Part shown: positions 1 through 64,000 of the stretch, piece after piece | How positions within the stretch are numbered: position 1 is the stretch's first letter | Layout: every line of letters begins with the position of its first letter | Source of the DNA: Simplicispira sp. 125 | GTDB taxonomy: Bacteria; Pseudomonadota; Gammaproteobacteria; Burkholderiales; Burkholderiaceae_C | Length of the DNA: 64,000 nt | NCBI RefSeq assembly: GCF_003096555.1 | Contig: NZ_QEKM01000001.1 | Span: 1,240,001-1,304,000, forward strand | Direction of reading: 5' to 3' | Program-made: the position numbers and the translations under genes | The notes under the pieces: model-generated | What the model was told of the DNA's origin: nothing | Seen by the model: only the letters and a program-made list of their open reading frames with translations | The model's database searches: none

Positions 1-1
1 G

Positions 2-2620
2 GGCCAGGTCGATGATCTACCAATGGTGGCCCACGGCAACGGTGTTTCCATCCACGGACTGATGTTTGCGCGCCAGGTACAAATCGACGGCGACGAATGC
101 CTGGTGTTCGTCTTCCACGACACGACCGAAGAGCGGCGCACCAATGCAGAGCTCATGGCCGTCAACACAGCGCTGGCCCAGGCGGGCCGCATGGCGCGGC
201 TGGGTGCCTGGGAGGACGTGCGCGGCCAGGGCCTGGTGTACTGGTCCGACGTCTGCTATGACATCCATGGCCTGCAACCGGGTTCCGCGCTACCGCGCCA
301 GTACATCGAGACTTATGTGGCACCACCGTGGCAAGACGCCATGCGGGCAAACTTCCGCCAATGCATCGCGCAGCAGGTCGAGTGGAGCATGGATATCCAG
401 ATCATCCACGCCGATGGCAGCCTGCGCTGGGTGCGCACGCGGGGAGAACCCGTGGTGGAGAACGGCCGCGTGGTCCGCATCCAGGGGGTGATGCAGGACA
501 TTGACGAATACCAGCGTGCCGAGGAACGCCTGCGCCAGTCAGAAGAGCGCTTCTCGCGCATGTTCCAGCTCGCGCCCTACCCCATGGGCATGGTGCGCCG
601 CGACAACGCCTGCTACATCGAGGTCAACCCGGCCTGGGAAGCCATGTTTGGCTTTACCCGCGACGAGGCCCTGGGCCACTCTTCCATCGACCTGGGCATC
701 TACGCCGCTACGGCACGTGCGAACATGGTCCATGTGGCCAACGCCACCGAGATGCTCAAGGGCTATGAGATCACGGCCATCACGCGCAGCGGCGCCCAGC
801 TGACGTTGCTGCAGTCCATGCGCGCCACCGAGTTTGACGGCCAGGATGTCTGGCTTTTTGCGCTGCACGACATCACCGATCGCAAGAAGGCTGAAGAGCA
901 GGTGCGCGAACGCGAAGCACTGCTCTCGCTCACCCTCTCGGCGGCCAACCTGGGGCTGTGGGACTGGAACCTGCACACCGGCCTGGTCACGGGCGACCAG
1001 CGCTGGCTGGCCATGCGCGGGCTGCCGCCCAACGCCGTGGATGCCTCCGGCGTCGTCTGGACCGACGCCCTCGAACCCGAGGATGTACTGCAGATCACGA
1101 CCGAAGTCACGCGCCACACATCCGACCCAGACACCCCGTTCGACACCACCACCTGCATCCGGCGGCCCCACCAAAACGACCGCTGGCTGCGCGCGCTGGG
1201 CAAAGTTGTGCGCTTTGACGATACCGGTCAGCCCACACGCATGCTGGGTGTGTCCATGGACGTGACGGGCCAGCGCGAGCAAGAAATTCTGCTGCGCCGA
1301 CTGGCCCATTTCGATACCCTGACCGGCCTGCCCAACCGCGTGCTGCTGGCCCGCAAGCTGGCCGAAGGCATGTCGCTGGCCCATGCCGAAGGCTCCCTGC
1401 TGGGTGTGGCCTACCTGGATCTCGATGGGTTCAAACCCGTCAACGACCGCCTGGGACACGACGCCGGCGACCGCCTGCTGGTGATTGCCGCCCAGCGCCT
1501 GACGCGCGCACTGCGCCCGCAAGATTGCGTGGCGCGCTTAGGGGGCGACGAATTCGTCATTCTGATGCCTGGGTTGTCCAGCAACATCGAATGCAAGCAT
1601 GCGCTGAGCCAGGTCATGCAAAGCCTGGCCTCGCCCTACCAAATCGGCAGCCACCGGGTCTCGGTGACCGCCAGCATCGGCTACACCCTGTACCCCAGCG
1701 ATGATGCGGATGCCGACACCCTGATGCGCCATGCCGACCAGGCCATGTATGCCGCCAAGCAGGGGGGGCGCAACCGTTTTCATGAGTTCGACGCCACGCA
1801 GGAACGCCAGTCGCGCCAACTGCGCGAACAGATTGCGGAACTGCGCGAAGCGCTGGCCCAGGGGCAGTTTGTGCTGTACCTGCAGCCCAAAGTGGACATG
1901 CACCTGGGCACTGTGGTGGGCGCCGAGGCGCTGGCGCGCTGGCAGCACCCTGAAAAAGGGGTTTTGTCACCCGCAGCTTTCATGCCCCTGCTCGAAGGCA
2001 CAGAATTCGAGGTGGCCTTTGGCGCCTGGGTGGTCGATGCGGGACTGGCGCTGATCAAACAATTGATGGCACACCAGTTCCACCTTCCGGTCAGTGTGAA
2101 CATTTCAGCCCCCCACCTGCAGCAACCCGGCTTTGCCGACTGGATGGAGCAGAAACTGGCCGACCACCCCGACATTCCACCGGCCCTGCTCGAAATCGAA
2201 ATCACCGAAACCGCAGCGCTCTACCACGTCGAGCATGTGGCCAGCACCCTGAAGGTTCTGCGCAACCTGGGCGTAGGCACCTCGCTGGACGATTTTGGCA
2301 CCGGCTACTCCTCGCTCACCTATCTGCGCCGCCTGCCGCTGTCCACCCTCAAGATCGACCAGAGCTTTGTACACGGCATGATGAACGACGCGGGCGACCT
2401 GGCCATCGTCCAGGGTGTCATCGGTCTGGCGCGCTCGTTTGGCTATCGCATCATTGCCGAAGGCGTGGAAACCGCCGACCAGGGCCAGATGCTGCTGCAG
2501 CTGGGCTGCCACCTGGCCCAGGGCTACCACTTTGCCCGCCCCATGCCGGTGGCGGACTTCATCCCGTGGGTGAAGAACTGGCAGGCCCCGGCCCTGGCCT
2601 CTCGGCCGCATACGGGCTAG
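2..2620 (+). CDS. PAS-GGDEF-EAL c-di-GMP signalling protein, 5' truncated by window
   Basis: Bifunctional-type cyclic-di-GMP protein. The frame is open from base 2, before the first ATG at 23, and the first residues read like the end of a PAS/PAC domain, so the gene starts outside the window. Two or three further PAS folds follow (roughly residues 60-420 of the visible part), then a GGDEF domain with an intact GGDEF signature in ARLGGDEFVIL and the DxLTGLPNR entry motif, then an EAL domain with GAEALARWQHP, EITET and DDFGTGYSSL. Both catalytic signatures are intact, so it could make or break c-di-GMP; which dominates cannot be read from sequence. No membrane segment is visible in this part. 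A stem-loop repeat and a short GC hairpin follow the stop, with prpE convergent behind them. Confidence 0.95.
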   Translation, partial: GQVDDLPMVAHGNGVSIHGLMFARQVQIDGDECLVFVFHDTTEERRTNAELMAVNTALAQAGRMARLGAWEDVRGQGLVYWSDVCYDIHGLQPGSALPRQYIETYVAPPWQDAMRANFRQCIAQQVEWSMDIQIIHADGSLRWVRTRGEPVVENGRVVRIQGVMQDIDEYQRAEERLRQSEERFSRMFQLAPYPMGMVRRDNACYIEVNPAWEAMFGFTRDEALGHSSIDLGIYAATARANMVHVANATEMLKGYEITAITRSGAQLTLLQSMRATEFDGQDVWLFALHDITDRKKAEEQVREREALLSLTLSAANLGLWDWNLHTGLVTGDQRWLAMRGLPPNAVDASGVVWTDALEPEDVLQITTEVTRHTSDPDTPFDTTTCIRRPHQNDRWLRALGKVVRFDDTGQPTRMLGVSMDVTGQREQEILLRRLAHFDTLTGLPNRVLLARKLAEGMSLAHAEGSLLGVAYLDLDGFKPVNDRLGHDAGDRLLVIAAQRLTRALRPQDCVARLGGDEFVILMPGLSSNIECKHALSQVMQSLASPYQIGSHRVSVTASIGYTLYPSDDADADTLMRHADQAMYAAKQGGRNRFHEFDATQERQSRQLREQIAELREALAQGQFVLYLQPKVDMHLGTVVGAEALARWQHPEKGVLSPAAFMPLLEGTEFEVAFGAWVVDAGLALIKQLMAHQFHLPVSVNISAPHLQQPGFADWMEQKLADHPDIPPALLEIEITETAALYHVEHVASTLKVLRNLGVGTSLDDFGTGYSSLTYLRRLPLSTLKIDQSFVHGMMNDAGDLAIVQGVIGLARSFGYRIIAEGVETADQGQMLLQLGCHLAQGYHFARPMPVADFIPWVKNWQAPALASRPHTG

Positions 2621-2624
2621 GTTT

Positions 2625-2686
2625 ATATAGAAAAACAGCCTCTAGCGCCCGTCCATAAAGCGCCAGAAGCTCTGTTTTTGATAGTA
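2625..2686. repeat. Dispersed stem-loop repeat, copy 1
   Basis: Imperfect inverted repeat with arms AAAAACAG..TCTAGCGC and AGCGCCAGA..CTGTTTTT, ending in T-rich sequence. It lies between two convergent genes, where it could serve as a bidirectional terminator. It shares the core AGCGC..CATAAAGCGC and the flank with the other copies in this window. Confidence 0.7.
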
Positions 2687-2691
2687 GACCA

Positions 2692-2714
2692 GCCCCATGC
2701 GGGGCCCGTCTTTT
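2692..2714 (+). terminator. Weak terminator-like hairpin
   Basis: GCCCC-ATGC-GGGGC hairpin followed shortly by TCTTTTA, downstream of the PAS-GGDEF-EAL gene. The stem is short and the T tract is offset, so this is weak support. Confidence 0.35.
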
Positions 2715-2726
2715 ACCAGCGCCCGA

Positions 2727-4622
2727 TCAGCCTTCGACCAAATCCTTGACCTGTTGCAGCGCAGCCGGGTCTTCCATGGTGGTCAGATCGCCCGGGTCAC
2801 GCCGTTCGGCCACGGCCTGCAAAGCGCGGCGCAGCAGCTTGCCACTGCGCGTCTTGGGCAGCGCGGTGACAAAGATCACGCGCGAAGGCCGGGCCACGGC
2901 GCCCAGTTGGCCGTCCACCACCTTCATCACCTCGGCCTCGAACTTTTGGCGTGCAGCGTCACTGTCCAGGCCGCTGGCGTCGCGCGGCACGGCAAAGGCC
3001 ATGGCGACCTGGCCTTTGAGGTTATCGGCCACGCCCACCACCGCCACTTCGGCGATATTGGGATGCGAAGAGATGGATTCCTCGATCTCGCGCGTGCCCA
3101 GACGGTGGCCCGCCACGTTGATCACATCGTCGGTGCGGCCCAGGATGAAGTGGTAGCCATCGGCATCGCGGATACCCCAATCGAAGGTGCTGTAAATCAT
3201 GCGGCCCGGAATGCTCTTCCAGTAGGTGTTGACGAAGCGCTCATCGTCGCGCCACACGGTTTGCATGCAGCCGGGGGGCAACGGGCCTTCGATGGCGACC
3301 ACGCCTTTCTGGTTGGACTCGGTCAATTCATTGCCCGTCACCTCGTCGATCAGCTTGACGTTATAGCCATACATGGCTTTGCCAGGGCTGCCAAAGCGGG
3401 TGGTTTGCTGCTCCACACCGTTGGCCAGCGTGAGAATGGGCCAGCCCGTCTCGGTCTGCCAGTAGTTGTCGATGATGGGCACGGCCAGCGCATCGCTGAT
3501 CCACTGGGCCGTAGGCTCGTCCAGCGGCTCGCCGGCCAGCCACAGGGCCTTGAGGGTAGAAACATCGTACTTCTTGAGCCAGGAAGCGTCTTGTTTCTTG
3601 AGCACGCGCACCGCCGTGGGGGCCGAGAACATGTGCGTGACCTTGTACTTTTCGACAATGCTCCACCATACACCGGGGTCAGGACGGATGGGCAGGCCCT
3701 CGTACATGATGGTGGTCATGCCTGCGATCAGCGGGCCATAGATGATGTAGCTGTGGCCTACCACCCAACCGATGTCGCTGGTGGCAAAGTAGGTCTGCCC
3801 CGCCTCGGCGTCAAAGATATGCTTCATGCTGGCAGCCAGCGCCACGGCGTAGCCACCCGTGTCCCGCTGCACACCCTTGGGTTTGCCCGTGGTGCCGCTG
3901 GTGTAGAGCGTATAGCTGGGGTGCGTGGCGTCGACCCACTCGCAAGGCACGGTGGCGTTCAGATGCTGCGCGCGCAGCGCACTCCAGAGGTGGTCACGCC
4001 CGGCCACCAGGTCCATGGGCGAGAGGCCCCGGTCCACCAGCAGCACGCTGGCGGGCTTATGGCGCGACAGGCGGATGGCTTCGTCCAGCAAGGGCTTGTA
4101 AGGCACGCCCTTGCCGCCACGCGAACCCGCATCGGCACTGACGATGGCCACGGGCTCGGCATCCTCGATGCGGGACGCCAGCGAACCCGAGGCAAAACCG
4201 CCAAACACCACCGAATGCAGTGCACCAATGCGCGTGCAGGCCAGCATGGCAAAAGCGGCCTCGGCAATCATGGGCATGTAGATGAGAACGCGGTCGCCCT
4301 TCTTCACGCCCAGCGCTTGCAGGCTGGCTGCCATGCGCTGCACCTCGGCGTGCAGCTCGGCAAAGCTGTAGCTGCGCTCGGTGTCTGTTTCGGTCGAAAT
4401 CGCCACCAACGCAGGCTGGCTGGCGCGGTCTTTGAGGTGCCGATCCACGGCGTTGTGGCAGATATTGGTGGTGCCACCCACAAACCAGCGAGCAAACGGC
4501 GGGTTGCTGTAGTCGCACACCTGCTGCGGCGGGGTCTGCCAGTCAATCAGTCGGGCCTGCTCGGCCCAAAAGACATCGGGCTGGTCGATGGACTGGCGAT
4601 AAAACTCCGCATAACTGCTCAT
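2727..4622 (-). CDS. prpE: Propionyl-CoA synthetase (acetyl-CoA synthetase family)
   Basis: ATP-dependent acyl-CoA ligase that activates propionate (or acetate) through an acyl-AMP intermediate. The 631-residue protein has the N-terminal ACAS extension (FYRQSI..FWAEQA), the AMP-binding P-loop YTSGTTGKPKGV, the adenylation motif WQTETGWP, and the C-terminal catalytic-lysine motif PKTRSGKLLRR. Wording of the N-terminus and length fit PrpE better than Acs, which is usually about 650 residues. The start at 4622 is chosen over one eight codons upstream because AAGGAGA stands 7 nt before it and family homology begins there. No prpBCD genes are nearby, so it acts as a stand-alone activation gene here. 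Substrate choice between propionate and acetate is inferred. Confidence 0.88.
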   Translation of the reverse strand: MSSYAEFYRQSIDQPDVFWAEQARLIDWQTPPQQVCDYSNPPFARWFVGGTTNICHNAVDRHLKDRASQPALVAISTETDTERSYSFAELHAEVQRMAASLQALGVKKGDRVLIYMPMIAEAAFAMLACTRIGALHSVVFGGFASGSLASRIEDAEPVAIVSADAGSRGGKGVPYKPLLDEAIRLSRHKPASVLLVDRGLSPMDLVAGRDHLWSALRAQHLNATVPCEWVDATHPSYTLYTSGTTGKPKGVQRDTGGYAVALAASMKHIFDAEAGQTYFATSDIGWVVGHSYIIYGPLIAGMTTIMYEGLPIRPDPGVWWSIVEKYKVTHMFSAPTAVRVLKKQDASWLKKYDVSTLKALWLAGEPLDEPTAQWISDALAVPIIDNYWQTETGWPILTLANGVEQQTTRFGSPGKAMYGYNVKLIDEVTGNELTESNQKGVVAIEGPLPPGCMQTVWRDDERFVNTYWKSIPGRMIYSTFDWGIRDADGYHFILGRTDDVINVAGHRLGTREIEESISSHPNIAEVAVVGVADNLKGQVAMAFAVPRDASGLDSDAARQKFEAEVMKVVDGQLGAVARPSRVIFVTALPKTRSGKLLRRALQAVAERRDPGDLTTMEDPAALQQVKDLVEG

Positions 4623-4725
4623 GGTGTGGTCTCCTTGGCCTCGCACGCTGCCGGAAGGCAGGTTTTGAATTCATAATTATTCATGACGGGCTTGCGGGAA
4701 CCTGACTGGCGCCGCACCCTCCCCC

Positions 4726-5838
4726 TCAGTCGCCGCAGCAAATGCCCAGGTCGCGCGCCGTCTGCAAGGTGTCGCTGTCCATGGGCACGCCTTTCATGCG
4801 CCCGGCCACCTCGGCCAGCGGCACGTACTCCACATTGGGAAAAGCCAGCGACACCATGACGCCCGACAAACCTTCGTCCAGCGCACGCACGGCGGCCGCG
4901 CCAAAACGCAGTGCGGCCAACCGGTCAAACGCCGTCGGGCTGCCGCCCCGCAGCAAGTGGCCCAGCACCACAACCCGGGCGTCCTTGCCGGTGCGGCGGG
5001 CCAGCTCTTGCGCCACCTGTTCGCCCATGCCGCCCAGGCGTTCGGCGTGCCCGGCCTCGGCCGACGCCAGCACCGCACGCGCGCCTTGGCGCGGGTGCGC
5101 CCCTTCGGCCACTACCACGATGGAATACGAGCGGCTCAGTGCATCGCGCTCCAGTACCTTGGCGACCACCGGCTCCAGGTCGAACGGAATTTCGGGAATC
5201 AAAATGGCATGGGCACCGCCCGCAATGCCGGCATGCAGCGATATCCAGCCCGCATACCGGCCCATCATTTCAACCACCATGATCCGCTGGTGGCTCTCCG
5301 CCGTGCTGTGCAGGCGGTCCAGGCACTCGGTGGCAAAGGCCACCGCGGTATCGAAGCCAAAGGTGGTGAAGGTCTTGTCCAGATCGTTGTCGATGGTCTT
5401 GGGCACCCCCACCACGCGCAAACCCTTGCAGTGCAGCGCATGGGCAATAGAGAGCGTGCCATCGCCGCCCACCAAAACCAGGGCATCGATGCCTTCGCGC
5501 GCAAAACAGGCCAGCAGCTCGTCGGAGCGATCGCTCTCGCCCATGCTGCCGTCGGGCAGGCGGGTCGGGAAATGAAAGGGATCGCCCTTGTTGGTGGTGC
5601 CCAGAATGGTGCCACCCAGGTGCGAAATGCCGCGCACTCGTTCATGCGTCAACGCCACCAGCCCGCCCTGGGGATAACGCTCGGGCTGCAACAGGCCATT
5701 GAAGCCGTCACGGATTCCCACGCACTCCCATCCCCGGTTGCCCGCCGTTGATACCGTGGCCCGAATCACGGCATTGAGACCCGGGGCGTCACCGCCGCCC
5801 GTGCTGATGGCGATGCGCCGAATGGGGGGTGTTTGCAA
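4726..5838 (-). CDS. pfkA: 6-phosphofructokinase, mixed ATP/PPi signature
   Basis: Phosphorylates fructose-6-phosphate at C1. The 370 residues carry GGGDAPGLNAVIR (14-26), GGDGT (124-128), PKTIDND (146-152) and MMGRYAG (191-197), all PfkA-family hallmarks. Position equivalent to E. coli Gly104 is Gly (ATP type), while that of Gly124 is Lys (K147), as in PPi-dependent enzymes. Such G/K combinations are known from ATP-using kinetoplastid PFKs, so the phosphoryl donor is uncertain. It lies 29 nt downstream of the YebC-type gene on the same strand, likely in one operon. PFK is often absent in Comamonadaceae, which tend to use the Entner-Doudoroff route, so its presence is informative. Confidence 0.9.
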   Translation of the reverse strand: MQTPPIRRIAISTGGGDAPGLNAVIRATVSTAGNRGWECVGIRDGFNGLLQPERYPQGGLVALTHERVRGISHLGGTILGTTNKGDPFHFPTRLPDGSMGESDRSDELLACFAREGIDALVLVGGDGTLSIAHALHCKGLRVVGVPKTIDNDLDKTFTTFGFDTAVAFATECLDRLHSTAESHQRIMVVEMMGRYAGWISLHAGIAGGAHAILIPEIPFDLEPVVAKVLERDALSRSYSIVVVAEGAHPRQGARAVLASAEAGHAERLGGMGEQVAQELARRTGKDARVVVLGHLLRGGSPTAFDRLAALRFGAAAVRALDEGLSGVMVSLAFPNVEYVPLAEVAGRMKGVPMDSDTLQTARDLGICCGD

Positions 5839-5867
5839 GGGTATTTCTCCAGCCGCAGTCGTGCGCC

Positions 5868-6581
5868 TTAGCCGGCCAGGGCGACAAACATGTTCTGCAC
5901 GTCGTCGTTGGCATCGATGGCGGCCAGAAAGGCCTCCACCTCTTCGAGCTGCTCGGCGCTCAGGCTGGCGGGGTTCACAGGGTTCTTGGGCTTGTAGCCC
6001 AGCTTGGCCGACAGCACCGTAAAGCCCTGCGCTGGCAAGGCGCGGCTGACCACATCGAGGTCTGCCGCTGCGGTAATGAACAGCGTCGTGCCCTCTTCAT
6101 CGCCCGGCTCGACATCCTGTGCACCCGCTTCGATGGCGGCTTCTTCGGGGTCGGCCCCGGCCACGGCGGACTCGGCTTCGATCAAGCCAACATGGTCAAA
6201 ATCCCAGGCCACCGAGCCCGAGGTACCCAGTTGCCCCTTGCGAAACAGCACGCGCATTTCAGGCGCCGTGCGCTTGACGTTGTCGGTCAGGCACTCCACC
6301 ATCACCGCCACCTGGTGCGGTGCAAAGCCTTCGTAGATGACATGCTCATAGTGCACCGCCTCGCCGCCAATGCCGGCACCCTTCTTGATGGCGCGCTCCA
6401 GCGTGTCCTTGGGCATGGACACCTTGCGTGCCTGCTCCACCACCAGGCGCAAACGCGCATTGCTGGCCGGGTCTGCGCCCCCACGGGCAGCCACCTGGAT
6501 TTCCTTGACCAGCTTGCCAAAGAGTTTTCCCTTGGCATCGGCCACCAAAGCCTTGCCCTTTGCCTTCCACTGTGCGCCCAT
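5868..6581 (-). CDS. YebC/PmpR family (DUF28) protein
   Basis: A 237-residue member of the YebC/TACO1 family, known as DNA-binding regulators and, more recently, as translation factors for difficult peptide stretches. Visible hallmarks are [10 protein letters not shown] at the N-terminus, [46 protein letters not shown] and the acidic C-terminal half. The N-terminus lacks the usual GHSKW and is closer to the YeeN-like branch of the family. It is upstream of the phosphofructokinase gene by 29 nt on the same strand and divergent from the SpmAB gene. The target or ribosomal role here is unknown. Confidence 0.9.
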
Positions 6582-6703
6582 AAACGGATTCCTTGCGGTA
6601 CTGGCATTTGCGGTGCCAGACTCAAAAATTTGAAGATGGATGTTTATACACCTGAGGCTGGGCTGTTAACCTGATCGCACCGCTACTGACCCACGAAGAC
6701 TTG

Positions 6704-7933
6704 ATGCTCAACACCCTGTGGCTGGGATTTTTCGTCACCTCGGCCATCGCCGCGCTGGTGCAGTGGCTCGCTGGCGGCAACGCGCAGGTATTTGCCGCCA
6801 TGGTCGAGGCCCTGTTTGCCATGGCCAAGCTCTCGGTCGAGGTGATGCTGCTGCTGTTTGGCACCCTCACCCTCTGGCTCGGTTTTTTGCGCATTGCAGA
6901 GCGCGCCGGCCTGGTCGAATCCCTGGCACGCTGGCTGTCGCCGCTGTTTGCGCAGCTGATGCCCGGCGTGCCGCGCGGCCACCCGGCGCTGGGCCTGATG
7001 ACGCTGAACTTTGCCGCCAATGCGCTGGGCCTGGACAACGCGGCCACGCCCATTGGCCTCAAGGCCATGCATTCGCTGCAAAGCCTGAACCCCGAGCCCC
7101 AGACTGCCACCAATGCGCAAATCCTGTTCCTGGTGCTCAACGCCTCGTCGCTCACGCTGCTGCCCGTCTCCATCTTCATGTACCGCCTGCAACAAGGCGC
7201 GCCTGACCCGACCCTGGTGTTTGTGCCCATCCTGCTCGCCACCTCGGCCTCCACGTTGGTGGGGCTGCTCACCGTAGCTTTTGTGCAGCGGCTGCCGCTG
7301 TGGCGCCCGGTGGTGCTGGCCTACCTGCTGCCGCTGGCCCTCTGCATTGCCGCGCTGGTCGCCTTCCTCTCCACGCTGAACGCCACGGCGCTGGCCAGCC
7401 TGTCGTCCCTCACCGGCAACCTGACGCTGTTTGGCCTGGTGCTGCTGTTCGTGCTGCTGGGCGCCTGGCGCCGCGTGCCGGTGTACGAGGCCTTTGTCGA
7501 AGGCGCACGCGACGGTTTCGACGTGGCGCGCAGCCTGCTGCCCTACCTGGTCGCCATGCTCTGCGCCGTGGGCGTGCTGCGCGCATCCGGCGCATTGGGC
7601 TACGCACTCGACGCTATCCGCTGGCTGGTCGAAGGCGCCGGCTGGGACACGCGCTTTGTCGATGCGCTGCCGACCGCGCTGGTCAAACCGTTCTCAGGCA
7701 GCGCCGCCCGCGCCATGCTGATCGAGACCATGCAGGCCAAGGGCGTAGACAGCTTCCCCGCCCTGGTCGCCGCTACGGTGCAGGGCAGCACGGAAACCAC
7801 GTTTTATGTGCTGGCGGTGTACTTTGGCGCGGTGGGCATTCAGCGGGTGCGGCACGCGGTGCCTTGTGCGCTGTTGGCGGAGCTGGCGGGGGTGTTGGCG
7901 GCGATTGGGGTTTGCTATTGGTTTTTTGGCTAA
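6704..7933 (+). CDS. Fused SpmA-SpmB nucleoside-recognition (Gate) membrane protein
   Basis: A 409-residue polytopic membrane protein joining two Gate domains, equivalent to the separate Bacillus spore maturation proteins SpmA and SpmB. The first half has GFLRIAERAGL, PGVPRGHPALG and NALGLDNAATPIGLKAM; the second half has ARDGFDVARSLLPYLVAMLCAVGVLR, KPFSGSAARAM and TVQGSTETTFYVLAVYFG. These are the two conserved Gate cores. In a non-sporulating bacterium the cargo is unknown. Start: TTG-ATG tandem; ATG at 6704 is preferred. The ORF is divergent from the yebC-like gene, and a stem-loop repeat follows its stop. Confidence 0.88.
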   Translation: MLNTLWLGFFVTSAIAALVQWLAGGNAQVFAAMVEALFAMAKLSVEVMLLLFGTLTLWLGFLRIAERAGLVESLARWLSPLFAQLMPGVPRGHPALGLMTLNFAANALGLDNAATPIGLKAMHSLQSLNPEPQTATNAQILFLVLNASSLTLLPVSIFMYRLQQGAPDPTLVFVPILLATSASTLVGLLTVAFVQRLPLWRPVVLAYLLPLALCIAALVAFLSTLNATALASLSSLTGNLTLFGLVLLFVLLGAWRRVPVYEAFVEGARDGFDVARSLLPYLVAMLCAVGVLRASGALGYALDAIRWLVEGAGWDTRFVDALPTALVKPFSGSAARAMLIETMQAKGVDSFPALVAATVQGSTETTFYVLAVYFGAVGIQRVRHAVPCALLAELAGVLAAIGVCYWFFG

Positions 7934-7942
7934 GATTTCAAG

Positions 7943-7996
7943 CAAAATTGGCCTATAGCGCTTATCAGATAAGCGCTGACAGCTATGAATTTTGAT
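7943..7996. repeat. Dispersed stem-loop repeat, copy 2
   Basis: Near-perfect hairpin, AAAATT..TATAGCGCTTAT then ATAAGCGCTG..AGCTAT..AATTTT, starting ten bases after the stop of the SpmAB gene. A complete copy of the family. Confidence 0.8.
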
Positions 7997-8157
7997 GACA
8001 AATAGGGCCAGAAAGAAACGGCTGCTGCAGCTAAATAGCGAAGTCTGAGTCAGCAGGGTTGCGCTGGCCCATTCACTCGATTGGTGCAAGACGGTCTGCG
8101 ACGCTGAGCGACTGGTGCCGACCCAAAGCAATCTTTCGATCCTCCACACTTCGAACA
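7997..8157. other. Intergenic remainder, no gene recognised
   Basis: Together with the repeat and the transposase remnant this makes up the 392-nt gap before the NTPase gene. Base composition falls toward that of the NTPase gene. Short frames exist on the minus strand but none shows a recognisable domain. It probably is debris of the insertion that brought in the NTPase gene. Confidence 0.4.
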
Positions 8158-8322
8158 TCAATTAGCCGTAGAAGACCGACATAAAGTGGGCGCAAATAAT
8201 ATCCGGCCTCGGTCAAGCGCATCGAAAAAGGCCTCAATGACAGCAACCGAGTTATCCTCGGTAACATCAAAACATTCGGGGAGGAAGGCGATCTGACTCT
8301 TAAAGGTTAGTTTCTCCAGCAT
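8158..8322 (-). pseudogene. N-terminal fragment of an IS1182-type transposase
   Basis: A 54-residue frame from ATG at 8322 reads MLEKLTFKSQIAFLPECFDV and continues TEDNSVAVIEAFFDALD. The pattern Q..LPEC.D...EDN.V.VI..F.D.LD is that of the N-terminus of IS1182/IS5-type transposases, where the usual text continues into LGF and ATGRP. Here the similarity stops after about 37 residues and the frame ends, so only a stub remains. It starts 3 bp from the divergent NTPase gene. The family match was judged by eye. Confidence 0.55.
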
Positions 8323-8325
8323 CGC

Positions 8326-11300
8326 ATGATAAAAACCACCATCTCCATAACTCGCGGGCTTGCCAACAGCCTCAATAGCATTTTGTCTTGGCTAGAAAGC
8401 AAAGACGGCTCGGCCGGTACCCAAGCGAAGTTTGTGGATCTGGCACCAACTGATAAGGCGGACAAGGACGGTATATATTCCGAAGCGATTCTGTTTGCGA
8501 CGAACAACACGAAGGTTTCCAATATTGCCCTAACTGGTCCCTATGGTTCAGGAAAGAGCAGCATCATCCAATCCTTCCTGAAGAAATATCCGCGGCCTGC
8601 ACTTCATATCTCTCTCGCTGCGTTCGTTCCCGAGGCTGATTCGAACGGCGAGAAGGTGAGCCGCCAAGAGATTGAGAGAAGTATCCTGCAGCAGATGCTG
8701 TATGGTGCTGACGCAAACAAACTCCCGCTGTCACGATTTAAAAGAATCCAGTCGCCCAGTGTTTGGTCGATCTTTAAGTCTTTTTATATAACGATTGGAA
8801 TTCTTGCACTTTGGTATGTGTTTAGTCAGCGAGCAGATATCATTAACGGCACCTTTTTCACTCCGCTCGCGCTCAGCAATGGATTCAATCTGGGGACTTG
8901 CGCCTTCGCAGTAATGTTTCTATGGATGACACTGCATCAATTTTACGTTGCTAGCTTCGGCCTGTCACTCAAGAGCATCTCGTTGAAGGACATTGAGATA
9001 AGGCCTACATATGATGATCAGACATCAATACTGAATCGCCACCTAGACGAAATACTCTATTTCTTCCAATCAACCGATTACGATCTTGTAATCATCGAGG
9101 ATCTAGATCGATTCAACGACGCCGAGATTTTTGTCACACTGCGCGAAATTAATAGCCTCGTAAACGAAAACTCCGGCGTAAAACGGGCCATCAGGTTCCT
9201 CTACGCCTTGCGCGATGACATGTTTATCAACACCGATCGAACCAAGTTCTTCGAATTTATTATTCCCGTAATACCGATCATCAATACGTCAAATTCGATC
9301 GATATGGTATTGGTGCAAGGGAGAAGACTTGCACTCGATGATCGTCTCGATCGGCAGTTTCTAAGAGAGGTCTCACGTTACCTGAACGACCTGAGGTTGA
9401 TTCAGAACATTTTTAATGAATACGCCATTTACGTAGCCAATTTGGAAACTGATGGAGAGAACCTGCTTGACGCCAACAAGCTTCTCGCGATCCTGATCTA
9501 TAAAAACGTCTATCCAAGGGACTTTGAGCAATTGCACCGCGGCGCGGGGAATCTCGCTGAAATACTGAATCACCAACACGAGCTTATTAGGCATGGTGAA
9601 GCCAGATATAGGACCGAGATCGAGGAATTCGAAAATCGACTTGAAGTTGCCGAGCGACAGACGCCTTCAGACCTGGGAGAGTTGCGGAAAATCTACGCCA
9701 TGGCTCTGATTGAGAAGCTTCCAGCGGGTGCTGTGTACGTCAGTCTTGAAAATCAGGAATGGATCGCGCTTCCCCAACTAGTTAGTCACGATTCGTTCGA
9801 AAAACTGATTGAGGCACCGCGTATACGCCTCCGCGATGCCAATAACTACTCAAATTGGGTCGATATTTCAAAATTGCAAACTGAGGTGGACTCTCAAAAA
9901 TCCTACCTGCAACGCAAGGATGAGATCGAAAGTAAAGGGTCTGATCGTAAGAACAAGGTGCTGCGCCGAATACACGATCTCAGATTAAAAATCCCAACAC
10001 TTCGCATGATTAAGCTCAATGAGCTGTTGCGTTTAAATGCCGACCACATAGAGGAGATTTTCAAAGGTTTCGAAGAGAATGGAGAACTCGCCCGCTTTTT
10101 GATCTTAGAAGGCCATCTCGACGACACCTACTACCAATACACCTCACTATTTCACTCAGGCCGCTTGTCGCCCAATGACAACAGGTTTCTGATCCAAATT
10201 CGGGCATTTGTCACTCCTGAGCCGAATTTTCCGCTCGACAATCCTAAAGAGGTCATCGCAGCGATGCGAGATGAGGACTTCCGACAGAGCTATGTCTTGA
10301 ACGTTAAGCTCGTCGATAACCTTCTGAAGGATCAGAGTCTTTACCCTGATCAAGCAAAGAAACTTTTCGAGCTTCTCTCATCTGAATTCGAGAGGTGCGA
10401 AGACTTTTTCAGTGCCTATTACACCAGCGGCCTAGATGTTTCAGCGCTACTTCTGGGGTTAGTCAACGCTTGGAAAAAGCTTGTACCAGCTGCCATTGCC
10501 AGCCCCAACAGTATCTCCCACGTTACCCGACTGATTGCGAATCTACCGGTAAGCTCGCTCAAAACGCTCGCCGGGGACTATGACGGACTATCAGAGTTTG
10601 TTGCAGAGAACCTTCCAGAAATTCTGGTGCACTTGCCCGAACTAGCACCAGAACGCCTTGAATGCCTCGACTTTGAGGTCAAGGATCTAGCTGCAATCAA
10701 AGAACACTCTGAAATTGTACGCTTCATGTTCGAGGAGGGACGGTACGGGCTCACGATAACGAACCTCGAATATGTCTACCAAGAGATTTTGGGACAGGGC
10801 GATCTCAAGTCAATGCGCGCGAGAAATTTCACTACCATTCGTTCAACGAATAACGCACCCTTGATAAAAAGGGTGGAAGGTGACTTTAATCTTTACCTGA
10901 GCGATATTCTTTTAGAGTTGCAAAGAAATTCAGAGGAGGACGTCCCTGCTATTCTAGCCATTCTTAGCCAGGATACACTTGATCAAGATGATGTTCGGAA
11001 GTTTCTTGAAAGGCAGATGAACCGACTACCGACTCTAGAGGGTGTGCCTGAAAAATTTCACGCAACACTGTTCCAGCTAAATGCGATTGAAGCGACCTGG
11101 ATGAATTGTCTCGCCTTCATAGAAACTGATGGGTTTGAGAAAGATATCCTAATTGAGTATCTTGATCTAGATGGTGTCCGTGCGACCATTCTGCAACATC
11201 CCATACCAAGCGACTCGAACTCACTGAATCTGCGACATTTCCTCGTCAATGCGGGTTCGCTGTCTGATGCCGCTTACAAAGATTATGTCCACGCTCTGCC

Positions 11301-11937
11301 GAATTCATTCAAAACGCTGCCTAAAGGACTCGAGCCAATCAAGCTTCGAATCCTGATATCTGAGGGAAAAATCAAATTCAATAAGGAAAGCTTCGATGCA
11401 CTCGCTGATATTGAGGATTTGCAGGTACTATTCGTCGCGACCAACCTCGACACATATCTGACTGATCCCAACATCTTTGCACTTGACGACGACTTTCGAG
11501 AGGAGCTTCTACGATCTGATGTTGATAATGCAGGCAAGCTCGGGGTGGTTGAATTGATGGACTTGGAGGCGCTCGTGGACCTTCCAGAACGATCAGCACT
11601 TATCGGTCAAATTATTAGTAACGCAGATGCCAACATATCTAAGATTGGCGGGAGTAGTGCGCAGTCCTTAATAATACATTCTAGACCTACAGCGACGCAG
11701 ATTTCACTCTTTAACAAATATCATGCTCTTATGTCAGATGACGAAGTGCGTCATGTCTTGGCTAATCTGCCCCATCCATTTTCCGAAATTAAAACGGGGT
11801 ATTTCACGCCGAGACTGAAAAACACCCCCGCGAATCGGGATTTTGTCAAGTGGCTTGATTCAAGAAATATTATCTCGTCATGGGGTGAGGATCGCTTATT
11901 TACTGATGATATAAAAGTGAATCTTTATAGACGTTGA
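8326..11937 (+). CDS. YobI/KAP-type membrane-inserted P-loop NTPase, putative conflict/defence protein
   Basis: Large 1203-residue protein. FVDLAPTDKADKDG..YSEAI (36-54) and the Walker A GPYGSGKSS (71-79) match the YobI-type ATPase N-terminus. Two hydrophobic helices (about 149-167 and 186-209) lie between Walker A and Walker B (DLVIIEDLDRF, 253-263), the layout that defines KAP-type NTPases. FLYALRDDMF (291-300) and YPRDFEQLHRGAG (396-408) are further conserved-looking motifs. Residues 420-1203 are mostly helical, Leu/Glu/Asp-rich and unrecognised, perhaps helical repeats. The gene is visibly AT-richer than its neighbours, with different codon use, next to a transposase stub, and has no co-directional partner. 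No clear ribosome binding site precedes ATG 8326, but an in-frame stop at 8308 limits upstream choices. Role in phage defence is inference from family and context. Confidence 0.75.
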   Translation: MIKTTISITRGLANSLNSILSWLESKDGSAGTQAKFVDLAPTDKADKDGIYSEAILFATNNTKVSNIALTGPYGSGKSSIIQSFLKKYPRPALHISLAAFVPEADSNGEKVSRQEIERSILQQMLYGADANKLPLSRFKRIQSPSVWSIFKSFYITIGILALWYVFSQRADIINGTFFTPLALSNGFNLGTCAFAVMFLWMTLHQFYVASFGLSLKSISLKDIEIRPTYDDQTSILNRHLDEILYFFQSTDYDLVIIEDLDRFNDAEIFVTLREINSLVNENSGVKRAIRFLYALRDDMFINTDRTKFFEFIIPVIPIINTSNSIDMVLVQGRRLALDDRLDRQFLREVSRYLNDLRLIQNIFNEYAIYVANLETDGENLLDANKLLAILIYKNVYPRDFEQLHRGAGNLAEILNHQHELIRHGEARYRTEIEEFENRLEVAERQTPSDLGELRKIYAMALIEKLPAGAVYVSLENQEWIALPQLVSHDSFEKLIEAPRIRLRDANNYSNWVDISKLQTEVDSQKSYLQRKDEIESKGSDRKNKVLRRIHDLRLKIPTLRMIKLNELLRLNADHIEEIFKGFEENGELARFLILEGHLDDTYYQYTSLFHSGRLSPNDNRFLIQIRAFVTPEPNFPLDNPKEVIAAMRDEDFRQSYVLNVKLVDNLLKDQSLYPDQAKKLFELLSSEFERCEDFFSAYYTSGLDVSALLLGLVNAWKKLVPAAIASPNSISHVTRLIANLPVSSLKTLAGDYDGLSEFVAENLPEILVHLPELAPERLECLDFEVKDLAAIKEHSEIVRFMFEEGRYGLTITNLEYVYQEILGQGDLKSMRARNFTTIRSTNNAPLIKRVEGDFNLYLSDILLELQRNSEEDVPAILAILSQDTLDQDDVRKFLERQMNRLPTLEGVPEKFHATLFQLNAIEATWMNCLAFIETDGFEKDILIEYLDLDGVRATILQHPIPSDSNSLNLRHFLVNAGSLSDAAYKDYVHALPNSFKTLPKGLEPIKLRILISEGKIKFNKESFDALADIEDLQVLFVATNLDTYLTDPNIFALDDDFREELLRSDVDNAGKLGVVELMDLEALVDLPERSALIGQIISNADANISKIGGSSAQSLIIHSRPTATQISLFNKYHALMSDDEVRHVLANLPHPFSEIKTGYFTPRLKNTPANRDFVKWLDSRNIISSWGEDRLFTDDIKVNLYRR

Positions 11938-12107
11938 TAAGCGGATCCCAAACTCTGCACTGTCTCGGCGTCAGGCATACCCTACCTGAAGCGGGCACAC
12001 ACCGAACGACCGGTTTTGGCCGAGACCAGCCGCTCATCTTCTCGAATGTGAATGCGCTGCCTCAGGCAGAAACGGCAAAGAACCTGCGCTGCGCCCACCG
12101 TTCCGGG
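11938..12107. other. Intergenic segment downstream of the NTPase gene, no gene recognised
   Basis: First half of a 321-nt gap between the NTPase gene and the convergent kinase gene. Only short frames are present and none resembles a known domain. The GC content returns to the chromosomal level here, marking the right edge of the foreign segment close to the NTPase stop codon. Confidence 0.4.
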
Positions 12108-12159
12108 ATTGGGGTCTGAGCACGAGTTTCGCTGCGCGAAATCGTGATCCGACCCCAAT
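12108..12159. repeat. 52-bp imperfect palindrome, REP-like
   Basis: Arms ATTGGGGTC..GA.CACGA.TTTCGC and its complement, meeting around a TG centre with four differences. It reads GGGGTC..CACGA outward on both sides and resembles REP-type hairpins. It lies at the right edge of the AT-rich island. Confidence 0.7.
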
Positions 12160-12195
12160 GCCTGCGCCATGCCTGCGCGAATGCTGGCGTCAATG

Positions 12196-12262
12196 CCAGA
12201 AAAAATATAGCCAAAATAGCCTCTGGTGCTTATCCCATAAGCGCTACCAGCTATCAATTCAG
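12196..12262. repeat. Dispersed stem-loop repeat, copy 3
   Basis: Core GGTGCTTAT-CCC-ATAAGCGCTACCAGCTATCAA with an A-rich left flank. Its right end coincides with the stop codon of the kinase gene on the minus strand (TGA at 12259-12261). Confidence 0.75.
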
Positions 12263-13572
12263 GAACGCTCTGGCGGCGCAGCCACCAAGTCCCACTCCGC
12301 CACCTGCTCGTTCGTGGCCACCAACCGCCCCACCAGCAGCTTGATAAACGCCTTGTCAAAGCACGACTGCAGCGCCTCCGAAGCCCCCCGCAGTGCCGGG
12401 TTGCGCACTTTGAGCACCAGCACCTCGCTCTCGGCCACGGCGGTGGCGGTGCGCAGGGGGGATTCGGGGCGCAGGTAGGTCATTTCGCCGAAGGTGACGC
12501 CGGCATTCAGCGTGCACAGCTGCCAGTTCTGGCGGTGGATGCCCACTTGGCCCTCGATGAGGATGCAGAACGAATCGCCCGGCGCGCCCTCGCGCATCAG
12601 CGCGGTGCCGCGCGGCACGCGGCGCCAGTTGCCCAGGCGCATGAGCTCCCACAGAGCGACGTCGTGAAAATCGGCAAAAAACGGCAGTGCGCGCAGGCGG
12701 GTGAAGCGCTCGGTTTCGGTGTCCTGCGACCTCTGGCGTGGCAAAGCGCGCGAGATGGCCGTCAGCGCCTCGGCCCAATCGGCCCAGCGGCGAAAGCGGT
12801 CTTGCGGCGCCTTGGCGAGCGCGCGCAGCACAAAGGCATCGACCTCGGGCGGAAGCGAGGCGCGCAGCAGGCCAGGGGCGGTGGGCTCGTCGTTACTGAT
12901 GCGGTACATCGTGGCGAAATCGGTTTCGCCATCGAAGGGTCGCCGCCCCGTGAGCAGCTCGTACAGCACCACGCCCAGCGAAAACATGTCGCTGTGGTGC
13001 GTGAGCGATTCTTCCCGCACCTGCTCGGGCGACATGTACGAGGGCGAGCCGACCAGGCCGGCGAGCTGCGTGGCATCGCTGCGGGTAGAAAGCGCGGCGC
13101 CAAAATCGACCAGTTTCACGTCGCCGTCCTGTTCCAGCAAGATGTTGGCGGGTTTGATGTCGCGGTGCACCAGGCCCTGGCGCTCGGCGTATTCGAGCGC
13201 GTGGCCGCACTTGAAGGCGATGTCGAGCACCTGCGCCAGTGGCAGCAGCGCATCGGCGCTGGCGTGATGGGACAGCGGCTGGCCGTTCAGGTACTCAAAC
13301 ACCAGGTACGGCGGTTCGGCCGTTTCGTCGGCGTCGAGCAGGCGCACGATGTTGGGGTGGCGCAGCCGCGCGGCCAGGGCGGCTTCCTGCTGGAGCTGGC
13401 GCCGGTGGCGTGCGCCAAGCTGCGGGTCGGCCAGCAGGTGCGCGTGCATCTGCTTGACCGCGACTTTGCGGCCGCGCAGGCCGTCGAGCCCCAAATACAC
13501 CACACCGCTGGCACCGCGGCCCAGCTCGCGCTCGATGCGGTATTTGCCAATGGCGGTGGGGGCGGCGCTCAT
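12259..13572 (-). CDS. Ser/Thr protein kinase with C-terminal cyclic-nucleotide-binding domain
   Basis: A 437-residue Hanks-type kinase: glycine loop GRGASGVVYLG (18-28), lysine in VAVK (40), catalytic loop HRDIKPANILL (136-146), DFG (156-158) and SPEQV. Residues about 285-420 form a cNMP-binding fold (GTALMREGAPGDSFCILIEGQVGIHR, then FGEMTYL and RTATAVAESEVLVL). Known family logic suggests kinase output gated by a cyclic nucleotide; the ligand is not provable here. No membrane anchor is seen. ATG 13572 is chosen because kinase homology starts there and it lies one base after the sbcB stop, implying translational coupling. The stop codon sits at the edge of a dispersed repeat. Confidence 0.92.
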   Translation of the reverse strand: MSAAPTAIGKYRIERELGRGASGVVYLGLDGLRGRKVAVKQMHAHLLADPQLGARHRRQLQQEAALAARLRHPNIVRLLDADETAEPPYLVFEYLNGQPLSHHASADALLPLAQVLDIAFKCGHALEYAERQGLVHRDIKPANILLEQDGDVKLVDFGAALSTRSDATQLAGLVGSPSYMSPEQVREESLTHHSDMFSLGVVLYELLTGRRPFDGETDFATMYRISNDEPTAPGLLRASLPPEVDAFVLRALAKAPQDRFRRWADWAEALTAISRALPRQRSQDTETERFTRLRALPFFADFHDVALWELMRLGNWRRVPRGTALMREGAPGDSFCILIEGQVGIHRQNWQLCTLNAGVTFGEMTYLRPESPLRTATAVAESEVLVLKVRNPALRGASEALQSCFDKAFIKLLVGRLVATNEQVAEWDLVAAPPERS

Positions 13573-13573
13573 G

Positions 13574-15016
13574 TCAGTGCTCAGGCACGACGACTTCCGC
13601 CCAGTCGTACAGGGCGCCCAAAATTTCCTCGGCGCGTTCGTCGGCAGTCTCGGACAGCGCATCGATGCGCTCAAACAGCGCCTCGGCCGTCAGCGCCCCG
13701 CCCTGGCCGTGCAGCAGGCAGTCGGTGCGGTGCTGCAGCCAGCGGGCTTGTTCTTCGGGCGTGAGGGTGGACGCAAAATTGCGCGCGCGGTAGCGAAACA
13801 GCAGTTCGCCCAGGCGCGGATCGTCAAAGCTGGTGCGCGCAGCGGCCAGTTGTGCGCCGGTCATGCTGCGCAGCTCGTCGAGGCGACGGCGGTCGGTGTT
13901 GCCGACGAAGCCGCCGTACAAATCCTGTTCCACATCGGGTGCGGGCTCTTGCGGGCGCGCGAACACGGCGGGCCAGATGGCACTCATGTCGGGCAGCGCG
14001 CGGGCCCATTCAGCGTGCTGCGCCGCCTGGGCCAGGTCAATGTGCCAGCGCTGCGCCAGCGCGGGGGTCAGCGTGTTCACATTGCCCACCACCATGGGCG
14101 ACTTGTTCAGGTGCACCGTCTTAATGGGCAGGCGCGTGACGCCCTCGGGCAGGTCGGCCGTGCGCGTGAACATGCGCAGGCGCAGCTGCTCCACATCGAG
14201 CAGGGCCAGTTCGCGCGGGTCGTGCGCCAGGTCCCAGGCGATGATTTCGTTCTTGTTGGTCGGGTGGCTGGCCAGCGGCCACATCACGGCGAGACACCCG
14301 CGCTCGGCTGGGAACATGCCTGAGACGTGCAGGAATGGCCGCGCCGTCTGCGCCGTGGCGGGCAGGCGCAGCTCGGCGGCCACGCGGTCTTTCTTGTGCA
14401 GGCTGAATGCAAAGTCGAACAGCCGGGGGTTGTGCTGGCGCAGCAGCCGCGCCAGGGCGATGGTGGCGCGCACGTCCGACAGCGCATCGTGCGCGGCCTC
14501 GTGCAGCAGGCCGTTGGCTTTGCTCAGGTGCTCGAGCTTGAAGCTCTGCGTGCCGTCCTCTTTGGTGGGCCAGACGATGCCGCCCGGCCGCAGCGCATAG
14601 GCCAGGCGCACCACGTCGAGCAGGTCCCAGCGGCCGCACCGGTTCTGCCACTCGCGCGCATAAGGGTCGATGAGGTTGCGCCAGAACATGAAGCGCGTGA
14701 TCTCATCGTCAAACCGGATGGTGTTGTAGCCCACGCCGATGGTGCCGGGCTGCGCCATCTCGGCTTCAATCACGGCGGCAAACTCGCGCTCGGGCACGCC
14801 GCGCTCCCAGGCGATCTGCGGCGTGATGCCGGTGATGAGGCAGGCCTCAGGATCGGGCAGGTAGTCGTTGGTCGGTTTGCAGTACAGCATGACCGGATCG
14901 CCGATCTCGTTCAACTCGGCATCGGTGCGGATGGCGGCAAACTGCGCCGGGCGGTCGCGCCGGGTGTTGGCGCCAAAGGTTTCGTAGTCGTGCCAGAGGA
15001 AGGTGTGGGAGGACAT
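13574..15016 (-). CDS. sbcB: Exodeoxyribonuclease I
   Basis: 3'-5' single-strand DNA exonuclease used in recombination and mismatch repair. The 480-residue protein has the DEDDh exonuclease motifs: HDYETFG (9-15) with DRPAQFAAIRTD, GYNTIRFDDE, and HDALSDVRATIALA, plus RWDLLDV and ALRPGGIVWP, all close to E. coli SbcB in order and length (475). ATG 15016 is preferred because the 37 residues encoded upstream are unlike the family. The kinase gene follows after one base, so the two are cotranscribed, an unexpected partner for a nuclease. Confidence 0.95.
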   Translation of the reverse strand: MSSHTFLWHDYETFGANTRRDRPAQFAAIRTDAELNEIGDPVMLYCKPTNDYLPDPEACLITGITPQIAWERGVPEREFAAVIEAEMAQPGTIGVGYNTIRFDDEITRFMFWRNLIDPYAREWQNRCGRWDLLDVVRLAYALRPGGIVWPTKEDGTQSFKLEHLSKANGLLHEAAHDALSDVRATIALARLLRQHNPRLFDFAFSLHKKDRVAAELRLPATAQTARPFLHVSGMFPAERGCLAVMWPLASHPTNKNEIIAWDLAHDPRELALLDVEQLRLRMFTRTADLPEGVTRLPIKTVHLNKSPMVVGNVNTLTPALAQRWHIDLAQAAQHAEWARALPDMSAIWPAVFARPQEPAPDVEQDLYGGFVGNTDRRRLDELRSMTGAQLAAARTSFDDPRLGELLFRYRARNFASTLTPEEQARWLQHRTDCLLHGQGGALTAEALFERIDALSETADERAEEILGALYDWAEVVVPEH

Positions 15017-15090
15017 GCGCGGCGCAGGTGCTTGAAACGGAGATGGAGGGAATGTAACCGGTGCGGGGCCTGCCATTGAAGAAATATGGG

Positions 15091-15150
15091 TGTTTTGTGC
15101 CTTTAGCTCTTTGCCAGAAAGCGTCAAAAGCTATCGAATCTATAGCATTT
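15091..15150. repeat. Degenerate dispersed stem-loop repeat, copy 4
   Basis: CCTTTAGCTCTTTGCC..AAAGCGTCAAAAGCTATCGA resembles the family core and right flank but with many changes. Located between the divergent sbcB and diguanylate cyclase genes. Confidence 0.45.
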
Positions 15151-15276
15151 CAATCAACCAACGGGGTTCGTCGGTCACCAAAGCCTTGGTCAGCACAAGC
15201 CTCTGTGCCTGGGTTAGCATTCGTAACAGCCCTTCCACCCCACTCCCGATCCGTTCATTTTTTCCCACACGAATCC

Positions 15277-16455
15277 ATGGTTGCAACCGTCATCGTCGGC
15301 ATGCTGTGCGTGCATTTGCTGTGCTTTGGCGGAATGTTCCTGCTGATCGGCGCGCGCCTGCATGGCAAAAAGATGGGCATGGATGCTTTCGCTGTCGGCA
15401 ACCTGCTGCTGGGCTCGGCCTACGTCCTGCAACTGCTGGGCGGGCCGCCGGGCTGGAACCTGATGAGCGTGCTCAACCATACGCTGACCCTCTGCGTGCC
15501 GGCCGTTTTTTGGGTGGGCGCCATGCGTTTTTTCGACCGCCCTGCGCCGCTGTGGCGCCCGCTGATCACACTGGCGCTGGCCTACACCGCCCTGCAGTTG
15601 CTGGTGCAGTGGACGCTGGGGTCGGTGGCCCGCTACGCCATGCTGTCCGGCCTGTCGGCACTGGCTTTTCTGGCCATGATGGTCACCGTCATCTACGGCG
15701 TGCGCACCTTCGCCAGGCAACTGCATATCGAGATGGTGCTGTTCGCCGTCCTTATCGGCGGCATTTGCGCGCTGAACGCCGCGAAGTTCGTGAACGTCCT
15801 GACAGGAGGGCTGCAGACACTGGACATGGGAAGCCGTTTCCAGATGGTGTTCTACATCTACATGTCTTTCCTGGCCACCGTGCTGGCGCCTTCGATGATC
15901 TGGCTGGTGCTGCGCCGCCTGACGGACGATCTGCGCGCCATGGCGGCACGCGATCCACTGACGCAATTGTTGAACCGGCGCGGCCTGAGCGAGGCGCTGG
16001 AGGCGTATTTCCGTTCGCGCACTGCAGTGCCTGCGCACCTGTTTATCGTGGACATCGACTATTTCAAGCGCATCAACGACGCCTACGGCCACAAGGCAGG
16101 CGATACGGTGCTGTGCCATGTGGCCGACGTGTTGCGTGAGAACGCGCGCAAGGGAGATCTGACATCCCGCGTGGGTGGCGAGGAGTTCGTCGCCGTCTGT
16201 CTGGAAACAGACAGTGCGGGCGCGATGCGCCTGGCCCATCGCCTGCGTGCAGCCATTGAAGGCCATCAGATACCCATCCGTGGCGGCGAATCCATCCAAT
16301 GCACGGCCACCATCGGGGTGTCGCAGAGTTTTGCCAGTGTGGACGAGTTTGACAGCGCCATGCAGCAGGCCGATGCCGCGCTCTACCGTGGCAAGGAAGC
16401 CGGACGCAACCGGGTGGAACGCAGCAATGACGGCGACTCCACGCCCGCCCCCTGA
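15277..16455 (+). CDS. Membrane-anchored diguanylate cyclase (GGDEF)
   Basis: Makes c-di-GMP from two GTP. The 392-residue protein begins with six or so hydrophobic helices (about residues 1-210), followed by DPLTQLLNRRGL, the Mg/GTP-binding FIVDIDYFKRINDAYGHKAGD, and an intact active-site GGEEF in RVGGEEFVAV, then ATIGVS and ADAALYRGKEAGRNRV. There is no EAL domain. ATG 15277 opens directly into the first membrane helix; the longer frame from 15061 would read through a repeat and lacks membrane character. The input signal sensed by the membrane part is unknown. Confidence 0.92.
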   Translation: MVATVIVGMLCVHLLCFGGMFLLIGARLHGKKMGMDAFAVGNLLLGSAYVLQLLGGPPGWNLMSVLNHTLTLCVPAVFWVGAMRFFDRPAPLWRPLITLALAYTALQLLVQWTLGSVARYAMLSGLSALAFLAMMVTVIYGVRTFARQLHIEMVLFAVLIGGICALNAAKFVNVLTGGLQTLDMGSRFQMVFYIYMSFLATVLAPSMIWLVLRRLTDDLRAMAARDPLTQLLNRRGLSEALEAYFRSRTAVPAHLFIVDIDYFKRINDAYGHKAGDTVLCHVADVLRENARKGDLTSRVGGEEFVAVCLETDSAGAMRLAHRLRAAIEGHQIPIRGGESIQCTATIGVSQSFASVDEFDSAMQQADAALYRGKEAGRNRVERSNDGDSTPAP

Positions 16456-16481
16456 ATAACGCACGCGCATAGATTCATCGC

Positions 16482-16590
16482 CTGATTCCATTTCTAAATC
16501 ACCCGTGTCGTTGTTGCTTCGCCTTGCGCGTGCTACAGCACTGATCGTAGGCTTCGCGCCTAGACACGAATGATTTGGAAACAGAATTAG
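16482..16590. repeat. 109-bp inverted-repeat element
   Basis: 28-nt arms (16482-16509 and 16563-16590) pair at about 22 of 28 positions, and every mismatch is a transition. The loop contains CTTCGCCTTGCGCGTGCTAC and CGTAGGCTTCGCGCCTAG. It looks like a mobile or structured intergenic element distinct from the stem-loop family. Confidence 0.6.
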
Positions 16591-16595
16591 CCATC

Positions 16596-16641
16596 AGACG
16601 CATGCCAATAAAGCGCCAAAAGCTATTGATTCAATAGAAAA
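16596..16641. repeat. Partial dispersed stem-loop repeat, copy 5
   Basis: CCAATAAAGCGCCAAAAGCTATTGATTCAATAG matches the right half of the family. The left half is missing, apparently replaced by the neighbouring 109-bp element. Confidence 0.5.
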
Positions 16642-16671
16642 AAAGCCAGCCACCTCGGCGGTGGCTGGCTT
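16638..16671 (-). terminator. Rho-independent terminator of clpA
   Basis: 10-bp perfect stem GCCAGCCACC / GGTGGCTGGC with a 5-nt loop, followed on the minus strand by seven T. It lies 41 bases after the clpA stop. Confidence 0.85.
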
Positions 16672-16711
16672 TGCACTGGCAGGCGGCACACAAGTGCGGC
16701 CAGGACCGGGC

Positions 16712-19063
16712 TTACCCGGCGGTCGCCTCTTCCGGCTCAGCAGGCTCCGACTTGGCCAACCGTTCCTTCTTGGGCAGCGGCTGAATGTCCAGAAGCACCT
16801 CGCCCGTTTCGACACCCTTCTCGTCCGTCTTGACGTCCATGTCCACCGTCAGGCGGCCACCGTCCTGCAAGCGGCCAAAGAGCAACTCGTCTGCCAAGGC
16901 GCGGCGAATGGTGTCCTGGATCAGGCGCTGCATGGGACGTGCGCCCATGAGAGGGTCGAAGCCCTTCTTGGCCAGGAACTTGCGCAGCGTGTCGGTGAAG
17001 GTGACTTCCACCTTCTTCTCGGCCAGTTGCGTTTCCAATTGCAGCAAGAACTTGTCCACCACGCGCAGGATGATCTGCTCGTCCAGCGCCTTGAAGCTGA
17101 CGATGGCGTCCAGCCGGTTGCGGAATTCGGGCGTGAACAGGCGCTTGATGTCGCCCATTTCGTCGCCCGCCTGGCGCGGGTTGGTAAAGCCAATAGTGGC
17201 CTTGTTCATGGTCTCGGCACCCGCGTTGGTCGTCATGATGATGATGACGTTGCGGAAGTCGGCCTTGCGCCCGTTGTTGTCCGTCAGCGTGCCGTGGTCC
17301 ATGACCTGCAGCAGCACGTTGAAGATGTCTGGATGCGCCTTCTCGATTTCATCAAGCAGCAACACCGAGTGCGGCTTCTTGGTCACGGCTTCGGTCAACA
17401 GGCCACCCTGGTCAAAGCCCACGTAGCCGGGGGGCGCACCAATCATGCGACTGACGGCATGGCGTTCCATGTACTCCGACATGTCGAAGCGGATCAGCTC
17501 GATGCCTAGAATATAGGCCAGCTGCTTGGCTGCTTCGGTCTTGCCCACGCCCGTGGGGCCGCTGAACAGGAACGAACCAATCGGCTTGTCACCCTTGCCC
17601 AGGCCCGAGCGGGCCATTTTGACGCTGGACGCAAGCACTTCGAGCGCCTTGTCCTGGCCAAACACCACGCTCTTGAGGTCGCGCTCCAGCGTTTGCAGCT
17701 TGCCCCGATCGTCGTTGGACACGTTGGCCGGGGGAATGCGGGCGATTTTTGCCACGATTTCCTCGATCTCGGTCTTGCCGATGGTCTTCTTGCGCTTGCT
17801 GGGCACCAGGATGCGCTGTGCGGCGCCCGCCTCGTCGATCACATCGATGGCCTTGTCAGGTAAATGGCGATCGTTGATGTACTTGGCGCTCAACTCTGCC
17901 GCAGCCTGCAGTGCCGCCGCAGCATATTTCACGCTGTGGTGCTCTTCGAAGCGCGATTTCAGACCCTTGAGGATGTCGATGGTCTCCTGCACAGTAGGCT
18001 CAACCACATCCACCTTTTGGAAACGGCGCGACAGCGCAGCGTCTTTTTCAAAGATGCCACGGTATTCCGTGAACGTGGTGGCACCGATGCATTTGAGTGC
18101 ACCAGAGCTGAGCGCCGGCTTGAGCAGATTGGACGCATCCAGCGTGCCACCCGAGGCCGCGCCCGCACCAATCAGCGTGTGGATTTCGTCAATGAACAAG
18201 ATGGCGTTGGGCTTGTCCTTGAGGGACTTGAGAACCCCCTTGAGACGCTGCTCAAAATCACCCCGGTATTTCGTACCCGCCAGCAAGGCACCCATATCGA
18301 GCGAATACACCACGGCCTCGGCCAGAATCTCGGGCACGTCGTTTTGTGTGATGCGCCAGGCCAGGCCCTCGGCAATGGCGGTTTTACCCACGCCGGCCTC
18401 ACCCACCAGCAACGGGTTGTTCTTGCGGCGGCGGCACAGAATCTGAATGGTGCGCTCCACCTCGAAGTGGCGGCCAATGAGGGGATCGATCTTGCCGTCC
18501 TTGGCCAGCTGGTTGAGGTTTTGCGTGAACTGCTCCAGGGGCGAGGCTTTCTCGCTCTTTTCGCCGCTCGGCCCCTCCTCGTTCTCTGCGGGGCCTTCCG
18601 ACCCCTTGGCAGGCTCTGGCGGTTCGCCCTTCTTGATGCCGTGGGCAATAAAATTGACCACGTCCAGGCGCGTCACGCCCTGCTGGTGCAGGTAATACAC
18701 GGCATGCGAGTCTTTCTCACCAAAGATGGCGACGAGCACGTTGGCGCCGTTCACCTCCTTCTTGCCATTGCCAGTGGACTGCACATGCATGATGGCGCGC
18801 TGGATGACGCGCTGGAAACCCAGCGTGGGCTGCGTATCCACCTCATCGGTGCCTGCCACCTGCGGGGTGTTGTCTTTGATGAAGTTCGCCAAAGATGAGC
18901 GCAAATCATCGATATTGGCCGAACAAGCGCGTAAAACTTCTGCTGCGCTGGGGTTGTCGAGCAGGGCAAGCAACAAATGCTCGACGGTAATGAATTCGTG
19001 GCGTTGCTGGCGGGCCTCCACAAAGGCCATGTGCAAGCTTACTTCCAGTTCCTGGGCAATCAT
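16712..19063 (-). CDS. clpA: ATP-dependent Clp protease ATP-binding subunit ClpA
   Basis: AAA+ unfoldase that feeds substrates to ClpP. The 783 residues comprise the N-domain that binds ClpS ([30 protein letters not shown]), a charged linker, AAA module 1 with [16 protein letters not shown] and [14 protein letters not shown], and AAA module 2 with [15 protein letters not shown] and [12 protein letters not shown]. The tripeptide IGF in ATIGFTNPR is the ClpP-docking loop. Length fits E. coli ClpA (758). It follows clpS on the same strand after a short gap, the usual arrangement, and ends at a strong terminator. Confidence 0.97.
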
Positions 19064-19122
19064 ATGAACTCCTTTGTGCTTGCAGGTAAGGTATTGGTGG
19101 GTAGATCGGGGCGGGCGGCCAT

Positions 19123-19482
19123 TTATTCAACCGGCTCACTGACGCACTGCAGCGGATGACCTGCCTGATGTGCGGCATCGAGCACCTGATCGACCTTGGT
19201 GGCGGCAATGTCGCGCGAATACACGCCGCAGACACCTTTGCCGTCCAGATGGATCTTGAGCATGATCTGGGTGGCTGTTTCGCGGTCCTTGCTGAAAAAC
19301 TCCTGCAAAACAACGATGACGAACTCCATGGGGGTGTAGTCGTCGTTGAGCATCAGCACCTGGTACATCTGCGGCGGCTTGGCCTTTTGGGTGCGCCGCT
19401 CCAGCACGACCGAACCGCCGTCGTCCGGCGAAGGCCGTTGCACGGCGGGCGCAGGGGAAATTGAAGGGGGTTTAGTTGCCAT
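19123..19482 (-). CDS. clpS: ClpS adaptor, N-degron recognin
   Basis: Small adaptor (119 residues) that binds N-terminal Leu, Phe, Trp or Tyr and delivers proteins to ClpAP. The fold motifs are clear: [65 protein letters not shown] forms the degron pocket. ATG 19482 is chosen over an ATG three codons upstream on the typical MATK start of related proteins. A TAGAAT hexamer stands 7 nt before this ATG and no Shine-Dalgarno is visible, so the exact start remains uncertain. Confidence 0.93.
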
Positions 19483-19572
19483 TAATTTCATTCTAGCGAC
19501 CCGCGGATTCGATTGCTTGCAAAGGAAATATGACCACGATAGGGGCCATTTCAAACCCCGGGTCCTGACGCT

Positions 19573-22500
19573 TCATTCATAGACCACCACGGCATCGCCA
19601 CCGGCGGCCTGGGCGCGCCAGGCCGCCAGCGCTGCATCGGTGGGATAGGTGCGGTGGGCCTCGCTCAGCTGCAACTCTGCCGTGGCGCCCTGCCCCCCTG
19701 CATTGCAACGCACACCCAGACGCACGCGCAGGCCATGCAGCAATTCACCTTGTTCAGTGCTCTCCCGGCGGGGCGAAAATTCACGCAGCAGGCGAGCGAC
19801 TTCGGGTGGCTTATCTCCTACGGCCACGCGCAGGTATTTGCCAAAACGGCAGCGTGCGGTCGCCAGATCCATGACCTGCTGCACGATAAAACGGGCCTCA
19901 AAGCCGTTGCGCCCAGGTTGCAGGCGGCCACTGATGATGACCAGCTCATCGTCTTTGAGCTGGTCGCGGAACGCCGTGATGACGGCCTCGCTGGCCGACG
20001 CCTCTACCCTGCCCGCTCCATCGTCGAGTTGAAAAATCCCCTGCCTCCCGCGCTGGCCGTTGACCACGCGAAAGTCACTGACGATGCCGGCAACAGTCTG
20101 GGTTTCACGGCCTTCGCTCAACTCATCCAGTCGAGTCCGCACAAAACGGCCCACTTCCCGCGCAGATTCATCGAACAAATGGCCGGAGAGGTAAAAGCCC
20201 AGCGCCGATTTTTCGAACATCAAGCGCTCACGAACACCCCAGGGCGGCACATCCACCAGGTCGGGCTCCTGGGTACTGGAGCCGTGGGCATCGTCGCCCA
20301 TCATGTCAAATAACCCGCCCTGGTTGACGTTGGCCAGGGTGGCTGTAGAAAAATCGAAGGCCCGATCCAGCGACGCCGAGAGCGCTGCGCGGTGTTGGTC
20401 GAGCGAATCAAAGGCCCCCGCCTTGATGAGTGCATCGACCGTGCGCTTGTTGATCTTGCTGCGGTCCACACGCACGCAGAAATCAAACAAGCTGGTGAAA
20501 GGGCCGCACGTTGTACCCTGCGGCCCTTCGCCGCGGCCTTCGCGCGCAGCGACGATCGCCTCGATGGCTTGCTGGCCCGTACCCTTGACGGCGCCCAGGC
20601 CATAGCGGATCACGGTGTTGGTGACGGGCTCGAAACGGTAGCGCCCCCGGTTGATGTTGGGGGGTTCGAACTCCATTTTGAAGTTCTTGCGGGCGTCCTC
20701 GAACAAGACCTTGAGCTTGTCGGTATCGTCCATTTCCACGGTCATGTTGGCGCAGAAGAACTCGGCCGTGTAGTGCACCTTGAGCCAGCCCGTGTGGTAG
20801 GCCAGCAGCGAGTAGGCGGCGGCGTGCGACTTGTTGAAGCCGTAGCCCGCGAACTTCTCCATCAGGTCGAACACCTCGTCGGCCTTCTCCTGACCGATGC
20901 CCTTCTCCGCAGCGCCCTTGCGGAAGATGGCACGGTGCTCGGCCATCTCCTCGGCCTTTTTCTTGCCCATGGCCCGGCGCAGCATGTCGGCACCGCCCAG
21001 GCTGTAGCCGCCCAGCACCTGGGCGGTCTGCATCACCTGCTCCTGGTAGACCATGATTCCGTAGGTCTCGGCCAGCACGGGCTCGACCAGCGGGTGCGGG
21101 TATTCCACCTCTTCCCGCCCGTGCTTGCGGTTCACGAAGCTCGGGATCAGATCCATGGGGCCCGGACGGTACAGGGCATTGAGGGCGATCAGGTCTTCAA
21201 GCCGCGAGGGCCGCGCCTCCTTGAGCATGCCTTGCATGCCCCGGCTTTCAAACTGGAACACGGCCTCGGTCTTGCCGTCTGAAAACAACTGGTAGGTTGC
21301 ACGATCGTCGAGCGGGATGTTCTCGAAAGCGAAGCTCTCCTGTCCCTTGTGGCGCTGAACAATGAAGTCCTTGGCAATCTCCAGGATGGTCAGCGTGGCC
21401 AACCCCAAGAAGTCGAACTTCACCAGGCCAATGGCCTCCACATCGTCCTTGTCGTACTGGCTCACGGCCGAGTCGCTGCCGGGCTGCTGGTACAGCGGGC
21501 AAAAATCGGTGAGCTTGCCCGGCGCAATCAGCACGCCGCCTGCGTGCATGCCGATATTGCGCGTCATGCCTTCGAGCTTTTGCGCCATCTCGATGACGGT
21601 ACGCACGTCCTCCTCCTTGCGCACGCGCTCGTAAAGCTGGGGTTCAAGTTCCAGGGCGTAGTTGTTTTTATCGCCGTCCTTTTTGGGATCCGGAGGGTAT
21701 TGCAGCGTGTACGACATGCCCGGCTTGGCAGGCACGAGCTTGGAGATACCATCACAGAACATGTAGCTCATGTCCATGACCCGGCCCACGTCACGAATGG
21801 CCGCCTTGGCCGCCATGGTGCCAAAGGTAGCGATCTGGCTGACGGCGTCCTTGCCGTACTTGTCCTTCACATAGTCGATCACCCGATCGCGGTTGGCCTG
21901 ACAGAAGTCGATGTCAAAGTCGGGCATGGATACCCGCTCGGGATTGAGGAAACGCTCGAACAGCAGGTTGTATTGCAAGGGGTCAAGGTCGGTGATCTTG
22001 AGCGCATAGGCCACCAACGAACCCGCGCCCGATCCCCGACCCGGCCCCACCGGACAGCCATTGCTTTTGGCCCACTGGATAAAGTCGCCCACGATGAGGA
22101 AGTAACCCGGAAACCCCATCTTGAGGATGGTGCCTAGTTCGAACTCCAGGCGCTCCACGTACCGCGCACGCTGCTGGTCGCGCACGGCAGCGTCCGGGTA
22201 GAGATGCGCCAGCCGGTCCTCAAGGCCCTCGAAAGACGCCACCCGAAAATACTCTTCAATGGGCATGCCGCCGGGCGTGGGGAAGTTGGGCAGTTGCGGT
22301 TTGCCCAGCACCAGCGACAAATTGCAGCGCTGCGCGATCTCGGCTGTGTTGGCCACGGCCGAGGGCACATCGGCAAACAACGCTTCCATCTGCGCGGCAG
22401 ATTTGAAATACTGCTCGCGGGTAAAGCGGCGCACGCGGCGGGCATTGCCCAGGATTTCCCCCTCGGCAATGCACACCCGCGCTTCGTGCGCTTCGTAATC

Positions 22501-23109
22501 CTCCGGGGCGGCAAACTGCACCGGATGGGTGGCGACCACCGGTAGGTTCAGACGCACCGCCAACTGCACAGCAGCCACCACATGGGCTTCGTCGTCAGGG
22601 CGCCCCGCTCGCTGGATCTCCAGGTAAAAACGATGGGGGAATATGCCCGCCAGCCGCAGCGCAAGGTCGGCGCCGCCGGTCTCATCTCCCCGTACCAGGG
22701 CTTGCCCCACCGGCCCGGCCTGGGCTCCCGACAACGCAATCAGCCCTTCGCCCAGCTCCTGCAGCCATTGCCAGGTGCAGACCGCCAGGTTTTTCACCAC
22801 ATTGCGTGTCCAGGCGCGAGCCAGCAACTCCGAAAGGTTCAGATAGCCCTGCGGGCCTTGCACCAACAGCACCAGGCGTGTGGGAGCAGCGGCCCCCTCG
22901 CCCTCGAGCAGGATCTCGGCGCCCAGGAGCGGCTTGACACCCTTGCCTCGCGCTGCCTTGTAAAACTTGATGGCGCCAAACAGGTTATTGAAGTCGGTGA
23001 TGGCCAGCGCAGGCTGGCCATCGGCGGCGGCGGCGGCAACCACCTCGTCGATGCGGTTGGTGCCGTCAACGACGGAAAATTCGGTGTGCAGGCGCAAATG
23101 AACAAACAT
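19573..23109 (-). CDS. dnaE: DNA polymerase III alpha subunit
   Basis: Replicative polymerase, 1178 residues. It opens with the PHP domain (FVHLRLHTEFSVVDG), then the palm with GPGRGSGAGSLVAYAL and the catalytic aspartates in MPDFDIDFCQANRDRVIDYV, followed by the fingers (RPGPMDLIPSFVNRKHG, GYGFNKSHAAAYSLLAYHTGWLK), helix-hairpin-helix and the OB-fold (VAGIVSDFRVV). ATG 23109 fits the family start; 14 upstream codons in frame are unlike the family. A TACAAT hexamer ends six bases before this ATG on the coding strand. It is a single-gene unit divergent from bamD. Confidence 0.97.
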   Translation of the reverse strand: MFVHLRLHTEFSVVDGTNRIDEVVAAAAADGQPALAITDFNNLFGAIKFYKAARGKGVKPLLGAEILLEGEGAAAPTRLVLLVQGPQGYLNLSELLARAWTRNVVKNLAVCTWQWLQELGEGLIALSGAQAGPVGQALVRGDETGGADLALRLAGIFPHRFYLEIQRAGRPDDEAHVVAAVQLAVRLNLPVVATHPVQFAAPEDYEAHEARVCIAEGEILGNARRVRRFTREQYFKSAAQMEALFADVPSAVANTAEIAQRCNLSLVLGKPQLPNFPTPGGMPIEEYFRVASFEGLEDRLAHLYPDAAVRDQQRARYVERLEFELGTILKMGFPGYFLIVGDFIQWAKSNGCPVGPGRGSGAGSLVAYALKITDLDPLQYNLLFERFLNPERVSMPDFDIDFCQANRDRVIDYVKDKYGKDAVSQIATFGTMAAKAAIRDVGRVMDMSYMFCDGISKLVPAKPGMSYTLQYPPDPKKDGDKNNYALELEPQLYERVRKEEDVRTVIEMAQKLEGMTRNIGMHAGGVLIAPGKLTDFCPLYQQPGSDSAVSQYDKDDVEAIGLVKFDFLGLATLTILEIAKDFIVQRHKGQESFAFENIPLDDRATYQLFSDGKTEAVFQFESRGMQGMLKEARPSRLEDLIALNALYRPGPMDLIPSFVNRKHGREEVEYPHPLVEPVLAETYGIMVYQEQVMQTAQVLGGYSLGGADMLRRAMGKKKAEEMAEHRAIFRKGAAEKGIGQEKADEVFDLMEKFAGYGFNKSHAAAYSLLAYHTGWLKVHYTAEFFCANMTVEMDDTDKLKVLFEDARKNFKMEFEPPNINRGRYRFEPVTNTVIRYGLGAVKGTGQQAIEAIVAAREGRGEGPQGTTCGPFTSLFDFCVRVDRSKINKRTVDALIKAGAFDSLDQHRAALSASLDRAFDFSTATLANVNQGGLFDMMGDDAHGSSTQEPDLVDVPPWGVRERLMFEKSALGFYLSGHLFDESAREVGRFVRTRLDELSEGRETQTVAGIVSDFRVVNGQRGRQGIFQLDDGAGRVEASASEAVITAFRDQLKDDELVIISGRLQPGRNGFEARFIVQQVMDLATARCRFGKYLRVAVGDKPPEVARLLREFSPRRESTEQGELLHGLRVRLGVRCNAGGQGATAELQLSEAHRTYPTDAALAAWRAQAAGGDAVVVYE

Positions 23110-23185
23110 GCAGGCATTGTAGAAAGCCCCAGGCCCTCCGCCCGGACGCAATCGATCAGCAGCGCCCCGGGCAACCCGTGACCGC

Positions 23186-23191
23186 TACAAT
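23186..23191 (+). promoter_or_regulatory. Candidate -10 box for bamD
   Basis: TACAAT in the context GCTACAATGG, 77 bases before the bamD ATG. No good -35 hexamer is visible, so support is limited to the -10. Confidence 0.35.
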
Positions 23192-23268
23192 GGCCCGCTC
23201 TCGTCCTACGCCGCCACCGGCTGCGGTGTCCCAGGAATTTCCTTGTTTTTGCCAGAAAGCTGCCTGCC

Positions 23269-24069
23269 ATGCTGCGTGCACCCATTGCGATCGTCCCTGT
23301 CCTGTTGGCTGCGAGCCTGCTTACCGCAGGCTGCTCCAGCACTCCGGAAGACAAGACCGCAGGCTGGACCACCGAACGCATCTATGCAGAGGCCCGCGAC
23401 GAGCTCAATGGTGGCAGCTATGACAAGGCCGTCCCCTTGTTTGAAAAACTCGAAGGCCGCGCCGCCGGCACGCCGCTGGCCCAGCAGGCCCAGCTCGACA
23501 AGGCTTATGCACAGTACAAGGGTGGCGAGAAAGCCCAGGCGTTGGCAACGCTGGACCGCTTCATGAAGCTACACCCCGCCAGCCCAGCACTGGACTATGC
23601 GCTCTACCTCAAGGGGCTGGTCAATTTCAATGACAACCTGGGCATGTTCTCGTGGTTGTCGCAGCAGGACCTGTCGGAGCGCGACCAGAAGGCCGCCAAA
23701 GACTCTTTCGAGTCCTTCCGTGAGTTGACCACCCGCTTTCCCGAATCCCGCTATGCCCAGGATGCTCGTCTGCGAATGACCTACATCGTCAACTCGCTGG
23801 CGCAGTACGAAGTGCATGTGGCGCGCTACTACTTTCAGCGGGGTGCTTACGTGGCTGCCATCGCCCGGGCACAAAGCGCGCTGGCCGACTACCAGGCCGT
23901 ACCAGCCACCGAAGAGGCCCTGTACATCCTGATCCAGTCCTACGATGCCCTGGGACTGACCCAATTGCGTGATGACGCCCGCCGCGTCATGGACACCACC
24001 TTTCCGCAAAGCAGCTACATGCAGCACGGCCTCAAGGGCAAGACGAATCCTTGGTGGAAGTTCTGGTGA
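23269..24069 (+). CDS. bamD: Outer membrane assembly lipoprotein BamD
   Basis: Essential BAM-complex lipoprotein that helps fold beta-barrel proteins into the outer membrane. The 266 residues start with a lipoprotein signal ending in the lipobox LTAGC, so Cys21 is acylated. TPR-like repeats follow (YAEARDELNGGSYDKAVPLFEKLE, AYAQYKGGEKAQALATLDRFM, FPESRYAQDARLRM, VARYYFQRGAYVAAIARAQSAL). YALYLKGLVNFN is a typical BamD signature. Its 3' end overlaps the convergent helicase gene by 38 bases. Confidence 0.96.
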   Translation: MLRAPIAIVPVLLAASLLTAGCSSTPEDKTAGWTTERIYAEARDELNGGSYDKAVPLFEKLEGRAAGTPLAQQAQLDKAYAQYKGGEKAQALATLDRFMKLHPASPALDYALYLKGLVNFNDNLGMFSWLSQQDLSERDQKAAKDSFESFRELTTRFPESRYAQDARLRMTYIVNSLAQYEVHVARYYFQRGAYVAAIARAQSALADYQAVPATEEALYILIQSYDALGLTQLRDDARRVMDTTFPQSSYMQHGLKGKTNPWWKFW

Positions 24070-26146
24070 GCGCATCCAGCGCTTGGGCAAACTCCTGCTC
24101 TGACTGAAGCTGGCGCATGGGCGGCAAGGCTGCCAGCAATTGCCGACCATAGCCTTTGGTCACCAGCCGCGTATCACCAATCACCAGAATACCGGCATCT
24201 GATTCATGCCGAATCAGGCGGCCGGCCCCTTGCCGCAGCGCCACCGCGGCCTCGGGCAACGAATAGTTTTTGAAAGCGCGGTGCCCAGCCTGCTCGATGC
24301 GGTGTGAGCGCGCCTTGACCAAAGGATCATCCGGGGGCGGAAAAGGCAGTTTATCGATCACTACCAGCTGCAGCGCATCCCCCGGCACGTCAAACCCTTC
24401 CCAGAACGACGCGGACGCCACCAAAATGCAGCCTGCCTGTCCCTGGCTGCTTCCGATGCGAAACCGGTCCATCAATCGGCGTTTTGCTCCCTGGCCCTGC
24501 ACCAGGACCTCCAGCCCCGCCGAACCATCCGCAAACCGTGCCTGCAGCAGATGACCGAGCAGGCGCAGGGCCTTGAGGGTGGTCGTCAGCACCAGGGTGC
24601 GTCCGCCCAAACGCTGCGCAGCATCTCCCACCAGCTGGGCCAGTTGCGGGCCGTGCTGCAGGTCAGTGGGCGGCACCAAATGCCGAGGCACGTACACCGC
24701 CGACTGGGCCGCGTAGTCAAACGGGCTTTCCACACGCAGGACTGCCGCACCCTGCAGGCCGCAAGGCTCGGTAAACCAGCGCAGTTGGGGATCGGTTCCC
24801 AGCGTTGCCGAGGTGAAGATCCAGGCGCGTGCGCGCTCCTGATTTTCACCCGGCCAGCGACCAGTCTCCTCGCCATCGGTTACCGTCAAGGAGTCTTGCA
24901 ACCGCGCCTGCATAGAGACAGCAATATCAAGCGGCGCCTCCACTAGCTGCAACTGCGTGCCCGCCTCCACCCAGCGCACTGCGTCATGCGCACAAGGCCC
25001 GGCAAACTGCTCCAGGCTTGCCAGAATCGCCGTGCCGCGCTCTTGCAAGCGCACAAAATCGGGAGCCATCTCGCATACAACCTCGAGCGACTGGAGTGCC
25101 TGAAGGCAGGCCTGTGTGACCTGGGCCAATGCACCGTGCCAGGCGGCAGCAGAAAGGCCTTCGGGTACCTCGCCCTCCCAGGACAGGCGAGTCGCAGGCC
25201 AGACCCTTTCGGAGAGCAATCGCAGGTCACGCGCTGCACGTTCCATCTGCACGCCCAGCCCTTGCCAGTCGGCCATGCCACGCGCGCGCTGCAAGCCCAC
25301 GGCCAGCAGGTCTCGCGCAAAATCCAGCAATTGCCCCGTGCCAAGCTGCCGTCCAAGAAACAGAACTCCCGTTTCATTGAGTTGATGGGCTTCATCGAAC
25401 ACCACCACGCGCACGGTGGGCAGCAATTCAGCCATTCCTGATTCACGCACTGCACTGTCTGCGAAGAATAGGTGGTGGTTGATGACCACGATGTCTGCCT
25501 CCAGTGCTTCACGCCGTGCCTGTAACACATGGCACTGTCGAAACTGCGGGCATTGCGAGCCCAGGCAGTTATCGCGCGTCGACGTGGCCAGCGGGATGGC
25601 CGCCGACCGTTCATCTAGTGCGGGCAGTTCTGCCAGATCTCCGGAGCGGGTGGTCTGGGCCCACAGCTCGATGCGGGCCAGCGTCTGTGCCACGCTGCCG
25701 TCATGGACGGCGCTGTGCTGGCGGGCCTGCTCAAGCCGATGCAGGCACAGGTAACTGCCCCGGCCCTTGAGCAGCGCCGTGCGCACGGGCAGGCCCAGCG
25801 CCTGCACCAGGCGCGGCAAGTCCCGCGCATGTAACTGGTCCTGCAAGGCCTTAGTGGCGGTGGAGAGCAGCACCTTCTCACCGCTGAGCAGTGTCGGCAC
25901 CAGGTAAGAAAAAGTTTTACCCACGCCAGTGCCCGCTTCAACCACCAGCACACCACCCTGCTCTATGGTCCGGGCCACCGCCAGCGCCATACGCAGCTGG
26001 CCCGGCCGGGGCCGAAAATCGGCTTCGGTGCGAGAGAGAGCGCCCCCGGGCGCAAACGACTGCTCCACACACCGGGCAAGCGATGAGAGGGGGTTTTCGA
26101 GGGGTGTTTGCGACAAATCCAAGACAGAACGGGCCCCTGGGGGCAT
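24032..26146 (-). CDS. DinG/YoaA-type ATP-dependent DNA helicase
   Basis: XPD-like superfamily 2 helicase, 704 residues, likely 5'-3' and acting on D- or R-loops or damaged forks. Motifs: Walker A EAGTGVGKTFSYLVP, LLSTATKALQDQL, DEAH box VVFDEAHQLNETG, and the C-terminal SFWEGFDVPGD and RQGAGRLIRHESD. Cysteines between motif I and the DEAH box (CLGSQCPQFRQC and an earlier C in YLCLHRL) are placed to bind a 4Fe-4S cluster. Closer to YoaA than DinG by length. ATG 26146 is inferred. The 3' end overlaps the end of bamD. Confidence 0.92.
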   Translation of the reverse strand: MPPGARSVLDLSQTPLENPLSSLARCVEQSFAPGGALSRTEADFRPRPGQLRMALAVARTIEQGGVLVVEAGTGVGKTFSYLVPTLLSGEKVLLSTATKALQDQLHARDLPRLVQALGLPVRTALLKGRGSYLCLHRLEQARQHSAVHDGSVAQTLARIELWAQTTRSGDLAELPALDERSAAIPLATSTRDNCLGSQCPQFRQCHVLQARREALEADIVVINHHLFFADSAVRESGMAELLPTVRVVVFDEAHQLNETGVLFLGRQLGTGQLLDFARDLLAVGLQRARGMADWQGLGVQMERAARDLRLLSERVWPATRLSWEGEVPEGLSAAAWHGALAQVTQACLQALQSLEVVCEMAPDFVRLQERGTAILASLEQFAGPCAHDAVRWVEAGTQLQLVEAPLDIAVSMQARLQDSLTVTDGEETGRWPGENQERARAWIFTSATLGTDPQLRWFTEPCGLQGAAVLRVESPFDYAAQSAVYVPRHLVPPTDLQHGPQLAQLVGDAAQRLGGRTLVLTTTLKALRLLGHLLQARFADGSAGLEVLVQGQGAKRRLMDRFRIGSSQGQAGCILVASASFWEGFDVPGDALQLVVIDKLPFPPPDDPLVKARSHRIEQAGHRAFKNYSLPEAAVALRQGAGRLIRHESDAGILVIGDTRLVTKGYGRQLLAALPPMRQLQSEQEFAQALDALTRTSTKDSSCP

Positions 26147-26242
26147 CGTGGCATGGTAAAAACGCCACACAGCGCTTGATAATACGCGCTCTAATGGTCT
26201 GTCCAGGTTCCGGCAATCTCTGCTTCATCCACAATCAACGGA

Positions 26243-27061
26243 ATGTCCAAAGCGATTCGCCTCAGCGCCTCAACCGGCATCCACAAAGGTGACCGGGAAT
26301 ACCAGCAGGATCAGGTCGCCCTGCTCTCGCATCCGCGCTACAACGGCTGCGTTCTAGCGGTGCTGGCCGATGGCATGGGGGGCCGCAGCGGGGGGCGCAA
26401 GGCCTCTGACCAGGTCATGCTGACCGCGCGCCAGTTGTTCGAGCGCTACTCTCCCGAAACCGATGATCCTGTGACCATGCTCAAAGCCCTGGTGCAGGAA
26501 GCGCATATCGTCATCCGGCTGACCGCCATCACGTCAGAGCAAGAACCCCACAGCACCATTACAGCCTTCCTCATCAATCCAAGGGGGGACTGCCACTGGG
26601 CACATGCGGGGGATTCGCGGATCTATCATTTCCAAAATGGCCGCATGATGCACCGCACCAGCGACCATTCGTACGTGCAGGCATTGGTAGACCGGGGCGA
26701 GATCACCGAAGCCGAGGCCAACAACCACCCGCATTCCAACATTCTGGTGGGTTGCCTGGGCACCGAGAGCGACCCGCCTATCGCCACCCACATGATCCAC
26801 CAACTGCATCCGGGCGATGTGCTGCTGGCCTGCAGTGATGGCGTATGGCACTATTTTTCTCCCACCGAACTGGGTTCGGTCGTGGACTCGCTCACCCCCC
26901 GCGAAGCCACCGAGTTTCTGATCGAAAAGGCGCGCGTGCGTGCCCGGGGCGGCGGCGACAACCTGTCGCTGGTGATCGTGAAGATTGAAGCCCTGCAGGA
27001 AGAAAAAAAGGTCGCACCCTTGGTGCCACCGCTCGGTATTTCGCCAGCGGTCAAGACCTGA
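26243..27061 (+). CDS. PP2C-family protein serine/threonine phosphatase
   Basis: Metal-dependent phosphatase, 272 residues. Metal-binding motifs are all present: GDREYQQDQVAL (first Asp), LADGMGGRSGG, WAHAGDSRIYHF, LLACSDGVWHYF and GGGDNLSLVIV. No membrane segment. It is divergent from the helicase gene and stands alone. It is the natural counterpart to the Hanks-type kinase 13 kb upstream, but that pairing is inference, since the two genes are not adjacent. Confidence 0.93.
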   Translation: MSKAIRLSASTGIHKGDREYQQDQVALLSHPRYNGCVLAVLADGMGGRSGGRKASDQVMLTARQLFERYSPETDDPVTMLKALVQEAHIVIRLTAITSEQEPHSTITAFLINPRGDCHWAHAGDSRIYHFQNGRMMHRTSDHSYVQALVDRGEITEAEANNHPHSNILVGCLGTESDPPIATHMIHQLHPGDVLLACSDGVWHYFSPTELGSVVDSLTPREATEFLIEKARVRARGGGDNLSLVIVKIEALQEEKKVAPLVPPLGISPAVKT

Positions 27062-27097
27062 TCTGCGCATAGGCCTGGCCTGCTCGGCGGTAACGGC

Positions 27098-27751
27098 TCA
27101 GGGCGGCAAGGGCGCTGCGGGCTTTTTACCTTGAGCAGCTTCGTCGGCTTGCCGTTGCTGCACACGCGCCTTGCGGGCCGTGGCGGCCTGCAAGCGTTCG
27201 GCTCGCCGCAAGCGTTCGCTCTCTGCCTTTTGCTGCACAGCCTGGTTGTGCTGTGCCTGGGCTTTGCGTGCGGCTCGCTGGCGCTCTGCCAGATGATGGG
27301 CACGCTGATCCGCGTGGGCCTCTTCCGTATTGCGGTCAACGCGGCCTGGGGCTACCGCAGGCCGCGCAGGAGTTGGTACCGGTGCGGTGCGCGCGCGCTG
27401 GCGCTGCCGGATGTCTTCGAGACGCTGGGCCGCACGCTCCTGGCGCTCGGCCTCATCCCACACGGACTCGCGCTGGCGCAGCACAGCCTGGGCATCGCGT
27501 GCATGGCGCCGGGCCTTGCGCAGGCAGTCTTCAACGGCGAAACGCTGGTAGCAATCAGCCTCGGACTGCCGCAAAGCCTGGGCGATGGCCTCCCGCTCCT
27601 TGCGCACGGCCTGTCGCCCAGCGGCCCGGGCAGACACTTCAGAGGGTGCGGGAACGGAAGCCGCACGCCCGTCCTCCGGCAACACCTGGGCCCAGGCTGC
27701 CATGGCCATGAAAGCGGCGCCCAGGAAGGCCAGAGAGACTGTCCGCTTCAC
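27098..27751 (-). CDS. Secreted basic, Gln/Arg/Ala-rich hypothetical protein
   Basis: A 217-residue protein not recognised as any named family. Residues 1-22 form a signal peptide (MKRTVSLAFLGAAFMAMAAW, cleavage after AWA). The rest is highly charged, rich in Arg, Gln and Ala and predicted to form long helices or coiled coil (QAVRKEREAIAQALRQSEAD), with a Pro-rich break (PVPTPARPAVAP) and a Pro-rich tail. Two cysteines (CYQRF, CLRKA) could form a disulfide in the periplasm. It overlaps the zapE stop by four bases (ATGA), so it is translationally coupled to zapE. Confidence 0.75.
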   Translation of the reverse strand: MKRTVSLAFLGAAFMAMAAWAQVLPEDGRAASVPAPSEVSARAAGRQAVRKEREAIAQALRQSEADCYQRFAVEDCLRKARRHARDAQAVLRQRESVWDEAERQERAAQRLEDIRQRQRARTAPVPTPARPAVAPGRVDRNTEEAHADQRAHHLAERQRAARKAQAQHNQAVQQKAESERLRRAERLQAATARKARVQQRQADEAAQGKKPAAPLPP

Positions 27752-28857
27752 GTCAACCCCGTGTCGACGACGCGGCGTTCCAGGGCCAGGTATTCCTTGG
27801 ACTGCATTTCATTGAGGCGCGAGACCGTGCGTGGAAATTCATGCACCAGCGGTCCTTCGGTGTAAAGCTGCTCGGGCGGCACCGCGGCAGAGAGAATGAG
27901 CTTGACGCGCCGGTCGTACAGCACGTCAATAAGCCAAGTGAAACGCCGCGCAGGCGACGCCATGCTGACGGGCATGTAGGGCACATCAGAAAGCAGCACA
28001 GTATGGAACTGCGTGGCAATTTCGAGGTAGTCATTCTGCGATCGCGGTCCGCCGCACAGGGTACGAAAATCGAACCACACCACTCCGCCCGCCTTGCGCC
28101 GTGCCGTAATTTCACGGGCTTCAATGTGCAGCACCGGGTCTTCATCGCGCACCTCCGCCAGCTGATCGAAAGTGCGCTCCATCTCAGCGTCGGCCAGAGC
28201 CCCCAGCGGCGTGTGGTACAGCTGAACCTGCTCCAGGGTGCGGCTGCGGTAGTCGGTGCCGTTGTCGACGTTGATGACTTCCATGCGCTCTTTCAGTAAA
28301 GCGATGGCGGGCAGGATGCGGTCGCGGTGCAAGCCGTTCGGATACAGGCCATCGGGTTCGAAATTAGAGGTGGTGACAAATCCCACACCATTTTCGAACA
28401 GGGCCGCCAGCAGCCGGTGCAGGATCATGGCGTCGGTAATGTCCGCCACGTGAAATTCATCGAAGCAGATCAGCTTGTAGCGCTTGGCAATGCGTGCGCC
28501 CAGCACATCCAGCGGGTTCACCGTACCTTGCAGGCCCGCCAACTCGCGGTGCACCTCGCGCATGAATTCGTGAAAGTGCAGGCGCACCTTGCGCTTGAGC
28601 GGCACGGCGTTGAAGAAGCAATCCATGAGGAAGCTCTTGCCGCGCCCCACTCCGCCGTACATGTACACGCCCCGCGGAATATCGGGGCGGTTGATCAGCT
28701 TCTTCAGGGCGCTGGAGCGCTTGGACTTATAGGCAGCCCACTCGTCGGCACAGCGCTGCAGGGCCTGCACCGCACGCAGTTGCGCCGGGTCGCTCTGAAA
28801 GCCCTTGCTGGCCAGCTCAGCCTCGTAGGCCTGGATTACTGACGAGGACAAAGGCAA
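27748..28857 (-). CDS. zapE: Cell division ATPase ZapE (AFG1 family)
   Basis: AFG1/LACE1-like ATPase, 369 residues; in E. coli ZapE destabilises FtsZ rings under low oxygen or heat. Walker A is GGVGRGKSFLMD, Walker B is LICFDEFHVADI, and the family features LHFHEFM, TSNFEPDGLYPNGL and RFTWLIDVLYDRRVKLILS are present. It lies downstream of lpdA on the same strand, separated by a dispersed stem-loop repeat, so it may be read through from the 2-oxoglutarate dehydrogenase operon, a conserved order in Burkholderiales. Confidence 0.94.
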   Translation of the reverse strand: MPLSSSVIQAYEAELASKGFQSDPAQLRAVQALQRCADEWAAYKSKRSSALKKLINRPDIPRGVYMYGGVGRGKSFLMDCFFNAVPLKRKVRLHFHEFMREVHRELAGLQGTVNPLDVLGARIAKRYKLICFDEFHVADITDAMILHRLLAALFENGVGFVTTSNFEPDGLYPNGLHRDRILPAIALLKERMEVINVDNGTDYRSRTLEQVQLYHTPLGALADAEMERTFDQLAEVRDEDPVLHIEAREITARRKAGGVVWFDFRTLCGGPRSQNDYLEIATQFHTVLLSDVPYMPVSMASPARRFTWLIDVLYDRRVKLILSAAVPPEQLYTEGPLVHEFPRTVSRLNEMQSKEYLALERRVVDTGLT

Positions 28858-28867
28858 TTCTCCATAC

Positions 28868-28924
28868 TATAAAAACAATAGCTACTAACGCTTATCCAAT
28901 AAGCGCTAGAGCCATATTTTTCTA
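28868..28924. repeat. Dispersed stem-loop repeat, copy 6
   Basis: AAAAACAATAGCT..AACGCTTAT-CCA-ATAAGCGCTAGAGCCATATTTTT, a complete copy between lpdA and zapE, which are transcribed in the same direction. Confidence 0.8.
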
Positions 28925-28937
28925 CAAAACAAAAATA

Positions 28938-30365
28938 TCAGAAGTTCAAGGTGCGCTTGTCCACTGCCAGCGCAGCTTCCTTCATCGATTCGGAGAGCGA
29001 CGGGTGGGCGTGACAGATCCGGGCGATGTCCTCGCTGCTGGCCTTGAACTCCATGGCGACCACCGCTTCTGCAATCAACTCGCTGGCCATAGGCCCAACG
29101 ATGTGTACGCCCAGAATTTCATCTGTGCTTGCATCGGCCAAAAACTTGACCATGCCCGTGGTGTCACCCAGGGCGCGTGCGCGGCCATTGGCCAGGAAGG
29201 GGAAGGTACCCGCCTTGTACTGCACACCTTCCTGCTTGAGCTGCTGCTCGGTGCGCCCCACCCAGGCAATTTCTGGGCTGGTGTAGATGACCCAGGGGAT
29301 GGTGTTGAAATTGACATGTCCGTGCTGGCCTGCGATACGCTCGGCCACGGCCACGCCCTCTTCCTCTGCCTTATGGGCCAGCATGGGGCCGCGCACCACA
29401 TCGCCCACCGCCCAGACGCCCGGCAGATTGGTCTTGCAATCGGCATCGACGACGATGGCGCCGCGCTCGTCCAGCTGCAAGCCCACAGCCTCATGATTCA
29501 GGCCAATGGTGTTGGGCACGCGGCCGATCGACACGATGAGCTTGTCCACATCCAGGCTGACAGCCTCACCCTTGGCGTTGGTGTAGGCGACGTTCACGCC
29601 CTTTTTGCCGGACTTGATTTCGCCAATTTTCACGCCCAACTCGACCTTCAGGCCTTGCTTGTCAAAGGCCTTCTTGGCTTCCTTGGCGATCTGCTCATCC
29701 ACGGCGCCGAGAAAGGTGGACAGGCCTTCCAGAACGGTGACTTCGGCACCCAGGCGGCGCCAGACCGAACCCATCTCCAGCCCGATCACGCCCGAACCGA
29801 TCACGCCCAGCTTCTTGGGCACCGCGCCAATGCGCAGCGCACCGTCGTTGGACAGGATGTTCTCTTCATCAAACGCCACGCCAGGCAGCGCTCGCGCATT
29901 CGACCCCGTAGCCACGATGACTTGCTTGCCCACCAGGGACTCTTCAGTAGCGCCGGCGACCTTGATCTCGTAGCCGCCTTCCACCGTGCGCACAAAGGAG
30001 CCGCGGCCATGGAAGAAACTGATCTTGTTCTTTTTGAACAGGTAGAGGATGCCGTCGTTGTTCTGTTTCACCACCGCATCCTTGCGGCCGACCATCTTGG
30101 CTACGTCCATCTTGACGCCCGTAGCGGTGATGCCATGGTCTGCAAAGTGCTTGTTGGCGTGTTCAAAATGCTCAGACGACTGCAGGAGCGCTTTGGACGG
30201 AATGCAGCCCACGTTGGTGCAGGTGCCACCGGGCGCGGGGCCGCCCTTTTCATTCTTCCACTCGTCAATGCACGCAACGTTGAAGCCTAACTGGGCAGCG
30301 CGAATTGCACCGATGTAACCGCCGGGACCACCGCCGATGACGATGACGTCAAATTGTTTACTCAT
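28938..30365 (-). CDS. lpdA: Dihydrolipoyl dehydrogenase (E3)
   Basis: FAD enzyme that reoxidises the lipoyl arm of 2-oxoglutarate dehydrogenase with NAD+. The 475 residues carry the FAD-binding [17 protein letters not shown], the redox disulfide in [16 protein letters not shown], the NAD site [35 protein letters not shown], and the C-terminal catalytic His-Glu in [13 protein letters not shown] 30365 aligns with the family start; a GAGG lies upstream. It is the third gene of sucA-sucB-lpdA. Confidence 0.96.
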
Positions 30366-30452
30366 GGGGAAAACCTCATTCAATGGGTTGAAAACCCACC
30401 AGGCGCAGCGCCCAAGGGTGCCGCGCGGGTGGGTCGGGCCACGTGCAGTGGC

Positions 30453-31697
30453 TTAGATGTCGAACAGCAGGCGGGAAGGATCTTCCAAAGCCTCCTTCAT
30501 GGCGACCAGGCCCAGAACGGCTTCGCGGCCGTCGATGATGCGGTGGTCGTACGACATGGCCAGGTAGTTCATCGGACGGATGACGATCTGGCCGTTTTCC
30601 ACCACGGCACGGTCCTTGGTCGCGTGTACGCCCAGAATCGCTGACTGTGGCGGGTTGATGATGGGCGTGGAGAGCATGGAGCCGAAGGTTCCGCCATTGC
30701 TGATGGAGAACGTGCCGCCCGTCATTTCTTCAATGCCCAGCTTGCCGTCCTTGGCCTTTTGGCCGTACTCGGCGATCTTTTTCTCGATCTCGGCAAAGCT
30801 CATCTGGTCGGCGTTGCGCAAAATCGGCACCACCAGACCACGGGGCGAACCCACAGCGATGCCGATGTCGAAATAGCCGTGGTAAACGATGTCGTTGCCG
30901 TCGACCGATGCATTGATCACAGGGTACTTCTTGAGCGCATGCACCGCTGCCTTCACGAAAAAACTCATGAAGCCAATCTTGACGCCATGCTCTTTAGAGA
31001 AAGCGTCCTGGAACTTCTTGCGCATCTCCATCACCGGGGCCATATTCACTTCGTTGAACGTGGTCAGGATGGCATTGGTCGATTGCGATTGCAGCAAACG
31101 CTCGGCCACACGGGCGCGCAGGCGGCTCATGGGAACACGCTGCTCAGGACGATCGCCCAGATCAGGCTTAGCCGCCGGAGCCAAAACCTGGGGCAGTGTC
31201 TTGGTCGGCACACCGGTGGGAATCACCGAGGCGGTGGACTGCACGCCGCCAGCCACGGCTGCGAGCACATCGCCCTTGGTCACGCGGCCATCCTTGCCTG
31301 TGCCTGCCACGGCGCTGACCGACAAATGGTTGTCTGCCAGCAATTTGGCGGCAGCCGGCATGGCCACATCATTCTTGCTGCCACCTGCAGAGGCTGCGAC
31401 GGGCGCTACAGCAGCCGGTGCCGCAGGCGCTGCGGGTGCCGCAGCACCGACTTTGCCTTCGGTGTCGATGCGCGCGATGAGTTGCTCTGCCGTCACGGTA
31501 GCGCCGTCGGCCTGCACGATCTCGGCCAGCACGCCCGCAGCGGGCGCCGGCACTTCGAGTACGACCTTGTCGGTTTCAATCTCGATCAGGATCTCGTCGA
31601 TGGCGACAGCATCACCGGCCTTTTTCTTCCATTGCAGCATGGTGGCCTCGGCCACGGACTCGGACAACTGGGGGACTTTGACTTCTACGATAGCCAT
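30453..31697 (-). CDS. sucB: Dihydrolipoyllysine succinyltransferase (E2)
   Basis: Core of the 2-oxoglutarate dehydrogenase complex, 414 residues. Domains in order: one lipoyl domain with the lipoylated lysine in [11 protein letters not shown], an Ala/Pro linker ([16 protein letters not shown]), a peripheral-subunit-binding domain ([21 protein letters not shown]), and the catalytic domain with [31 protein letters not shown] and the active site [12 protein letters not shown]. It sits 52 nt after sucA. Confidence 0.96.
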
Positions 31698-31748
31698 TTT
31701 GAATTCTTTCCAGAGAGGTGTTTTGTACTGAGTGAGGGGTTTCCGGCC

Positions 31749-34625
31749 TTACTTGGTCAGGACAAAACCCTTGAGCTTGGCGAAGGCACCTTCGACCAGG
31801 GCTTTTTGCTGCTCCTGGTGCAGATGCGAATAACCCACCGCCGGCGATGCGGAGGCCGCACGGCCCGAGTAGCCCAACTTTTGGCCATCGAGCATGTTTT
31901 CGTAGATGTTGTGCTGGATGAAGAACCAGGCACCCTGGTTTTGCGGCTCGTCCTGGCACCACACGATCTCAGTCGCCTTGGGGAAGCGCTTGAGTTCCGC
32001 TGCAAAGGCCTTGTGCGGGAATGGGTAGACCTGCTCGACGCGCACGATGGCCACGTCCAGGCTGTCCAGTTCAGTGCGGTGCTTGACCAGGTCGTAATAC
32101 ACCTTGCCTGAGCAAGCAATGACGCGCTTGACCTTGGCAGCATTGCGCACGACATCCTGGTTGTGCTCCGGAATCACCGTCTGGAAACTGCCCTTGGTGA
32201 ACTCGGATAACGGCGAAGCCGCGTCCTTGTTACGCAACAGCGACTTGGGCGTCATGATGATCAGGGGCTTGCGCAGGTTGCGCACCATCTGGCGGCGCAG
32301 CACATGGAAGATCTGGCTTGCCGTAGTGGGCTGCACAATCTGCATATTGGCGTCAGCCGCCAACTGCATGAATCGTTCGAGGCGGGCCGAGCTGTGCTCG
32401 GGGCCCTGGCCTTCATAGCCGTGCGGCAGCATCAGGGTGATGCCGTTCACACGGCCCCATTTCACTTCACCCGAAGCGATGAACTGGTCGATCACGACCT
32501 GCGCACCGTTGGCGAAGTCGCCAAACTGCGCCTCCCAGATCACCAACGTGTTCGGATCATTGGAGGCATAGCCGTATTCGAAAGCCAACACCGCTTCTTC
32601 CGACAGGATGGAATCGATGACAACAAAAGGCGCCTGGTTGTCCGCCACGTTCTGCAGCGGAATGTAGCTGCCCACGTCCCACTTCTCGCGCTTTTGGTCA
32701 TGAATGACCGCGTGGCGGTGCGTAAAGGTGCCACGACCGCAGTCTTCGCCCGACAGACGCACCGGATAGCCACTGGCCACCAGCGAAGCGAAAGCCATGT
32801 GCTCGCCCATGCCCCAGTCCACCGGGACTTCCCCACGGCCCATGGCAGCGCGGTCGTCATAGACCTTCTTCACCAAGGAGTGCGGTGAAACAGACTCTGG
32901 AATGGTGGTGATCTTCTCGGCCAAGCGCTTCCATTCGGCCAACGGAATCGCTGTGTCGCCAGCATCAGTCCACTTCTTGCCAAGGAACGGACTCCAGTCC
33001 ACTGCGTACTTGCTCTTGAAGTTGGTCAGCACCGGATCGACCGTGTGCTTACCAGCATCCATGGCGGCGCGGTAGGCTTTGGCCATGTCGTCGCCCAGGG
33101 TTTCGCCCATGCCCTGCGTGGCCAGGCGATCGGCATACAACTTGCGCGTGCCGGGGTGCTGACCGATCTTCTTGTACATCAGGGGCTGCGTCAGACTGGG
33201 GGTGTCTTGCTCGTTGTGGCCGAGCTTGCGGAAGCAGACGATGTCCAGCACCACGTCCTTGCAGAACTCCATGCGGAATTCCAGCGCCAACTGCATGGCC
33301 AGCACGACGGCTTCAGGGTCGTCGCCATTGACGTGCAAAACCGGCGACTCGATCATCTTGACGATGTCCGTGCAGTACAACGTGGACCGCATGTCGCGCG
33401 GATCAGAGGTCGTGAAGCCGATCTGGTTGTTGATGATGATGTGCACTGTGCCGCCGGTGGAATAACCACGGGTCTGTGCCAATGCCAATGTTTCCTGGTT
33501 CACGCCCTGGCCAGCAAAAGCCGCGTCACCATGCACCAGCACAGGCAGCACCTGCTTGCCTTGCGGGTCTGCGCGACGGTCCATGCGAGCCCGCACAGAG
33601 CCTTCGACCACCGGGTTCACGATCTCCAGGTGAGAAGGATTGAAGGCCAGCGATAAATGGACGGGGCCACCAGGGGTCGAAACATCGGAACTAAAGCCCT
33701 GGTGGTACTTCACGTCACCGGAGGGCAGATCTTCAGGCGCAGTGTGGTCGAATTCTGCGAACAGGTCCTTGGGCATCTTGCCCAGTGTGTTGACCAGCAC
33801 GTTCAACCGACCACGGTGGGCCATGCCAATCACGATTTCCTGGACGCCCCGCGCACCTGCTGCACTGATCAGTTCATCCATGGCGGCAATGAAGCTCTCG
33901 CCCCCTTCGAGCGAAAAGCGCTTCTGGCCGACATACTTGGTGTGCAGAAAACGTTCCAAGCCTTCGGCCGCCGTCAGGCGATCCAGAATGCGCTTCTTGC
34001 GTTCTGGGCTGAAATTAGGTTTGCTGCGAATGCTTTCGAGCTTTTGTTGCCACCAGCGCTTCTGGTTCTGGTCGGTGGCATACATGAATTCGGTACCGAT
34101 GGTGCCGCAATAGGTTTCGTGCAATGCGTTGAGCAATTCGCGTAGCGGCATTTTTTCTTTGCCGAAGAACGTGTTGCTGGCGTCAAACACCGTTTCCAGG
34201 TCAGAGTCACTGAAGCCGTAGAACGACGGTTCGAGTTCTGGAATGGCCGGGCGCTCGGTGCGTTTGAGCGGATCCAGGTCGGCCCAACGTTGTCCCACGT
34301 TGCGGTATGCAGCGATGAGCTGTTGCACGGCGGTACGTTTGCGGCCCATTTCGGCATCGGCGCTGGCCACCACCACCTTGGTACCACCTGCCTTGGCGCG
34401 CTCGGCGAAGGCATTGACGACCGGCATGTGGGGCACGTCCTTGGCATTGCTGCCATCCACCGCAGGCACATGCTGCAGGGCATCAAAATATTCTCGCCAG
34501 GTGTCCGGGACGCTACCGGGGTTGGCCAGGTAGTTTTCGTACATTTCCTCGACATAGGGCGCATTGCCGCCGAAGAGGTAGGTGTTGCCTTGATAGGCTT
34601 GATAGACGGACGTTGTCTCGCTCAT
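31749..34625 (-). CDS. sucA: 2-oxoglutarate dehydrogenase E1
   Basis: Thiamine diphosphate enzyme of the TCA cycle, 958 residues, near the usual 930-960. Hallmarks: YLFGGNAPYVEEMYENYL at the N-terminus, GMAHRGRLNVLVNTLGK, the ThDP/Mg site GDAAFAGQGVNQETLAL with NNQIGFTTS, HNEQDTPSLTQPLMY, and LPHGYEGQGPEHSSARLERF. First gene of the operon; GGAGG lies about ten bases before the ATG. Divergent from the permease gene over 243 bases, where the promoter must lie. Confidence 0.97.
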   Translation of the reverse strand: MSETTSVYQAYQGNTYLFGGNAPYVEEMYENYLANPGSVPDTWREYFDALQHVPAVDGSNAKDVPHMPVVNAFAERAKAGGTKVVVASADAEMGRKRTAVQQLIAAYRNVGQRWADLDPLKRTERPAIPELEPSFYGFSDSDLETVFDASNTFFGKEKMPLRELLNALHETYCGTIGTEFMYATDQNQKRWWQQKLESIRSKPNFSPERKKRILDRLTAAEGLERFLHTKYVGQKRFSLEGGESFIAAMDELISAAGARGVQEIVIGMAHRGRLNVLVNTLGKMPKDLFAEFDHTAPEDLPSGDVKYHQGFSSDVSTPGGPVHLSLAFNPSHLEIVNPVVEGSVRARMDRRADPQGKQVLPVLVHGDAAFAGQGVNQETLALAQTRGYSTGGTVHIIINNQIGFTTSDPRDMRSTLYCTDIVKMIESPVLHVNGDDPEAVVLAMQLALEFRMEFCKDVVLDIVCFRKLGHNEQDTPSLTQPLMYKKIGQHPGTRKLYADRLATQGMGETLGDDMAKAYRAAMDAGKHTVDPVLTNFKSKYAVDWSPFLGKKWTDAGDTAIPLAEWKRLAEKITTIPESVSPHSLVKKVYDDRAAMGRGEVPVDWGMGEHMAFASLVASGYPVRLSGEDCGRGTFTHRHAVIHDQKREKWDVGSYIPLQNVADNQAPFVVIDSILSEEAVLAFEYGYASNDPNTLVIWEAQFGDFANGAQVVIDQFIASGEVKWGRVNGITLMLPHGYEGQGPEHSSARLERFMQLAADANMQIVQPTTASQIFHVLRRQMVRNLRKPLIIMTPKSLLRNKDAASPLSEFTKGSFQTVIPEHNQDVVRNAAKVKRVIACSGKVYYDLVKHRTELDSLDVAIVRVEQVYPFPHKAFAAELKRFPKATEIVWCQDEPQNQGAWFFIQHNIYENMLDGQKLGYSGRAASASPAVGYSHLHQEQQKALVEGAFAKLKGFVLTK

Positions 34626-34868
34626 ATTCCGCTGACCTCCGCTTTCCTTGAGAAAGCATTTGGTGGTTTAACAAACCTTCCGCGACACGGCTGAACCGGT
34701 TGGCGGATGCGACTGTGGCTGGGGAAGGGCCTGGTACGAACTCGATTGTGCCATTGATCGCTGAAACCTGGCGCCGTTGCGCCTCATTTGTTTCATGCAC
34801 ACCGTCCGCGCGATGCGGCTCTGGCGTACATTCAGCGCCTTGCATTGTTGCCGAACCGACACACACCC

Positions 34869-35915
34869 ATGAACCAGCCTACGCTCCAGAACAAGACCCT
34901 CTTGCTGCTCCTGGTCACGGTCTCCGTGGCCTTCGCAGCGATTCTTTTCCCCTTTTATGAAGCCGTTTTTTGGGGTGTTGCGCTGGCCATTCTTTTCTCG
35001 CCGCTGCACCGCAAGGTACGTAAACGCATGCCAGGCAAGCCCAATCTGGCTGCGCTGTCGACCCTGCTGCTGTGCCTGGTGGTGGTAATCCTGCCCATGA
35101 CGCTGCTGAGCATTTCGCTTGTGCAGGAGGCCACCCATGTGTACGAGCGGCTGCGCTCGGGCCAACTGGATTTCGGCACCTATGTGCAGCAGGTCATTGC
35201 CGCCCTGCCCGCCTGGGCCGTGAGTCTGCTCGACAGCCTGGATCTGACCAGTGTGGCCGCACTGCAGCACAAGCTGTCTACGGTGTCGGTGCAGGCCAGC
35301 CAGTTGCTGGCGACCCGCGCACTGAACATTGGGCAGAACACCCTTCAGTTTGTGGTGAGCTTTGGCGTGATGCTGTATCTGCTTTTCTTTTTGTTGCGCG
35401 ATGGCCAGGCGCTGGGGGCGCGTATCCGCAGGGCTATTCCGCTGGACGAAAGCCATAAACAGGATCTGAGCAGCAAGTTCATCACCGTGATCCGCGCCAC
35501 CCTCAAGGGGAACATCATGGTGGCCGCCACGCAGGGCTTGCTGGGGGGATTCATTTTCTGGGTGCTGGGAATTCAAGGGCCCGTACTGTGGGGGGTCCTG
35601 ATGGCTTTTCTGTCCCTCTTGCCGGCTGTAGGCGCCGGTCTGATCTGGGGCCCGGTGGCCATCTATTTCTTTGCCACAGGCGCTGTATGGCAAGGCAGCA
35701 TATTGACAGCTTATGGCGTGGGAGTGATCGGGCTGGTGGACAACATCTTGCGGCCCATCCTGGTGGGGAAAGACACCAAGATGCCCGACTATGTGGTGCT
35801 CATCTCTACCCTTGGCGGCATGACCCTGTTCGGCCTGCATGGTTTTGTCATCGGGCCCGTGATCGCTGCATTGTTCATCGCCATCTGGGACCTGGTCACG
35901 CCCCCCGGCCCCTGA
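34869..35915 (+). CDS. AI-2E family transporter (PerM/YdiK type)
   Basis: A 348-residue polytopic membrane protein of the AI-2 exporter superfamily. Hydrophobic helices come in the usual pattern (two near the N-terminus, a long soluble stretch around 75-160, then several), with family motifs PFYEAVFWGVALAILFSPLH, ATQGLLGGFIFWVLGIQGPVLWGVLMAFLSLLPAVGAGLIW, and LRPILVGKDTKMPDYVVLISTLGG. Substrate is unknown; members handle very different cargo. ATG 34869 removes a 27-residue polar extension. Ends one base before the convergent regulator gene. Confidence 0.9.
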   Translation: MNQPTLQNKTLLLLLVTVSVAFAAILFPFYEAVFWGVALAILFSPLHRKVRKRMPGKPNLAALSTLLLCLVVVILPMTLLSISLVQEATHVYERLRSGQLDFGTYVQQVIAALPAWAVSLLDSLDLTSVAALQHKLSTVSVQASQLLATRALNIGQNTLQFVVSFGVMLYLLFFLLRDGQALGARIRRAIPLDESHKQDLSSKFITVIRATLKGNIMVAATQGLLGGFIFWVLGIQGPVLWGVLMAFLSLLPAVGAGLIWGPVAIYFFATGAVWQGSILTAYGVGVIGLVDNILRPILVGKDTKMPDYVVLISTLGGMTLFGLHGFVIGPVIAALFIAIWDLVTPPGP

Positions 35916-35916
35916 A

Positions 35917-37893
35917 TCAGTCGCCCCCCGGCACTTCCCGAAGGCGCCGGTAGACGGTATTGCGGCTGACACCCAGCACCCGGGCTGCCTCGGACAAGTT
36001 GCCCGCGCAAGCCGCAACGGTCTGAGCAATGGCCTGGCGCGAAATCGACTGAAGCTTCGCCAATCTCACGTCTACCGCCTCACTACCAGCCGCGCCTGCT
36101 TGGTCTGGGGCAGCAACGCCCAATCCGAGGGCCAGCGCCAAGTCATCGGAAAGGTGGTGCCAGTCGATGATGGATTCGTGCTCTTCCAGCAGCGCGCAGG
36201 CCGTGCGCAAGGCATTTGCCAGCTGACGCACGTTCCCCGGCCAGGGATACCGACGCAAGTTGTCGCGTAATCCAGCAGCAACGGCAATCGGGCGATCGGG
36301 CACCAGGCGCGAGAGCTGAGTTTCCAAGAGATGGTCAAAATCGGAGCGCTCACGCAAAGCGGGCAATTGCAGTGTCAGACCATTGATGCGGTAATACAGA
36401 TCTTCGCGAAAGCGTCCTGCCTGCATCTCCAAAGGCAACTGCCGATGGGTTGCGCAGACCAGGGAAAAATCCACTGGCACAGGTTTTCCACCCCCCAAGG
36501 GCACGACCTCGCGCTCTTGCAGGACACGCAACAGCCGGGCCTGCAAAGACAACGGCATGTCTCCGATCTCATCCAGAAACAAGGTTCCGCCATGTGCCTC
36601 TCGGACACGCCCAGGCGTGCCTTCGCGGCGGGCACCGGTAAATGCGCCCCCTTGATAACCAAACAGTTCGGCCTCTATCAGGTTCTCGGGCAAAGCGGAG
36701 CAGTTCACCGCGACAAAGGCTTTTGTGCAGCGTGTGCCGCTGTCGTGCACGGCCCGGGCAAACATCTCTTTGCCCACGCCCGACTCCCCCTGCAGCAGCA
36801 AGGGAATCGGCTTATCCATCACCTTGCGTGCACGCGCAATCGCTGCTTGCATCACTGCATCACCCGTGTCCAGCGCCGCCAGCGCATCCTTCCTTTGCCC
36901 CGCCTCGGGCAACTGTGACTGCGCGCCGCGCGTGTATTGCAGCGAACGCCCCGTCTCGGCCCGCAACCAGACGGATTCTCCTGATGTTGTGTGTACGACC
37001 CGCGGAATATGCACCGATCGCTGACACCAATCGAACAACTGGTCTAGTGGTTCCACCAAAACTGCATCCAACCGCACCTGTCCCAGGTCTTGCCAGACAA
37101 GGCCTAGAAGATCGAGGGCCGAAACACTGGCGCCGACGAGCACACCATCCCCCCGCACTGCCAACAAACCTTCCGTCATGGTTCCCAGACCTTCAGGCTG
37201 GGCATGAAGACGCAATCGCAATCCAGCCCATTGGCGCAGGTCGTGCCGCGTCTCAAACAGCCGGTGCTCAATCATTCGCGCGGCCGACCGTACCAGACCA
37301 AGGGTGTGACGATGGTAGCCACGGTAGTCGCCGGACACATCCAGTGCACCCAGCAAATGGCCATCGGGGGCGTGAATGGGGGCTGCGGCACAGGTCAGGA
37401 AACCATTGCGCTCAAGAAAATGCTCATCGGCGTGCACAACCAGCGCACGATCGTCCGTAAGTGCCGTGCCAATCGCATTCGTACCGCGGTATTGCTCATG
37501 CCATGTGGCACCCGGGCGCAACGCGACTCGCTCGGCACGGTCCACAAACTGAGGGTCTCCTGATGCATGCAAGAGCATGCCGTCCGTCCCGGCCAGCACC
37601 ACCATGCTGTCGCTGTCGCGTGTCTGGTCGAACAAAAACTCCATCACTGGTCGCGCATGCGCGACCAATTCACGCTGAATTTCGAGCGCCCGGGCCAGTT
37701 GTGCAGCAGAAGCATGCGGGACGCCTGGAGTTCGACCGCAAGGCTGTAAACCGGCATTCCAGCTTCGCAACCAGGAGCGGGATAACTCCGACTGAATCAT
37801 GTCGGGCGGCAAGCTGCCGCTGTTCATCAGTTGGCGGCGTGCCTGTCTGAGCAGGCGCGGAACGGGTCTATCCGGAAGAGCGGAAGGGGGCAT
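35917..37893 (-). CDS. acoR: Sigma-54-dependent activator, AcoR-like
   Basis: Enhancer-binding regulator, 658 residues. An N-terminal AcoR-type sensor with a GAF fold (SDSMVVLAGTDGMLLHASGD, GTNAIGTALTDDRALVVHADEHFLERN, AAPIHAPDGHLLGALDVSGDY) is followed by a linker, an AAA+ domain with GESGVGKEMFARAVH, the sigma-54 contact GAFTGA, GGTLFLDEIGDMPLSLQARLLR, and a Fis-type helix-turn-helix (EAARVLGVSRNTVYRRL). It is divergent from the aldehyde dehydrogenase gene, whose promoter fits sigma-54, so it probably activates that gene in response to acetaldehyde, ethanol or acetoin metabolites. The inducer is inferred. Confidence 0.92.
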   Translation of the reverse strand: MPPSALPDRPVPRLLRQARRQLMNSGSLPPDMIQSELSRSWLRSWNAGLQPCGRTPGVPHASAAQLARALEIQRELVAHARPVMEFLFDQTRDSDSMVVLAGTDGMLLHASGDPQFVDRAERVALRPGATWHEQYRGTNAIGTALTDDRALVVHADEHFLERNGFLTCAAAPIHAPDGHLLGALDVSGDYRGYHRHTLGLVRSAARMIEHRLFETRHDLRQWAGLRLRLHAQPEGLGTMTEGLLAVRGDGVLVGASVSALDLLGLVWQDLGQVRLDAVLVEPLDQLFDWCQRSVHIPRVVHTTSGESVWLRAETGRSLQYTRGAQSQLPEAGQRKDALAALDTGDAVMQAAIARARKVMDKPIPLLLQGESGVGKEMFARAVHDSGTRCTKAFVAVNCSALPENLIEAELFGYQGGAFTGARREGTPGRVREAHGGTLFLDEIGDMPLSLQARLLRVLQEREVVPLGGGKPVPVDFSLVCATHRQLPLEMQAGRFREDLYYRINGLTLQLPALRERSDFDHLLETQLSRLVPDRPIAVAAGLRDNLRRYPWPGNVRQLANALRTACALLEEHESIIDWHHLSDDLALALGLGVAAPDQAGAAGSEAVDVRLAKLQSISRQAIAQTVAACAGNLSEAARVLGVSRNTVYRRLREVPGGD

Positions 37894-38045
37894 GGCCGTT
37901 TGTCTCCTGATGGTTCAGTGGCCAGGATGGGTGCGCCATCTCCGGCGTCGCCATTGCGGCATACATGGTGACAGGCCCATTGTGCGCCAGGGTGTATTTC
38001 AGTTTCAGCAGGAAAACCCACCCAGTTGTTCTGTTTTGCAACACC

Positions 38046-38083
38046 CTGTACCACCTGGCAGCACACTGGGACACCCGGTACAG
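38046..38083. promoter_or_regulatory. Candidate activator (UAS) site
   Basis: Inverted repeat CTGTACC-N24-GGTACAG about 65 bp upstream of the -24 element, a place where enhancer-binding proteins act. A second small palindrome TGTT-TTGC-AACA lies just before it. Assignment to the AcoR-like protein is inference. Confidence 0.35.
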
Positions 38084-38148
38084 CCTCGCTTTCGCCTTAA
38101 ACCAGCAAGAACACTGGCTTCACGCCATCAAACTACCCAAACAAAGGC

Positions 38149-38163
38149 TGGCATGCATTGTGC
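38149..38163 (+). promoter_or_regulatory. Sigma-54 promoter of the aldehyde dehydrogenase gene
   Basis: TGGCATGCATTGTGC fits the -24/-12 consensus TGGCACG-N4-TTGC with invariant GG and GC exactly ten bases apart. It is about 75 bases before the ATG, and a sigma-54 activator gene is divergent. The remaining sequence of the 346-nt gap (37894-38239) holds no gene. Confidence 0.7.
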
Positions 38164-38239
38164 GTAACGTCCTGCGAAGACTGCCCACGGGAATCGTGGA
38201 TCGCTTCATGGTCAACACATTCATTCAAGGAGACATTCC

Positions 38240-39760
38240 ATGCTGTACGCCCTCCCCGGCTCCCCCGACGCGAAGATCAAATACAAACCCCGCTATGACA
38301 ATTTTATTGGCGGCAAGTTTGTTGCACCGGTGAAGGGTGGGTACTTTGATGTAGTCACTCCCATCACCGGCAAGGTGTACACCCAGGCTGCACGGTCTAC
38401 TGCAGAAGACATTGAACTGGCGTTGGATGCCGCACACGCCGCCTCGACAAAATGGGGTCGCACCCCTGCCGCAGAGCGCTCCAACATTCTCCTCAAAATT
38501 GCCGACCGTATCGAGCAAAACCTGGAACTATTGGCTTACGTAGAAACGGTGGATAACGGCAAGGCCATTCGTGAAACGCTGAATGCAGACATTCCCCTCA
38601 CCGCGGATCATTTCCGCTACTTTGCAGGCTGTCTGCGGTCTCAGGAAGGTAGTCTGAGCGAAATCGATGGCGACACCATTGCCTACCATTTCCATGAACC
38701 CCTGGGCGTCGTTGGCCAGATCATTCCCTGGAATTTTCCCATTCTGATGGCTGCATGGAAGCTTGCACCGGCACTGGCCGCTGGCAACTGCGTGGTACTC
38801 AAACCGGCGGAATCCACGCCGGTATCCATCTTGGTCATGATGGAGTTGATTGCCGACCTATTGCCTCCCGGAGTTTTGAACATCGTTAACGGTTATGGCC
38901 GTGAGGCGGGAATGCCGCTGGCGTCCAGCCGCCGCATTGCCAAGATTGCCTTTACGGGCTCCACCGCCACAGGACGAGTCATTGCGCAAGCTGCGGCTAA
39001 CAACTTGATTCCGGCCACGCTGGAACTGGGTGGAAAGTCGCCCAACATCTTCTTTGCCGACGTGGCCAATGCCGATGACGACTTCTTTGACAAAGCCATC
39101 GAAGGACTGGTGCTGTTTGCTTTCAACCAAGGCGAGGTCTGCACATGCCCCTCCCGAGCACTTATCCAGGAATCGGTCTACGACCGCTTCATGGAACGCG
39201 CTCTGGCACGTGTCAAAGCCATCCAGCAGGGCAGCCCACTTGACACCAACTGCATGATGGGCGCCCAGGCCTCCGTTGAGCAGATGAAAAAAATCGAGAC
39301 CTATCTTGCATTGGGCAAGGAAGAAGGTGCGCAGGTGTTGATCGGGGGCAACCGCGCACAGCTGCCCGGCGACCTGTCGGGCGGCTACTACATCCAGCCA
39401 ACACTGTTCAAAGGCCACAACAAGATGCGCATTTTCCAGGAAGAAATCTTCGGCCCTGTGCTGGCAGTCACCACGTTCAAAGACGAAGCTGAAGCCCTGG
39501 CGATTGCCAACGACACACCCTACGGTCTGGGCGCTGGGGTATGGACACGGGACGGCAGCACAGCCTACCGTATGGGACGCGCCATCCAAGCAGGCCGGGT
39601 GTGGACCAACTGCTACCACGCCTATCCCGCTCACGCCACGTTTGGCGGCTACAAAGAATCAGGCATTGGCCGCGAAACCCACAAGGTAATGCTCGACCAC
39701 TACCAGCAGACCAAGAATCTGCTCGTAAGCTACAGCCCCAAGGCACTCGGCTTCTTCTGA
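38240..39760 (+). CDS. Aldehyde dehydrogenase, acetaldehyde type (AldB/ExaC-like)
   Basis: NAD-dependent oxidation of acetaldehyde or a similar aldehyde to the acid, 506 residues. Active-site motifs: [29 protein letters not shown], catalytic Glu in LELGGKSPN, catalytic Cys in [12 protein letters not shown], and [22 protein letters not shown] and the C-terminal YSPKALGFF tail are typical of the AldB/ExaC group. AAGGAG precedes the start. Regulated, by context, by the divergent AcoR-like activator through the sigma-54 promoter. The DUF779 gene follows after a terminator. Confidence 0.93.
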
Positions 39761-39769
39761 CGTAGGACG

Positions 39770-39793
39770 GGCGGCCTCTGGCCGCCTTTTTTC
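39770..39793 (+). terminator. Rho-independent terminator after the aldehyde dehydrogenase gene
   Basis: Perfect 7-bp stem GGCGGCC-TCT-GGCCGCC followed by TTTTTTCT. It lies between the aldehyde dehydrogenase and DUF779 genes and may attenuate rather than fully stop expression of the latter. Confidence 0.85.
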
Positions 39794-39822
39794 TCTCAGC
39801 AACCGACCTTGAAAGGACTGCC

Positions 39823-40218
39823 ATGCCCGAACGTGTCGTAGCGACGCCTGCTGCCGAGGCCATGATCGATCGCCTCAAAGAGCAGCACGGTTTGGCATTG
39901 ATGTTCTATCAATCACACGGGTGCTGCGATGGCAGTGCGCCGATGTGCTACCTCGAAGGCGAGCTGACCCCAAGCCGTTACGACCTGCTGCTCGGGAAAA
40001 TCGGAGGCTGCCCCTTCTATATCAGCGAGTCCCAGTATCAATACTGGAAAAACAGCCAGTTGATCATTGACGTCACCGAAGGAAGTGGTTCCACCTTCTC
40101 CCTAGAAGGCCCAGAGGACGTCTGCTTTACGACTGGCTCCAGACTGTGGACTGACGCAGAGCTGGAGACGCTCAATCATCCAGGCCTGGATCCATCTCCG
40201 GAAACAGTACCTCAGTAA
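39823..40218 (+). CDS. DUF779 domain protein
   Basis: A 131-residue protein of the DUF779 family, which is usually found next to aldehyde dehydrogenase genes. Conserved cysteines and motif [17 protein letters not shown], then [24 protein letters not shown] and [21 protein letters not shown]. The Cys cluster suggests a metal or redox site. GAAAGGA precedes the ATG. Function is not established; neighbourhood suggests a helper of aldehyde or alcohol oxidation. Its last 47 bases overlap the convergent peptide deformylase gene. Confidence 0.88.
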
Positions 40219-40711
40219 AACCAAACTGGGTGAAATCGCGCATACGCATCGGGTACAGGATGCCAGCCAAATGATCACACTCATGCTGCACCACCCGCGC
40301 GTGAAAACCATCTACATCGCGCTCTATGGCATTCCCTTGCATGTCATAGCCTGTGTAGCGGATGTGGGACCAACGCGGCACGCGGCCTCGCAATCCGGGC
40401 ACCGACAGACAGCCTTCCCAATCCAGCGCCTCTTCATCCCCTACCGGGGTAATCACTGGATTGATAAGCACCGTGGCAGGCACCAGTGGCCGGTCAGGGT
40501 AGCGGGGGTTGGGTACATCGGAGCCAAAGACCACCACCTGACGATCCACCCCGATCTGCGGTGCAGCAAGCCCTGCCCCCATGGCCGCACGCATAGTGTC
40601 GTGCATGTCGGCGACCAGTTGCCGCAGTGCATCAGTGCCAAATTCAGTCACAGGACGAACCGCACGGAACAACCGCGGGTCACCCATTTTCAGTATCGTG
40701 TGGACAGCCAT
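40172..40711 (-). CDS. def: Peptide deformylase
   Basis: Removes the formyl group from nascent proteins. The 179 residues have all three metal-site motifs: [17 protein letters not shown] and [16 protein letters not shown] 40711 ([14 protein letters not shown]) matches the family start, and the longer upstream frame is discarded. As the gene lacks fmt next to it and is convergent with the DUF779 gene, it is probably a second, non-operonic deformylase. It is divergent from the DUF454 gene. Confidence 0.95.
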
Positions 40712-40886
40712 GGTCAGAGAAAAGTTGGTAACGGGCGAGCGTAAATCTTTTTGCCAACGCTTGTATTGGCAGGGCTGCAAACCGAACCACAGCATACCGG
40801 TACTGCGGACAGGCTCTTTCCCTCCAGTAGCACAGCCCTGGATGCAAAATACGGTGACTAAAAACCATGCCCTACCGACCCAGACC

Positions 40887-41330
40887 ATGGAACCCTCCAC
40901 TGGCAAGCCTACCGCAGCAGCAGCTGGCACCGGCCGACCTGCTCCACCCGTTCACCGCACGCTTCCGCTGCTGGTGCGATGGGCACTGCTGTCGTTTGCC
41001 ATCATGTGTCTGGTGCTGGGAATCATAGGCGTGTTTGTTCCCGGACTGCCGACCACCGTATTCATACTGATGGCCGCATGGGCCGCAGCTCGTAGCTCTC
41101 CCCGCCTGCACGAATGGCTGTGGTACCACCCCTTGTTTGGTGTCATGCTGCGCGACTGGGCCAACGGCGGCCGTGTCAACCGCCGCTCAAAATGGAGCGC
41201 GACGATACTGATGACCTTGTGCGGAGTCATCTTGTTTGTCACAACGCCCAAGATTTGGGCTGCGGCGATGGCCTGCACTTTCATGGCCTGCGTGCTGACA
41301 TGGCTCTGGTGCCGCCCAGAGCCTGTATGA
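40887..41330 (+). CDS. DUF454 (YbaN-like) inner membrane protein
   Basis: A 147-residue membrane protein. After a polar Ala/Pro-rich N-terminus there is the DUF454 core [58 protein letters not shown], ending in two closely spaced helices ([32 protein letters not shown]). The motif [20 protein letters not shown] is diagnostic of the family. Function is unknown. ATG 40887 is chosen as the start close to the conserved part; an ATG at 40842 is possible. Confidence 0.85.
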
Positions 41331-41367
41331 ATATGGCAAACAGCTGAATTTCACAATTTTTTATGTA

Positions 41368-41373
41368 TATAAT
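41368..41373 (+). promoter_or_regulatory. -10 box of the tRNA-Asn genes
   Basis: Perfect TATAAT, 12 bases before the first tRNA, followed by CTGAGGC. The -35 region (about 41345-41350) is poor. Confidence 0.6.
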
Positions 41374-41384
41374 CTGAGGCTTAT

Positions 41385-41460
41385 TCCTCGATAGCTCAGT
41401 TGGTAGAGCGCCGGACTGTTAATCCGTAGGTCCCTGGTTCGAGCCCAGGTCGAGGAGCCA
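41385..41460 (+). tRNA. tRNA-Asn (GTT), copy 1
   Basis: 76 nt with encoded CCA. Acceptor arms TCCTCGA/TCGAGGA, D-loop GCTCAGTTGGTAGAGC, anticodon GTT at 41418-41420 in CTGTTAA, and GGTTCGAGCC in the T arm. Transcribed with the identical second copy. Confidence 0.97.
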
Positions 41461-41510
41461 AAATTTTCAGGCCCTGCATGTGTAAGCGGGGCTTTTTCAA
41501 TACCAATCAT

Positions 41511-41586
41511 TCCTCGATAGCTCAGTTGGTAGAGCGCCGGACTGTTAATCCGTAGGTCCCTGGTTCGAGCCCAGGTCGAGGAGCCA
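41511..41586 (+). tRNA. tRNA-Asn (GTT), copy 2
   Basis: Identical in all 76 positions to the first copy, 50 bases downstream, anticodon at 41544-41546. The intervening spacer has no promoter-like sequence, so both come from one transcript. Confidence 0.97.
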
Positions 41587-41589
41587 AAA

Positions 41590-41629
41590 AAAAGAGCCCT
41601 GAACGATTCCGTTCAGGGCTCTTTTTTTT
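41590..41629 (+). terminator. Rho-independent terminator of the tRNA-Asn unit
   Basis: 12-bp perfect stem AGAGCCCTGAAC / GTTCAGGGCTCT with a 6-nt loop, then eight T, immediately after the second tRNA. Confidence 0.95.
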
Positions 41630-41713
41630 GCAAATTGCTGCTGCACCAGATTTGTCTGAATTCAAGGCCCCTTGTCTCAGCGACAATCATGACATTGCTC
41701 GTTAACCAACCCC

Positions 41714-42469
41714 ATGTCACCCGAACTGCCTTGGCTGGAAAATACGGATCCATTCCCCGCCCCTCTTCGGGCTTGGGGGCCTGATAGCCCAGCCCCTGGA
41801 CTGCTAGCGGCCGGGGGAAATCTCGACGTATCTCATCTCGCTCAAGCCTATCGCCAAGGCACCTTTCCCTGGTTCAGCACGGGCCAGCCCATTTTATGGT
41901 GGTCACCCGACCCACGGATGGTGCTGGAGACAAGCAACTTTCAGCTGCACCGTTCACTGCGCAAGACACTCCAAAAATTTCGTGCCAACTCTGAATGTGA
42001 AATCAGGGTAGACCACGACTTTCAGGCGGTAATTGCCTATTGCGCAGGAAAAAAACGCAAAGAACAGAACAGCACCTGGATCGTGCCATCGATGATCGAG
42101 GCTTATTGCGCCTTTCATGCAGCAGGCCATGCCCACAGTGTTGAAACCTGGGTGGGCGGTCAACTCGTTGGAGGTCTGTACTGCATTGGCATGGGTCGCG
42201 CTGTTTTCGGTGAATCCATGTTTGCGCTGGCGACTGATGCCTCCAAGATCGCCTTGGCTGCTTTGGTATGCTTGTGCCGTCACCAGCAGGTTCCTCTGAT
42301 TGACTGCCAGCAAAACACGGGCCATCTTGCGTCACTCGGCGCACGGGAAATCTCGCGCACGGCATTCTTGCAACATGTGTCTGCAGCATGCACGCAGGAA
42401 CCACTGCATTGGTCTTTCGACCCCGTATACTGGGACGAGCTTCTGCCACCCTCAGCGCCTGCGGCATGA
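41714..42469 (+). CDS. aat: Leucyl/phenylalanyl-tRNA-protein transferase
   Basis: Adds Leu or Phe to N-terminal Lys or Arg, creating ClpS degrons. The 251 residues include the family motifs [29 protein letters not shown]-like [42 protein letters not shown], and [16 protein letters not shown]. Slightly longer than E. coli Aat (234). Its stop overlaps the bpt start (ATGA), so both transferases are coupled. Confidence 0.96.
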
Positions 42470-43248
42470 CGCAACTCAACGACCTTCCTCTACAAACACT
42501 GCAGTTCTACGCCACGGCACCATATCCGTGCAGTTACCTGCCCAATCGCCAAGCCCGATCACAGGTTGCAACGCCTAGCCACTTGGTCCGCAGCGACATC
42601 TATTCCCAACTGGTCTCACAAGGTTTCCGCCGCAGCGGGATGTTTACCTACCGCCCTTATTGCGATGGTTGCCGAGCGTGTAAGGCACTGCGCGTGCTGG
42701 TCAATGACTTCAAGCCCGATCGCAGCCAACGCCGCTCCCAGGCACAGCACGCCCATTTACAAGCCCGGGTACTGCGCCCCAGCTTCGTCCCTGAACACTA
42801 CCAACTCTATCTACGCTACCAGAACGGTCGCCACGCTGGCGGAGGCATGGACCATGACAGCATTGACCAGTACACCCAGTTTTTGCTCCAGAGCCGGGTG
42901 AACTCACGTCTGGTGGAATTCCGTGAACCGGACACGGAAGGCACCCCGGGCCCTTTACGCATGGTGTCGCTACTGGATGTACTCGACGATGGGCTCTCGG
43001 CGGTCTACACCTTCTACGAACCCCAAGCCCGCAGCAGCTATGGCACATTCAGCATCCTGTGGCAGATTGAACAGGCCCGTACACTGGGCCTGGCCCATGT
43101 CTACCTGGGCTACTGGATTGCAGAGAGCCCCAAGATGAACTACAAGGCCCGCTTTCTTCCCCATGAAGTATTGACAGACGAGCAATGGCACCCGGTCGGT
43201 TTGCGCAAGTCACCTGTTCCAGAGAAGCGGCGTGATTTCACAAGGTAA
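42466..43248 (+). CDS. bpt: Aspartate/glutamate leucyltransferase (arginyltransferase family)
   Basis: Transfers Leu to N-terminal Asp or Glu, giving a second route into the ClpS N-degron pathway. The 260 residues have the Ate/Bpt hallmarks: [44 protein letters not shown] with four Cys, RRSQ, and the C-terminal [28 protein letters not shown] and [16 protein letters not shown] 42466 overlaps the aat stop by four bases, which decides the start over the longer frame. Confidence 0.95.
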
Positions 43249-43277
43249 AATCACATTTCTGCCGTATTGCACACCCC

Positions 43278-44099
43278 ATGAAGAAAACAGACCCGGACCT
43301 TCCCGCCAAACCCAGCGTACAAGTCATCGAGCGCATGTTTGCACTGATCGATGTGCTTGCCTCGCGTGAGGAAGCGATTTCTCTCAAAGAAATCAGCGAG
43401 CGAACCGGACTGCACCCCTCCACCACACACCGCATCCTGAATGACTTGGCCATTGGCCGTTTCGTGGACCGCCCCGAATCAGGTAGTTACAGGCTGGGGA
43501 TGCGCCTTCTGGAATTGGGTAACTTGGTCAAAGGGCGCCTGAGTGTCCGCGATGCAGCCATGCATCCCATGCGCGAGTTGCACCGCCTCATACAGCAACC
43601 TGTCAATCTCAGCATGCGCCAGGGTGATGAGATCATTTATGTCGAACGGGCGTACAGCGAACGCTCAGGCATGCAGGTGGTGCGGGCCATTGGGGGGCGT
43701 GCGCCACTGCACTTGACATCTACTGGCAAATTATTTCTGGCGGCTGACGATCCTCAACGCCTACGCGCCTACGCCATGCGCACAGGCCTGGCTGGCCACA
43801 CACGCAACAGCCTGACGCAATTGCCTGCGCTCGAACGGGAACTGTCCAAAGCCCGCGCCAGCGGCATCGCCCGTGACAACGAGGAGTTGGAACTGGGGGT
43901 GCGATGCATGGCGGCAGGCATCTATGACGACCAAGGACGGCTAGTGGCCGGCCTATCGATCTCTGCTCCGGCCGATCGGCTGGATGAAAGCTGGTTACCC
44001 AAATTGCAGTCCACAGCGCACGAAATATCCGTAGCTTTAGGCTACAAACCGCAGCCAGATAGTGCGCCACGGGGCGCCCTATCGTTACCGACCCATTAG
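43278..44099 (+). CDS. IclR family transcriptional regulator
   Basis: A 273-residue regulator with an N-terminal winged helix-turn-helix (FALIDVLASREEAISLKEISERTGLHPSTTHRILNDLAIGRFV) and a C-terminal effector domain (GRAPLHLTSTGKLFLA, ASGIARDNEELELGVRCMAAGIYD, SISAPADRL). TST-GK and the ELE-GV-C motif are typical of IclR ligand domains. It lies 30 bases after bpt on the same strand but is probably autonomous. No obvious catabolic target lies beside it, so ligand and target are unknown. Confidence 0.92.
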   Translation: MKKTDPDLPAKPSVQVIERMFALIDVLASREEAISLKEISERTGLHPSTTHRILNDLAIGRFVDRPESGSYRLGMRLLELGNLVKGRLSVRDAAMHPMRELHRLIQQPVNLSMRQGDEIIYVERAYSERSGMQVVRAIGGRAPLHLTSTGKLFLAADDPQRLRAYAMRTGLAGHTRNSLTQLPALERELSKARASGIARDNEELELGVRCMAAGIYDDQGRLVAGLSISAPADRLDESWLPKLQSTAHEISVALGYKPQPDSAPRGALSLPTH

Positions 44100-44142
44100 G
44101 CCCAACAACAGGCTGCACCAGTGCGACACGGCAAGAATTTTT

Positions 44143-45225
44143 TCAACTCTTGCCCGCAATGCCCCCGCCACCCAAAGCCGCTGGGTGCGTGGCGACCATG
44201 GATTCAACCCAGTTGCGCACGCGAACCGCATCGCCAATTCGGCTGAGCTTGCCTGCCGAATCGAGGAAAACCATGATCAGTTTACGTCCCGATATTTGTG
44301 TCTGCATCACCAGACAACGGCCTGCTTCCGAGATATAGCCCGTTTTCTGCAGGCCAATATCCCAACTGGGATTTTTCACCAACTGATTTGTGTTGTTGTA
44401 TTGGAGGGTTTTTTGCCCGACCGCAACTTCATAACCTGGGGAAGTGGAGAATTCGCGCAGAACCGGGTCGCTGTGAGCAACGTTGACCAGCAACGCCAGA
44501 TCGCGGGCGCTGGACTGGTTAAGGCTGGAAAGCCCGGTGGGTTCAACGTAGCGCGTATCGGTCATTCCCAACAGGCGCGCCTTGACATTCATTTGGGTGA
44601 CAAAAGACTTGAGGCCTCCGGGATAGGTGCGTCCCAATGCATTGGCTGCCCGGTTCTCGCTGGACATCAGCGCCAAATGAAGCATCTCCCTCCGACTCAG
44701 CGTGGTGCCAACAACCAGACGCGAGCGGCTTCCCTTCTCCGTATCGATGTCGTCTTCTGTGATGGTGATGGCCTCATCCATCGGCAAGGCCGCTTGGCTG
44801 ATGATGAGACCCGTCATGAGCTTGGTGAGCGAGGCAATAGGAAGCACGACTTGATCGTTTTTGCTGAACAAGACTTCGTGGGTGTCCTGGTCTACGACCA
44901 AGGCAACACTGGATTTGAGGTCCAGGGGGTCATTCCGATCATGCAGGCCTGCCAACTCTCCAAAGGACTGGCGCGCTGCCGCCATGCGAACCGGTGCACG
45001 TGCGGACGCCGAAACGATACGTGAAGCCTTCCCACGTGCTGCCAGCTTGCGCGGGGCCACCGACTTGGCTGCAGGACGTTTTCCTGCGACTTGGTGCTTT
45101 TTTTCCACCGCCTGTTTACGCGGTGCGGCTTGGGCGCCAGAGGTGGCAAACAACAGCCCTGCCAATACCATTCCACACAGTTGAAGCAGTGAGCGTGGGG
45201 CCATCTTGGATTGGTGTGAAATCAA
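44143..45225 (-). CDS. pbpG: D-alanyl-D-alanine endopeptidase, PBP7 type
   Basis: Periplasmic murein endopeptidase of the S11 family that cuts DD-crosslinks. The 360 residues begin with a signal peptide (about 1-33, ending SGAQA), then a Lys/Arg/Ala-rich stretch (35-85) and the penicillin-binding core with SLTK (SxxK), SSENRA (SxN) and KTGYISEAG (KTG). The long basic linker is unusual compared with E. coli PBP7 and might bind the cell wall or nucleic acid. Start at 45225 or 45204 is undecided. Convergent with the IclR gene. Confidence 0.92.
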   Translation of the reverse strand: MISHQSKMAPRSLLQLCGMVLAGLLFATSGAQAAPRKQAVEKKHQVAGKRPAAKSVAPRKLAARGKASRIVSASARAPVRMAAARQSFGELAGLHDRNDPLDLKSSVALVVDQDTHEVLFSKNDQVVLPIASLTKLMTGLIISQAALPMDEAITITEDDIDTEKGSRSRLVVGTTLSRREMLHLALMSSENRAANALGRTYPGGLKSFVTQMNVKARLLGMTDTRYVEPTGLSSLNQSSARDLALLVNVAHSDPVLREFSTSPGYEVAVGQKTLQYNNTNQLVKNPSWDIGLQKTGYISEAGRCLVMQTQISGRKLIMVFLDSAGKLSRIGDAVRVRNWVESMVATHPAALGGGGIAGKS

Positions 45226-45271
45226 AGCTCATCTCCTGGCGGCAACAATTGTTTCACAGTGTAGTTCCAAT

Positions 45272-45305
45272 AAAAAAATCGCGCAAGATCAATGTCTTGC
45301 GCGAT
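45272..45305 (-). terminator. Rho-independent terminator of leuA
   Basis: 11-bp perfect stem ATCGCGCAAGA / TCTTGCGCGAT with a 6-nt loop; the minus strand continues into TTTTTTTA. It lies 65 bases after the leuA stop and before pbpG. Confidence 0.9.
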
Positions 45306-45370
45306 GATTTGCATCAATTAGGCGAGATTTTACGCGGATTCAACCGCCCCTGCGAACTCGCCTCGGCGAT

Positions 45371-46909
45371 TCAACCCTGCGCAGCCACCCGATCCGCCTT
45401 GCTGTGCAGTTTATTGAGTGCACCGATATAGGCCTTGGCCGAGGCCACCACGATATCGGGATCAGCCCCCACACCATTGACAACCCGCCCACTGTTTTGC
45501 AGTCGCACAGTGACTTCGCCCTGGCTCTCGGTGGAGCCGCTGATGGCATTGACCGAATACAGCACCATTTCTGCGCCGCTTTTCACATGCGACTCGATGG
45601 CTTTGAGTGAGGCATCCACAGGCCCATTGCCATCAGACTCGCCTCGCACCTCTTTGCCGTCTACCGTGAAAACCACGCTGGCATGGGGCCGCTCTCCGGT
45701 TTCACTGTGCTGCGCCAGAGACACGAACGCATACTGCTCGCTGCCCCCGTGAACGCTGTCATCGCTCACCAGCGCCAGAATATCCTCGTCAAAGATTTCG
45801 CTCTTGCGATCGGCGAGTTCCTTGAAGCGAGCGAACGCGGCGTTGGTATCGGCCTCGCTTTCCAAACTTACCCCCAGATCCTGCAAGCGCTGCTTGAAAG
45901 CGTTGCGACCGCTGAGCTTACCCAGAACGATCTTGTTGGCGCTCCAACCCACGTCTTCAGCGCGCATGATTTCGTAGGTGTCACGGGCCTTGAGCACGCC
46001 ATCTTGGTGGATACCGCTGGCATGGGCAAAGGCATTGGCGCCTACCACGGCCTTGTTGGGCTGTACCACAAAGCCAGTCGTCTGGCTTACCATGCGACTG
46101 GCCGCAAGGATATGCTGCGTATCGATACCCACTTCCAAGTTGAAGTAGTCCTTGCGTGTCTTGACCGCCATGACCACTTCTTCGAGCGAACAGTTTCCCG
46201 CACGCTCACCCAAACCGTTGATGGTGCATTCCACTTGGCGCGCGCCACCAATCTTGACGCCGGCGAGCGAATTGGCCACTGCCATACCGAGGTCGTTGTG
46301 GCAGTGCACAGACCAGATTGCCTTGTCACTGTTGGGAATGCGTTCGCGCAAGGTCTTGATGAAGTTGCCGTACAACTCAGGTACGGCATAGCCTACGGTG
46401 TCGGGCACATTGATCGTAGTAGCGCCCTCATGGATCACTGCCTCGATGACGCGGCAAAGAAAGTCCACTTCGCTGCGGTAACCGTCCTCAGGGCTGAACT
46501 CGATGTCGCCCACCAAGTTACGTGCAAAGCGCACCGATTGCTTGGCCTGCTCCAGCACCTGCTCAGGCGTCATACGCAGCTTCTTTTCCATGTGCAGCGG
46601 ACTGGTGGCAATGAAGGTGTGAATGCGCGCACTGTTGGCCCCCTTAAGAGCCTCGGCCGCGCGGGCAATGTCGCGGTCATTGGCGCGCGAGAGCGAGCAA
46701 ATGGTGGAATCCTTGATCGAGTTGGCGATCAGTTGCACCGCCTCGAAATCGCCATTGGAGCTGGCCGCAAAACCGGCTTCGATCACATCCACACGCAGGC
46801 GTTCGAGTTGGCGTGCAATGCGCAGCTTCTCGTCGCGCGTCATGGATGCACCGGGCGACTGCTCGCCGTCGCGCAAGGTGGTATCGAAAATAATCAGCTT
46901 GTCAGCCAT
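45371..46909 (-). CDS. leuA: 2-isopropylmalate synthase
   Basis: First committed step to leucine, condensing acetyl-CoA and 2-oxoisovalerate. The 512 residues have the DRE-TIM metal motif [46 protein letters not shown], and the C-terminal leucine-binding regulatory domain with [24 protein letters not shown] is well placed before ATG 46909. A leucine-rich leader peptide and a terminator hairpin precede it, so it is likely controlled by attenuation in addition to feedback inhibition. Confidence 0.96.
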
Positions 46910-46967
46910 GTGGTTTCTCCTGGTTCCTGGTGGGTTGATGGCCCGCAGCGCAATTTATGGCACCCAT

Positions 46968-46998
46968 AAAAAAAGCCCGTTGCGACTGCAGACGGGCC
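46968..46998 (-). terminator. leuA attenuator hairpin
   Basis: On the minus strand GGCCCGT-loop-ACGGGC followed by seven T, located 59-89 bases before the leuA ATG and 28 bases after the leader-peptide stop. The left arm can also pair with ACGGGC inside the leader-peptide gene, giving a competing antiterminator. Confidence 0.75.
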
Positions 46999-47025
46999 TG
47001 TGTGGAAAAAGTGTGCGCGCGCGCT

Positions 47026-47079
47026 TTACTGTCTCCGCCCGTGGGGGGATAGCAGTAGGGCCAGTGCAAACGATTTCAT
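47026..47079 (-). CDS. leuL: Leucine-rich leader peptide of leuA
   Basis: A 17-residue frame, MKSFALALLLSPHGRRQ, between pssA and leuA. Codons 6, 8, 9 and 10 are leucine (CTG, CTA, CTG, CTA), including the rare CTA twice, as expected of a leucine-sensing leader. The terminator hairpin follows after 27 bases. No Shine-Dalgarno is visible; TACATT sits seven bases before the ATG, so the transcript might start at or near the ATG. The role is inferred from position, Leu run and hairpin together. Confidence 0.75.
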   Translation of the reverse strand: MKSFALALLLSPHGRRQ

Positions 47080-47116
47080 GGATGTCAATGTAGCACAAAA
47101 ATTGCATGCGCCCGCA

Positions 47117-47950
47117 TCATTTGTGCAAACCACGCTCGTCGGGCTCATCCGTAGACATGCTGATGACGCTGCTGTGCTGCCCCCGGGACTTGCGCACGGC
47201 ATAAACGACATAGCCACTGAGCCCATAGAACACGAATACGCTGAACAACACAATGGGCGGGTGGATGTTGATGATGGCAATGCCCAACGCAATCAGCACG
47301 ATCACGATGAACGGCACGCTTTTCTTCATCTGCACATCCTTGAAACTGTAGAACGGCACATTGGTCACCATGGTCAGGCCCGCGTACAACGTGAAAGCAA
47401 ACATCAACCAGGTCACCTGCGCCCAGCTGATCCAGTGATCTTGTCCACGTGCTACGCCCAACTCGGTCATCAGCCAGATAAACCCCGCTACCAGTGCCGC
47501 GGCAGCCGGGGACGGCAAACCCTGGAAATAACGTTTGTCCACCACAGCCGTGTTGACGTTGAAACGCGCCAGCCGCAAAGCAGCGCAGGCGCAATAAACG
47601 AACGAGGCAATCCACCCCCACCGACCCAGGCCGTGCAGCGCCCAGACATAGGCGATGAGAGCAGGAGCGGCGCCGAACGACACCATGTCTGAGAGAGAGT
47701 CCATTTGCTCGCCAAACGCGCTTTGCGTATTGGTCATGCGGGCAATGCGGCCATCCAGGCTATCCAGCACCATGGCACAGAACACACCGATGGCAGCTTG
47801 GTCAAACCGACCGTTGATGGCCATGACAATGGAATAGAACCCGCCAAACAGCGCGGCGAGAGTAAACAGGTTGGGCAGGATGTAGATGCCCTTGCGCCGC
47901 TTGCGTAGCACTACGCCCTGGTCAGTATGGGACTCTTCTCCGTCATGCAT
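47117..47950 (-). CDS. pssA: CDP-diacylglycerol-serine O-phosphatidyltransferase
   Basis: Makes phosphatidylserine, precursor of phosphatidylethanolamine. The 277-residue membrane protein has the CDP-alcohol phosphotransferase signature as LDSLDGRIARMTNTQSAFGE followed by QMDSLSD, and about eight hydrophobic helices. It starts at ATG 47950 with GGAG upstream; an alternative at 47965 lies within or next to a dispersed repeat. The tail after the last helix is acidic and polar. In many relatives psd lies next to it; here it does not. Confidence 0.95.
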   Translation of the reverse strand: MHDGEESHTDQGVVLRKRRKGIYILPNLFTLAALFGGFYSIVMAINGRFDQAAIGVFCAMVLDSLDGRIARMTNTQSAFGEQMDSLSDMVSFGAAPALIAYVWALHGLGRWGWIASFVYCACAALRLARFNVNTAVVDKRYFQGLPSPAAAALVAGFIWLMTELGVARGQDHWISWAQVTWLMFAFTLYAGLTMVTNVPFYSFKDVQMKKSVPFIVIVLIALGIAIINIHPPIVLFSVFVFYGLSGYVVYAVRKSRGQHSSVISMSTDEPDERGLHK

Positions 47951-47955
47951 CAAAT

Positions 47956-48010
47956 GTGTCTCCAACGCTTATCTATTAAGCGCAAGCAGCTATCAAAAAA
48001 GTAGTATTAA
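47956..48010. repeat. Dispersed stem-loop repeat, copy 7
   Basis: AACGCTTAT-CTA-TTAAGCGCAAGCAGCTATCAAAAAAGTA directly upstream of pssA. The end of the repeat merges into the pssA ribosome binding region. Confidence 0.75.
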
Positions 48011-48070
48011 CTCACCACAGAACGCTGCAGTGTAGCCGTGGCCTCACGCCGCAGGTGGAGTGCTTCACCC

Positions 48071-48098
48071 AAAACAAAGGCCACCGAAGTGGCCTTTG
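48071..48098 (-). terminator. Rho-independent terminator of ilvC
   Basis: 10-bp perfect stem CAAAGGCCAC / GTGGCCTTTG with a C(TTCG)G tetraloop on the minus strand, followed by TTTT. It separates ilvBHC from pssA-leuA. Confidence 0.9.
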
Positions 48099-48124
48099 CA
48101 TGGGTTACCGCAGCAGCGGCATAC

Positions 48125-49192
<1,068 letters not shown>

Positions 49193-49299
49193 TTACATCG
49201 GATGGGGATTCGGCCGGATGGCTAGGCGGGGAGCCGCAGACAGTGCTGTTGCACGGCAAGGCTTCCCAACAACGCTAGCCGGTTGAACGCCCCAATCCG

Positions 49300-49791
49300 T
49301 TACACGCGCAGGATGCGCTCACCTCGGCCGATGCCACTGGCGCCCGTACGCACGGTCTCCAGGATGGCCGTGCGGTCAATGGCCTGCAGGAAGGCTTCAT
49401 TCTTGACCTGGTCGCCCGTCAGCTCGATGGTGTAGCTTTTCTCTGTCACATCGATGATGCGGCCACGGAAGATGTCAGCCATGCGCTTCATCTCTTCGCG
49501 CTCCTTGCCCACAGCGCGCACCTTCACCATCATGAGCTCGCGTTCGGTGTAGGAGCCTTCGGTGAGGTCGACCACCTTGACGACCTCAATGAGGCGGTTG
49601 AGGTGCTTGGTGATCTGCTCGATCACGTCGTCCGAGCCGGTCGTCTGGATGGTCATGCGCGAGAGCGAGGCATCCTCGGTGGGCGCTACGGTCAGCGACT
49701 CGATGTTGTAGCCACGGGCCGAGAAAAGGCCCACCACGCGGGAAAGAGCGCCGGGCTCGTTCTCCAGCAATACGGCAATGATGTGTTTCAT
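49300..49791 (-). CDS. ilvH: Acetolactate synthase small (regulatory) subunit
   Basis: Regulatory subunit that gives valine feedback control, 163 residues, with an ACT domain (MKHIIAVLLENEPGALSRVVGLFSARGYNIESLTVAPT) and the C-terminal half (RELMMVKVRA, FRGRIIDVTEKSYTIELTG, GASGIGRGERILRV). ATG 49791 is the family start; the longer frame encodes 37 unrelated residues. It follows ilvB with a repeat between. Confidence 0.96.
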   Translation of the reverse strand: MKHIIAVLLENEPGALSRVVGLFSARGYNIESLTVAPTEDASLSRMTIQTTGSDDVIEQITKHLNRLIEVVKVVDLTEGSYTERELMMVKVRAVGKEREEMKRMADIFRGRIIDVTEKSYTIELTGDQVKNEAFLQAIDRTAILETVRTGASGIGRGERILRV

Positions 49792-49918
49792 GGTGCAGAT
49801 TCCTCTTTTTGCGACGGCAGCACGATCCAAAAATGATCGCAGAAAACTGTCGTTTTTCGCTGCCCTCCCCTGGCGCCGGTAAGCGCCAGACTTGGCAGGC
49901 AATAGATTCGTCGAAAAT

Positions 49919-49973
49919 TACAAAAATGATAGCTGCCAGCGCTTAATGGACGCGCGCTAGAGGCCAATTATGC
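49919..49973. repeat. Dispersed stem-loop repeat, copy 8
   Basis: AAAAATGATAGCTGCCAGCGCTTAATGGACGCGCGCTAGAGGCCAATTATG, a diverged copy that begins right after the ilvB stop, in the ilvB-ilvH gap. Confidence 0.65.
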
Positions 49974-51752
49974 TCAAAGGTCTTCCGATCCCAGAAGCAT
50001 CTCGGTCAGGCCCTTGCCGGCCTGGATCATCGGGAATACGTTCTCGGTGGGGTCGGTGCGGAAGTCCATGAACACCGTGCGGTCCTTGAGCTTGCGCGCT
50101 TCACGCAGTGCGGGCTCCACATCCTTGGGATGCTCGATCAGCATGCCGACATGGCCATAGGCCTCGGCCAGCTTCACGAAGTTGGGCAACGCATCCATAT
50201 AGCTGTGGCTGTAGCGGCCCGAATATTCGATCTCCTGCCACTGGCGCACCATGCCCAGGTAGCGGTTGTTCAACGCACAGATCTTGATCGGCGTGTTGTA
50301 CTGCAGGCAGGTGGACAACTCCTGGATGTTCATCTGCACCGAGCCCTCGCCCGTAATGCAGAAAACCTCACTCTGGGGCTTAGCCAGCTTGATACCCATG
50401 GCGTAGGGAATGCCCACGCCCATGGTGCCCAAACCGCCCGAATTGATCCAGCGGCGCGGCTCGTCAAACCGGTAGTACTGGGCGGCCCACATCTGGTGCT
50501 GACCCACGTCGGATGTGACATAGGTGTCTGCATCCTTGGTCATGTTCCACAGCGTCTCCACAACGTACTGCGGTTTGATCACGTCAGTGCTACCCATGCT
50601 GTATTTCAGGCAATCGCGCTCGCGCCAGGCCTCGATGGTCTCCCACCATGCGGCCAGAGCACCAGCCTCCACCCGCGTGGGTGTCTCACGGATCATGGAA
50701 ATCAGCTCGGTCAGCACATCCTTGACATCGCCGACGATCGGAATGTCCACCTTCACGCGCTTGGAGATGCTCGACGGATCGATGTCGATATGGATGATCT
50801 TGCGATCATTCTGGGCGAAGTGCTTGGGATTGCCAATCACGCGGTCGTCAAACCGCGCGCCCACGGCCAGCAGCACGTCGCAGTTCTGCATGGCATTGTT
50901 GGCTTCCACCGTGCCGTGCATGCCTGGCATGCCGAGGAACTTGCGGTCGCTGGCCGGATAGGCACCCAGGCCCATGAGGGTGTTGGTGATCGGGTAGCCC
51001 AGCATGTCCACCAGGGTGCGCAGTTCCTGCGTGGCATTGCCCAGCAGCACGCCGCCACCGGTATAGATGAAAGGACGCTTGGCCGTCAGCAGCAGTTGCA
51101 AGGCCTTGCGGATCTGACCGCCATGGCCTTTGCGCACCGGGTTGTAGGAGCGCATTTCCACACTCTGTGGGTAGCCCTCGTAGGCAATCTTCTTGAAAGA
51201 CACATCCTTGGGGATGTCCACCACCACCGGGCCTGGGCGGCCGGTGCGTGCGATGTGGAAGGCCTTCTTCATCGTCATAGCCAGGTCGCGTGCGTCCTTG
51301 ACCAAAAAATTGTGCTTGACGATGGGCCGCGTGATACCCACGGTATCGCATTCCTGGAATGCATCCAGGCCAATGGCCGCCGTAGGCACCTGGCCTGTGA
51401 CGATGACCATGGGAATACTGTCCATATAAGCCGTGGCAATGCCGGTAATGGCATTGGTGACGCCGGGACCGGACGTTACCAACGCCACGCCCACCTCGCC
51501 GGTGGCCCTGGCATAGCCGTCGGCCGCATGGACGGCAGCCTGCTCGTGGCGCACGAGTACATGCTGAATGGTGTCCTGCTTGTACAGGGCGTCGTAAATA
51601 TAAAGAACTGCGCCGCCGGGATAGCCCCAGATGTATTGCACGCCCTCGGCCTGCAAGGCCTTGACGAGAATCTCGGAACCCATGAGTTCCAGCGAGGCGG
51701 GATTGTGTTGCGCAGCGGCTGCCGAAGCGATTTCGGCCTTGGTGATTTCCAT
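49974..51752 (-). CDS. ilvB: Acetolactate synthase large (catalytic) subunit
   Basis: ThDP- and FAD-dependent enzyme that makes acetolactate or acetohydroxybutyrate, 592 residues. Catalytic Glu in VRHEQAAVHAADGYARATG, VALVTSGPGVTNAITGIATAYMDSIP, FAD-domain text GLGAYPASDRKFLGMPGMHGT, and the ThDP/Mg motif ITGEGSVQMNIQELSTCLQY with NNRYLGMVRQWQE. First gene of ilvBHC, divergent from the ECF sigma gene. No BCAA-rich leader peptide is visible in the upstream region, unlike leuA. Confidence 0.97.
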   Translation of the reverse strand: MEITKAEIASAAAAQHNPASLELMGSEILVKALQAEGVQYIWGYPGGAVLYIYDALYKQDTIQHVLVRHEQAAVHAADGYARATGEVGVALVTSGPGVTNAITGIATAYMDSIPMVIVTGQVPTAAIGLDAFQECDTVGITRPIVKHNFLVKDARDLAMTMKKAFHIARTGRPGPVVVDIPKDVSFKKIAYEGYPQSVEMRSYNPVRKGHGGQIRKALQLLLTAKRPFIYTGGGVLLGNATQELRTLVDMLGYPITNTLMGLGAYPASDRKFLGMPGMHGTVEANNAMQNCDVLLAVGARFDDRVIGNPKHFAQNDRKIIHIDIDPSSISKRVKVDIPIVGDVKDVLTELISMIRETPTRVEAGALAAWWETIEAWRERDCLKYSMGSTDVIKPQYVVETLWNMTKDADTYVTSDVGQHQMWAAQYYRFDEPRRWINSGGLGTMGVGIPYAMGIKLAKPQSEVFCITGEGSVQMNIQELSTCLQYNTPIKICALNNRYLGMVRQWQEIEYSGRYSHSYMDALPNFVKLAEAYGHVGMLIEHPKDVEPALREARKLKDRTVFMDFRTDPTENVFPMIQAGKGLTEMLLGSEDL

Positions 51753-52034
51753 GATGAACCTTTGTGATTTTCTCTAACGAAAAACCTTGGGTGCCCCTTG
51801 CGTGGACTCTTGTGAAGCCAGCTTAGAACTTGAGGCCAAGGACATGGGCGTGAAGATTGCCGCGCCGGACCGTGACCCGTTTGCCTTTATGTTTGCAGTC
51901 GGCCATTATCGCACTGCAACAAAGAAAAAGTGTGGGGAGCAGAAAAAAACCGCCCCAATGCGATAATCAAAGGCGTTTTGCGCACACCCCGCTGCAGCGC
52001 CCTCCGTACTGCACACACCCCTGCCCCAAACCCT

Positions 52035-52604
52035 TTGGCCACCGAAAAAGAACTCTCGGATTTCCTGCAAAGCGTAGAAAAGCGCGCCTTCAAGCGCTCC
52101 ATGTACCACGTACGCAACGAGGAATCAGCCCTGGACATTGTGCAAGACAGCATGATGCGATTGGCTGAGCACTATGGGGACAAGCCGGCAAGCGAGCTGC
52201 CCATGCTTTTTCAGCGCATCCTGTCCAACTGCACGCTGGACTGGTTTCGCCGTCAAAAGACGCACAATGCGTTGTTCTCGCACATGAGCGATTTCGAGAG
52301 CGACGCCGATGGCGGTGGGGATTTCGACCTGCTGGAAGCCTGGAACGGCCCCGAAGGCGGCGAGCAAGCCCAGAGCGCCGAAGATCTGGCGCGCCGGGGA
52401 CAAACGCTGCGGGATATCGAGCTTCAAATCCTGGAACTGCCGCCACGTCAACGGGAAGCATTCCTGATGCGTTATTGGGAAGAAATGGATGTAGCGGAAA
52501 CGGCAGCCGCCATGGGTTGCTCTGAAGGCAGCGTCAAGACACACTGTTTCCGTGCCATTCAGGCCCTCAGCAAGGCGCTCAAGGCCAAAGGAATCCACCT
52601 ATGA
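52035..52604 (+). CDS. ECF-type RNA polymerase sigma factor
   Basis: A 189-residue sigma factor with region 2 (FKRSMYHVRNEESALDIVQDSMMRLAEHYG, DWFRRQK) and region 4 (LPPRQREAFLMRYWEEMDVAETAAAMGCSEGSVKTHCFRAIQAL), joined by an acidic Gly/Asp-rich linker. TTG 52035 (encoded LATEKELSDF) is chosen because homology of related proteins begins there; a GTG at 51930 would add 35 unconserved residues. Neither has a clear Shine-Dalgarno, so the start is uncertain. The next gene overlaps by four bases. Confidence 0.85.
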   Translation: MATEKELSDFLQSVEKRAFKRSMYHVRNEESALDIVQDSMMRLAEHYGDKPASELPMLFQRILSNCTLDWFRRQKTHNALFSHMSDFESDADGGGDFDLLEAWNGPEGGEQAQSAEDLARRGQTLRDIELQILELPPRQREAFLMRYWEEMDVAETAAAMGCSEGSVKTHCFRAIQALSKALKAKGIHL

Positions 52605-53044
52605 ACACCGCACATACTCCTCCGTACGAACTGCCCGCTGATCGCTTTGCCCTGCGCATCACGGCTCGACTGACCGAAGGTGCCAGCGAGCTGCCTTACG
52701 ATATTTCTGAGCGTTTGCGTGCCGGCCGCATGCAGGCGCTGGCGCGCCGCAAGAAAGCCGTTGCCGTGGTTCATACGGCGCCCGTGCTCGTGCATACGGG
52801 CCACAGCGCCACTTTGGGTGGCGGCGGCAGCGGCATGAACTGGTGGCAGTCGCTCCTGTCGGCTGTTCCCATCATGGCGTTGCTGGCCGGCCTGGTGGTG
52901 ATCAATCTGGATCTGGACGAAGTCGGAACCATGGAAGTGGCTGAGCTGGACGCAGCCCTGCTTGCCGACGATTTGCCTCCCACGGCATACTCTGACCCTG
53001 GTTTCGCCCAGTTTCTGAAATCGGGCGGCACGCAAAGCCACTGA
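52601..53044 (+). CDS. DUF3619 protein, putative anti-sigma factor
   Basis: A 147-residue protein of the DUF3619 family: N-terminal FALRITARLTEGASELPYDISERLRAGRMQAL, then one membrane helix (about 84-104, SLLSAVPIMALLAGLVVINLD) and an acidic C-terminal part with LPPTAYSDPGFAQFLK. It overlaps the sigma gene (ATGA). Single-pass topology and coupling to an ECF sigma gene suggest an anti-sigma role, but the classic zinc motif HxxxCxxC is missing. That role is inference. Confidence 0.82.
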   Translation: MNTAHTPPYELPADRFALRITARLTEGASELPYDISERLRAGRMQALARRKKAVAVVHTAPVLVHTGHSATLGGGGSGMNWWQSLLSAVPIMALLAGLVVINLDLDEVGTMEVAELDAALLADDLPPTAYSDPGFAQFLKSGGTQSH

Positions 53045-53062
53045 TTTTTGTTTTAGCACTGC

Positions 53063-53908
53063 ATGCACGCACCCGTAAACACGCCACACCGTTCCCGCAG
53101 CCCAACGCCAGCCATCGTGCTGGCGTTGGCGTTGCTAGGAGGGCTGGCTGCGGGTGCATGGATGGTGGTGCAACAGGTGCGCATGGTTCCTGGAACAACG
53201 ATCAGTGCCCCGACGACACCCGCCCAGCCGCAGACCAACGCTCCCGAAATCCAGAAAGCGGGAGTAGCCCACTCCAAGGACGAAGGGCCCGGCTGGGAAA
53301 CCCTCAATACCCCGCAGAAGCTCGCGCTCTACCCTTTGGCAGAGCGCTGGGCCTTCCTGGGCAGCCTGCAAAAGCGTCGCTGGCTGGCACTGGCACAAAC
53401 CTTTCCATCCTTGCCCGAGGAAGAACAGGCGCGACTGCACGACCGCATGACGGCCTGGGCCAGCCTGAGTGCGCAGCAACGCAACCAAGCACGGCTCAAC
53501 TTTGCAGTAACCAACCGTCTGTCAACCGAAGACAAACGCTCTCAATGGGACGCCTACCAGGCATTGAGCGAAGAAGAAAAACGCAAGCTCGCAGCCCGTG
53601 CCAACACAAAACCGCAGGGAGCAGCTCCCGCCCTACGCCCCAGTGCGTCAAAGAGACTGGCCAAGGTGCCTGCGGCCGTGAACCCTGCGGGCAACCCCGC
53701 AAACCCCCCCAAAATTCCCCCGTCTTCTTCAGCACAGGCCCGCATTGCAGCACCTGGTGTGGCCGCCGAAACGCGCTCACCCGATGCACAAAGCGCCAAC
53801 GCACCCGCCAGCACGGCCGTTCCAGCCCCGCCAGTCGCCCCCCCGCCGGCAGAGCCACCCGAACCACCGACGCCCGATACGCGGCCCTCCGACATCTACC
53901 TGAACTGA
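53063..53908 (+). CDS. DUF3106 protein, Pro/Ala-rich membrane-anchored
   Basis: A 281-residue protein with an N-terminal membrane anchor (AIVLALALLGGLAAGAWMVV), a DUF3106 core (WETLNTPQKLALYPLAERWAFLGSLQKRRWLALAQTFPSLPEEEQARLHDRMTAWASLSAQQRNQAR) and a long Pro/Ala-rich tail. The Trp-centred repeats WxxLxxxQ...LxPLxxxW are the family signature. Likely periplasmic. Third gene of the ECF sigma operon, 18 bases after the DUF3619 gene. Function unknown; the short helical Trp repeats could bind a periplasmic partner. Confidence 0.82.
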   Translation: MHAPVNTPHRSRSPTPAIVLALALLGGLAAGAWMVVQQVRMVPGTTISAPTTPAQPQTNAPEIQKAGVAHSKDEGPGWETLNTPQKLALYPLAERWAFLGSLQKRRWLALAQTFPSLPEEEQARLHDRMTAWASLSAQQRNQARLNFAVTNRLSTEDKRSQWDAYQALSEEEKRKLAARANTKPQGAAPALRPSASKRLAKVPAAVNPAGNPANPPKIPPSSSAQARIAAPGVAAETRSPDAQSANAPASTAVPAPPVAPPPAEPPEPPTPDTRPSDIYLN

Positions 53909-53923
53909 GCAGCACACTCCGCA

Positions 53924-54466
53924 ATGCCAGAGCCTACCGCCACCGCCCATCCCACTGTCCAGCCAGCGCGCGTGACAACCGACGCCATTGCCCCCAGCCT
54001 GGGACGTCGCATGGCCTGCTGGCTCTATGAAGGCATGTTGATGTTTGGCGTGGTCTTCATTGCCGGGTACCTGTTTGGCACCCTGAGCCAGACGCGCAAT
54101 GCGCTGGACAATCGCCACGCGCTGCAGGCTTTCTTGTTTGTCGTTTTCGGTATCTATTTCACCTGGTTCTGGGCCAAGGGCCAGACCCTGGCCATGAAAA
54201 CCTGGCATATCCGGGTGGTGGACACAGCAGGCCACCCCGTATCGCAGGCACGCGCCTTGGCACGCTACGTGTTGAGCTGGCTTTGGTTTCTGCCTCCGCT
54301 GCTTGCAGTGTCCCCTTTTTCGCTGCCTGCGGGCGAAGTTACCGTGATCGTGCTGGGTTGGGTCGCAGTTTGGGCCCTCGCGAGCCGATTGCACCCGCAA
54401 CAGCAGTTCTGGCATGACGCATGGGCAGGTACCCGTCTGGTGAATTCACAACCCCCTGGCCTGTAG
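53924..54466 (+). CDS. RDD family membrane protein
   Basis: A 180-residue protein with an RDD-like domain: RRMACWLYEGMLMFGVVFIAGYLFG, then LFVVFGIYFTWFWAKGQTLAMKTWHIRVVD, ARALARYVLSWLWFLPPLL and a closing FWHDAWAGTRLV. Four hydrophobic helices. The first-helix Asp of the canonical RDD motif is not present (LYEG instead). It lies 15 bases after the DUF3106 gene, so it belongs to the ECF operon. Cargo or role unknown. Confidence 0.85.
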   Translation: MPEPTATAHPTVQPARVTTDAIAPSLGRRMACWLYEGMLMFGVVFIAGYLFGTLSQTRNALDNRHALQAFLFVVFGIYFTWFWAKGQTLAMKTWHIRVVDTAGHPVSQARALARYVLSWLWFLPPLLAVSPFSLPAGEVTVIVLGWVAVWALASRLHPQQQFWHDAWAGTRLVNSQPPGL

Positions 54467-54504
54467 TCGGCCGTTGCAGCGCGTTCTGCTGGCGCTGGTA
54501 TCCC

Positions 54505-54915
54505 ATGCCCTCTTCTACTCCGTCAAGCACCGATCCCGTCAATCCCCAAAAGGCCCGTAGCGGTTTGAATCGCCTCTGGCACGCCACAGGCTATTCGCTG
54601 CAAGGCCTGCGCAGCGCCTGGGGCGAAACTGCGTTTCGGCAGGAAGCGCTTGCAGCCGTGGTGCTGCTGCCGCTATCGCTGTGGCTGGGTCGCACCTGGA
54701 TTGAAACCGCCTTGCTGGCCGCCACCGTGGTACTGCTCTTGGTGGTCGAGTTACTCAATACAGGCATTGAAGCTGCCATTGACCGCATTGGCCCCGAATG
54801 GCATGACCTGTCCAAGCGCGCCAAAGACATGGGCAGCGCCGCCGTGCTGCTGAGCCTGCTGCTGTGCATCGGGGTCTGGGGCGCGGCTTTGTTTCAAAGG
54901 TATTTTCATGGTTGA
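54505..54915 (+). CDS. dgkA: Diacylglycerol kinase
   Basis: Small membrane kinase that phosphorylates diacylglycerol, 136 residues. Motifs GLRSAWGETAFRQEA, LLLVVELLNTGIEAAIDRIG and HDLSKRAKDMGSAAVLLSLLL hold the active-site Glu, Asn and Asp. Three hydrophobic helices. ATG 54505 gives the compact family length; the longer frame from 54421 reads into the RDD gene. It overlaps the next gene by eight bases. Confidence 0.95.
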   Translation: MPSSTPSSTDPVNPQKARSGLNRLWHATGYSLQGLRSAWGETAFRQEALAAVVLLPLSLWLGRTWIETALLAATVVLLLVVELLNTGIEAAIDRIGPEWHDLSKRAKDMGSAAVLLSLLLCIGVWGAALFQRYFHG

Positions 54916-55501
54916 ACCCTCTTTTTCCCTGTGTGTTTACTGCGGCTCGCGCCCCGGTGAGAACCCGTTGTTTGCCAACGCGGCGCATGCTGTGGGCACA
55001 TGGATCGGTGCCCACGGCGGGCAACTGGTGTATGGCGGCGGCAGTAGCGGCCTGATGGGTATGGTGGCGCAGGCCACGGCCCAGGCAGGCGGCCGGGTGG
55101 TGGGGGTGATCCCCCAGACGCTGGTCGACAAGGAATACGCCAACCATGCCTGCGATGAGCTGCACATTGTGCAAACCATGCACGAACGCAAGGCGCTCAT
55201 GGCCGAGCGCAGCGGCGCCTTTCTGGCGCTGCCAGGGGGCATAGGCACGTTCGAGGAACTGTTTGAAGTCTGGACCTGGCGCCAGCTGGGATACCACGAC
55301 AAGCCCATCGGGCTGCTGAACGTGGCGGGTTACTACGATGGCTTGCTGGCCTTTTTGCATACCAGCGTGGGCAGCGGCTTCATGGGGCCCTGGCAAATGG
55401 ACCTGGTACACGCCAGCACTTCGGCAGACACCCTGCTCCCGCACCTGGTGCGGCCCATACCCGCCAGTCCGAACGGCTCAGAACTGCGCGCGGTGATCTG
55501 A
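54908..55501 (+). CDS. LOG family protein (TIGR00730), nucleotide phosphoribohydrolase
   Basis: Rossmann-fold protein of 197 residues. LOG motifs: YCGSRPGENPLFANAA, VYGGGSSGLMGMVAQA, and the catalytic PGGIGTFEELFEVWTWRQLGYH, with MHERKALM. Such enzymes hydrolyse N-glycosidic bonds of purine nucleoside monophosphates, including cytokinin ribotides. Its start overlaps the dgkA end. Physiological substrate is not certain. Confidence 0.92.
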   Translation: MVEPSFSLCVYCGSRPGENPLFANAAHAVGTWIGAHGGQLVYGGGSSGLMGMVAQATAQAGGRVVGVIPQTLVDKEYANHACDELHIVQTMHERKALMAERSGAFLALPGGIGTFEELFEVWTWRQLGYHDKPIGLLNVAGYYDGLLAFLHTSVGSGFMGPWQMDLVHASTSADTLLPHLVRPIPASPNGSELRAVI

Positions 55502-55531
55502 CCTCTGGTCTGCTGCGAGGCGTGCTGCCGT

Positions 55532-57578
<2,047 letters not shown>

Positions 57579-57661
57579 GGAATGGAAACGAGCCGCCAGG
57601 GCCCCAGAGAGCATCGCCGAGCCAACACACACAAGCCCACCAGCGGGTAACAGCTGCGGGA

Positions 57662-59188
57662 ATGGCCATGGCTGAAAATGCCATTATCACCCGCATGTCC
57701 ACATCTCCGCTGGACATCGCCGCGGCCGACTGGAACGCCCTGCTGGCCCTGCAAGCCCAGCCCACCCCCTTCATGCGCCACGAATACCTGGCCGCCCTGC
57801 ACGAGAGCGGCAGCGCTACGCCGCGCACTGGCTGGACGCCGCGCTTTCTCTCGCTCTGGCAGGGCGATGTCTTGTGGGCCGCCTGCCCGCTCTACGTCAA
57901 AAGCCATTCCTACGGCGAATATGTGTTCGACTGGGCCTGGGCCAACGCTTATGCAGAGCATGGCCTGTCCTACTACCCCAAGGCGGTGGTGGCCGTTCCC
58001 TTCACACCGGTTCCAGGCACGCGCCTGATGGCGCGGGACTGTGAGGCCCGCGCCGCGCTGGTGCAGGCGCTGCGCGACTGGTGCACGCAGGCCGGCGTCT
58101 CTTCGCTGCACCTGCTGTTTGCGGACGATACAGACATGGATGCCTGCAAGGCAGCAGGACTGATGCAACGCCAGACGGTGCAATTCCATTGGAAGAATGT
58201 GGCCCCCACGCTCGGCACTGGCGTGTCCTCGCTGCCCCCCGAGGGGGCTCTCGCCGCCTTGGGGCGGCCCGGCGGCGGCTCAATGGCCCCCACGCTCGGC
58301 ACTGCCGTGTCCTCGCTGCCCCCCGAGGGGGCTCTCACCGCCTTGGGGCGGCCCGGCGGTGGCTCGATGGCCCCCACGCTCGGCACTGCCGTGTCCTCGC
58401 TGCCCCCCGAGGGGGCTCTCACCGCCTTGGGACGGCCCGGCGGCGGCTCAATGGCCCCCACGCTCGGCACTGCCGTGTCCTCGCTGCCCCCCGAGGGGGC
58501 TCTCACCGCCTTGGGGCGGCCCGGCGGCGGCTCGGTGGCTTACCGCGATTTTGACGATTTCCTGTCCTGCCTGAGCCAGGAAAAGCGCAAGAAAATCCGC
58601 CAGGAGCGCCGCCGGGTGGCCGACGCAGGCGTGCGTTTTGAGTGGCGCCAGGGCACGGACATTGCATCCAGCGACTGGGATTTTTTCTACCGCTGCTACG
58701 AGCGCACCTACCTGGAGCATGGCAATCCGCCCTACCTCACACGGGATTTCTTCCGGCGCATGGCGGCCCACATGCCTGAGGCATGGTTGCTGTTCATCGC
58801 AGAACGCAATGGGCAGCAAATTGCTAGTAGTTTGATAGCTATTAGCGCTTATCCATCAAGCGTTACAGGCCAAAAATACTCTGAATTCGTAGCCTATGGC
58901 CGTTACTGGGGTGCCTTGGAGCGCGTGGACTGCCTGCACTTCGAAGCCTGCTACTACCAGCCGCTGCAGTGGTGCATAGCGCACGGTGTGCAGCGCTTTG
59001 AAGGGGGCGCCCAGGGCGAACACAAGATGGCCCGTGCCCTGCTGCCCGTGCCCACCCACAGCGCCCACTGGCTCGCACATCCGGCTTTTGCCGATGCGGT
59101 GGGTCATTACCTGGAACGCGAAGGCGTCGGCATGGCGAACTACCTGGAGCAGTTGCAAGCGCGCAACCCCTTACGTACCCCGGATTAA
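57662..59188 (+). CDS. FemAB-like acyltransferase (DUF482) with in-frame repeat insertions
   Basis: A 508-residue member of the DUF482/FemAB-like GNAT group: N-terminal half with FMRHEYLAALHESGSA..GW.P.FL, ACPLYVKSHSYGEYVFDWAWANAYAEHGLSYYPK, and C-terminal half with YRDFDDFLSCLSQEKRKKIRQERRRV, CYERTYLEHGNPPYLTRDFF, FEACYYQPLQWCIAHGVQRFEGGAQGEHKMARALLPV. Between the halves lie four 28-residue repeats (about residues 181-292), and another insertion encodes SAYPSSVTGQKYSE. Family length is near 380. The start could also be 57668 or 57695. Ends 4 bases before the convergent EAL gene. The substrate is unknown. Confidence 0.88.
   Translation: MAMAENAIITRMSTSPLDIAAADWNALLALQAQPTPFMRHEYLAALHESGSATPRTGWTPRFLSLWQGDVLWAACPLYVKSHSYGEYVFDWAWANAYAEHGLSYYPKAVVAVPFTPVPGTRLMARDCEARAALVQALRDWCTQAGVSSLHLLFADDTDMDACKAAGLMQRQTVQFHWKNVAPTLGTGVSSLPPEGALAALGRPGGGSMAPTLGTAVSSLPPEGALTALGRPGGGSMAPTLGTAVSSLPPEGALTALGRPGGGSMAPTLGTAVSSLPPEGALTALGRPGGGSVAYRDFDDFLSCLSQEKRKKIRQERRRVADAGVRFEWRQGTDIASSDWDFFYRCYERTYLEHGNPPYLTRDFFRRMAAHMPEAWLLFIAERNGQQIASSLIAISAYPSSVTGQKYSEFVAYGRYWGALERVDCLHFEACYYQPLQWCIAHGVQRFEGGAQGEHKMARALLPVPTHSAHWLAHPAFADAVGHYLEREGVGMANYLEQLQARNPLRTPD
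58201..58536. repeat. Four tandem 84-bp in-frame repeats
   Basis: Copies begin at 58201, 58285, 58369 and 58453. Copy 1 differs from copy 2 at few positions, and others at one to three. Each encodes the 28-residue unit containing TLGTAVSSLPPEGALTALGR and PGGGS. Each holds the palindrome GCCCCC-CGA-GGGGGC, as in REP-like intergenic elements. The array lies inside the FemAB-like gene and is open in several frames on both strands. Confidence 0.95.
58815..58878. repeat. Dispersed stem-loop repeat inside the FemAB-like gene, copy 10
   Basis: AAATTGCTAGTAGTTTGATAGCTATTAGCGCTTATCC-ATCAAGCGTTACAGGCCAAAAATAC, a full copy in the coding frame, encoding IASSLIAISAYPSSVTGQKY. Its AT-rich codons contrast with the surrounding gene. 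Confidence 0.85.
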
Positions 59189-59192
59189 AGAC

Positions 59193-61772
59193 TCAGTAGT
59201 CGGTTTGCGCCTGCTCCAGCAGTTGCAGAAACTGCGCTGCGGGCACCGGGCGGCTGTACAAGTAGCCCTGCACCTCCTCACAGCCCTGGGCCTGCAGAAA
59301 AGCCAGCTGGCCAGTCGTCTCCACGCCTTCAGCGATGGTATGCATGCCCAGGCTGCCGGCCATGGAAATGATGGCGCTCACGATAGCCCGGTCATCAGGG
59401 TCGGTGGTGATGTCGCGCACGAAGGTCTGGTCGATCTTGACCTTGTAGACCTTGAACTTCTTCAGGTAGCTGAGTGACGAATAGCCCGTGCCGAAGTCGT
59501 CGATGGACAGCAAAATGCCACGCTGGTGCAGCTTGTCCATGATGGCAATAGCGCCGTCCGGATCGGTCATGGCCACACCCTCGGTCAGTTCCAGCTCCAG
59601 GCAACGGCCGGGCAGACCCGCCTCATCCAGGATGGCGCCGATGCGCTGCACCAGATCGGCCTGGCGGAACTGCACCATTGACAGGTTGACCGCCATGGTC
59701 AACCCATGGCCCGCCTGCATCCATTCCTGAAGTTGGCGCGTCGCGGTGCGCAGCACCCATTCGCCAATGGGCAAAATCATGCCGCTGCTCTCGGCCACCG
59801 GAATGAATTCCGCTGGAGATACCTGTCCCAGTTCGGGGTGCTTCCAGCGCAGCAGGGCCTCGGCGCCGATGATGGCCCCCGTAGCGACCGAAATCTGGGG
59901 CTGGTAATGCAGCGTGAGCTGATCTCGCTCCAGAGCGCGCCGCAGGGCGTTTTCAAGCAACAGTGTGCGCTCGGAGCTGGCCTGCATCTCGGCCGTGAAA
60001 AACCGAAAATGGTTGCGCCCGTGTTGTTTGGCGTAGTACATGGCCGCATCAGCGCAGCGCGACAAACTATCAAAGTCCGTACCGTCGCCCGGGAACATCG
60101 CAATACCGATGCTGGGCGTCACGGTCAGCTCATGCGACTCTATCTCGAAGGGTTCGGCGGCCGCGTGCAGCAGCTTCTCGGCCAAGTGGGCCGCGCCGAG
60201 CGCATCGGTGTCCGGCAGCACCACAATGAACTCATCCCCGCTGAGGCGCGAGACAGTGTCTTGTTCGCGCACCATGGCGATGAGGCGCCGCGCCATCGCC
60301 TGCAACAAGGCATCTCCCACACGATGGCCGAGTGAATCGTTGATTTTCTTGAAATGGTCCAGATCCAGAAAAAGCAGCGCCAGCGACTGGGTGTGTCGTT
60401 GGGCCATGATGATCGCCGTATGGCAACGGTCTGCCAGCAAAACACGGTTGGGCAGGCCGGTCAGCGCATCGAAATGGGCCAGTTGGCGCACCTGCGCTTC
60501 GTCCAGCTTGTTCTGGGTAATGTCACGGGACAGCACCACGAAGCGCGGGCCTACCCCCGGTTGTACAGCCTTGCGCGCCACGGAAAGTGCAAACCAGCGT
60601 TCTGCGCCCCCCTGCTGGAACAAGCGAATTTGCGCACCTGAAGCCCAGCTTTTTTGATTCGCTTCATGGATGGCGTCCAACACCGCCCGGGCGGCATCCT
60701 GCGGCATGATTTCAACCACCGATCGGCCCAGCAACTGGTCGGCTGCGGGGATCAACATATCCTTGCGAGGCACATGCGCGCTGTAATAGCGCCCCTCCAG
60801 GTCCATTTCAAACAACAGGTCGGGGATGGCATTGACCGTGGCTTCCAATTGCTGTTGCGTGGCCAGGATTTCGCTGGTGCGCTGCGCAACCAGCGCTTCG
60901 AGCTGGGTATCCCGAATACGCATGGCGTACAGCAGCCATGCGAGGTAAGCCATCAGCAGGCTGACAAAGACACCCACCAACGCCTCCAGCACCCGATCTG
61001 CCGTGTGGTACCAACCTGCAAGGGGCGCCACACTCAGTGTCCAGGCGCCATTGGGCAAAGCGAGTGTGCGCTCGACAGGGTCGATCAAGGCCTGCGCATT
61101 CCATGTCTCGATTTGCTGGCGTTCACCCGTTTCGGGCACCTTGCGCCACAACGCATAGGCATAACCGCGTTCGCTCAGTACGGGCAGACGGGCCGCATCC
61201 AGCGCCTGGGGGAACCGCAGGGTGGCATAAGAAAAACCCCAGAACCGGCGCTCGCCATCCGCTGCGGTGAGATAGATCGGCAAACGCCCCACCACCCCCA
61301 AGCCCCCTTGCGCCAATTGAAGTGGCCCTGCCAAAGTTAATTTACCTGTGTCACGCGCCAGGCGCGCCTCGCGGTTCTGCGCAATGTCCGTCAACTGGTT
61401 GAAGCCCAGGCTCTTTTCATTGCCCGCCAGCGGTGACACACAGCAAATGATGCCGTTGGGCGCCAGGCCCAGGGCGGCGATGCCCGGGTAGAAGGGCAGC
61501 ATTTCAGTCGCCACCCCATCAAAGTCCAGCACTTCACCCCCCCCTTGCCGAACCAAGGCCGCCATCGCATAGGTGGCTGAAAGAGCCCGATCGATACCCC
61601 GCTGCAATGCCTGGGCATGGTCTGCTGCCAAGTCCGCTGCCAGCGCCTTGCTCTTGTCGACTTGTTGCTGCACCGAGTGACGATCCCACAACTGCACCAT
61701 CAGCAGGCCAGACACCAGCACCAGCAGTGACACAAGCCACTGTCGTTGACGGGGGGTGATGTGGAGGATCAA
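59193..61772 (-). CDS. CHASE-PAS-GGDEF-EAL membrane c-di-GMP protein
   Basis: An 859-residue sensor. An N-terminal membrane helix (WLVSLLVLVSGLLMVQLW) leads to a periplasmic CHASE-type domain (MLPFYPGIAALGLAPNGIICCVSPLAGNEKSLGFN, LPIYL, FWGFSYATLRF), a second helix (VFVSLLMAYLAWLLYAM), a PAS domain (about 320-430), a GGDEF domain and an EAL domain (GAEALLRWKHPELG, DDFGTGYSSLSYL, TIAEGVETTGQL). The GGDEF active site reads SGDEF, a variant found in some active and some inactive cyclases. EAL residues appear intact, so phosphodiesterase is the safer output. Confidence 0.93.
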   Translation of the reverse strand: MILHITPRQRQWLVSLLVLVSGLLMVQLWDRHSVQQQVDKSKALAADLAADHAQALQRGIDRALSATYAMAALVRQGGGEVLDFDGVATEMLPFYPGIAALGLAPNGIICCVSPLAGNEKSLGFNQLTDIAQNREARLARDTGKLTLAGPLQLAQGGLGVVGRLPIYLTAADGERRFWGFSYATLRFPQALDAARLPVLSERGYAYALWRKVPETGERQQIETWNAQALIDPVERTLALPNGAWTLSVAPLAGWYHTADRVLEALVGVFVSLLMAYLAWLLYAMRIRDTQLEALVAQRTSEILATQQQLEATVNAIPDLLFEMDLEGRYYSAHVPRKDMLIPAADQLLGRSVVEIMPQDAARAVLDAIHEANQKSWASGAQIRLFQQGGAERWFALSVARKAVQPGVGPRFVVLSRDITQNKLDEAQVRQLAHFDALTGLPNRVLLADRCHTAIIMAQRHTQSLALLFLDLDHFKKINDSLGHRVGDALLQAMARRLIAMVREQDTVSRLSGDEFIVVLPDTDALGAAHLAEKLLHAAAEPFEIESHELTVTPSIGIAMFPGDGTDFDSLSRCADAAMYYAKQHGRNHFRFFTAEMQASSERTLLLENALRRALERDQLTLHYQPQISVATGAIIGAEALLRWKHPELGQVSPAEFIPVAESSGMILPIGEWVLRTATRQLQEWMQAGHGLTMAVNLSMVQFRQADLVQRIGAILDEAGLPGRCLELELTEGVAMTDPDGAIAIMDKLHQRGILLSIDDFGTGYSSLSYLKKFKVYKVKIDQTFVRDITTDPDDRAIVSAIISMAGSLGMHTIAEGVETTGQLAFLQAQGCEEVQGYLYSRPVPAAQFLQLLEQAQTDY

Positions 61773-61866
61773 AACGAGGGTTTGACAAGGATGAGGAGCG
61801 ATTCTGCCCGATCACACACTCTTTCACGACTCCTTCGTTTTACGACCCCCATGGCAACCTTTGGGA
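61773..61866. other. Intergenic start region of the EAL gene, no gene recognised
   Basis: First part of a 442-nt gap between the divergent GGDEF-EAL gene and sufB. No convincing gene or promoter pair is seen here. Confidence 0.35.
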
Positions 61867-62023
61867 CGATGCTGAACAAGCCCCTCACGCGCTGCACATC
61901 CGTACCTCGGGCGGTCTGCGGCGTTGCAAATCCTCGCCATAGCCGCGGCCATGACTGCGTTTTGCGCCTTGCATCCCATCCCGGTGCACGGCGCGCACCA
62001 TCGCGGTGACTTGTTCAGCATCG
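61867..62023. repeat. 157-bp segment bounded by 14-bp inverted repeats
   Basis: CGATGCTGAACAAG at 61867-61880 and its exact complement at 62010-62023. The interior has no recognisable gene. It could be a MITE-like element or a paired remnant. No clear target-site duplication is seen outside the arms. Confidence 0.5.
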
Positions 62024-62074
62024 CCTTAGATCCTGGATGCCCTTGATGCAGGCGCGGTCACCGGATTGCACATT

Positions 62075-62107
62075 TGCATACGCGCTTAAAGATGCATACG
62101 CTATGCA
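62075..62107. promoter_or_regulatory. Candidate operator of the suf operon
   Basis: Palindrome TGCATA-CGC-TATGCA at 62093-62107, with its half TGCATACGC repeated 18 bases upstream at 62075-62083. It is about 110 bases before sufB. The binding factor is unknown; an Fe-S or iron regulator is an inference from the operon. Confidence 0.45.
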
Positions 62108-62214
62108 CATTAAATGCTGTTTGGATTCTGCGATGAAACAACACTCCACAAACCCATCCCGGCACCGCCCTGGGCGCGCCACTGCCCCGGCGCAACCCTG
62201 AAAGGAAATGCACT

Positions 62215-63672
<1,458 letters not shown>

Positions 63673-63675
63673 TGG

Positions 63676-63741
63676 GGAAAAATTCAATAAAACAGCCTCT
63701 AGACCATGTACAGCAAGCGCAAGCAGCTATCAAATTTATAA
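63676..63741. repeat. Dispersed stem-loop repeat, copy 11
   Basis: AAAACAGCCTCTAGACC..AGCAAGCGCAAGCAGCTATCAAATTTATAAAGG, between sufB and sufC. The sufC ribosome binding site AAGGAAAT begins right at its end. Confidence 0.75.
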
Positions 63742-63751
63742 AGGAAATCCC

Positions 63752-64000
63752 ATGACAACCCACAGCCCCCTGCTCCAAGTGCGTGACCTGCGCGTGCAAA
63801 TCGGTGAGCGCAACATCCTTAAATCCGTCTCTCTCGACGTGCCTGCGGGTTCCTTGGTGGTGCTGATGGGCGCCAACGGCAGCGGCAAAAGCACCTTGGG
63901 CTTGACGCTTGCGGGTCACCCGCAGTACCGCGTCACATCCGGCCAAGTGCAACTGGACGGCCAGGATCTGCTGGCCCTGAACGCACACGAACGTGCCCGC
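63752..64000 (+). CDS. sufC: Fe-S assembly ATPase SufC, 3' truncated by window
   Basis: ABC-type ATPase that drives SufBCD. The 83 visible residues hold the N-terminus LLQVRDLRVQIGERNILKSV and the Walker A MGANGSGKSTLGLTLAGH, then YRVTSGQVQLDGQDLLAL. The rest lies outside the window. AAGGAAAT is correctly spaced from ATG 63752. Cotranscribed with sufB across a stem-loop repeat. Confidence 0.95.
   Translation, partial: MTTHSPLLQVRDLRVQIGERNILKSVSLDVPAGSLVVLMGANGSGKSTLGLTLAGHPQYRVTSGQVQLDGQDLLALNAHERAR

Follow-up and report, generated by a model that had tools for sequence, protein, structure and literature searches.

A FemAB_like enzyme of Simplicispira sp. 125 carries, between its two halves, four tandem in-frame copies of an 84-nt palindromic element, and we attribute this array, with considerable confidence, to a non-autonomous palindromic element that inserted in frame and then expanded in tandem. 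Dispersal of the element, covariation of its hairpin arms, genic copies in both orientations, insertions of whole codons, patchy presence and differences in copy number are all directly observed. The kind itself is not new: palindromic inserts that keep the reading frame are best documented in Rickettsia, and REPs offer further examples from several other species. In the bacterial family studied here, such an element resides in DNA ligase and UvrA as well as in tRNA synthetases and cofactor enzymes. The sites involved, which range from empty to those with one to five copies, are natural replicates for studying the tolerance of enzymes to insertions and the movement of the element. They also call for caution in annotation because the APTL...SLPPEGA...LGRPGG peptide should not be taken for an ordinary protein domain: it arises when a dispersed DNA element is translated.

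The tandem array

The window, that is, the entire 64-kb stretch of DNA analyzed here, contains one tandem array detected by Tandem Repeats Finder, at 58200-58533, with a period of 84, 4.0 copies, 96% matches and no indels. In full, the array consists of four 84-nt elements at 58200..58535 on the plus strand, in frame with the host ORF, at 28 codons per element; this register is equivalent to the coordinates given in the sequence-only reading of this DNA, with a shift of one base. The units occupy positions 58200..58283, 58284..58367, 58368..58451 and 58452..58535, all on the plus strand, and the next four bases, TGGC (58536-58539), again match the start of a unit. Each element encodes the peptide APTLGTxVSSLPPEGALxALGRPGGGS followed by one more residue. 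The units differ at 2-4 of the 84 bases. Comparison of the unit sequences shows that units 2, 3 and 4 have two changes in common relative to unit 1, at unit positions 22 and 54, suggesting that these three units probably derive from a later duplication, and that unit 1 encodes the same peptide (GTG...ALAAL) as both units found at this site in a relative from the same genus (G015). The expansion looks recent, as had been proposed from the sequence alone, given the few differences among the units and the existence of near-identical proteins with other copy numbers. An Rfam search of 57600-59300 yielded no matches at E up to 1.

The host protein

The host gene (57662..59188, plus strand) is an open ORF of 508 aa that encodes an acyltransferase-type protein with two FemAB_like halves. 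In Pfam, the protein matches PF04339 (FemAB_like) over two stretches (1e-133, 446.5 bits against a curated cut-off of 27), the better of which covers residues 293-505 and begins directly after the array; there is also a match to Acetyltransf_6 (4e-8). The repeat detection, the open ORF and the PF04339 match agree on what had first been read from the letters, namely, a four-unit, 84-bp, in-frame array inside a FemAB-like enzyme.

The AlphaFold2 model of the host protein, based on 42 sequences in the alignment, has a mean pLDDT of 64.5. The regions flanking the array on both sides are mostly confident, and residues 171-290, which correspond to the array, all have pLDDT values below 50 and are almost entirely coil. 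The array is thus predicted to be disordered and would probably serve as a floppy linker of variable length between the FemAB_like halves. By adding 4 x 28 residues, it brings the distance between the anchor residues to 117, compared to 5 in the shortest empty homologues. Such 28-codon steps alter the length of the protein without silencing the gene, which speaks against the copy-number phase variation envisaged in the sequence-only reading. No sequence relatives of the insert-free host homologue were found in the PDB at E up to 1.

The same gene contains a second dispersed repeat, unrelated to the 84-nt element (SLIAISAYPSSVTGQKYSE; approximately 58823..58884, plus strand), that is in frame and maps to a predicted loop between two strands (residues 398-406 of the model, pLDDT below 50). 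Because both inserts fall in low-confidence coil or loop of the model, they appear to be placed where length should matter little. This second repeat is AT-richer and has 29 matches in the genome, itself included; among the 20 of these 29 that were examined by reading, the other 19 are intergenic or at a gene edge. The homologues from the genus that were read have similar DNA at this site, and the FemAB_like homologues read from other families have a shorter stretch there, as do some Comamonadaceae homologues.

Hairpins and reading frames of the element

The 84-nt unit comprises three hairpins, described here for unit 1 (plus strand). Hairpin 1 (58214..58227; GGCAC....GTGTC) is formed by other pairs in other copies, and a few copies have no such hairpin. 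Hairpin 2 (58234..58248; GCCCCCCGAGGGGGC) is the REP-like palindrome and is near-invariant across copies. Hairpin 3 (58251..58281) has arms that covary between copies: on average, 6.19 of 8 positions pair between an arm and its own partner versus 3.81 of 8 in the swapped-partner control (sd 0.19, highest value 4.51 in 2000 permutations), in a test that included 37 different arm pairs out of 47 copies and ignored kinship between copies. One unit on its own shows no gain in folding stability over shuffled sequence (z of -0.19 as RNA and -0.45 as DNA) and, therefore, the claim of structure rests on covariation. The GCCCCC..GGGGGC palindrome is present in every unit of the array, and the unit is dispersed in the genome and in the family, so the description of the unit as REP-like is borne out. 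The covariance model used below was built on 47 copies selected among 75 non-redundant ones. An enlarged variant of the element, with a longer middle part (PQAGEGxPASP-type peptide), is found at L161, P0105, P0111 and P0163.

The possibility that the element is specially stop-free was rejected. Stops occur in 11 of the 48 frames of 8 intergenic copies in the genome of origin and in 30 of the 252 frames of 42 intergenic copies in G133, a genome of a second genus; in shuffled sequence, 15-20% of the frames contain stops. Accordingly, the open frames of the genic copies require no special design, and selection after insertion suffices.

Distribution across genomes

A genome search for the 84-bp unit, which the sequence-only reading had proposed as a check, produced 23 BLAST matches in the genome of origin, including the four in the array, and 27 matches with the covariance model. 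The latter represent 17 well-scoring loci (24 copies) and 3 weak loci; four of the 17 are tandem, namely, the array in the window with 4 units, two loci with 2 units and one with 3 units. Across the bacterial family, the element was detected in 49 of the 60 genomes (one per genus, own included) and not found in the remaining 11, with at least 66 matches in the richest genome. Among other families of the order, 5 of the 58 genomes contain the element, with 1-4 matches each. The element is, then, a dispersed REP-like repeat found mostly in a single family of this order.

Copies within genes

By reading, 12 of the 17 well-scoring loci in the genome of origin lie inside genes with an open frame, in either orientation, and 5 are intergenic, a verdict that is a judgement from ORFs and third-position GC, with two of the loci scored as intergenic (L035 and L042) also located within long open frames. 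The 3 weak loci are intergenic or at a gene edge. Sense copies are found in the genes for the FemAB_like protein, LigA, ThrC and an aminoacetone-oxidase-family flavoprotein. Antisense copies reside in the genes for an RND permease, PurK, two P-type ATPases, acetoacetate--CoA ligase, UvrA and polyamine aminopropyltransferase; the twelfth genic locus, also antisense, encodes a protein that is Fic-like by eye and has no NCBIfam match. For 11 of the 12 host proteins, there is a matching family model, with the RND permease scoring under the curated cut-offs. Other species from the genus carry the element in frames matching ValS, LeuS, CobQ, TrpF (N-terminal), AmgK, HolB and UvrA, where the AmgK, HolB and UvrA matches are under the curated cut-offs.

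The proportion of genic copies differs in G133: among the 40 of its 63 matches that were read, 7 loci look genic and open, with the proteins named by eye, so that gene invasion is the minority mode there and not the main mode everywhere. The notion that the unit is an extragenic element nevertheless does not fit the genome of origin.

Two UvrA-related loci on one contig of G017 deserve mention. At L156, a UvrA-like frame seems, by eye, to hold both repeat families in frame, and at L155, a fragment matching UvrA contains three tandem antisense units.

Empty sites and flanking sequence

Comparison of filled and empty sites shows net insertions of whole codons in both LigA and ThrC. In LigA, the insert is 81 nt long and all 21 of the 21 aligned relatives from the genus are empty, the nearest being G015, with 95% identity in the right flank and 86% in the left flank. 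In ThrC, the 84-nt insert is common to 1 of the 20 aligned relatives, and the other 19 are empty. Because close relatives are empty, both inserts look young, as judged from these sequence comparisons. No clear target duplication or excision footprint is apparent by eye in the LigA and ThrC empty-site alignments.

At 76 sites, the A+T content before the element, at positions -9 to -3, is 57% versus 35% farther upstream (p about 1e-24, with each base counted as independent, kinship ignored, and a few of the sites orthologous between relatives). By eye, the upstream A-richness is visible at the FemAB_like sites and absent at the LigA site.

Presence and copy number at the FemAB_like site

Within the genus, where the site was readable in 12 of the 18 genomes searched, the FemAB_like gene contains 4 units in the window, 3 in G012, 2 in G015, 1 in G016 and none in eight genomes. 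Among the best 80 of 588 loci from relatives (other genomes), a set biased towards the insert-carrying query, 17 have the element or its remnant at the FemAB_like boundary after FHW-x-N. A search with an insert-free query (120 matches listed) gives the insert as absent in 113 and present in 6 of the 119 readable homologues; in a further homologue set, 58 of 119 proteins were unreadable with the anchors used. A tree of 102 FemAB_like proteins, with the insert excised, implies at least 14 changes between the filled and empty states at one codon boundary between the halves; the tree is a quick one, made without a mixture model, and the parsimony count includes gains and losses alike. Such patchy presence excludes an ancient domain common to all homologues, which the sequence-only reading had listed among its possible refutations. 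Degenerate stretches that look like decayed elements are seen at the FemAB_like site in L112, L092 and P0160.

The use of one codon boundary in several genera, by several element subtypes, might be taken to mean that the insert is a domesticated functional linker whose length tunes the spacing or dynamics of the FemAB halves and whose copy number is under selection. The arrays also remain in frame, up to five clear units (P0121 and P0138, the latter with a degenerate sixth). Yet, the close homologues found with the insert-free query are predominantly empty, and of the close sisters P0118 and P0057, with branch lengths of 0.014 and 0.022, one has the insert and the other lacks it. Furthermore, the element is present within many unrelated enzymes, and the array is predicted to be disordered. 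Domestication, therefore, appears unlikely to us; the relatives in which the site is empty or decayed point to tolerance instead.

We assign a similarly low probability to the possibility that the insert is an ancestral module of FemAB_like proteins that was lost many times and kept similar to the genomic copies by gene conversion. Parsimony is blind to the distinction between gain and loss, and the close likeness of the units inside one array would be compatible with conversion. However, three tree rows from other families (L138, L140 and L143) have no insert, the element subtypes at this site vary by genus (GT, V, P, AT), and the LigA and ThrC inserts are apparently young.

The copy number differs even among the closest homologues. 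Among proteins whose flanks match those in the window at 97% identity or more, 8 have one unit, 5 have two and P0121 (a record named Simplicispira piscis) has five, compared to four in the window; for most proteins with one or two units, the source is not given, and collapse in short-read assemblies is possible. Family-wide, the count in the homologues ranges between zero and five clear units, in line with the prediction that the site is length-tolerant. The 84-bp units are shorter than the common short-read length. Inflation or collapse of the array in assembly, which had been named as a potential refutation, is highly improbable: the units are distinguished by particular bases, G012 and G015, which were assembled separately, have arrays too, as does the five-unit S. 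piscis record, and the unit is also present at many other loci. The part of this concern that stands pertains to the metagenome counts of 1 and 2, which could be collapsed.

CobQ is another site where a codon boundary is reused. In three genomes from two genera, the element follows HGLPEEDGVFD at an identical codon: G017 has two units there, G015 has one, and G133, which represents the other genus, has one of another subtype. The site is empty in all 28 of the 28 readable loci among the 30 examined in the family search, own genome included. In G031 and G044, where the matches extend into the insert, CobQ may be filled.

A scenario for insertion and expansion

Under the scenario of in-frame insertion followed by tandem expansion, an approximately 84-nt, three-hairpin element would have inserted in frame at the junction of the FemAB_like halves and grown to four copies by tandem duplication. 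Movement would involve a DNA-level copying mechanism that acts on hairpins beside A/T-rich targets and leaves no visible target duplication, with the hairpin DNA conceivably transposed by an enzyme acting in trans. Whole-codon, stop-free copies would be retained where they are tolerated in disordered loops, units could be gained and lost via slippage or unequal recombination, and the effect on the enzyme would be near neutral. A more ambitious version, in which a family-wide mobile element, moved by a transposase, repeatedly seeks fixed codon boundaries (FemAB_like linker, CobQ), inserts as whole codons and acts as a natural source of disordered linkers, variable in length, for core enzymes, is conceivable, even if we rather doubt it.

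A RAYT/Y1 transposase as the mover is unsupported in the genome of origin, the one genome in which this was examined: the lone Y1_Tnp gene has no element in the surrounding 3.3 kb. This gene (L300, 1174-1878, minus strand) is flanked by different inverted repeats, GGGGTCAGA and TCTGACCCC, and resembles the tyrosine transposases associated with terminal inverted repeats (TIR) and GGGGWSAS motifs, as these are presented in PMC3733652.

Relationships to known repeats

In the open-access literature, we found no printed description of the element, of the reuse of a codon boundary across genera, or of in-frame tandem growth. By analogy, the closest functional parallel is the Rickettsia palindromic elements, which, according to PMC10969869, are dispersed, occur in frame in unrelated genes, encode a conserved peptide and are apparently tolerated. 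Here too, a dispersed palindromic repeat is in frame in several unrelated ORFs. Compared by description, the Rickettsia elements are about 150 nt long, whereas those described here are 84 or 81 nt long and belong to another bacterial family; unlike the former, they occur in both orientations, form variable tandem in-frame arrays and reuse one codon boundary across genera.

The GTAG- and CGTC-tagged REPs provide another precedent. PMC3733652 (2013) reports intragenic REPs in uvrA, DNA ligase and tRNA synthetase genes, a recB REP at about one site in two Xanthomonas species, REP clusters that encode 43-82 residues, and head-tail dimers that are absent, under-represented or negligible. The element described here is likewise found within uvrA, ligase and tRNA synthetase frames. 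However, the consensus derived from 47 aligned copies lacks both tags and, in place of a 20-40 nt hairpin, there are three hairpins in 84 nt, with copies arranged in head-to-tail arrays. GTAG REPs are often located near a RAYT (Y1) gene, whereas no RAYT link was found here, in one genome.

Similar to MITEs, the element is short, dispersed, of non-coding origin and presumably moved in trans. It appears to differ from MITEs in its internal hairpins, with no end-to-end terminal inverted repeat noticed on inspection of the alignments, and in the lack of a clear target duplication in the empty-site alignments of LigA and ThrC. In protein-coding minisatellites, the number of in-frame units varies between close relatives, and the same is the case here, although, unlike in minisatellites, the unit is itself a dispersed element of the mobile type.
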